From: Pseudomonadota bacterium
Lineage (GTDB): Bacteria > Pseudomonadota > Alphaproteobacteria > Acetobacterales > Acetobacteraceae
Direction of reading: 5' to 3'
DNA: 33,681 nt
Assembly (NCBI GenBank): GCA_021805545.1
Contig: JAJZFB010000007.1
Span: 1-33,681, forward strand
A program made the position numbers and the translations under genes. The first letter of the stretch is position 1. Every line of letters begins with the position of its first letter. Below the pieces are notes generated by a model. That model searched no databases. It was not told where the DNA came from and saw only the letters and a program-made list of their open reading frames with translations. This document shows positions 1 through 33,681 of the stretch, piece by piece.

Positions 1-555
1 AGCATCGGCATGGCGTTTGGCCCGGCCCGTGGCGTATTGGTAAATCACCGCCGGCGGATCGGCACCGCCGCAGGCCCGGTCATCCCGCGCGGCCACCCAA
101 AAATAGCCTTGTTTCGTCTTACCGCGACCGGGGTCGAGAATTTTTATCGTCGTTTCGTCCGCGAAGATTCTCGTAGACGAGAGCACCTCCAGATGCCCGC
201 GGATCTCGCGCACGCTCATGCCGCGCGCATACATCGAGATGATCTTGTCATCGAACTCCGGGAACCGCCGCTGGTACTTCCCGATCAGCTTCGGGTCGAA
301 CGTCCCAGCCCGGTCGCGGGGGATGGCCAGCGTCACCTGCGAAGTGCCGCTCAATACCGTCTTCTTCGACGTCCCATTCCGCCGGTTACCCTGCTCAAGA
401 GCCTCCTCATGAGCCAGGTGGTCGTCCAACTCGGCCGACAGAATGCGCTCCGATAGCGCTTTCTTCAGCTCATCCAGTAGCCCTCCGCTGCCAAACAGCT
501 CCCGCGCATCGCGCCCAGCAAGCAAACGGTCAAGCAAGTCCTTATCAATCGCCAT
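1..555 (-). pseudogene. Chimeric transposase ORF: IS256 N-terminus fused in frame to IS66 (partial)
   Basis: An open minus-strand frame starts at ATG 555 (MAIDKDLLDRLLAGRD) after GAGGAGG and stays open for 185 codons to the window edge. Residues 1 to about 125 are typical of the N-terminal part of IS256/mutator transposases: the AELDDHL region, NRRNGTSKKTV, and the helix-turn-helix-like YARGMSVREIRGHLE. Where IS256 would continue with ELYG..., the frame switches without a stop to an IS66 TnpC catalytic-domain sequence: STRIFADETTIKILDPGRGK, then GYFWVAARDDR and GGADPPAVIYQYA. The junction lies near position 175-183. The IS256 catalytic core is missing and so are the N-terminal parts of IS66 TnpC, so the product is unlikely to be an active transposase of either family. 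I read it as a deletion or recombination scar that happened to keep the frame. Confidence 0.75.
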
Positions 556-610
556 CTCATCGGGCCTCCTCGCCCAATCCTATGGCAATGCACAAAATTC
601 CGGATAGTCC
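1..610 (-). mobile_element. IS256-type element end with IS66-derived interior (partial, runs off window)
   Basis: The sequence between the left window edge and about 610 belongs to a transposable element inserted in the IS630 remnant to its right. On the minus strand the IS630 orfB reading ...VDPAR breaks off at about 610 and is replaced by GGGACTATCCGGAATTTTGT, which I take as the terminal inverted repeat of an IS256-family element. A Shine-Dalgarno GAGGAGG and the transposase start follow about 55 bp further in. The other end lies outside the window, so the full length, the second inverted repeat and any target duplication cannot be seen. The exact terminal base is inferred from where IS630 homology stops. 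Confidence 0.6.
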
Positions 611-1048
611 CGCCGTGCCGGATCAACCTTGCTTTGATATTTACGCCACAGCTCCCGATGCCGCGTGACCTTCGGCCGTAACTGCTCGGCGGGCAGAACG
701 CTTTTTTTTGAAGCTGAGCCCTTCATCATGAACAAAGCGCCAGACCTGCACGTAGTCCACTTTCACGCCAAATTCAGCCAGTAGTTCGGCAGCAAGCCCG
801 CGAAGGGTGAAATCGCGTTCAGCCCTGGCAATCAGCCAATCCCGCAAGCCCCCGCTCAATAAGCGTGGCTTGTGTCCCCCCATTGGCAAAGGCGCCGCAC
901 TACCACGCTCACGATAGCGGCAAACCCATCTGATCGCGCTGCTTTCAGAAACATCAAACCGTGCGGCCGCAGCCCGAGCCGACAGTCCGCCAGTCACAAC
1001 GGATTCAACAACCCGCTCGCGTAGATCCATCGAATAGGGCTTCACCAT
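610..1048 (-). pseudogene. IS630-family transposase, orfA plus truncated orfB
   Basis: The frame from ATG 1048 encodes the IS630 N-terminal helix-turn-helix half (MVKPYSMDLRERVVESVVTG, SARAAAARFDVSESSAIRW, ...VQVWRFVHDEGLSFKKK). At the run of eight A's near 703-710 the family normally shifts frame into orfB. In the shifted frame the sequence reads on as SVLPAEQLRPKVTRHRELW and KYQSKVDPAR, which is orfB, and then breaks off into IS256-type sequence at about 610, just before the expected LVFIDET catalytic motif. Without a shift, orfA ends at 641 after 135 residues. The DDE catalytic domain is absent, so this copy cannot transpose itself. SD GGAGG lies 10 nt before the start. Confidence 0.8.
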
Positions 1049-1139
1049 GCAAGGCTGGCCTCCAATCCCAGCACAAAGCTTGAATCACAATTCAAACCGC
1101 GCCGGAATCCCACGATTCAAATAAATGTCATCACACTAG
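610..1139 (-). mobile_element. Truncated IS630-family element, copy 1
   Basis: This holds the start of an IS630-type element on the minus strand: a right terminus at about 1126-1139 (plus-strand ATCACACTA, ending at a TA dinucleotide), a leader with GGAGG before the orfA start at 1048, orfA, and the first ~30 codons of orfB. The same ATCACACTA end recurs next to another repeat at 25404-25413. The element is cut at about 610 by IS256-type sequence, so only the transposase N-terminus remains. Confidence 0.65.
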
Positions 1140-1207
1140 AATCAGACCGGTTCGAGCCTCGTCAACAGCTTAAGTTAACGCCTATGGGCGCGAGGCCCCC
1201 TTTTTTC

Positions 1208-3556
1208 TTAAGTCACTTCCTCGGGCGGTGCCTTCTCGGCCCCATCGTCGCCTTCTTCGGGTTCCGGCTTGGGCAGGGCCAAAATGGGGGCTTCGGCAAT
1301 GTCGAAGGCGAGCTTGCCGTCCTTTACCGTTACCTTTACCGCGCCGCCCTTCACCAGCTTGCCGAACAGCAGCTCTTCCGCCAGCGGCTTTTTGATAAGC
1401 TCCTGGATGACGCGGCCCAGCGGGCGCGCGCCATAGAGCGGCTCGTAACCCCGCTCGGCCAGGAATTCCTTGGCCGCGGAGGACAGCTCGATCGTCACGT
1501 TGCGGTCGGCGAGCTGCGCCTCCAGCTGCATGACGAATTTTTCCACCACGCGGCCGACGATTTCCGGCGTAAGGGCCGCGAAGGGGATGATGGCATCGAG
1601 CCGGTTGCGGAATTCCGGCGTGAAGAGGCGCTTCACCGCTTCCTCATCCTCGCCCACGCGCACTTGCTTGCCGAAGCCGATGCCCGGCTTCTGCATGTCG
1701 GTCGCGCCGGCATTGGTGGTCATGATGAGGATGACGTTGCGGAAATCGATCTTCTTGCCGTTATGGTCGGTCAGCTTCCCGTGATCCATGATCTGGAGCA
1801 GGATGTTGAACAGGTCTGGATGCGCTTTCTCGATTTCGTCGAGCAGCAGCACGCAATGCGGGTGCTGGTCGATGGCGTCGGTCAGCAGCCCGCCCTGGTC
1901 GAACCCGACATAGCCCGGGGGCGCGCCGATGAGGCGGGAGACGGAATGCCGCTCCATGTATTCAGACATATCGAACCGGGTCAGCTCGATGCCGAGTGTG
2001 GCGGCAAGCTGGCGCGCAACCTCGGTTTTGCCGACGCCGGTGGGGCCGGAGAAGAGGTAGTTGCCGATCGGCTTCTCGGGGTCGCGCAGCCCGGCGCGGG
2101 AGAGCTTCATGGCGGCTGAAAGCGCCTCGATGGCGGCGTTCTGGCCAAACACCATCGATTTCAAATCGCGTTCCAGATTGCGCAGCACCTCCTTGTCGTC
2201 GGTCGAGACCGATTTGGGCGGGATGCGCGCGATCTTGGACACCATCTCCTCGACATCCTTGAGCGTGACCGTCTTGCGGCGCTTGCTCTCGGGCTGGAGC
2301 ATGCGCGCCGCACCGGCCTCGTCGATCACGTCGATGGCCTTGTCCGGCAGCTTGCGGTCGTTGATGTATTTTGCCGAAAGCTCGACGGCGGCGCGGATCG
2401 CGTCGTCGGTATAACGGACCTTGTGGTGCTTCTCATAGGCCGTTTTCAGGCCCTTGAGGATTTTCACCGTGTCCTCGACCGAAGGCTCGTTCACGTCGAT
2501 CTTCTGGAAGCGCCGCACCAAAGCGCGGTCTTTCTCGAAGTAGTTGCGGAACTCTTTATAGGTGGTGGAGCCGATGCAGCGCAGCGTGCCCTGGGCCAGA
2601 GCGGGTTTGAGCAGGTTGGAGGCATCCATGGCCCCGCCCGAAGTGGCACCAGCGCCGATGACGGTGTGGATTTCGTCGATGAACAGGATGGCGCCGGGCG
2701 AATTCTCTATCTCGGTCACCACGGCTTTCAGCCGCTCCTCGAAATCGCCGCGGTAGCGCGTGCCGGCCAGCAGCGAGCCCATATCCAGCGCGAAGATGGT
2801 GGCGTTGAGCAGCACCTCCGGTACGTCGCCATCGATGATGCGCTTGGCCAGCCCTTCCGCGATGGCGGTTTTGCCCACGCCGGGGTCGCCTACATAAAGC
2901 GGGTTGTTCTTGGTGCGGCGGCACAGAATTTGGATGGTGCGCTCAATCTCATGCTCGCGCCCGATCAGCGGGTCGATCTTGCCCTCTTTCGCGCGCTTGT
3001 TGAGGTTGATGCAGTAGGTGGAAAGCGCGTCCTGGCCGCGCTTGGCGCTGCCCTTCTCCTCGCGCTCGTTCGGCTCGGCGGGTTCGGACGAGCCAGTGGG
3101 CGGGCGCGGGCTGGATTTGCCGGGGCTTTTGGCGATGCCGTGGGAGATGAAATTGACGGCATCCAGCCGTGTCATGTCCTGTAATTGCAGGAAATACACG
3201 GCATGGCTCTCGCGTTCGGAGAACAGGGCGACCAGCACGTTGGCGCCGGTGACCTCGTCCCGCCCCGAGGATTGCACATGGATGGCGGCACGCTGCACCA
3301 CGCGCTGGAACCCGGCGGTGGGTTTGGGGTCGCCCGCGCGGTCCGTGGCCAAACCGGCCAGGTCCTTGTCGAGAAACTCAGTGAGGTCTTTTTTGATCTT
3401 CTCGATATCCACCCCGCAGGCGCGCAGCACCGTCAGCGCGTCCGCATCATCGACCAGCCCGAGCAGCAGGTGCTCAAGGGTCGCGTATTCGTGCTTGCGG
3501 TCTGCGGCCAGTTGCAGGGCCCGGTGCAGAGTCTGTTCAAGATTGCGAGACAGCAT
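1208..3556 (-). CDS. clpA: ATP-dependent Clp protease ATP-binding subunit ClpA
   Basis: ClpA is the AAA+ unfoldase that feeds ClpS-delivered N-degron substrates and other proteins to the ClpP peptidase in the cytoplasm. The 782-residue protein has a Clp N-domain (about 1-145), a first AAA+ module with Walker A GDPGVGKT (223-230) and Walker B ILFIDEIH (about 290-297), and a second module with Walker A GPTGVGKT (504-511) and Walker [12 protein letters not shown]. It lacks the long coiled-coil insert of ClpB, and a GIGFG stretch before the C-terminal small domain fits the ClpP-binding loop. The length is normal for alphaproteobacterial ClpA. The start at 3556 has AAGGA 9 nt upstream. clpS lies 137 nt upstream on the same strand, the usual arrangement, so the two may be cotranscribed. 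Confidence 0.97.
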
Positions 3557-3693
3557 GGATTACATTCCTTCACGCCGCGGGACGGCGCTTTGAGTTCCGG
3601 GCTGAAACACGGCCTGCCCGGCCGGCCTGGCATTTCCGCCATCGCGGTATGTCATCTTACATTCACATGGGGTTGGCGAGGAAAAATAAACTG

Positions 3694-4023
3694 TCATTCT
3701 TTCTCAATCGTGCATTGCAAGGGGTGCTGGTTCTGGCGCGCCAGATCCATCACCTGCGTCACCTTGGTTTCCGCCACCTCGTATGTGTAAACGCCGCACA
3801 CGCCCACGCCGCGGCGGTGCACATGCAGCATGATCTGCGTCGCCTGGTCGCGCGATTTTTGGAAAAACCGTTCCAGCACATGCACCACGAATTCCATCGG
3901 CGTGTAATCGTCGTTGAGCATCAGAACCTTGTACATCGTGGGCTTGCGCGTTTTGGGGCGCGGTTTGACCACCACCCCTACATTTGGCCCCTCTGTGCCC
4001 TTGCGCCTGTCATTCTCGCTCAT
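3694..4023 (-). CDS. clpS: ClpS adaptor protein
   Basis: ClpS binds proteins with bulky hydrophobic N-terminal residues and hands them to ClpA. The conserved core is clear: [17 protein letters not shown], the VLERFF helix, the [13 protein letters not shown] stretch with the histidine that shapes the N-degron pocket, YTYEVAETK, and the C-terminal [10 protein letters not shown] place the start at ATG 4023 (MSENDRRKG), giving 109 residues, the normal length. The frame is open further upstream to ATG 4095, but that would add 24 residues of MIQG/MIQD repeats encoded by a 12-bp tandem repeat, which no ClpS I know carries. The Shine-Dalgarno sequence before 4023 is weak (AGGGCACGGGT), so the longer form is not excluded. 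Confidence 0.93.
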
Positions 4024-4031
4024 ACCCGTGC

Positions 4032-4097
4032 CCTGAATCGTATTCGTGTCCTGGATCATACCCTGGATTATATCCTGGATCATACCCTGCATCATCT
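4032..4097. repeat. 12-bp tandem repeat upstream of clpS
   Basis: On the plus strand four 12-bp units run head to tail at 4050-4097: CCTGGATCATAC, CCTGGATTATAT, CCTGGATCATAC, CCTGCATCATCT. A diverged fifth unit, CCTGAATCGTAT, lies at 4032-4043. Units alternate, so a 24-bp higher-order period is also visible. The array lies 27 nt or less before the chosen clpS start, in its leader, and is in frame with clpS. Confidence 0.85.
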
Positions 4098-4290
4098 ACT
4101 CCGCGTTCCGCGCCCGAAACCCGTGCGCGGCGGAGGCATAATGCCAGCCGTGTTTCAGCCGCCCCCGGTTTCAACATATCGAATGGCGTGGCGTGATTGA
4201 AAGAGTGTTTTTCTCTCCCGGCCAGAAAAACATGGTTTCGTGAAGACATGATATACGCACGAGCCGTGCATGCGCATAACGCGCATAAGC

Positions 4291-4326
4291 ATAAAAGGCC
4301 GGCCCGGTGCCGGGCCGGCCTTTTAT
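4291..4326 (-). terminator. Strong bidirectional hairpin terminator after the phasin gene
   Basis: A perfect 17-bp inverted repeat with a 2-nt loop: AAAAGGCCGGCCCGG, TG, CCGGGCCGGCCTTTT, extended by AT on each side. The stem is flanked by A and T runs, so it can act in both directions. It sits about 120 nt downstream of the phasin stop, the only transcript pointing at it from close range. Confidence 0.8.
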
Positions 4327-4447
4327 GGCCAGGAGTTGCGGTAGACTGGTATCTCCTGCCCGGCGGGCCAGCCTGGATAAAGCCGGGCTGGCGAAAATGG
4401 CCTGGCACCAGCTTGTGCCAAGCCACCCGGGAGAGATAAGGGCCGGT

Positions 4448-4987
4448 TTAGTGGGCCTTGCCGAAGGTTTCCACGGCGAGGGAGATGCGCGCGGTAATCG
4501 GCGCGATGGCCTGCTCAGCCAGCTTCACGGTGGCATCCGTCAGCTTGTTGCTCTCGGATACGGCCTTCTCGATGCTCGACTTGGTGAAGCCGGTCTGCAG
4601 GTCCACGGCTTCCTTGACGGATTTAACGCCCATCAGGGATTTTCCGAAGGCCACGGATTCTTCGAGCGAGCTCTTGGAGCTGACGGCGAATTGCTTGGAC
4701 AGGTCCTGCATGCCGCTGACATAAATCTGCGTTGCCTTGATGAAGGCTTCCATGTTGCCCTGGCTGAAGGACAGCAGCTCTTCGGAGGTTTTCACGGCTT
4801 TCTCAACGCCTTCCTTCAATTTGGCCTGAGAGGTCTCAAGGCCTTTGGTGGCTTTTTCAATCCCCTCGCGCACGGCGGCTATGGATTTCTCGAAATTCTT
4901 GACGGAGACTTCGGCTGCGGTCTCGATGGTGCTGGCGGCCTCGGTGGCGGCGGCCGTGGCCGATGCTTTGGTTTTGGTGGCGCTCAT
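4448..4987 (-). CDS. Phasin family protein
   Basis: Phasins coat polyhydroxyalkanoate granules and control their number and size. The 179-residue product (from ATG 4987, MSATKTKASATAAA) is an all-alpha, Ala/Lys/Glu/Ser-rich protein with the phasin-family pattern NFEKSIAAVREGIEKATKG, LLSFSQGNMEAFIKATQIY, SGMQDLSKQF and SVKEAVDLQTGFTKSSIEKA. No signal peptide or membrane segment is present. The frame runs up to ATG 5023, but the in-frame ATG at 4987 has GGGAG about 10 nt upstream and removes an untypical MQPLCSTGRIL leader. No PHA synthase is in the window. The gene is monocistronic, with its own promoter (5077-5105) and a hairpin behind it. Confidence 0.9.
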   Translation of the reverse strand: MSATKTKASATAAATEAASTIETAAEVSVKNFEKSIAAVREGIEKATKGLETSQAKLKEGVEKAVKTSEELLSFSQGNMEAFIKATQIYVSGMQDLSKQFAVSSKSSLEESVAFGKSLMGVKSVKEAVDLQTGFTKSSIEKAVSESNKLTDATVKLAEQAIAPITARISLAVETFGKAH

Positions 4988-5056
4988 AGTAAGGATTCTC
5001 CCGGTAGAACAAAGGGGCTGCACAGACTCCAGCCAGGCGAGTGGTCTACGACGATA

Positions 5057-5071
5057 TGCCGCAGTGCAGCA
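5057..5071. promoter_or_regulatory. TGC-rich dyad at the phasin transcription start (candidate PhaR operator)
   Basis: TGCCGCAGTGCAGCA is a 15-bp dyad in which six of seven base pairs match around a central G. It overlaps the predicted transcription start of the phasin gene, a repressor position. PhaR-type repressors of PHA genes in alphaproteobacteria recognise TGC/GCA-rich dyads, so PhaR is the natural candidate. That assignment is inference, since no phaR gene is in the window. Confidence 0.45.
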
Positions 5072-5076
5072 GTGCC

Positions 5077-5105
5077 CTTATAATTAACCCGCCCCCCGGC
5101 GTCAA
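5077..5105 (-). promoter_or_regulatory. Sigma70-type promoter of the phasin gene
   Basis: On the minus strand TTGACG (complement of 5100-5105) and TATAAG (complement of 5077-5082) are separated by exactly 17 bp, giving a predicted transcription start near 5070 and an untranslated leader of roughly 80 nt. It is the best-matching sigma70-like promoter I found in the window. Confidence 0.7.
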
Positions 5106-5111
5106 TGTTTT

Positions 5112-5126
5112 TTGTGCAATGCACAA
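5112..5126. promoter_or_regulatory. Perfect 15-bp palindrome upstream of the phasin promoter
   Basis: TTGTGCAATGCACAA is a perfect palindrome around a central A, beginning 6 bp upstream of the phasin -35 box. With the TGC-rich dyad at 5057-5071 it brackets the promoter. It could be a second site for the same regulator, as both contain GCANTGC, or a site for another one. Confidence 0.45.
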
Positions 5127-5201
5127 TATTGTCATGAAGGCGAAAATCGGCCTGTATCCGGCGGGTAACGGTGTATTTTCTGAGGGAAGCGCAGTAACGC
5201 T

Positions 5202-5231
5202 TTGGCTTTACATAAAATCAGCACATAAAAT
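5202..5231 (+). promoter_or_regulatory. Possible promoter of the D,D-carboxypeptidase gene
   Basis: TTGGCT at 5202-5207 and TAAAAT at 5226-5231 are 18 bp apart in AT-rich sequence about 80 bp before the chosen start. This is a moderate match to a sigma70-type promoter and nothing more specific. Confidence 0.35.
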
Positions 5232-5308
5232 GATGATTTTCCCTCGACATGGCGTGGCGGGGCGGATTAAATGTGAGACAGGTTTTTTTGCGAATGGGAG
5301 CGCGCCGG

Positions 5309-6646
5309 ATGAAGGCAGGGAGGCATCGCGGGGTTTTGCCGGGTCTTGCGGGGCTTTGCCTGGCGGCATTGGCCGCCATTCCGGTCAGCGCCAGGGCTGG
5401 TAATTACGGTTACGGCGGCAACGCATACGCGGCCGCAGAGGGGCCGACCTCGCCAGGGGTCAGCAGCATCCTCATCGATGCGCAAACCGGGGCTGTGCTC
5501 TCGGCCCGTGGCGCCGACGTGGAGCGCTACCCGGCCTCGCTCACCAAGCTGATGACGCTGGACCTTGCCTTCCAGGAGTTGCAGGACGGCCAGTTGAGCC
5601 TGGATACGCGGTTGCCTGTGTCTTACCACGCGCAATCGGTTGAGCCTGTTAAGCTCGGGCTGCTGGCCGGGCAGACCATCTCGGTGCGGGATGCGATTCT
5701 GGCCATGACCACCATGTCGGCCAATGATGCCGCCACGGCGCTGGGCGAGTATCTGGGCGGCGGGTCCGAGGCGCGGTGCGCGCAGATGATGAACGCGCGC
5801 GCTCAGGCGCTGGGCATGACACGGACACATTTCATGAACGCTTCTGGCCTGCCAAGCGCGGCCCAGTACACCACGGCCCATGACATGGCGATTCTGGCCC
5901 GCGACATTGTAGTGCATTACCCGCAATTCCAGAGCTTTTTCGAGGTGACGTCGTTCGAATTCCGTGGGACGCCGGTTTACAGCAATAATTTGATGCTGAA
6001 GCTCTATCCTGGCGCCACCGGGATGAAGACGGGCTTTACCGATCTCGCCATGTTTAATCTCGTGACCAGTGCCGAGCGCAATGGGCATGAGCTGATTGGC
6101 GTAGTGCTGCACGAGCCGGGCTGGGGCGCCAGCTACAGGCAGATGACGGCGATGCTGAACAGGGGCTTTGCCGGCGCGCCGGCACAAGGCGTGCTGGTGG
6201 CCGATGCGGCGGCGCTGCCGTTTCCGCCGCATGGACCATTGCCGGTGCCGCCACCTGCCCCGCAGGAATATGCCACCCTGGCGGGTGCGCCGGCGGCGCT
6301 ATCCGGCTTGCCGCCGCCACCGCCCGCCGCGCCGGTGGAGCGCGTGGCTGACCGCGCCCAGGGTGAAGAGGTGGGCGGCTGGGTCGCGCAGCTTGGGGTT
6401 TTCAGCCGTATTTCCAGCGCCCGCAGCGTGGCTATTAACATGCGCCGGCTGCGTGGCGTGGGTGTGGCCCGCATAACCCGCCTGCAGCATGATGGCCGCA
6501 TATTATGGAGCGCCCAGCTTGCCGGGCTGAGCGACCATGCCGCGCATAAAACCTGCGATGTGCTGTTCGCGCGTGGCGATAGCTGCCTTGTGCTGCCGCC
6601 GCCGGCCGACCATCTGGCCATGCTGACCGAGGATAGTGGAACTTAA
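5309..6646 (+). CDS. D-alanyl-D-alanine carboxypeptidase (S11 family) with C-terminal SPOR domain
   Basis: A penicillin-binding-protein-5-type enzyme that trims the terminal D-Ala from peptidoglycan stem peptides in the periplasm. Starting at ATG 5309 (GGGAG 8 nt upstream) it has 445 residues and a signal peptide (MKAGRHRG, then a hydrophobic stretch to about residue 30). The three serine-transferase motifs are present: SLTK (77-80), SAN (137-139) and KTG (240-242). A Pro/Ala-rich linker (about 310-360) leads to a C-terminal SPOR-like domain (about 367-440, WVAQLGVFSRISSARSVA onward), which in other proteins binds denuded glycan strands at division septa. It lacks an obvious C-terminal amphipathic anchor, so the SPOR domain may replace it for localisation. 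Upstream ATGs at 5249 and 5294 are in frame but less well placed. Confidence 0.92.
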   Translation: MKAGRHRGVLPGLAGLCLAALAAIPVSARAGNYGYGGNAYAAAEGPTSPGVSSILIDAQTGAVLSARGADVERYPASLTKLMTLDLAFQELQDGQLSLDTRLPVSYHAQSVEPVKLGLLAGQTISVRDAILAMTTMSANDAATALGEYLGGGSEARCAQMMNARAQALGMTRTHFMNASGLPSAAQYTTAHDMAILARDIVVHYPQFQSFFEVTSFEFRGTPVYSNNLMLKLYPGATGMKTGFTDLAMFNLVTSAERNGHELIGVVLHEPGWGASYRQMTAMLNRGFAGAPAQGVLVADAAALPFPPHGPLPVPPPAPQEYATLAGAPAALSGLPPPPPAAPVERVADRAQGEEVGGWVAQLGVFSRISSARSVAINMRRLRGVGVARITRLQHDGRILWSAQLAGLSDHAAHKTCDVLFARGDSCLVLPPPADHLAMLTEDSGT

Positions 6647-6761
6647 TTAGCTGAAAAATAATGCTTTTATGAATTCCCAGCGAAACGGGGGGCAGGCAGG
6701 CGAAGGTGCGCCTGACGGGTGGATTTGGCGCAGGGGCAAACCCGCTCTATGAGCGCGGCGC

Positions 6762-7346
6762 ATGCATAGTTTAAGCCTTGTCAACCTGCTTGCCAGTGCC
6801 GGGAATTCCTGGGTGTTGCAGGCCGCTATTATTATCTGTGGCACGTTCATCCTGGAGGATGCGGCGACGCTGCTGGCCGCGATGCAGGTGGCAACGGGCG
6901 CGCTCTCGCTGGAGCTGGCCCTGGGCTCGCTTTATGCCGGTATCGTGCTGGGCGATTTGGGGCTTTACGGGCTTGGCTACCTCTCGGGCCACCATGCCTG
7001 GGCGCGGCGGCTGGTGCCGCACCAGCGGCGTGAACTGGGGCGCGATTGGGTGAGCCAGCGCGTGATTCCCCTTGTTGTGGTCAGCCGCTTCGTGCCCGGG
7101 CTGCGCCTGCCTACATATACCACGCTCGGTTTTTTGCGCGCGCCGCTGCTGCATTTCGCGCTGGGGGCCATTGCCGCCACCCTGGTGTGGACTTCGGCCT
7201 TGTTTTACGTCTCGCTTAAGCTGGGCGCATTGATGCTGCATTATTTGGGTATTTGGCGCTGGGCCGGGCTTGCTGTATTCCTGCTCATCATCATCGGGGT
7301 CGGGCGTTTCGCGGCGCGTGCCTATACTAAAAGGACGGATTCATGA
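6762..7346 (+). CDS. DedA family (VTT/SNARE-associated domain) membrane protein
   Basis: A 194-residue polytopic inner-membrane protein. The DedA signature is visible: the acidic N-terminal re-entrant segment (GTFILEDAATLLAAM), GDLGLYGLGYLSG, and VVVSRFVPGLRLPTYTTLGF, which carries the essential arginine before the PG motif. Several hydrophobic helices follow, and the tail is basic. DedA proteins are linked to lipid translocation, including undecaprenyl phosphate recycling, and to proton-motive-force homeostasis, but the substrate here is not evident. There is no convincing Shine-Dalgarno sequence. The stop overlaps the start of the next gene (ATGA at 7343-7346), which implies translational coupling with the ATP-grasp protein. 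Confidence 0.88.
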   Translation: MHSLSLVNLLASAGNSWVLQAAIIICGTFILEDAATLLAAMQVATGALSLELALGSLYAGIVLGDLGLYGLGYLSGHHAWARRLVPHQRRELGRDWVSQRVIPLVVVSRFVPGLRLPTYTTLGFLRAPLLHFALGAIAATLVWTSALFYVSLKLGALMLHYLGIWRWAGLAVFLLIIIGVGRFAARAYTKRTDS

Positions 7347-8440
7347 GCGAAGCGGTCTTAGGCTCCATCTGCGGCAGGCCCCGGCGCGGGCCGGTCTCGT
7401 TTTTCGAGTTCTGGCCGGGATGGCTGTTCTATACCCCCGTGGTGCTGTTCTGGGTTGCGCAATCTATCCGCCATGGCAGCGCCACCCTGCCGTCGCTCGC
7501 CAATCCCAGCATCGCCGCGGGCGGTATATGTGGCGAGTCGAAGAATGAGATTCTGGATTTGGCCGGGAAGGTGGCACGCCCCTGGGTGGCCGATTATGCC
7601 GCCATGACCACGCTGGCCCATGCCGACAGCACCGATCTGCCGGTGGCGCTGGCCGCCATGGCGCAGGCCGGGCTGCAATTTCCCGTGGTGGCCAAGCCGG
7701 ATATGAGCTGCAATGGCGTGGGTGTGCGCGTGGTGCGCGACGAGGCGCAGCTTGCGGCTTATCTGGCTGCCTTCCCCCGCGCCACGGCGCTGCAATTGCA
7801 GCGTTTGGTGGAGTATCCGGGTGAGGCGGGTATTTTTTACATCCGCCATCCGGGCGAGGCGCGCGGGCGAATCACCTCTGTTACACTGAAATACCCGCCG
7901 ATGGTAACGGGCGATGGGCGGCGCAGTGTGAAGGCGCTGATTGCGGCGGATGAGCGGCTGAATGCGGTGTCGCACCTGCTGCTGCCCAAGCTGGGCGCCC
8001 AGGCTGCGCGCGTGCCGGCGCCGGGCGAGCGGGTGACGCTGGTGTTTGTCGGCAATCATTGCCGCGGCTCCACCTTCAAGGACGGGCTGCATATCGTTAC
8101 CCCGGCGCTGGAGGCGCGGATTGACGAGATTATGCGCGATGTACGGGATGTGTATTTCTCGCGCATCGACCTGCGCTACGAATCGCTGGAGAGCCTGCGC
8201 GAGGGGCGGGGCTTCAAGATCATCGAGTTCAACGGCGCGGCCTCGGAGGCAACCAATATCTGGGACCCGGAGATGACGCTGGGCAAGGCGTACCGGGAGC
8301 AGTTCTTCCATTACGGCCAGGCGTTCAAAATTGGCGCCGCCAACCGTGAGAAAGGCTGGAAGCCCGTGGGGCTGGTGCAACTGGCGCGGCTGTGGCGGCA
8401 GCAGAAGAAGCTGATGGCGGCCTACCCCGCCAACGACTGA
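7343..8440 (+). CDS. ATP-grasp domain protein (D-Ala-D-Ala ligase-like fold)
   Basis: 365 residues. The middle and C-terminal parts have the ATP-grasp layout: a nucleotide-binding lysine segment (FPVVAKPDMSCNGVGV, about 113-128), a glycine-containing loop region, a central acidic strand (YFSRIDLRYES), and the metal-binding KIIEFNGAASEATNIWD near the C-terminus, where the E-F-N triad is typical of ADP-forming carboxylate ligases. The N-terminal 60 residues include a hydrophobic stretch (FFEFWPGWLFYTPVVLFWVAQ) that may lie on or in the membrane. It overlaps the DedA gene by 4 nt. The family joins a carboxylate to an amine or thiol with ATP; the substrate is unknown. A peptidoglycan or lipid-headgroup role is plausible beside a carboxypeptidase and a DedA protein, but this is inference. 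Confidence 0.8.
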   Translation: MSEAVLGSICGRPRRGPVSFFEFWPGWLFYTPVVLFWVAQSIRHGSATLPSLANPSIAAGGICGESKNEILDLAGKVARPWVADYAAMTTLAHADSTDLPVALAAMAQAGLQFPVVAKPDMSCNGVGVRVVRDEAQLAAYLAAFPRATALQLQRLVEYPGEAGIFYIRHPGEARGRITSVTLKYPPMVTGDGRRSVKALIAADERLNAVSHLLLPKLGAQAARVPAPGERVTLVFVGNHCRGSTFKDGLHIVTPALEARIDEIMRDVRDVYFSRIDLRYESLESLREGRGFKIIEFNGAASEATNIWDPEMTLGKAYREQFFHYGQAFKIGAANREKGWKPVGLVQLARLWRQQKKLMAAYPAND

Positions 8441-8549
8441 CCACGTTCTGCGTGCATGGGTGATGCGCCGTGCCGTTGTTGCGGTGCGGCGGCTTTCACT
8501 TCACTTTACCTTGTACGCCTGAATGAGGGGCGACAGGAGGAGTGAGGCC

Positions 8550-9101
8550 ATGCCGCTGAAGAGTCCGGCGCCGCGTAAAATGCTGCATCTGCGGGACATC
8601 GCCTTGCGCGGTTATGAGCGCGAGGATGGGCTGTTCGACATTGAAGGTCATCTGACGGATGTTAAGACCTATTCGCTCGGCACGCCCGAGCGGCCTGGAT
8701 TCGCGGCAGGAGAGCCGGTGCATAATATGTGGCTGCGGATTACCATCACGCCCGAGTTCGAGATTCGCGCGGTGGAGACGGAGATGGAATCCACCCCGTA
8801 CGCCTATTGCCAGGGGGCTGGGCCGAACATGCAGCGCATTGTGGGCCTGCGCATTGGCAAGGGCTTCATCAAGGAGGCCCTGGCACGGCTGGGCGGCGGC
8901 GAGGGCTGCACGCATTTGCGCGAATTGCTGCAACCGCTTTCCACAGTGGCCTTCCAGACAATTAATCGCGGCGCGCCCAAGCTGCGGATCGCGGGCGGCA
9001 CGCCCGATCCACGTATGAATAATAGCTGTTACGCTTATTCCGACGGCAGCCCGGTAATGGAGGCCACGTTGCGGGCCATGGCGGAAAATTCGTCGGAGTA
9101 G
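8550..9101 (+). CDS. DUF2889 family protein
   Basis: From ATG 8550 (MPLKSPAPRKMLHLRD), with AGGAGG well placed upstream, the product has 183 residues. The DUF2889 pattern is recognisable: RDIALRGYEREDGLFDIEGHL, DVKTYSL near the front, MWLRITITPEFEIRAVE in the middle, and GCTHLRELLQPLSTVAFQTI with its conserved Cys-His near the back. No signal peptide or membrane segment is visible, so it is probably cytoplasmic. The family has no established function that I can cite. The gene stands alone between the ATP-grasp gene (109 nt upstream) and a terminator ahead of the atp operon. Confidence 0.82.
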   Translation: MPLKSPAPRKMLHLRDIALRGYEREDGLFDIEGHLTDVKTYSLGTPERPGFAAGEPVHNMWLRITITPEFEIRAVETEMESTPYAYCQGAGPNMQRIVGLRIGKGFIKEALARLGGGEGCTHLRELLQPLSTVAFQTINRGAPKLRIAGGTPDPRMNNSCYAYSDGSPVMEATLRAMAENSSE

Positions 9102-9154
9102 GGGGTAAAACAGGGTATTTCCCGGCTTGCTGTAGTGATTTCCCTATGTTACTG

Positions 9155-9185
9155 CCCCGCCGGGCCTATTGGCGGGCCTTTTGTT
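9155..9185 (+). terminator. Probable terminator between the DUF2889 gene and the atp operon
   Basis: CCCGCC (9156-9161) pairs with GGCGGG (9171-9176) around a 9-nt loop, followed by CCTTTTGTT. The stem is short but GC-only and the T stretch is adequate, so it would separate the DUF2889 transcript from atpHAGDC. Confidence 0.45.
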
Positions 9186-9218
9186 ACACCAGACCACGGC
9201 AAGTACGGGATAAAAATA

Positions 9219-9782
9219 TTGGCCGAGATCACAGCGACGGGCGAGACGAGGCTTTCCGCGCGCTATGCGGCGGCGCTTTACGCGCTGGCGTTTGAGCGTG
9301 GCGCCTTGAATGAGGTGGCCGTGCAGATGGAGGCGCTGGGCCGGCTGATTGCCGGCACGCCGGCGCTGAAGGCGCTGCTGGCCAACCCGCTGACAGATTT
9401 GGCCAAGGCCGGGCCGGTACTGAACGAGGCGCTGAGCGTGCAGGGTTTTGGTGAGCTGGTGCGGCATTTTGTGGGCGTGGTGGTGGCCAACCGCCGCCTG
9501 CGCGATTTGCCAGCCCTGATTGCCGGTTTTGCCGCTTATGCCGCCGCCAAGCGCGGCGAAATGCCCGTGACCGTAACCACGGCGCACCGTTTGACCGACG
9601 TGCAGCGCACCCAGTTGCTTGCCCGCCTTACCGAGGCCGGGTACGGCAAGGTTCTGCTCTCCGAGCGCATTGATGCCAGCCTGCTGGGCGGCATGGTGCT
9701 GCAGGCGGGAACCAAAATTTACGATACGAGTTTGAAGTCACGCCTTAACCGGCTCAATTATTCTCTCAAGGGAGCTGCCTGA
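9219..9782 (+). CDS. atpH: F1F0 ATP synthase subunit delta
   Basis: The delta subunit (OSCP) joins F1 to the peripheral stalk. From TTG 9219 the product has 187 residues, normal for the family, with the N-terminal [17 protein letters not shown] helix, a central helical domain with [14 protein letters not shown], and the C-terminal [20 protein letters not shown] signature. No ATG gives a family-like start; TTG 9219 has GGGA 8 nt upstream. A GTG at 9135 would add 28 residues that run through the terminator hairpin, so I reject it. It is the first gene of the F1 operon, with atpA starting 1 nt after its stop. Confidence 0.92.
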
Positions 9783-9783
9783 T

Positions 9784-11316
9784 ATGGAGATCCGCCCAGC
9801 CGAAATCTCCGAGATTCTGAAGCGTCAGATCGCGGATTTCGACACCGAAGCCAATGTGGCCGAGACCGGCCAGGTTCTCTCTGTTGGCGATGGCATTGCC
9901 CGTGTTTTTGGGCTGGCCAATGTGCAGGCGGGCGAGCTGGTGGATTTCCCCGGCGCCGGTATCAAGGGCATGGCCCTGAACCTGGAGGCCGATAATGTCG
10001 GCGTGGTGATTTTCGGCAGCGACCAGGCCATCCGCGAGGGTGACACCGTTACCCGTACCGGCCAGATTGTGGACGTGCCCGTGGGCAAGGGGCTGCTGGG
10101 CCGCGTGGTGGATGCGCTGGGCAACCCGCTGGATGGCAAGGGGCCGGTGCAGGCCACTGAGCGCCGCCTGGTGGAGACCAAGGCGCCGGGGATCATTCCC
10201 CGTAAATCGGTGCATGAGCCGATGTCGACCGGCATCAAGGCCATCGACGTGCTGGTGCCGATTGGCCGCGGCCAGCGTGAGCTGATTATCGGTGACCGCC
10301 AGACCGGCAAGACCGCGCTGATCGTGGATACGATCATCAACCAGAAGGCCGTTAACGCCACGGATGATGAAAGCAAGAAGCTCTACTGCATTTATGTGGC
10401 CGTGGGGCAGAAGCGCTCCACCGTGGCGCAGCTGGTGCGCACGCTGGAAGAATATGGCGTGATGGAATACTCCATCGTGGTGGCGGCCACCGCGTCCGAC
10501 CCGGCGCCGATGCAGTATCTGGCCCCGTATACGGGCTGTGCCATGGGCGAGTATTTCCGCGATAACGGCATGCATGCGCTCATCGGTTACGACGACCTCT
10601 CAAAGCAGGCCGTTGCCTACCGCCAGATGTCTCTGCTGCTGCGCCGCCCGCCGGGACGCGAGGCCTATCCTGGCGACGTGTTCTACCTGCATTCCCGCCT
10701 GCTGGAGCGCGCGGCCAAGATGTCGGACGAATATGGCGCTGGTTCGCTCACCGCCTTGCCGGTGATCGAGACGCAGGCGGGCGACGTTTCGGCTTATATC
10801 CCGACCAACGTGATCTCCATCACCGATGGTCAGATCTTCCTGGAGACGGAGCTGTTCTTCAAGGGCGTGCGTCCGGCCATTAACGTTGGCCTGTCCGTGT
10901 CGCGCGTTGGCTCCGCCGCGCAGGTAAAGGCGATGAAGCAGGTGGCGGGCAAAATTAAGCTGGAGCTGGCGCAGTACCGCGAAATGGCGGCCTTTGCGCA
11001 GTTTTCGTCCGACCTGGACACCGCGACCCAGAAGCTGCTGGCCCGTGGCGCGCGCCTGACCGAGCTGCTGAAGCAGCCGCAATACGCGCCGCTTTCCACC
11101 GCCGCGCAGGTTATTTCGGTTTTTGCCGGTACGCGCGGCTACCTGGATAATTTGCCGGTTGACCAGGTGCAGAAATTCGAGGCCGTGCTGCTGGCCGCCA
11201 TCAAGGCCACCGCGCCGGAAATTGTGTCCGCGATCGAGAATGACGGTCAGATCAAGCCGGAGACGGAGACCAAGCTGATCGCGTTCATCGAGACTCAGCT
11301 TCGCACGTTCGGGTGA
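9784..11316 (+). CDS. atpA: F1F0 ATP synthase subunit alpha
   Basis: The 510-residue non-catalytic nucleotide-binding subunit of F1. It shows the beta-barrel start ([16 protein letters not shown]), Walker A GDRQTGKT (170-177), [13 protein letters not shown], and the [13 protein letters not shown] segment holding the arginine that completes the catalytic site on beta. The length is standard. SD GGGAG is inside the end of atpH. No defects are visible. Confidence 0.98.
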
Positions 11317-11320
11317 GCCA

Positions 11321-13640
<2,320 letters not shown>

Positions 13641-13642
13641 GC

Positions 13643-14056
13643 ATGAGCATTGCCCTGGAAATTATCAGCACCGAGAAGCTGTTATTGTCGCGTGATGTCG
13701 ACATGGCCGTCATTCCCGGCACGGAAGGCGATATAGGTGTGCTGCCCGGGCATGCCAAGCTGATTACGGGCTTGCGTGGCGGGCTTGTCGATATTTACGA
13801 GAACGGCAGCATCTCGGCGCGCTATTTCGTCTCGTCTGGTTTTGCCGAAATTACCGAGTCGCGCTGCGCGGTGCTGGCTGATGCCATCGTGCCGCAGGAG
13901 GAGTTGGACGAAGCCACCGCCAAGGCGGCTTTGGCCGAGGCCAAGGCGGCGTATGATGCGGTGGATATTCACGATGGCTATGCTTATCGCGAGGCGGTGG
14001 ACAAGCTGATCTCGGCCCAGGCCATGGTGGATAGCGTCACGCCGCATCAGGTGTAG
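13643..14056 (+). CDS. atpC: F1F0 ATP synthase subunit epsilon
   Basis: The epsilon subunit is part of the rotor and regulates ATP hydrolysis. It has 137 residues with the N-terminal beta-sandwich pattern: MSIALEIISTEKLLLSRDVD, VIPGTEGDIGVLPGHAKLIT and YFVSSGFAEIT. The short C-terminal helical hairpin is Ala-rich (about 88-130). It starts 2 nt after the atpD stop and is the last gene of the operon, ahead of a strong terminator. Confidence 0.95.
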   Translation: MSIALEIISTEKLLLSRDVDMAVIPGTEGDIGVLPGHAKLITGLRGGLVDIYENGSISARYFVSSGFAEITESRCAVLADAIVPQEELDEATAKAALAEAKAAYDAVDIHDGYAYREAVDKLISAQAMVDSVTPHQV

Positions 14057-14074
14057 ATTAGGCTGAATGACTGC

Positions 14075-14102
14075 AAAAGGCGCCTTCCTGGGCGCCTTTT
14101 TC
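14075..14102. terminator. Bidirectional terminator between atpC and phnA/yjdM
   Basis: AAAAGGCGCC, a 6-nt loop (TTCCTG), then GGCGCCTTTT with further Ts: a 10-bp perfect stem. It ends atpHAGDC on the plus strand and, with its A run, the convergent phnA/yjdM transcript on the minus strand; the phnA stop begins only a few bases away at 14105. Confidence 0.85.
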
Positions 14103-14104
14103 GT

Positions 14105-14422
14105 TTATGCCTTCCGCAAGAATTCCTGCTTCAGCATGTAGCCGCCATGCTCCACCGCATGGCTGCCGCCGCCCACGACGCGGATATTTTTGAGCTTTGT
14201 ACCGAGTTTGAGCGTGGTGGATGAGCCTTTGACCTTGAGGTCCTTGATGAGCACCACGCTGTCGCCGCTGGACAAGATATTGCCATTGGCGTCGCGCACT
14301 GTTTCCTCGGCCTCTGCTGCTTCTGCCGGCCATTCATGGCCGCAGACATTGCAGACATAATGGGTGCCCTGGAGAAAGGATTCATCCATTGTGCATTGCG
14401 GGCAAGATGGGGGGGTGCTCAT
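14105..14422 (-). CDS. PhnA/YjdM-type zinc ribbon protein
   Basis: 105 residues. An N-terminal zinc ribbon (CPQC ... CNVCGHEW) is followed by the PhnA domain: VRDANGNILSSGDSVVLIKD, LKVKGSSTTLKLGTK and KNIRVVGGGSHAVE. The family was named after the E. coli phn region, but its members are not established phosphonate enzymes, and the biochemical role is unclear. The start at 14422 has AGGAGAG about 8 nt upstream. It converges on atpC and shares its terminator. Confidence 0.92.
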   Translation of the reverse strand: MSTPPSCPQCTMDESFLQGTHYVCNVCGHEWPAEAAEAEETVRDANGNILSSGDSVVLIKDLKVKGSSTTLKLGTKLKNIRVVGGGSHAVEHGGYMLKQEFLRKA

Positions 14423-14522
14423 ACCGGCCTCTCCTAGGCTTGGTGCGGGACAGACGCAATATGGCCAGGGTGCGGCGCAAGCCCCCTAGCCGGGACGTAA
14501 CCGCCCCGTTAGACTCTCTCCA

Positions 14523-16361
14523 ATGGCTGATTTAACCCCCTGTTCTTGCGGTTCCGGCCTGCGGCGCGTGCGCTGCTGCGGGCTGGATGTCTCCACCCTT
14601 TCGCCGCCCGAGGCAACGCAGGCGCTAAGCCCGCTGCTGGCCCAGGCCGAGGCGGCGCTGGATACGGGCGATATGGTGGCGGCCGAGAACCATGCCCGGC
14701 ATTTGCTGGAGCTGGCGCCAGGGCGGGAAGATGCGCTGATGTTCCTCTACCGCACCAGCCGCCAGCAGGGGCGCATGCAGGCGGCGGAGGTGCTTATACG
14801 CCGCGTGGTGGCGCTGAACCCGAATAATTTCTGGGCCACCAACGAGCTGACCCTGATGCTGCTGAACAAGGGCCAGCTTGCCGAGGCCGAGCTGCATGCG
14901 CGCAATGCCATACGCATAGCCCCGCAAAACGCGCAGGCGCATAACCTTATGGGGCTGGTGCTGACCGAGGCGAACCGGCCCTTGATTGGCGAGTACCATT
15001 ACCGCCGCGTGTTGGAACTGGCCGAGGGCGAGGAGCCGATTACGCTGGCCAATCTGGCCTGGAATTTGAAGAACCAGGGGCGGATAGACGAGGCGCGCGA
15101 GCTGTATAAGCGCTCCATGGCGCTGCAGCCCGGCGTGCTGCAGACGGTTCTGGGCTATGCCAAGATGGAAGAAGCCGACCGCAAATTTGAACGCGCGCTG
15201 GAATTGCTGGACGAGGCGGAGGGGCTGTTGCCTGATAACCCCTCGGTGCAGCTTACCCGTGCCACCGTGCTGGCGCGGCAGAAAAAACGCGAGGAAGCAC
15301 TGGCGATTTTGCACGAGCCGGAAGATGGCAGGGTGAGGCTGGGGCCGGCGGAAATGTCCGAAAAAGGGCGGCTGCTGAATGAGATGGGCCGTTATGACGA
15401 GGCGTTTGCCTGCTTCGGCACGGGCAAGAAGCGCGCGCTGGAGATGGGCGCGCGCGGCTACATGGCCGATGCCGCGGCAGAGCAGGCCGTGCGGCTGAAA
15501 GGGTTTTTCACCGAGCGGCGGTTGAAGACCCTGCCGCGTGCCGAGCGGCGCGAAAACATGCCGCAGCCTGTGTTTGTCGTGGGCTTTCCGCGCTCGGGCA
15601 CCACGCTTATCGAGCAGACGCTCACCGTGCATCCGCAAATTTCGGCAGGTGATGAGCTGCCTTACATCAACGACATTACCCAGATTATGCCGCGCCTGCT
15701 GGCCAGCCCGTTGAGCTACCCCGAGGCGCTGGCGGAATTATGGATGGGCGACCAGCGCGACGGGTTGAACGAGCTGCGCGATTACTACCTTAACCGTGCT
15801 GCCAAAGCGGGAATCTTCAAGGCAGGCGCTGCGTGGTTTACCGATAAGATGCCGTTGAACGAGACGCATCTGGGCCTTATCTCGCTGCTGTTTCCGGCCT
15901 CGCCCATTATCCATGTCATCCGTCACCCGATGGATGTTCTGCTCTCGGTTTATTCCAACCATCTCACCCATGGTTTCTTCTGCGCGGCGCAGATGGAGAC
16001 GATCGCGCAGCATTATAATCTCATCGCGGAGCTTATTTTGCATTACCGAAATAATGTAAAGGATATGCGCTATCTGCCGGTGCGTTACGAGGATGTGGTG
16101 GTGAACCAGGAAGCCAATGTGCGGAAAATCCTGCAATTCATCGGTGTGGAATTCGATCCGCGCTGCCTCTCATTCGAGCAGAATACGCGCTATGCCCGCA
16201 CGGCCTCTTACGCGCAGGTGACGGAGAAGCTGTATGACCGGTCGCGCTATCGTTACCGGCCGTATCTCAAACATCTCGAACCCGTGCTGGAAGCATTGCG
16301 GCCGGTGATCGAGCGGCTGGGTTATGTTATTGAACCGCCCGATAAGCTGGCGGCGGAATAG
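14523..16361 (+). CDS. SEC-C / TPR / sulfotransferase fusion protein
   Basis: 612 residues in three parts. Residues 7-20 (CSCGSGLRRVRCCG) match the SEC-C zinc-binding motif found at the end of SecA and in other proteins. About 35-330 is an array of tetratricopeptide-like helix pairs. From about 349 on is a PAPS-dependent sulfotransferase domain with the 5'-phosphosulfate loop GFPRSGTTLIEQ (354-365) and the 3'-phosphate motif IHVIRHPMDVLLSVYS. No signal peptide or membrane segment is visible, so it should act in the cytoplasm. TPR-sulfotransferases are common in alphaproteobacteria with mostly unknown acceptors. No PAPS synthesis genes are in the window. The start at 14523 lacks a Shine-Dalgarno sequence. 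The DUF3429 gene follows after 8 nt. Confidence 0.88.
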   Translation: MADLTPCSCGSGLRRVRCCGLDVSTLSPPEATQALSPLLAQAEAALDTGDMVAAENHARHLLELAPGREDALMFLYRTSRQQGRMQAAEVLIRRVVALNPNNFWATNELTLMLLNKGQLAEAELHARNAIRIAPQNAQAHNLMGLVLTEANRPLIGEYHYRRVLELAEGEEPITLANLAWNLKNQGRIDEARELYKRSMALQPGVLQTVLGYAKMEEADRKFERALELLDEAEGLLPDNPSVQLTRATVLARQKKREEALAILHEPEDGRVRLGPAEMSEKGRLLNEMGRYDEAFACFGTGKKRALEMGARGYMADAAAEQAVRLKGFFTERRLKTLPRAERRENMPQPVFVVGFPRSGTTLIEQTLTVHPQISAGDELPYINDITQIMPRLLASPLSYPEALAELWMGDQRDGLNELRDYYLNRAAKAGIFKAGAAWFTDKMPLNETHLGLISLLFPASPIIHVIRHPMDVLLSVYSNHLTHGFFCAAQMETIAQHYNLIAELILHYRNNVKDMRYLPVRYEDVVVNQEANVRKILQFIGVEFDPRCLSFEQNTRYARTASYAQVTEKLYDRSRYRYRPYLKHLEPVLEALRPVIERLGYVIEPPDKLAAE

Positions 16362-16369
16362 GAGGTAGA

Positions 16370-16876
16370 ATGTTCCGGCAACCTTTCTCATTCGCGGTTA
16401 TCTTGTCTCTGGCGGGGGCTATTCCGTTCCTGTTCCTCGGCGCGCTGGTGCTGCTCGACCCGCTGCAATCGCGCGCGGCCATCGAGGTTCTGGTTTCATA
16501 CGGCGCGGTGATCCTTTCATTTCTTGGCGCCGTGCATTGGGGGTTTGCGTTGCGTGAGTCCGCGCATCCGGTGGATGGTGTGCCGCTTTCGCCTGCCAGG
16601 CAGGGGGCGGAGCGGGATCTGCTGGCGTTCGGCGTTATTCCCGCGCTTATCGGCTGGCTGGCGCTTGCGGTTATGCTGCATTTTCATCTGCCGGCCTTGG
16701 CGCTGTTCATTGAGCTGGCTGGGTTTTTCCTTACCGTTGTGGTGGAGACAATCGGGCGCGGGCGCGGCGTGGTGGCGGGGAATTACCTGGTTCTGCGCTG
16801 GGCGGTTTCGGTAATTGTGCTGCTGGTGCTGGCGGTTGTGCTGGGCGCGGTACTGGCTGGGGTAAGGGTAGGGTGA
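16370..16876 (+). CDS. DUF3429 family inner-membrane protein
   Basis: 168 residues with about five hydrophobic helices (near 10-30, 40-62, 83-102, 108-125 and 140-165). The DUF3429 hallmark YGAVILSFLGAVHWGFAL is at about 44-61. GAGG is placed right after the preceding stop, so the gene is probably cotranslated with the sulfotransferase 8 nt upstream. The family has no known biochemical function. Confidence 0.82.
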   Translation: MFRQPFSFAVILSLAGAIPFLFLGALVLLDPLQSRAAIEVLVSYGAVILSFLGAVHWGFALRESAHPVDGVPLSPARQGAERDLLAFGVIPALIGWLALAVMLHFHLPALALFIELAGFFLTVVVETIGRGRGVVAGNYLVLRWAVSVIVLLVLAVVLGAVLAGVRVG

Positions 16877-16903
16877 TGCGCCGGCTGGGGTTACTGCCTG
16901 GCC

Positions 16904-17026
16904 GTGCTGGCGGGTATTTTTGTGGGCTGGGTAAAGCTGACGGAACCGGTATTGCCACGTTGCCGCCGTTGCGGAACGGCGATATTCTATTCCGGTCCGC
17001 GCGCCTGGATTAGACGCGCGCAGTAA
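16904..17026 (+). CDS. Possible small ORF with zinc-knuckle-like pair of cysteines
   Basis: After the TGA of the DUF3429 gene, the same frame stays open for 49 sense codons to TAA 17026. A GTG at 16904 would give a 40-residue protein: a hydrophobic VLAGIFVGWVKL stretch followed by LPRCRRCGTAIFYSGPRAWI. The CRRCG knuckle and the Pro/Trp/Arg-rich tail look more protein-like than a random frame, but there is no clear ribosome site. It may equally be a decayed C-terminal part of another gene. Confidence 0.25.
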   Translation: MLAGIFVGWVKLTEPVLPRCRRCGTAIFYSGPRAWIRRAQ

Positions 17027-17041
17027 CCTCGCTGGCGGTTT

Positions 17042-17239
17042 CTAATCCCGGCTGGCCGTAAACCCTGCTTCTTTTATGGCGGCGGCAAAATCGCCCGTGC
17101 CGGTAATCTGCACGCGCTTGGCGGCGAGGTCGGCGGTAATTTTCGCGCTGGCATCCTGGGCGTGAACGGCCTCGGTAATGGCGCGGACGCAGGATTGGCA
17201 ATCCATGTCCGGCACATGAAAATTCTGGGTCGTGGTCAT
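17042..17239 (-). CDS. CopZ-like heavy-metal-associated (HMA) protein
   Basis: 65 residues from ATG 17239 (MTTTQNFHVPDMDCQSC), with AGGAG 7 nt upstream. It is a single ferredoxin-like HMA domain with the metal-binding MDCQSC motif, where most Cu(I) chaperones have M-x-C-x-x-C; Asp-Cys-Gln-Ser-Cys keeps both thiols. It is divergently transcribed from copA and faces the same bidirectional promoter, so it is probably a Cu(I) chaperone that delivers to CopA or buffers copper in the cytoplasm. An alternative start at 17278 lies upstream of the predicted transcription start and is rejected. Confidence 0.85.
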   Translation of the reverse strand: MTTTQNFHVPDMDCQSCVRAITEAVHAQDASAKITADLAAKRVQITGTGDFAAAIKEAGFTASRD

Positions 17240-17258
17240 GTGTGGCTCCTTTGCCTGC

Positions 17259-17326
17259 CATGTAGAGATTGCCCCCATGGTAAGGTCAAGTCAGGTTGAC
17301 CTTGCCATGATGGGATACCTATCTCT
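17259..17326. promoter_or_regulatory. Symmetrical divergent copper promoter (candidate CueR-controlled)
   Basis: A large dyad at 17277-17308 (ATGG-T-AAGGTCAA, 6 bp, TTGACCTT-G-CCAT) contains two TTGACC -35 boxes pointing outward. Toward copZ: -35 is the complement of 17284-17289, then exactly 19 bp to TACATG (complement of 17259-17264). Toward copA: -35 at 17296-17301, then 18-19 bp to TATCTC/ATCTCT (17320-17326). Overlong 19-bp spacers are the hallmark of MerR-family-activated promoters, and E. coli CueR targets also begin with TTGACC. The copZ spacer carries an imperfect TTACC/GGCAA dyad. The regulator is most likely the cueR gene behind copA. Confidence 0.65.
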
Positions 17327-17332
17327 AGCCGC

Positions 17333-19393
17333 ATGGACCAGACAGCACAGCAGGACATTACACTTACCGTTACCGGCATGAGCTGCGCGTCCTGCGTGGG
17401 GCGGGTGGAGAAATCTCTGCGCCGCGTGCCGGGGGTGGAGGATGTATCGGTGAACCTCGCCACCGGGCAGGCGCATATTCATGGCGCGGCGGCGGTGAAT
17501 GAGGCGGCGCTGATCGAGGCGGTGCGCAAAAGTGGCTATGGCGCGGCGCCCGTGGCGGCGGCACAGCCTGAGCGCGGCCATGCCGAGGCCTGGCGCCTGG
17601 CCGCCGGGTTTGCGCTGGGCGCGCCGGTGTTTCTTTCCATGGTGTGGCCCGTGCCGGCTTTGGCGCAGCTTATGCTGGCCAGCCTGGTGCAATTCTGGCT
17701 GGGGGCGCGGTTTTACAAAGGCGGGCTGGCGGCGTTGCGCGCGGGCGGCGGCAATATGGATGTGCTGGTGGCGCTTGGCACCAGTGCTGCCTGGGGGTTG
17801 TCTGTCTGGCATGTTTATGCGGGCGGGGCGCTGTATTTTGAATCCTCCATCGCCATTATTCTGCTGGTGCGGCTGGGCAAGTTTCTGGAGGAGCGGGCCA
17901 AGCGCGAGGCGGCTTCGGCCATTTTGGCGCTGCAGACGCTGCGCCCGGATGTGGCGCATCTGGCCAATGGCGAGGATGTGCCGGTGGCGCGGCTGGCGGC
18001 GGGCGATGAGATAGAGCTGCGCCCTGGCGAGCGTGTGCCGGTGGATGGTGAGATCGTGGAGGGAACATCCAGCCTGGATGAAAGCCCGGTGACTGGTGAG
18101 GCGCTACCCGTGCCGCGCGGCAAGGGAGCGAAATTGCTGGCGGGCACGCTGAATCTGGACGGCGTGCTGCGCCTGCGCGTGACCGGCGCGGCGGGGGAGA
18201 ATTTTCTCGACCGCATGGCGCGGCTGATTGCGGCGGCGCAGGGCGAAAAGCCGCAAGTACAGGTGCTGGTGGACAAGGTGGCGGCCATTTTCGTGCCCGT
18301 GGTGCTGGGCATCGCGCTGCTGACCTTCGGGCTGTGGATGCTGCATGGCGCGGCATTTGGCGCGGCACTGCTCAATGCGGTTTCCGTGCTTGTCATTGCC
18401 TGCCCCTGCGCCTTGGGGCTGGCCACACCGGCGGCCATTCTGGCGGGCACCGGGGCGGGGGCCAAAAACGGTATTTTGTTCCGCAACGCCTCGGCACTAC
18501 AGGCGGCGGCGGGCGCGGATATGCTGGTGTTCGACAAAACCGGCACGCTGACCAGCGGCACGCCGCGCCTGGACCATGTGGCCACGCTGGGCGCCATGGA
18601 AGCCAAGCGGGCCAGGGAAATTGCCGCGGCGCTGGCGGCGCGTGACACGCACCCCTTAAGCGCCGCGCTGCGCCTGCCGGGTGTGGCGCCGGCCAGTGCG
18701 GTGCAGGCGCTGCCCGGCAAGGGGCTGCGCGGCGTTGTGGAGGGCAGGGCGTATCTGCTTGGCTCCGCCGCCCTGGTGCCAGGTGTGCCTGCGCCGGCGG
18801 GCGGGGCGAGCTGGTCTTATCTGGCCGAGGAAGGCGGCGCGGCTTTGGCGGGGTTTGCCTTTACCGATCATCTGCGCCCCGGCGCGCGCGCGGCTGTGGC
18901 GGCGCTGCGCCAGGATGGCTTGCGCGTGCTGATGCTCACCGGCGACCGGCGCGAGGCGGCCGAGGCGCTGGGGCTGGAGGCGGATATTATCGCCGGGGCA
19001 AGCCCGGAGAAGAAGCTGGATGTGATCCGCGATTTGCGCGGCGCCGGGCATAAGGTGGCGATGGTGGGGGATGGCATTAACGATGCCGCCGCCCTTGCCG
19101 CCGCCAGCGTGGGCATGGCCATGGGTGCCGGGGCGGATGTGGCCATTGAGGCGGCGGATATATCGCTGCTGCGGCCAGACCCGCTTTTGGCCGTGGGCGC
19201 TTTGCGCCTGGCCCGCAAAACCCGCCTGGTGCTGTGGCAGGGGCTGTTCTGGGCGATGTTCTATAACGTTATCGCCATACCGGCTGCTGCCTTGGGGCTG
19301 CTTAACCCGATGATCGCGGGGGCGGCCATGGCGGCGTCCTCGCTTTGCGTGCTTGGCAATGCGCTGCGTTTGCGCCATTGGAGGGCGCAATGA
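17333..19393 (+). CDS. copA: Cu(I)-exporting P1B-type ATPase CopA
   Basis: It pumps Cu(I) from the cytoplasm across the inner membrane. 686 residues: one N-terminal HMA domain (MSCASC, 16-21), transmembrane pairs before the actuator domain, NMDVLVALGTSAAW (141-154), the actuator TGEA (254-257), the transport-site CPC (357-359, in IACPCALGLATP), the phosphorylated Asp in DKTGTLT (401-407), the HP motif in DTHPLS, GDGIND in the hinge, and a final helix pair. With a single HMA domain it is on the short side for the family but complete. The start at 17333 has no Shine-Dalgarno sequence, and the predicted transcription start falls at about the ATG itself. cueR overlaps its end by 4 nt. Confidence 0.96.
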   Translation: MDQTAQQDITLTVTGMSCASCVGRVEKSLRRVPGVEDVSVNLATGQAHIHGAAAVNEAALIEAVRKSGYGAAPVAAAQPERGHAEAWRLAAGFALGAPVFLSMVWPVPALAQLMLASLVQFWLGARFYKGGLAALRAGGGNMDVLVALGTSAAWGLSVWHVYAGGALYFESSIAIILLVRLGKFLEERAKREAASAILALQTLRPDVAHLANGEDVPVARLAAGDEIELRPGERVPVDGEIVEGTSSLDESPVTGEALPVPRGKGAKLLAGTLNLDGVLRLRVTGAAGENFLDRMARLIAAAQGEKPQVQVLVDKVAAIFVPVVLGIALLTFGLWMLHGAAFGAALLNAVSVLVIACPCALGLATPAAILAGTGAGAKNGILFRNASALQAAAGADMLVFDKTGTLTSGTPRLDHVATLGAMEAKRAREIAAALAARDTHPLSAALRLPGVAPASAVQALPGKGLRGVVEGRAYLLGSAALVPGVPAPAGGASWSYLAEEGGAALAGFAFTDHLRPGARAAVAALRQDGLRVLMLTGDRREAAEALGLEADIIAGASPEKKLDVIRDLRGAGHKVAMVGDGINDAAALAAASVGMAMGAGADVAIEAADISLLRPDPLLAVGALRLARKTRLVLWQGLFWAMFYNVIAIPAAALGLLNPMIAGAAMAASSLCVLGNALRLRHWRAQ

Positions 19394-19815
19394 ATCTCGT
19401 CACCATCGCACAGGCTTCCGCCGCCACGGGTGTGTCGGCCAAGATGATCCGGCATTATGAGAGCATCGGCCTGATAAAGGCGCCGGTGCGTACCGAGAAC
19501 CGCTACCGCCATTATAACGAGGCGGATTTGCACGATCTCGGCTTCATCCGCCGCGCCCGCGACCTTGGATTCTCGTTTGACGACATAAGGCAGTTGCTGG
19601 ATTTGTGGCGGAACAAGGGGCGTAGCTCGGCCGAGGTGAAGGCGATTGCGCTGCGCCATATTAAGGAATTGGATGAAAAAGCGGCAAAGCTGGAGGCCAT
19701 GAGCCGCACGCTGAAGCAATTGGCGGAAAGCTGCCATGGCGATACGCGGCCCGATTGCGCCATTTTAGAGGCGCTGGATAAACCCGTGCCGCTGGGCGGG
19801 GGCTGTAATCCTTGA
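19390..19815 (+). CDS. cueR: MerR-family copper-responsive regulator CueR
   Basis: 141 residues: an N-terminal winged helix (IAQASAATGVSAKMIRHYES, then IGLIKAPVRTENRYRHY), a dimerisation helix, and the metal loop CHGDTRPDC with Cys115 and Cys123 spaced exactly as in CueR (C-x7-C). The segment RSSAEVK keeps the serine that marks monovalent-metal sensors at the place where zinc sensors have a cysteine. A C-terminal GGGCNP adds one more cysteine. Its ATG overlaps the copA stop (ATGA), so copA and cueR are one operon and the regulator would be induced with its own target. Confidence 0.92.
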   Translation: MNLVTIAQASAATGVSAKMIRHYESIGLIKAPVRTENRYRHYNEADLHDLGFIRRARDLGFSFDDIRQLLDLWRNKGRSSAEVKAIALRHIKELDEKAAKLEAMSRTLKQLAESCHGDTRPDCAILEALDKPVPLGGGCNP

Positions 19816-21542
19816 CTTTGCGCCCTGGTTTGCCGATACGGGGCGCGTTGAAGCTGGCGCGCGCAGCGCTGGGCGTGCTCAGGCGCGCCGCACCATATGA
19901 ACGGGTTCCATTTTTGTCTGATACGCATGACTCCGAGAATGCCGGGACGCCGGTAGAAGAGCAGGCGCCGCGCCCGGCGGCTGATGAGGCCGCGCCGGTT
20001 GAGAGCGCCGCTGAAGCCGGGACCGAAACCCCGGCGGAAGAGCCGGTTGAGGAAGGGTTTGGCCCGCTGGGCCTCTCTGACCCGATTTTGCGGGCGCTGC
20101 ACGAGAAGGGGTATTTGCGCCCCACGCCCATCCAGGCCCAGGCCATTCCCACTGTGCTGATGGGGCAGGACGTGCTGGGTTGCGCGCAGACCGGCACGGG
20201 CAAGACGGCGGGCTTTACCCTGCCGATGCTGGATATTCTATCCGGCAGCCGCGCCCGCGCGCGCATGCCGCGCTCGCTTATTTTAGAGCCGACGCGCGAG
20301 CTGGCGCTGCAGGTGGCGGAAAATTTCGTTCAGTACGGCAAATACCTTAAGCTGAACCATGCGCTGCTGATTGGCGGCGAAAGCATGGCCGACCAGAAAG
20401 AGGTGCTGAGCAAGGGCGTGGACGTGCTGATTGCCACGCCGGGCCGGTTGATCGACCTGTTTGAGCGCGGCGGGCTGCTGCTGACCGATGTGCGGGTGCT
20501 GGTGATCGACGAGGCCGACCGGATGCTGGATATGGGGTTCATTCCCGATATTGAGCGCATTGTCTCGCTGCTGCCGCGCAAGCGCCAGACGCTCTTCTTC
20601 TCCGCCACAATGGCGCCGGAAATACGCCGCCTGGCGGATGCGTTCCTCGATAGCCCGAAGGAGATTACCGTCTCCAAACCGGCTTCGGTGGCTGTTACCA
20701 TTACCTCCGGCCTGGTGCTGGTGAATGAGCATGACAAGCGCGAGGCGCTGCGGCGGCTGATCCGCTCGGAAGATGTGCAGAACGCGCTGATCTTTTCTAA
20801 CCGCAAGCGCGATGTGGATATTCTGCTGAAATCGCTGCTCAAGCATGGTTTTTCGGCGGGCGCGCTGCATGGCGATTTGCCGCAGAGCGTGCGGTTTGCC
20901 ACGCTGGAGAAGTTCAAGGCCGGCGAATTGAGGCTGCTTGTGTGTTCCGACGTGGCGGCGCGCGGAATTGATATTGGCGGCCTCTCTCATGTGTTCAACT
21001 TCGATGTGCCGCACCATGCCGAGGATTACGTGCACCGCATTGGCCGCACCGGGCGTGCCGGGCGCGAGGGCCATGCCTATACCATTGCCACGCCCGATGA
21101 CCGGCTGGCCGTGGAGGCGGTGGAGAAGCTGATCGCAGCGCCGATTCCGCGCATCGAGATTCCTGGGCTGGATGCGGTGGAGTGGTCGGAAGAGACATCC
21201 TCCCGCCGTGGGCGCGATGGCCGCAAGGGCCGTGGCAAGCCCGGCGAGAAGGATAAAGGCCGCGAGCGCGACAGGCCCAAGACCAGGGAGGCACGCGAGC
21301 CGAAGGCCGAGCCGCCGCCGCCGCCGCCGCCGCGTGAGCGCGAGCGTGACCGCCCCCGCCGCGACGAGCCGCGCCGGGACCGCGACCGCGAGCGTGGCGA
21401 TACCGGGCCCGTGGTGATGGGCTTTGGCGGGAATGTTCCGGCCTTCATGCTTATCCGCCGCCGTGGCGCCGCCGCCGTGGCCATGGATGCGCCGGAGACG
21501 GAAGAGCCGGATGTAACGCCGCCCGAAGGCGGGCGGATATAG
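19812..21542 (+). CDS. DEAD-box RNA helicase with acidic N-terminus and basic, low-complexity tail
   Basis: ATP-dependent RNA helicase. The core, from about residue 83 (FGPLGLSDPILRAL), holds the Q motif (PTPIQAQAIP), motif I AQTGTGKT, Ia PTRELALQ, II DEAD (VLVIDEADRMLD), III SAT, and C-terminal motifs ARGIDI and HRIGRTGRAG. Before it is an acidic Ala/Glu/Pro stretch, and after about residue 450 comes a highly charged Arg/Asp/Lys/Pro tail with a run of prolines, as in RhlE/DbpA-type helicases that bind RNA nonspecifically. The start is uncertain: TTG 19812 overlaps the cueR stop, while TTG 19914 would start just before the acidic segment (SDTHDSEN). Neither has a good ribosome site. Confidence 0.88.
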   Translation: MTLRPGLPIRGALKLARAALGVLRRAAPYERVPFLSDTHDSENAGTPVEEQAPRPAADEAAPVESAAEAGTETPAEEPVEEGFGPLGLSDPILRALHEKGYLRPTPIQAQAIPTVLMGQDVLGCAQTGTGKTAGFTLPMLDILSGSRARARMPRSLILEPTRELALQVAENFVQYGKYLKLNHALLIGGESMADQKEVLSKGVDVLIATPGRLIDLFERGGLLLTDVRVLVIDEADRMLDMGFIPDIERIVSLLPRKRQTLFFSATMAPEIRRLADAFLDSPKEITVSKPASVAVTITSGLVLVNEHDKREALRRLIRSEDVQNALIFSNRKRDVDILLKSLLKHGFSAGALHGDLPQSVRFATLEKFKAGELRLLVCSDVAARGIDIGGLSHVFNFDVPHHAEDYVHRIGRTGRAGREGHAYTIATPDDRLAVEAVEKLIAAPIPRIEIPGLDAVEWSEETSSRRGRDGRKGRGKPGEKDKGRERDRPKTREAREPKAEPPPPPPPRERERDRPRRDEPRRDRDRERGDTGPVVMGFGGNVPAFMLIRRRGAAAVAMDAPETEEPDVTPPEGGRI

Positions 21543-21555
21543 CCGCGTAACAACC

Positions 21556-22623
21556 ATGGCGCATTGTGTGCATTTTGGCATTTGCGGCGGGTGCGCCGTG
21601 GATGACCGCACGGCGTTGGACAAACCGAGGCTGTTGCAAGACGCGCTGGCGCGGGCCGGGTACGCAGACGCGCCCATGGCCCCGCTGGTGGTGGTGCCGG
21701 TGGCCACAAGGCGCCGGGTGGATTTGGCGGTAACGCGCAAGGGCGCCGAGCTGGCGCTGGGGCTGCACAGAGCGCGCGGCGAAGAGGTGGTGGATATGCG
21801 CGAATGCGCGCTGCTGCGCCCGGAATTTTTGCCCCTTTTGCCGCCTTTGCGCGAATTGCTGCGCAGCCTTACCGGGCTGCGGCGCGCGGGTTCGGTGGTT
21901 ATAAACTGGCTGGAGAACGGGCCGGATATTTTACTCCGCCTGGATGCCGAATGTGCCCTGCCGGACCGGCGGCGCATTGTGGAATTTGCCAAAACCCATG
22001 GCGCGCCGCGCATTTGCGTGGCGGCGGGGCGCGATACGCCAGAGCCGGTGGCCGTGCTGCAGCCGCCGCGCGTAACATTTGGCGGCGTGGCCGTAACGCC
22101 GCCGCCGGGCGGGTTTTTGCAGGCCAGCGCCGAGGGTGAGGCGGCGATTATGCAAGCCGTTTTGGCCGGGCTGCCGAAGCTGACCAATAAAGCGCGCATT
22201 GTGGAGCTGTTTGCCGGGGCGGGCACGCTGAGCTTTGCGCTCGCGGCCCATGCGCGGGTAGAGGCTTACGAGGGCGACGAAGCCGCCTGCACCGCCGCCG
22301 AAGCCGCCGCCCGCGCCGCCGGGCTGGCCGGGCGCCTGGGCTTTACCCGGCGAGATTTACACCGCCGCCCGCTACAACCCGCCGACATGGCCAAGGCCGC
22401 CGCCGTGGTGCTGGACCCGCCCTATGCCGGCGCGGCGGCGCAGATGCGGTTTATTGTAATGAGCAACGTGGCCCGGGTGATTTACGTAAGCTGCAACCCA
22501 GACGCCCTGGCGGCGGATGCGGGGCAGTTGCGGCGGGCGGGGTATAAGGTGCTTGCGGCAACGCCGATTGACCAGTTTCCGTATTCGGGGAATTTGGAGA
22601 GTGTGGTGGTGTTGGGGAGGTAG
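21556..22623 (+). CDS. RlmD/TrmA-family class I SAM-dependent RNA (uracil-C5) methyltransferase
   Basis: 355 residues. The N-terminal C4-x5-C10-x2-C13 pattern (CVHFGICGGC), plus Cys84 in MRECALL, matches the [4Fe-4S]-binding cysteines of RlmD-type enzymes. The C-terminal Rossmann domain has the SAM motif IVELFAGAGTLSFALA, LDPPYAG, and VIYVSCNPDALAAD with the nucleophilic cysteine that attacks uracil C6. It is shorter than E. coli RlmD because it lacks the N-terminal TRAM domain, as in many alphaproteobacterial members. The target (23S rRNA or tRNA uridine) cannot be fixed from sequence alone. It starts 13 nt after the helicase stop, so the two may form a unit for RNA processing. Confidence 0.87.
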   Translation: MAHCVHFGICGGCAVDDRTALDKPRLLQDALARAGYADAPMAPLVVVPVATRRRVDLAVTRKGAELALGLHRARGEEVVDMRECALLRPEFLPLLPPLRELLRSLTGLRRAGSVVINWLENGPDILLRLDAECALPDRRRIVEFAKTHGAPRICVAAGRDTPEPVAVLQPPRVTFGGVAVTPPPGGFLQASAEGEAAIMQAVLAGLPKLTNKARIVELFAGAGTLSFALAAHARVEAYEGDEAACTAAEAAARAAGLAGRLGFTRRDLHRRPLQPADMAKAAAVVLDPPYAGAAAQMRFIVMSNVARVIYVSCNPDALAADAGQLRRAGYKVLAATPIDQFPYSGNLESVVVLGR

Positions 22624-22665
22624 GTGCGCCAGTTGCACGCAGACGTTTGTTCATAGCTAATTACG

Positions 22666-22995
22666 TTACGTTTTCATAATATCTTGGTGTGCTTCGTAAA
22701 ATTTATCTAACTCCAAAATTGCACGTCGATACGAGCGGGCGTCGTCTGATGGAACCCCAAAGTCGATGTCATGGGCAATGCTGTCATCGAGCAGCAATCC
22801 AACTGGAAATTTATCGGTGCTTGCTAGATCGACATATAGTCCGTAATCGAGCTTATAGACGATAAATCGCTCTCCTGGACGATGTGCTGCCGAACGGTTT
22901 CGATTCAAAATATGTAGTGCACGTCTGTCAAAAAGTCGATCACATTGGTTGAACTGTCGGCTTTGCTGCGCACTCGCCATGGCGTTCAGTTTGCG
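22666..22995 (-). pseudogene. C-terminal remnant of an unrecognised AT-rich gene
   Basis: A minus-strand frame ends at TAA 22666-22668 with a protein-like sequence (FDRRALHILNRNRSAAHRP, GERFIVYKLDYGLYVDL, LLLDDSIAHDIDFGVPSDDA, RSYRRAILELDKFY). Its upstream part, from about 22995 toward 23028, is simply the antisense of the IS630 remnant, so I conclude that the original N-terminus has been lost at the IS630 boundary. I do not recognise the family. It is visibly AT-richer than the helicase and methyltransferase genes to its left, which points to accessory DNA. An internal ATG at 22980 (MASAQQSRQ) could start a short product, but no ribosome site is evident. Confidence 0.5.
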
Positions 22996-23670
22996 CCCAG
23001 CAGTGTCTGGCGGTTTCTCGACCGTCACGGCATGACCTTCAAAAAAAACGGCGCACGCCGCCGAGCAGGAACGGCCAGACGTCGCGGCCAGGCGTCAGGC
23101 ACAGCCTGATCTTATACCAACGGTCATGCTCAATGACCGTTGGTATTACTGCTGAACACTTGGTCTTTATCGATGAGACTGGTGCAACGACAAAAATGGC
23201 CCGGCTGCGCGGATGGGCCAAACGCGGTCGGCGCTGCATTGCTCCCGTGCCGCACGGACACTGGAAAACCACGACCTTCACCGGCGCGCTGCGGCTGGGC
23301 GGCATGACCGCAGCCAATGCTGCTCGACGGCCCCATGGATCGTGAAATGTTCCAAGCCTACATCGAGCAGGTCCTCGTCCCCAGCCTGCACCGCGGTGAC
23401 ATCGTCGTGATGGACAATCTCCCCGCCCATCGCCCGCCAAACGTCCGCGCCGCCATCGAAGCCGCAGGCGCCACCTTGCTCTACCTGCCGCCCGACTCGC
23501 CAGACCTCAACCCCATCGAAAACGCCTTCTCAAAGCTCAAGGCAATCCTGCGCAAACAAGCCGCAAGAACAATCCAAGACCTGTGGCAGGCCATCGCCGA
23601 CGCGTTGCCAAGGTTCACACCAGAAGAAGCTCAAAACTTCTTCAAAGCAGCAGGATATGGATCAACGTGA
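22990..23670 (+). pseudogene. IS630-family transposase pseudogene, copy 2 (two disruptions)
   Basis: The plus strand carries the end of orfA (SSVWRFLDRHGMTFKK) with the family's run of eight A's, then orfB. The orfB frame is first broken at 23114 by a 33-bp palindrome between QPDL and EHLVF. It resumes with EHLVFIDETGATTKMARLRG, WAKRGRRCIAPVPHG and [16 protein letters not shown] single extra base near 23312 then throws it into another frame, where it continues [20 protein letters not shown] to the DDE-domain end ([39 protein letters not shown]) and TGA 23670. The catalytic Asp in FIDET, Asp in VMDN and Glu in NPIEN are all still encoded but in two frames. The start of orfA is missing. It is a non-functional remnant. 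Confidence 0.85.
23114..23146. repeat. 33-bp palindrome inserted in IS630 orfB
   Basis: ATACCAACGGTCAT, a 5-nt loop GCTCA, then ATGACCGTTGGTAT: perfect 14-bp arms. It replaces the expected Asp-Pro codons between QPDL and EHLVF of the IS630 transposase and shifts the frame. There is no obvious target duplication. It looks like a palindromic mobile repeat of the REP/small-MITE kind. Confidence 0.7.
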
Positions 23671-23683
23671 ACGGATTCCGCTC

Positions 23684-23748
23684 TAGTGTCCACCATGGTT
23701 CTGAAATTCGTGATGTGAAATATCGCGAATTTCAGAACCGGGACACTA
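23684..23748. mobile_element. 65-bp TA-bounded inverted-repeat element (IS630-end pair)
   Basis: The stretch begins TAGTGTCC and ends GGACACTA, so both ends are TA dinucleotides, the target used by IS630/Tc1 elements. Inside, GGTTCTGAAATTCG (23697-23710) and CGAATTTCAGAACC (23726-23739) form a perfect 14-bp inverted repeat. It resembles the two ends of an IS630-type element brought together with nothing between them. A degenerate copy of one end (TTTCAGAACCATCACACTA) lies at 25396-25413. The last TA is shared with the 104-bp MITE that follows. Confidence 0.65.
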
Positions 23749-23850
23749 GAGCATTTTCCGATCAATCGGAAACGCTCCAAATTTGCTTGGGCGAGCAATT
23801 TCATCCGATCAGCTTAAATCTTCGATTCGAGCTGATCGGATATTGCTCTA
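23747..23850 (+). mobile_element. 104-bp MITE, copy A
   Basis: It starts TAGAGCATTTTCCGATCA and ends TGATCGGATATTGCTCTA, so the terminal TAGAGCA/TGCTCTA repeat includes a TA target. Three internal dyads: TTTCCGAT-CA-ATCGGAAA, TTGCT...GAGCAA, and CCGATCAGCTT with its complement near the right end. It differs from copy C at 2 of 104 positions. The right-hand TA provides the stop codon (TAG on the minus strand) of the helicase gene at 23848-25089. Confidence 0.85.
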
Positions 23851-25089
23851 GGCGGCGCGGGCCTTACCGCTTGCATATTGCGGCCGGCGCGGTTTTACCT
23901 TGCGTACCACCATATCCGGATGGCGCTGCGGCTTTTTCGCCGGCTGGGCATGGGCCGGGCGCGTGCCGCTGGCCACATGCATTTTCACGCCCGTCAACTT
24001 CTCAATCTGGTTCAGGTAGGGCAGCTCCGTGGCATCGCAAAACGCCACGGCCGCACCTTCCGCCCCGTTGCGCGCGGTGCGGCCAATGCGGTGCACATAG
24101 CTCTCCGGCTCGTTCGGCAGCTCGTAATTCACCACATGGCTCACGCCCGCCACGTCAATGCCGCGCGCGGCAAGGTCTGTGGCCACCAGCGCGCGCACCT
24201 CGCCAGAGCGGAACGCCTCCAGCGCGCGCTGGCGGGCATTCTGGCCCAAATTGCCATGCATGGCCGCCGCCGCAATTTTGGCGCCGTTCAACTGCAGCGC
24301 CACCTTATCGGCCCCGCGCTTGGTACGGGTAAACACAATGGCGCGGCTGAACTCCGGATCCTTCAACAGGTCGATGAGCAATTGCCGCTTGCCCCCGCCA
24401 TCGACAAAATGAACATGCTGGGTAATTTTGGCCGGGGTGGAGGACACGGCGGCAATGGACACGCGCACCGGGTCGTGCAGCAGCCCCTCGGCCAGCTTGG
24501 AAATTTCCGTGGGCATGGTGGCCGAGAACAAGGCCGATTGCCGCCGCGCGGGCAATGCCGCCACAACCTTGCGGATATCGGGCATGAAGCCCAGGTCAAG
24601 CATACGGTCCGCCTCGTCCAGCACAAAAAACTGGCATTGGTCGATAATCAGGTTGCGCGTGTTCATCAGGTCGCAAATGCGCCCCGGCGTGCCCACCACA
24701 ATATCCGCCCCGCGCGACATGCGGTTAACCTGCCCCATGCGCCCCACGCCGCCGACGATGAGCACGGTGTGCAGCCCCATGCCGGCGCCGAATTTTTTGA
24801 ATTCCTGCTCGATCTGCACCGCCAGCTCGCGCGTGGGGGCCAGAATAAGCGCGCGGGTGGAAAAGCGGCGGTTATGCAGCTTGTTGGCCGCCATCTGCTG
24901 CAGAATTGGCAGGGCGAAGGCCGCCGTCTTGCCGGTGCCGGTCTGGGCGATGCCCAGCACGTCGCGCCCGGCCAGGCCAGCCGGAATGGCGCCTGCCTGA
25001 ATGGGGGTGGGCTTGGCAAAGCCCGCCGCGTTCAGCGCGTGCATAATGGTGCCGGCCAAGCCGAACGAGGCGAAAGTAGCTTCAGTCAT
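23848..25089 (-). CDS. DEAD-box RNA helicase (RhlE-like)
   Basis: 413 residues from ATG 25089 (MTEATFASFGLAGTIM). Motifs in order: Q motif PTPIQAGAIP, motif I AQTGTGKT, Ia PTRELAVQ, GTPGRICDL, II DEAD (FVLDEADRMLD), III SAT, and the second RecA domain with ARGIDVAGV and HRIGRTARNG. A short basic tail (KPQRHPDMVVRKVKPRRP) probably binds RNA. It is a compact RhlE-type helicase, distinct from the larger one at 19812-21542; the two are only moderately alike. The frame extends upstream to 25311 but the added 74 residues are not helicase-like, and ATG 25089 has GGAG about 14 nt upstream. Its TAG stop lies inside MITE copy A. Confidence 0.92.
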   Translation of the reverse strand: MTEATFASFGLAGTIMHALNAAGFAKPTPIQAGAIPAGLAGRDVLGIAQTGTGKTAAFALPILQQMAANKLHNRRFSTRALILAPTRELAVQIEQEFKKFGAGMGLHTVLIVGGVGRMGQVNRMSRGADIVVGTPGRICDLMNTRNLIIDQCQFFVLDEADRMLDLGFMPDIRKVVAALPARRQSALFSATMPTEISKLAEGLLHDPVRVSIAAVSSTPAKITQHVHFVDGGGKRQLLIDLLKDPEFSRAIVFTRTKRGADKVALQLNGAKIAAAAMHGNLGQNARQRALEAFRSGEVRALVATDLAARGIDVAGVSHVVNYELPNEPESYVHRIGRTARNGAEGAAVAFCDATELPYLNQIEKLTGVKMHVASGTRPAHAQPAKKPQRHPDMVVRKVKPRRPQYASGKARAA

Positions 25090-25411
25090 AAAATATACGT
25101 CTCCGGCGCCGCAAGCCCTGTGCCTGCAGCGATATTGTCCGGCTTCCACGCGCGATATTGGAAAAGGACGGTGCAAAATGCCCGTAAGGGACGTCCCCGT
25201 CCCGATAGACAAACCAGCCGCCAAGGCCGGAGCGGGGCTCCGGTCGCGCTTTGGCGGTGACGCGCCGCTTATGCCCATGCCGCACCGCAAAACGCAAGCC
25301 CTGCCGCGCAAGCCTGATACGCAAAGAAAAGGCCAGGGAGCCGAAGCGCCCTGGCCTTTTTGGGCACCAGCAGCCGGGGCTGAGAGCCGGATGATTTCAG
25401 AACCATCACAC
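25090..25411. other. Intergenic region upstream of the RhlE-like helicase
   Basis: About 320 bp without a convincing gene. It holds the long leader and presumably the promoter of the minus-strand helicase, some short dyads (GGGACGTCCC around 25187), the 12-bp-stem terminator at 25327-25360, and a relic of an IS630-type end at 25396-25413. A plus-strand frame from ATG 25178 (MPVRDVPVPIDKP...) is open but runs through the terminator and I do not call it a gene. Confidence 0.5.
25327..25360. terminator. Bidirectional hairpin terminator downstream of the glucan synthase gene
   Basis: AAAAGGCCAGGG, a 10-nt loop, then CCCTGGCCTTTT followed by another T: a 12-bp perfect stem with T runs on both strands (CCTTTTCTTT on the minus strand). 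It lies about 150 nt beyond the GH17-GT2 stop codon and is separated from it by MITE copy B, so the MITE seems to have landed between a gene and its terminator. Confidence 0.75.
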
Positions 25412-25515
25412 TAGAGCAATATCAGATCAGCTTGAATCGAAGATTTAAGCTGATCGGATGAAATTGCTCGCCCAAGCAAATTTAGAGCGTTTCCGATTGA
25501 TCGGAAAATGCTCTA
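25412..25515 (-). mobile_element. 104-bp MITE, copy B (inverted)
   Basis: The same element as copy A in the opposite orientation, with 1 difference from copy C (a G to T near the distal end). The left TA (25412-25413) is shared with an IS630-type end relic, just as copy A abuts the 65-bp element. The other end supplies the TAG stop codon of the minus-strand glucan synthase gene (complement of 25513-25515). Confidence 0.87.
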
Positions 25516-28218
25516 GTCGCCCGCCGCCGGGTGCAAGGCGCCCATGGCGCTAACCGGGCGCACCTTGGCCGGGGCAGGCAGCGCCATAGGCGCCTTGGCC
25601 GGCATGGCCGCCAGGATGGAGACAAAAACCGAGGCCAGATAAGGCATGGACTGGGTGAACAGCACCACGGCCCACAGCTTGGTTTCCAGCGTTGCCCAGT
25701 GGTGGCCAAAGCCAACCCCCAGCGCCGCCGCCCAGGTGAGCACCAGCAGCACCAGCTCCTCACGGGCCATTACCAGCCCCTGCACCAGGGCGGGCGCATC
25801 CTCCATCTTCGGCGTGCGCAGGAAGGGCAGCCTGCTGGTGAACAGGCCTTTCCACACTGCCTTGCCTATGGCGTGGCTCAAAGCCAGCCCGGCCACCGCC
25901 GCGCCCAGCCGGTCCATGAGGCCGCAAGGCACGCGGTTTTTATACAGGGCCAGAATCTGCACGATTTTGAAGAAAAACAGGGCAATGGAGGGCAGCATGA
26001 ACAAGACGATGGGGAACTCGAACCGCACCGGGTCGAAGATCAGCCCCGCGGACCAGGCCAGGCCCATCAGCAGGAACACAATGCCCAGCGCATCGCCAAA
26101 CCAGGGCGCCCAGCCGGCAATGAAGTGCCAGCGCTGGCCTGCCGTCAGCTCCTTGTTGAAGGGGTTGAACAGCGCCCCGGCATTGGCCCGCACAATGCGC
26201 ATGGCGCCATAGGCCCAGCGGTAGCGCTGCTTGCGGAAGGCGTTGTAGTCATCCGGCATCACGCCCTTGCCAAAGCTCTTTTTGGAATAAACCGCCTCGT
26301 ACCCGGCCCGGAACAGGCGCAGGCCAAGCTGGCTGTCCTCGGTAATGCACCATTCCGCCCAGCCGCCTTCGTTCATCAGCGCATCCTTGCGGATCAGCGT
26401 CATGGTGCCGTGCTGGATAATGGCGTTACGCTCGTTACGGGTGACCATGCCGGCATGGAAGAAGCCCGCATATTCCCAGAACATCATGCGCTTGAACAGG
26501 CCGCCGTCATTGTCACGGTAATCCTGCGGCGACTGGGTAAAGCCCACGGCCGGATTATCGAAAGCGGGCACCATGCAGCGCAGCCAGTCCGGGTCCACCA
26601 GATAATCGGAGTCGATCACACCGACCACTTCGGCATCCGGCGCCGTCTCACGCAGGGCGAAGTTGAGCGCGCCCGCCTTGTAGCCCTTGTACTTGCCCAG
26701 GGTGAAGAAGCGGAACTTGGGCCCCAGCCGCGCGCAATGCTCGGCCACCGGCTCCCACACGCGCGGGTCGGTGGTGTTGTTGTCGATCACCAGTACCTCG
26801 AACCGGTCATAATCCAGGTTCGCCAGCGCATCGAGCGTCTGCTTCACCATATGGGGCGGCTCGTTGCAGATGGGCAGGTGCAGCGAGACTTTCGGCAGCC
26901 TGGCACCCGCCGGAGCCGGAATGGGCTCGTAATGGCGGCGTGAGACGCGGCCGAACACGGTTTCCACCAGGTCGAAACCATCGGCGATGAGCAGGAAGAG
27001 CAGCAAGCCCTGCCCCGCCGCCAGCATGCCCCACACGGCGGCGGCGCTGTTGGAGAGATACGTCTCGCCCATGTTCATGAAGAGCAGCGCCAGGACCGAG
27101 GTGAACCCTTCCACCAGCGCGGCGAAAGCCAGCTTGCCCGGCAGGCGGATATCCGGCCGGCGCGAGAGCAGCGCCATGGTGGCAAGCAGCGAGACCAGCG
27201 CCGCGCCCAGCGCGTATTTCAGCCAGCCCGGGTTATTCTGCACCGGCCCGGTAAGCGACCATTTGGCATGGCGGCCCAGGGCAAACATACCCCAATAGCC
27301 GCCCGCGCGCCCCTCGAAGCTGGTTTTCCAGGGCTGGTCGAACGCCTCCATCACGAAATACTGGAGGTGCTTGCGCTGCGCGAGGTTGAAGAAATCGCGC
27401 AGAAAACGGGCCTGGTTGACGACACTTGGATGAGCGGCGCCAATGTTCACACCGTCCGAAGGCCAGCCGATCTCGCCAATAACAATGCGCTTGTTGGGAA
27501 AGCGGTCATGCACTTCCTGCATCCGGTACATCGCATCCTGCACCGCGATCTTTTCCGGCACGCCTTCCCAATAGGGCAGCAGATGGACGTTGATGAAATC
27601 GACGTTTTCGGCGAGCTGCGGATGCTTCAACCAGACATGCCAAGGCTCGGCGGTGGAAACCGGCACATGGGTCTTGGCCTTCACCTGGTCGATATAGGCG
27701 ATAAGCTGCGGCACGGTGAGATCGCCGCGCAGAATGGTCTCGTTACCAACCATGATCTGCTTGACGTCCGGGTTGGCATTGGCAACGCGGATGAGCTTGG
27801 CAACCTCCGCCTCATTGGCATTGGGGTGCCGGTCCAGCCAGCCGCCCAGCGTGACCTTAAGGTGCATGCCCTCGGCCAGGGCCGGAATCTGGCCAAGGTC
27901 GCCCTGCACCGTATAGGTGCTGATATTGTGGGTATATTTAGCGGCAAGGGCCAGGTCGGACTTTATCTGCGCCACGCTGGGATACACCCCCGTCGCGGGG
28001 CTTTCCCCTTTATGGAAGGGCGAAAAGGCGAAACCGCCAATCTCGCCGCGATAGGGCGGAATATCCGTTACCGGCCGGTTGGCCGCGGCCCACAGGCCAA
28101 ACGCCACCACCCCCACACCCATGGCGGCTGCCCAGGAAGACGGGCTGGCCCAGCCGCGGCGGGCTTTACGTGTGGAAATCTGCGCGGCTTCACGCTGGAT
28201 TTGCGAGTGGTACGTCAT
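25513..28218 (-). CDS. GH17-GT2 fusion membrane protein, probable beta-1,3-glucan synthase (NdvB-like)
   Basis: 901 residues. After one membrane anchor (about 28-46), residues 58-320 form a glycoside hydrolase family 17 domain with the acid/base Glu160 in VGNETI and the nucleophile Glu249 in VIGEIGWPSDG. Two or three membrane helices follow (about 333-420), then a GT2 glycosyltransferase domain: SLHLPICNEPP, DNNTTD, the DSD metal site (536-538), TED (626-628) and QRYRW (664-668), then four or more membrane helices. This is the layout of NdvB-type cyclic or branched beta-1,3-glucan synthases, where GT2 polymerises UDP-glucose and GH17 remodels or cyclises the chain in the periplasm. The product is inferred. 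The last residues end at a TAG provided by MITE copy B, so the native C-terminus may differ slightly. Confidence 0.9.
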   Translation of the reverse strand: MTYHSQIQREAAQISTRKARRGWASPSSWAAAMGVGVVAFGLWAAANRPVTDIPPYRGEIGGFAFSPFHKGESPATGVYPSVAQIKSDLALAAKYTHNISTYTVQGDLGQIPALAEGMHLKVTLGGWLDRHPNANEAEVAKLIRVANANPDVKQIMVGNETILRGDLTVPQLIAYIDQVKAKTHVPVSTAEPWHVWLKHPQLAENVDFINVHLLPYWEGVPEKIAVQDAMYRMQEVHDRFPNKRIVIGEIGWPSDGVNIGAAHPSVVNQARFLRDFFNLAQRKHLQYFVMEAFDQPWKTSFEGRAGGYWGMFALGRHAKWSLTGPVQNNPGWLKYALGAALVSLLATMALLSRRPDIRLPGKLAFAALVEGFTSVLALLFMNMGETYLSNSAAAVWGMLAAGQGLLLFLLIADGFDLVETVFGRVSRRHYEPIPAPAGARLPKVSLHLPICNEPPHMVKQTLDALANLDYDRFEVLVIDNNTTDPRVWEPVAEHCARLGPKFRFFTLGKYKGYKAGALNFALRETAPDAEVVGVIDSDYLVDPDWLRCMVPAFDNPAVGFTQSPQDYRDNDGGLFKRMMFWEYAGFFHAGMVTRNERNAIIQHGTMTLIRKDALMNEGGWAEWCITEDSQLGLRLFRAGYEAVYSKKSFGKGVMPDDYNAFRKQRYRWAYGAMRIVRANAGALFNPFNKELTAGQRWHFIAGWAPWFGDALGIVFLLMGLAWSAGLIFDPVRFEFPIVLFMLPSIALFFFKIVQILALYKNRVPCGLMDRLGAAVAGLALSHAIGKAVWKGLFTSRLPFLRTPKMEDAPALVQGLVMAREELVLLVLTWAAALGVGFGHHWATLETKLWAVVLFTQSMPYLASVFVSILAAMPAKAPMALPAPAKVRPVSAMGALHPAAGD

Positions 28219-28379
28219 GAATGAGGGTCCAAACCTGTCCGGGGAAACTCAGATGTAACGATCCATGACAGGCCAGTGCGGCACGGGCTGGGCGCGATTG
28301 TGTTCCAACTAAGGCAAACACATTCCGAATCCGCATCTGCCCCATGCCCGCCATACTGCGCGGGCGCGGAAATATGCGC

Positions 28380-28483
28380 TAGAGCATTTTCCGATCAATC
28401 GGAAACGCTCTAAATTTGCTTGGGCGAGCAATTTCATCCGATCAGCTTAAATCTTCGATTCAAGCTGATCGGATATTGCTCTA
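28380..28483 (+). mobile_element. 104-bp MITE, copy C
   Basis: The same orientation as copy A; TAGAGCATTTTCCGATCA to TGATCGGATATTGCTCTA. In this copy the internal GCTCTA (about 28407-28412) is intact, so the left 33 bp is itself a TAGAGC...GCTCTA palindrome. It lies in the 275-bp divergent region between the glucan synthase and the CorC-type gene and ends 10 bp before the latter's ATG. Confidence 0.87.
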
Positions 28484-28493
28484 GAACCAGCTC

Positions 28494-29786
28494 ATGCCCC
28501 TTACCCTTCAGCTCATCATCCTGGCCCTGCTCATCCTCCTCAACGGCGCCTTCGCGCTGGCCGAGCTTGCCCTTGTATCCGCCCGGCGGGCCATGCTGGC
28601 GCTTATGGAGCGCCAGCACATGCGCGGCGCGGCGCGGGCCAAGGTTCTGGCGGATAACCCGCAGAGCTTCCTGCCCACCACCCAGTTCGGCATCACGCTC
28701 ATCGGCATCCTCACCGGCGCCTTTGGCGGCGACCAGCTTGCCGCGCGCCTGGACGTGCCGCTGCTCACCCTGCCCTATATCGGCCATTATGCCGGGCCGC
28801 TCAGCGTGGTGCTCACGGTGCTCGCCATCACCTTTCTCACGCTGGTATTTGGCGAGCTGGTGCCCAAGCAGCTTGCCCTGCGCCAGCCAGAGCGCCTTTC
28901 CACCCTGGTGGCCGGGCCCATCGCGCTGCTGGCCAGGGCGGCGGCCCCGGCGGTGTGGCTGCTCGGCGTCTCCACCCGGCTGGTGCTGCGCCTGTTCGGC
29001 CCCGAGCCGGAAGACCCCCGCCAGGTGAGCGAGGAAGAGCTGAAGGCCATTCTGGTGGAGGGTGCTGAAACCGGCATGCTGGAAACGGAAGAGCGCGACA
29101 TTATCGAGCGCGTGCTGCGCCTGGCCGACAAACCCGTGCGCGCCATCATGACCCCGCGCACGGAAATCATCTGGATAGACCGCACCGCCACGCAGGCCGA
29201 TATAATTGCCGTTCTGCACAAGGCCCCGCATTCGCGCTTTGTGGTGTGCGACCGCACGGTGGACAATGTAACCGGCGTGGTGCAGGCCAAGGATTTGCTG
29301 GACCGCGCCCTGGCCGGCAAACCCTTCACCCTTACCGAAGCGCTACGCCGCCCGCTGGCCATACCCGATTCCGTAACGGCGCTGGAGGCGCTGGAACGGC
29401 TGAAGGGCGACCAGTTCGGCATGGCGCTGGTGCTGGACGAATATGGCAGCTTCGAAGGCATTATTACGGCCGCCGACGTGCTGGAAGCCATTGTAGGCGA
29501 TTCCGAAACCTCCGGCCCGCCCGCCCACGCCCCGGAACCGCCGCCCGACACAATGTACGAGCTGGACGGCATGACCCCCGTGGACGAAGCCAAAGCCCGC
29601 CTGCATTTGCCCAAACTGCCCGCCCAAGGCAGCTACCACACGCTGGCCGGACTGATCCTAGCCTTACTGCTCCGCCCCGCCCACAAAGGCGACGCCATTT
29701 TGTTTGGGGGCTGGAAGTTCGAGGTGCTGGCAATGGATGGGCGGCGGATTGAGCGCGTGCGCGTGGTGCGGGAGACGGGGGAGTGA
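28494..29786 (+). CDS. HlyC/CorC family (CNNM-CBS) transporter protein
   Basis: 430 residues. An N-terminal CNNM/DUF21 domain (about 1-185) with three to four membrane helices and the NGAFALAELALVSARR and TLVFGELVPKQLAL motifs; a CBS pair (about 205-335, VRAIMTPRTEIIWID, then VLDEYGSFEGIITAADVLE); and a C-terminal CorC_HlyC domain (about 350-425). The family is linked to Mg2+/Co2+ efflux and Mg2+ homeostasis; the name hemolysin in older annotations is misleading. There is no Shine-Dalgarno sequence, since the ATG begins 10 bp after MITE copy C, which has probably displaced the original leader. Confidence 0.9.
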   Translation: MPLTLQLIILALLILLNGAFALAELALVSARRAMLALMERQHMRGAARAKVLADNPQSFLPTTQFGITLIGILTGAFGGDQLAARLDVPLLTLPYIGHYAGPLSVVLTVLAITFLTLVFGELVPKQLALRQPERLSTLVAGPIALLARAAAPAVWLLGVSTRLVLRLFGPEPEDPRQVSEEELKAILVEGAETGMLETEERDIIERVLRLADKPVRAIMTPRTEIIWIDRTATQADIIAVLHKAPHSRFVVCDRTVDNVTGVVQAKDLLDRALAGKPFTLTEALRRPLAIPDSVTALEALERLKGDQFGMALVLDEYGSFEGIITAADVLEAIVGDSETSGPPAHAPEPPPDTMYELDGMTPVDEAKARLHLPKLPAQGSYHTLAGLILALLLRPAHKGDAILFGGWKFEVLAMDGRRIERVRVVRETGE

Positions 29787-29910
29787 AAATCCTGGACGTT
29801 CTGCCATCGTTCTCAGTTTCCTCCATGGCAACGGCAATAATAATATCTTGCCTTGTCGGTATTTGTCTTGTCTGGCATTATTATTCCGCCTGATGGAGCT
29901 TGAGAAAATC

Positions 29911-30663
29911 ATGAAGAATTTAAAAGTGTGCGTATTTGGTGATTCCCACTCCGTTTATTTCGGCGCAACACCGCAGCTCATTCACATGAAACCCGAGTAT
30001 AATGCCCTCGATCTCAAATTAGAGGTAATCCAGGGCGCTACAGTAAAGGGACTAGGGAAGAGAGTCGCAACCCTGAACACATTGGCTAAGATTGATGATT
30101 CCATCCATAAATACTCTCCCGATATTGTCGTTCTTGCGTTCGGCCAAGTTGATGTGGAGCTTGGATATTATTATGTCACAGTCGTAAAGGGCGAAGAAAT
30201 TAGCCCGGAAAGCTACATAAAATCTTTGACTGATACGTATCTGAAATTCATCCAAGAAAAAAGCCAGGGCAAGTATCTACTCGTTGTTAAAGGCATCAAT
30301 CCTCCCGTACTATCCTTCTTCAAAACCAAAGCTCTAACTTACACAAACCGGATAATCACTGAAAACATCGAGGATGAATCCGAGCAAAGGCGCCTCTTCG
30401 AGTCGCTTAAAATCAATTTTCCCGATGACACGGCGCGACTTAGAAACCACCTTTTTTTTAATACTCTTATAGAAGAGCATGCGCAGCGCTATGGCTTTGA
30501 TTATTATGACATCAATCGCTACCTAATTGAACCTGGAACAAACCACGTCAAGCTCAGCCTTATTCCCTCTGCTTTCGACCATCACATAGCCGACACACTT
30601 GAAGTACGCATGCAATATTTGGATGGCATTTTGAACGTCGCCCAAAGCAGGGGACTTTTGTAA
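29911..30663 (+). CDS. SGNH/GDSL hydrolase-like protein, AT-rich
   Basis: 250 residues from ATG 29911 (MKNLKVCVFGDSHSVYFG), with GAG a few bases upstream. The GDSH near residues 10-13 fits block I of SGNH hydrolases with Ser12 as nucleophile, and VVLAFGQVDVELGYYY resembles the block with the oxyanion-hole residues. Near the C-terminus FDHHIAD supplies Asp and His but not the canonical D-x-x-H spacing. No signal peptide, so it is probably cytoplasmic. Codon use (AAA, ATA, TTA, many A/T third positions) is unlike every neighbour, which suggests horizontal transfer. Such proteins occur in polysaccharide loci, but the substrate is unknown. An in-frame ATG at 29893 is an alternative start. Confidence 0.7.
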   Translation: MKNLKVCVFGDSHSVYFGATPQLIHMKPEYNALDLKLEVIQGATVKGLGKRVATLNTLAKIDDSIHKYSPDIVVLAFGQVDVELGYYYVTVVKGEEISPESYIKSLTDTYLKFIQEKSQGKYLLVVKGINPPVLSFFKTKALTYTNRIITENIEDESEQRRLFESLKINFPDDTARLRNHLFFNTLIEEHAQRYGFDYYDINRYLIEPGTNHVKLSLIPSAFDHHIADTLEVRMQYLDGILNVAQSRGLL

Positions 30664-30698
30664 TTACCACGCAAGTATCGGCTGCATTCACCATAATT

Positions 30699-32066
30699 TT
30701 ACCCCACCGCCCTCTCCACCGCCCTTGCCACCCTCAACGCCACATCGTCACGGTAAAGCGGTGCCGCCACCTGCACAGCGGTGGGCAACCCCGCCGCACC
30801 TACCCCAACCGGGATGGAAACCGCGGGCTGGCGCGTGAGGTTGAACAGGAACGTCCAGGGTGCCCAATGCCGCCACAACGCCGTTACGGGGTCGTCCAGC
30901 TTTGCCTCGGCCAAGGGGGCGCAATGCGGCACGGTGGGGCAGAGAATCGCATCCACATCCAACGCCGCCATGGCATGCGCCGCCTGCACGCGCAGCGCCT
31001 CACCCTCGATAACGGCAACGCCCGGCGTGGCGCCGAATTGTTCCGCCACAAAACGTAAACCCGGGTCCATCAGCCCGCGTCTGCCCGCCTCCACCTGCGC
31101 CACGCCGCGCGCCAGCGCCACGCCCCAGATTTTTGAGAACACGTCCGAAATATCGGGCAAATCCACCGATAAATCCGAAACCCTAGCCCCCTGCGCTTCC
31201 AGCCCGCGCCGCGCCGCCTCCAGCGCCGCCATGCCGTCCGCATCCAGCGGTGCATCGAAACCCGGGCGCATCAGCACGCCAATACGCAAACCCGCCACGC
31301 CATCTTCTATCCCGGCCAGGTAATCGCGCGGGGCATCGGGCAGAGAGAACGGGTCCGCCGCATCGTGCCCCGCCAGCACCGAGAGCATGAGCGCCGCGTC
31401 GCGCACCGAGCGCGCCATGGGTCCGGCCACGGCCACATGGCCAAACGCCCCCAGCGGCCATTGCGGCACGCGCCCGAAGCTCGGCTTAACCCCCACCACG
31501 CCGGACCACGCGGCGGGAATCCGCACGGAGCCTCCGGCATCCGTGCCCACATGCAGCGGGCCGAAAAACGCCGCCGCAGCCGCGGCCGCCCCGGCGGAGG
31601 AGCCGCCCGGCGTGTGCGCCACATTCCACGGGTTGCGGGTAATGCCGTGCAGCGGGCAGTCGCCTGGGGTTTTCCAGCCAAACTCGCTGGTGGTGGTTTT
31701 GCCTATCAGCACCGCCCCGGCGCGCTTAAGCCGCTGCACCAGCGGCGCATCCTCCGCCACCGGCGCGGGGTCTGTCACCTTGCTGCCGCGCCGTGTTGGC
31801 AGGCCCGCCACGTCTATCAAATCCTTCACCGTCACCGGTACGCCATCCAGCGCGCCCTTGGCCTCGCCCCAGGCCCAGCGCCGCGCACTTTCACGCGCCG
31901 CCTGCAGGGCTTGCGGGTTCATCACGGCAAAGGCGTTAATCTCGGGGTTGCGCCGGGCGATGCGCTCGGTCACCGCCTGCAGCGCCTCCAGCGGGTTAAG
32001 CTGCCTGGCCGCATAGGCCGCCAGCAGCTCCCCGGCATCCAAAGCCGCCGGGTCTGTTACATCCAT
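30699..32066 (-). CDS. Amidase (amidase signature family)
   Basis: 455 residues from ATG 32066 (MDVTDPAALDAGELLA). The Ser-cisSer-Lys triad is visible: Lys81 in VTVKDLIDVAGLPT, the cis-serine in GGSSAGAAAA (156-157), and the nucleophile Ser180 in GTDAGGSVRIPA. Neither a signal peptide nor a C-terminal GatA tail is recognisable, so I call it a general amidase rather than the tRNA amidotransferase subunit; the substrate is unknown. Its ATG lies inside the last codons of the upstream cysteine synthase gene (10-nt overlap), so the two are translationally coupled. Confidence 0.9.
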   Translation of the reverse strand: MDVTDPAALDAGELLAAYAARQLNPLEALQAVTERIARRNPEINAFAVMNPQALQAARESARRWAWGEAKGALDGVPVTVKDLIDVAGLPTRRGSKVTDPAPVAEDAPLVQRLKRAGAVLIGKTTTSEFGWKTPGDCPLHGITRNPWNVAHTPGGSSAGAAAAAAAFFGPLHVGTDAGGSVRIPAAWSGVVGVKPSFGRVPQWPLGAFGHVAVAGPMARSVRDAALMLSVLAGHDAADPFSLPDAPRDYLAGIEDGVAGLRIGVLMRPGFDAPLDADGMAALEAARRGLEAQGARVSDLSVDLPDISDVFSKIWGVALARGVAQVEAGRRGLMDPGLRFVAEQFGATPGVAVIEGEALRVQAAHAMAALDVDAILCPTVPHCAPLAEAKLDDPVTALWRHWAPWTFLFNLTRQPAVSIPVGVGAAGLPTAVQVAAPLYRDDVALRVARAVERAVG

Positions 32067-33040
32067 GGGGGCACCGGCAGGTTTTTGCCGCGCAGGAAAT
32101 CCGGGTTGAACAGCTTGCTCTGGTAGCGCGAGCCACCATCGCACAGCATGGTCACAATCGTATGCCCCGGCCCCATCTCGCGCGCCACGCGGATGGCGGC
32201 GGCCACGTTAATCCCCGCCGAGCCGCCCACGGAAATCCCCTCGCGGATCAGCAGATCGAAAATCTGCTCCAGCGCCTCGGGGTCCGGTATCCGCACCGCA
32301 TCGTCAATCGGCGCGCCCTCCAAATTGCCCGGCACGCGCGACTGGCCAATGCCCTCGGTAATCGACGAGCCTTCCACCGTCAGGTCGTTGCTCTTCACCC
32401 AGCCGTAAAGCGCGCTGCCCTCCGGGTCCGCCAGCACAATTTTAACGCCCGGCTTGCGCGCCTTCAGCGCCAGCGCCACCCCGGCCAGCGTGCCGCCCGT
32501 ACCGCAGGCGCAGGTAAAGGCATCCACCTTGCCCCCGGTCTGCGCCCATATTTCCGGCCCGGTGGTGGCGCGGTGCCCCTCGCGGTTGGCCAGATTATCG
32601 AACTGGTTGGCCCAAACCGCCCCCAGCTCCTCGGCCAGGCGGCGGCTTACATGCACGTAATTCCCGGGGTCGCGGAACGGCTTGGCCGGCACCAGCCGCA
32701 AATCCGCGCCGATCATGCGCAGAAAATCAATCTTCTCGCGGCTTTGCGTCTCGGGCATGACAATAACGCAGCGATACCCCAGCGCATTGGCCACCAGCGT
32801 CAGCCCTATGCCGGTATTGCCCGCCGTACCCTCCACAATAATCCCGCCGGGGCGCAACACCCCGCGCGCCTCGGCATCGCGGATAATGGCCAGAGCCGCC
32901 CTGTCCTTCACCGAGCCGCCGGGCGAGCAGAACTCCGCCTTGCCCAGAATCTCGCACCCCGTGGCGGCCGAGGCGCGCTTCAGCCGTATCAGCGGCGTGT
33001 TACCGATGGCCCCCAACAACCCGTCCGCCACTGTTTCCAT
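32057..33040 (-). CDS. cysK: Cysteine synthase (O-acetylserine sulfhydrylase), CysK-like
   Basis: A PLP enzyme that makes cysteine from O-acetylserine and sulfide. 327 residues: start METVADGLLGAIGNTPLIRL, PLP lysine Lys45 in GGSVKDRAA, substrate loop EGTAGNTGIGLT (about 70-81), and the phosphate-binding loop CGTGGTLAGV (about 190). GGSAGINVAAA is near the C-terminus. It could belong to the cystathionine beta-synthase-like side of the fold, but there is no regulatory domain. It is cotranslated with the amidase (shared GATG/TAA overlap) and is divergent from a rhodanese gene, which suggests a local sulfur theme. Confidence 0.9.
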   Translation of the reverse strand: METVADGLLGAIGNTPLIRLKRASAATGCEILGKAEFCSPGGSVKDRAALAIIRDAEARGVLRPGGIIVEGTAGNTGIGLTLVANALGYRCVIVMPETQSREKIDFLRMIGADLRLVPAKPFRDPGNYVHVSRRLAEELGAVWANQFDNLANREGHRATTGPEIWAQTGGKVDAFTCACGTGGTLAGVALALKARKPGVKIVLADPEGSALYGWVKSNDLTVEGSSITEGIGQSRVPGNLEGAPIDDAVRIPDPEALEQIFDLLIREGISVGGSAGINVAAAIRVAREMGPGHTIVTMLCDGGSRYQSKLFNPDFLRGKNLPVPPWM

Positions 33041-33087
33041 CGTCCACGCTCCCGGCTATGCTGCAACAAATAATCCCGGAGGATATT

Positions 33088-33498
33088 ATGATCGAAGATG
33101 TTCCACCGCGACAGGTCTGGGAAGCATTAATGAGCAACCCCGCCGCCGCGCTATGCGATTGCCGCACCAATGCGGAGTGGAACTTCGTCGGCCTGCCGGA
33201 TTTAAGCCAGACCGGCAAGCAGCCCGTGCTCATCCAATGGCAGGTCTTCCCCGCCATGCAGCCCAACCCCAAATTCCTGGAAGCCCTGGCCGCCGCCCAT
33301 CTCGGCCCGGACGGCCACATCTACTTCATCTGCCGCTCCGGCGCCCGCAGCATGGCCGCCGCCCAGGCCGCCAAGGCGGCGGGGTACAAGCATGTGTATA
33401 ACGTGCGCGACGGGTTTGAAGGCCCGCCCGATGCGCGGGGGCATAGGGGGCTGGTTGGCGGCTGGAAGGCTGACGGGCTGCCTTGGCGGCAGGGGTAG
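33088..33498 (+). CDS. Rhodanese-like domain protein
   Basis: 136 residues from ATG 33088, with CGGAGG 4-5 nt upstream. A single rhodanese domain: ALCDCRTNAEWNFVGLPDL, HIYFICRSGARSMAAAQAAK with the sulfur-carrying Cys82, and YNVRDGFEG. The active-site loop CRSGARS is six residues, as in sulfurtransferases rather than Cdc25-type phosphatases. No signal peptide, so it is cytoplasmic. It is divergent from cysK across 47 bp, so the promoters overlap; a role in sulfide or persulfide handling beside cysteine synthase is plausible but inferred. Confidence 0.92.
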   Translation: MIEDVPPRQVWEALMSNPAAALCDCRTNAEWNFVGLPDLSQTGKQPVLIQWQVFPAMQPNPKFLEALAAAHLGPDGHIYFICRSGARSMAAAQAAKAAGYKHVYNVRDGFEGPPDARGHRGLVGGWKADGLPWRQG

Positions 33499-33535
33499 TA
33501 TTGTTTGAGTCGGCTTTAGGTACAATTTAATTGCG

Positions 33536-33681
33536 CTAGGAGCCCGTCCCGGTAACGGCTGAATTGTCTCGACGATACGGTCTTGGCGTGATTCTATTTT
33601 CGGATGAGCAAAGTGTTTCGTCCGTGGAAGACCGATGAGGTCTGGCTGCTTCCGCCCTCGGTTGCGGAGTTTGTCCCTGCC
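33536..33681 (+). mobile_element. Left end of an IS1182-family element (partial, runs off window)
   Basis: CTAG at 33536-33539, a target used by IS1182 elements, is followed by GAGCCCGTCCCGGTAACGG as the candidate inverted repeat, and 64 bp later by the transposase start. The boundary is inferred, because the right end is outside the window. Confidence 0.55.
33604..33681 (+). CDS. IS1182-family transposase (N-terminal fragment, truncated by window edge)
   Basis: ATG 33604 opens MSKVFRPWKTDEVWLLPPSV followed by AEFVPA, the recognisable N-terminus of IS1182-type DDE transposases (FRPW...LLPPSV.EFVP). Only 26 codons lie in the window, so whether the gene is intact cannot be judged. Confidence 0.8.
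   Translation, partial: MSKVFRPWKTDEVWLLPPSVAEFVPA

Follow-up and report, generated by a model that had tools for sequence, protein, structure and literature searches.

The locus and its repeats

The window analysed here, a stretch of 33,681 nt, is contig 3 of a draft genome of the Acetobacteraceae (2.79 Mb, 96 contigs). Within it, three copies of a 104-bp repeat accompany a DEAD-box helicase gene, a glycosyltransferase gene, a second TA-ended repeat and the remnant of an IS630-family insertion sequence (Table 1). All three copies are 104 bp long with TAGAGCA...TGCTCTA ends, and their pairwise identities of 97, 98 and 99 % (1–3 differences) bear out the near-identity reported in a preliminary description of this DNA. 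Such similarity is far beyond chance (E ~1e-45) and supports the recent spread proposed there. A length of 104 bp leaves no room for a transposase gene. The whole-genome search suggested in the same description found 25 near-full-length copies at 95–100 % identity and approximately 16 partial ones, the rest of the 69 rows returned being palindrome self-matches. One pair of 104-bp copies lies in tandem, with a single TA between them.

Table 1. Features of the 104-bp repeat and its surroundings in the window
Feature	Position	Strand	Remarks
IS630-family remnant (DDE_3 piece 23317–23670)	22981..23685	+	right end TAGAGCGGAATCCGTTCACG on the other strand
Second TA-ended repeat hairpin (TAGTGTCC...GGGACACTA)	23684..23748	+	adjoins copy 1
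MITE copy 1	23747..23850	+	left TA common to the neighbouring second repeat
TAG stop of DEAD-box helicase gene	23848..23850	-	provided by the terminus of copy 1; G017 has TAA
MITE copy 2	25412..25515	-	inverted; site empty in G017
TAG stop of glycosyltransferase gene	25513..25515	-	provided by the terminus of copy 2; G017 has TAA
MITE copy 3	28380..28483	+	sequence identical to 8 other full copies
Hairpin A, copy 3	28380..28412	+	IS630-right-end-like terminus, folded back on itself
Linker, copy 3	28413..28423	+	
Hairpin B, copy 3	28424..28483	+	folded-back terminus resembling an IS630 left end; TTC bulge conserved
GATTC (GANTC, CcrM-type site)	28457..28461	+	positions 23–27 from the hairpin-B end

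Other repeats keep company with the element. The TAGTGTCC...GGGACACTA repeat gives 80 rows in a blastn search of the genome, a figure that includes palindrome self-matches; elsewhere it takes the form of twin hairpins with a linker, often adjoining the 104-bp element. A third family (GCGCGATGACTTGAGATGCGC...) lies beside the element in the flanks of loci L019, L022 and L025, in L022 just after it.

Empty sites in related genomes

The sites of copies 1 and 2 are empty in the related genome G017 (flank identity 90–93 %) and in nine less similar relatives, and the element is absent from the intergenic region of site 3 in all 10 relatives listed that hold the interval. Without the element, the helicase gene of G017 ends in GCG-TAA, as against GCC-TAG in the window, and its glycosyltransferase gene in GAC-TAA, as against GAC-TAG; both window TAG codons are the element's own end. 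When the flanks of 12 further sites of the genome were joined in silico and compared with five genomes, two aligned without a break over the junction in G017, as did one in G022, and at some others homology stopped at the TA. At L004, L009, L013, L019 and L022 the gene terminates at that codon in a relative too (as TAA, TAG or TGA), and the L003 site reads GG, not TA, in G017. Filled sites have TA at both ends and several empty orthologous sites a single TA, in keeping with a TA target that is duplicated on insertion; this is the kind of empty site that the preliminary description had looked to relatives to supply.

Folding, distribution and covariation

Copy 3 comprises a hairpin A of 33 nt (TAGAGC...GCTCTA), a linker of 11 nt and a hairpin B of 60 nt, the last running through GAGCAAT, a TTC bulge, a long stem, ATTGCTC and TA. 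Three adjacent hairpins had been described initially; RNA folding rejects that arrangement in favour of two main hairpins and a linker, with z-scores of -9.2 and -8.7 on the two strands. The GAGCAA of the supposed TTGCT...GAGCAA dyad pairs instead with the TTGCTC of the 3' end, forming the foot of hairpin B with its 3-nt TTC bulge. Rfam gave no matches in the window at gathering thresholds.

A search of relatives, also proposed at the outset, found the family by a hairpin-B-foot pattern in 14 of 38 genomes of the genus (own genome included), the reversed control matching in none of them. Among the matches listed, the pattern also occurs in records of Acidiphilium, Elioraea, Rhodopila, Rhodovastum, Limobrevibacterium and Acidisphaera. 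Across the Acetobacteraceae the stem sequences vary and pairing is mostly kept, the inner stem of hairpin B being unconstrained by the search pattern. For the 61-nt form of hairpin B, the six outer pairs are kept in 59–73 of 74 distinct sequences, with at most four pair types, and some loop-proximal pairs do no better than independence; the same is true of several pairs in the 60-nt form (19 sequences). An alignment of 30 sequences, taken from 46 dereplicated sequences out of 93 copies with a recognisable hairpin A, has two-sided changes at 27 of 39 pairs (shuffled mean 20.5) and 85 % of cells paired (71.5 % when shuffled), a choice of copies that favours pairing in helix A and leaves hairpin B unaffected. 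Its covariation score of 0.376 compares with 0.148 for shuffled alignments (0 of 500 as high) and 0.06–0.09 when the alignment was slid. The corresponding covariance model matched 12 of 385 genomes, own included; none of the four other genomes drawn from the same family matched, so the model finds only part of the class.

Related IS630 elements

PF13358 searches of sister genomes identified IS630 elements with TAGAGC ends. The element of G028 is 1054 bp long and has two ORFs in different frames, matching HTH_Tnp_IS630 and DDE_3, with a run of seven A residues between them. Frameshifting is a known trait of IS630 elements; the A7 run suggests a frameshift of this type, and the G028 element is therefore called apparently intact, as are its copies (98 % identity) in G014 and G036. 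The predicted IS630 elements with matching ends accordingly exist, the end sequence being TAGAGCATTTTCCGATCAA in G028 and G014 and TAGAGCAGTTTCCGATCAA in G036. The right end of the G028 element, TTGATCGGAAAATGCTCTA, is the outer arm of MITE hairpin A over 19 bp, and the left ends of IS630 elements are similar to hairpin B. Past the TAGAGC, the best-matching MITE end agrees at 14–17 of 22 bases for nine of 10 IS ends, and exceeds the shuffled maximum for eight of the 10. The right end of the G023 element agrees at 10 of 22 bases, below a shuffled maximum of 13, and the left end of the G025 element at 14 of 22, against 15; the remnant in the window reaches only 14 of 22 at its right end, against 13. 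Matching follows sequence type, with TCCGATCA-type IS elements resembling TCCGATCA-type MITEs and TTGGTTTA-type IS elements resembling TTGGTTTA-type MITEs. It does not follow genome, the MITEs of G023 being unlike the G023 IS. No MITE was found in G028 or G014 by blastn or pattern, though both carry the IS630 element.

The IS630-family remnants initially noticed in the window are represented by the DDE_3 piece of Table 1, which belongs to a remnant that ends beside the repeat adjoining copy 1. This remnant and one frame lacking TAGAGC ends on both sides are all that was found of the family in the draft genome (97.75 % complete); no intact helper IS630 with TAGAGC ends was found there. For an IS630-family MITE a helper in its own genome is usual, though not a strict part of the definition. 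The window also holds a truncated HTH piece, probably of a transposase (641–1048, reverse strand), with the edge of a CACACTAGAATC repeat at 1136. At L207, a solo 29-bp palindrome, TAGAGCGGATCACGACGTGATCCGCTCTA, occupies positions 1956–1984 next to the end of an IS630 element, which might mean that hairpin A can move on its own.

Insertion context and stop codons

In their own genome the copies sit in CTAG, with C before the TA in 23 of 25 cases and G after it in 22 of the 23 that have TA there. Copies elsewhere lie in YTAR, with Y preceding the TA in 54 of 61 cases and R following it in 95 of 103; these counts omit copies near a contig end, and the hairpin-A end was testable in 61 of the 103. 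CTAG occurs 16 times in the window, as against 116 expected from base composition and 13.8 from trinucleotides, and seven of the 16 sites are edges of the 104-bp repeats or of the adjoining repeat.

By the gene calls used, a stop codon is formed by the end of the element at 10 of the 25 own copies (null, 35 of 642 intergenic TA sites; p 3.5e-7). The same calls give 44 of the 103 copies elsewhere, five of them at both ends (null, 190 of 2456, with loci that overlap each other in part). These counts rely on a home-made gene caller trained on 17 chosen ORFs of the window; by a pattern-based count, 19 own copies fit the pattern and have eight stop-forming ends. A gene truncated by the element could mimic such a case, and this is excluded for seven of the 10 own cases, in which the orthologous gene of a relative has its stop at this very codon. 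None of 30 own places and none of the 103 other copies falls within a called gene, a test that an element-split gene would escape. With five of the 103 copies set aside for an unknown neighbour, 54 of 98 lie between convergent genes (453 of 2456 intergenic TA sites) and seven between divergent genes (666 of 2456); own copies are less clearly placed, with seven of 19 between convergent genes. Within 60 nt of a stop, where 79 of 104 copies are found, 77 of 190 YTAR sites (40 %) are in any case the TA of a stop codon. There is thus no need to assume that stop codons are targeted as such, and tolerance of insertion at 3' ends combined with a YTAR preference explains most of the overlap.

A fixed GANTC site

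GANTC, the CcrM-type site, is present in all three window copies, against a background of 1.9 per kb in the window. Over the whole family it occurs in 71 of 134 copies and so is not universal; in 67 of the 134 it starts exactly at base 23 from the hairpin-B end. The same placement is seen in four of five IS630 left ends and in none of four right ends. It recurs in 14 of 20 look-alikes that the covariance model found in other alphaproteobacterial families, these being 20 of 27 loci listed, less seven that were partial or misplaced, and including one element counted at two sites (L274 and L283).

Origin of the repeat and competing explanations

The best explanation, to which a probability of about 0.88 is attached, is that the 104-bp repeat is a non-autonomous IS630-family MITE whose anatomy resembles that of the CcrM-associated intergenic repeats (CIR). 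The MITE with IS630-type ends and a TA target envisaged in the preliminary description is supported by the matching IS630 ends and the empty sites; the placement at stop codons, the covarying stems, the GANTC site at a fixed position and the look-alikes elsewhere in the class go beyond that description. The element would consist of two IS630 ends, each folded back into a long hairpin, with the 11-nt linker between. The GANTC of hairpin B has the position that it takes in matching IS630 elements at the left end, where the transposase gene has its 5' end. The repeat would be moved by cut-and-paste into TA, here in a CTAG context, by an IS630 transposase supplied in trans, and each insertion into CTAG would leave two CTAG sites. 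Either strand of the element starts with TAG, so that a TAA or TAG stop codon interrupted at its TA would regain a stop. Most surviving copies would be those near the 3' ends of genes, in many cases with a convergent gene as neighbour. Several observations count against this explanation: the draft genome yielded no intact helper, some IS ends match poorly, matching does not follow genome, G028 and G014 have the IS without the MITE, the L003 site reads GG in G017, and only half of the copies have GANTC at base 23. Mobility alone, moreover, does not require covarying stems.

Covariation would follow if the host had selected the repeat as an RNA element, its 3'-end hairpins serving as terminators or stabilisers and selection keeping them paired. 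This account is compatible with a mobile origin, and it seems unlikely. In its favour, covariation extends to the TAGAGC/GCTCTA pairs at the termini, at which a change ought to be damaging to transposition: of 17 double changes seen in these six pairs over 56 copies, 16 restore pairing, and approximately four doubles were expected. Against this stand the 40 one-sided changes left in the same pairs (25 unpaired, 15 wobble). The excess between convergent genes and the deficit between divergent ones suit such a role, but the convergent placement is less clear among own copies, and promoter avoidance would explain 3'-end placement without function. One copy in Acidocella facilis scores as terminator-like; by contrast, all seven terminator-like sites of positions 23600–28600 lie outside the copies, leaving the terminator role first suggested for the repeat unsupported in its own genome, and folding is strong on both strands. 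Insertion sites common to different species were absent from the sampled loci, so a long-kept locus is not demonstrated. A terminator or RNA role is, at present, unproven.

Paired arms could also arise with no selection if polymerase switched templates within the palindromes and copied one arm onto the other, a process likewise compatible with a mobile origin and given slightly less than even odds. Here the pairing appears to exceed the element, since host bases one and two positions outside hairpin A match the linker. Canonical copies (n = 34) have 21 matches at offset 1 (mean 12.3, p 0.0005) and 16 at offset 2 (mean 9.1, p 0.0065). Non-canonical copies (n = 28) have 15 at offset 1 (p 0.07) and 16 at offset 2 (0 of 2000 shuffles as high), and offsets 3–6 give nothing. 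In A. facilis, the base at offset 1 is paired in 15 of 20 copies (p 0.015 for T/C versus A/G, one-sided Fisher test). However, these figures come from the 62 of 134 copies that were usable, several offsets were tested, and the shuffles keep relatedness; hairpin B gives no comparable extension to test, and selection for longer stems would look alike. Either template switching or selection for arm pairing could produce the pattern. Far less probable than both is a repeat of REP/BIME type, for which a Y1 (RAYT) transposase would recognise the bulged hairpins and move the element as single-stranded DNA. The twin hairpins and conserved bulge recall such repeats, but REP/RAYT hairpins bear GTAG/CGTC tags, whereas the 104-bp repeat has TAGAGC ends bounded by TA in a CTAG context and matching IS630 in sequence.

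Relation to known repeats

The mobile element favoured here has its closest counterparts among published repeat families. CIR, reported by Chen and Shapiro (2003) and summarised in section 7 of Delihas (2007; PMC2229807), were described from Caulobacter and Brucella as alphaproteobacterial repeats of approximately 110 bp. They have two long inverted repeats, that is two arms and a linker; one arm bears GANTC at its terminal loop, the termini are TA, and the position is exclusively intergenic. By these descriptions, on which the comparison is based, the 104-bp repeat is like them in size, in its two arms and linker, in the one-arm GANTC at a terminal loop, in its TA termini and in its intergenic position. 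The review names no transposase for CIR and, in that section, asks for more information on their movement (PMC2229807), whereas the 104-bp repeat has matching IS630 ends, which offer a testable answer to the mobility question raised there. RUP of Streptococcus pneumoniae is a non-autonomous element of 107 bp with a TA target and ends that match IS630-Spn1 (PMC2229807), and so is similar in size, target and IS630-matching ends. As the review presents them, repeats other than CIR are stem-loops formed by pairing of their two ends (PMC2229807); the 104-bp repeat differs from RUP in its two separate fold-back arms, covarying stems and GANTC site. ERIC and Correia (NEMIS) repeats are also small and TA-flanked in that account (PMC2229807), but differ in ends and hosts. 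Among the literature matches listed, no paper links IS630 with CIR, RIME, CcrM repeats or stop codons.

A broader proposal is that CIR, the rhizobial twin palindromes and the 104-bp repeat form one class-wide superfamily of IS630-derived, twin-fold-back MITEs with a CcrM site at base 23, methylation-timed movement, persistence through landing in stop codons and re-making them, and, after landing, copying of arms that includes host bases. The odds on this combination are judged to be even. If it is true, movement may be timed by cell-cycle methylation through the CcrM site of the parent's left end. A methylation site that keeps its place in the repeat as well as in the left end of the IS suggests that transposition is controlled in step with replication, as it is for IS10 through Dam. 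Landing on stop codons would let the repeat spread with little harm in gene-dense, TA-poor genomes.

RIME, a rhizobial repeat, has two palindromes. Names and citations of these palindromic repeats appear in PMC2573895 and PMC2873474. A repeat on Rhizobium plasmids, not equated here with published RIME, resembles the 104-bp repeat in having a TAGAGC...GCTCTA hairpin, a linker and a second TA-ended hairpin, and differs in its stem sequences and, in L313, in lacking GANTC at base 23. Of three Rhizobium copies compared with the covariance model, one scored E 4e-6, one E 0.18 and one gave no match. Several of 348 Rhizobium plasmid records carry twin palindromes with TAGAGC ends on annotated stop codons. 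Annotation was available for 34 of the 40 rows listed, and in 17 the match overlaps a CDS; of the eight of these 17 inspected, six overlap exactly the last 3 bases of the CDS and the other two overlap by 43 and 53 bases. Three copies had been examined earlier: in two the gene ends at 1492 and 1495 and the match starts at 1501, and the third, from Mesorhizobium, likewise overlaps exactly the last 3 bases of a gene.
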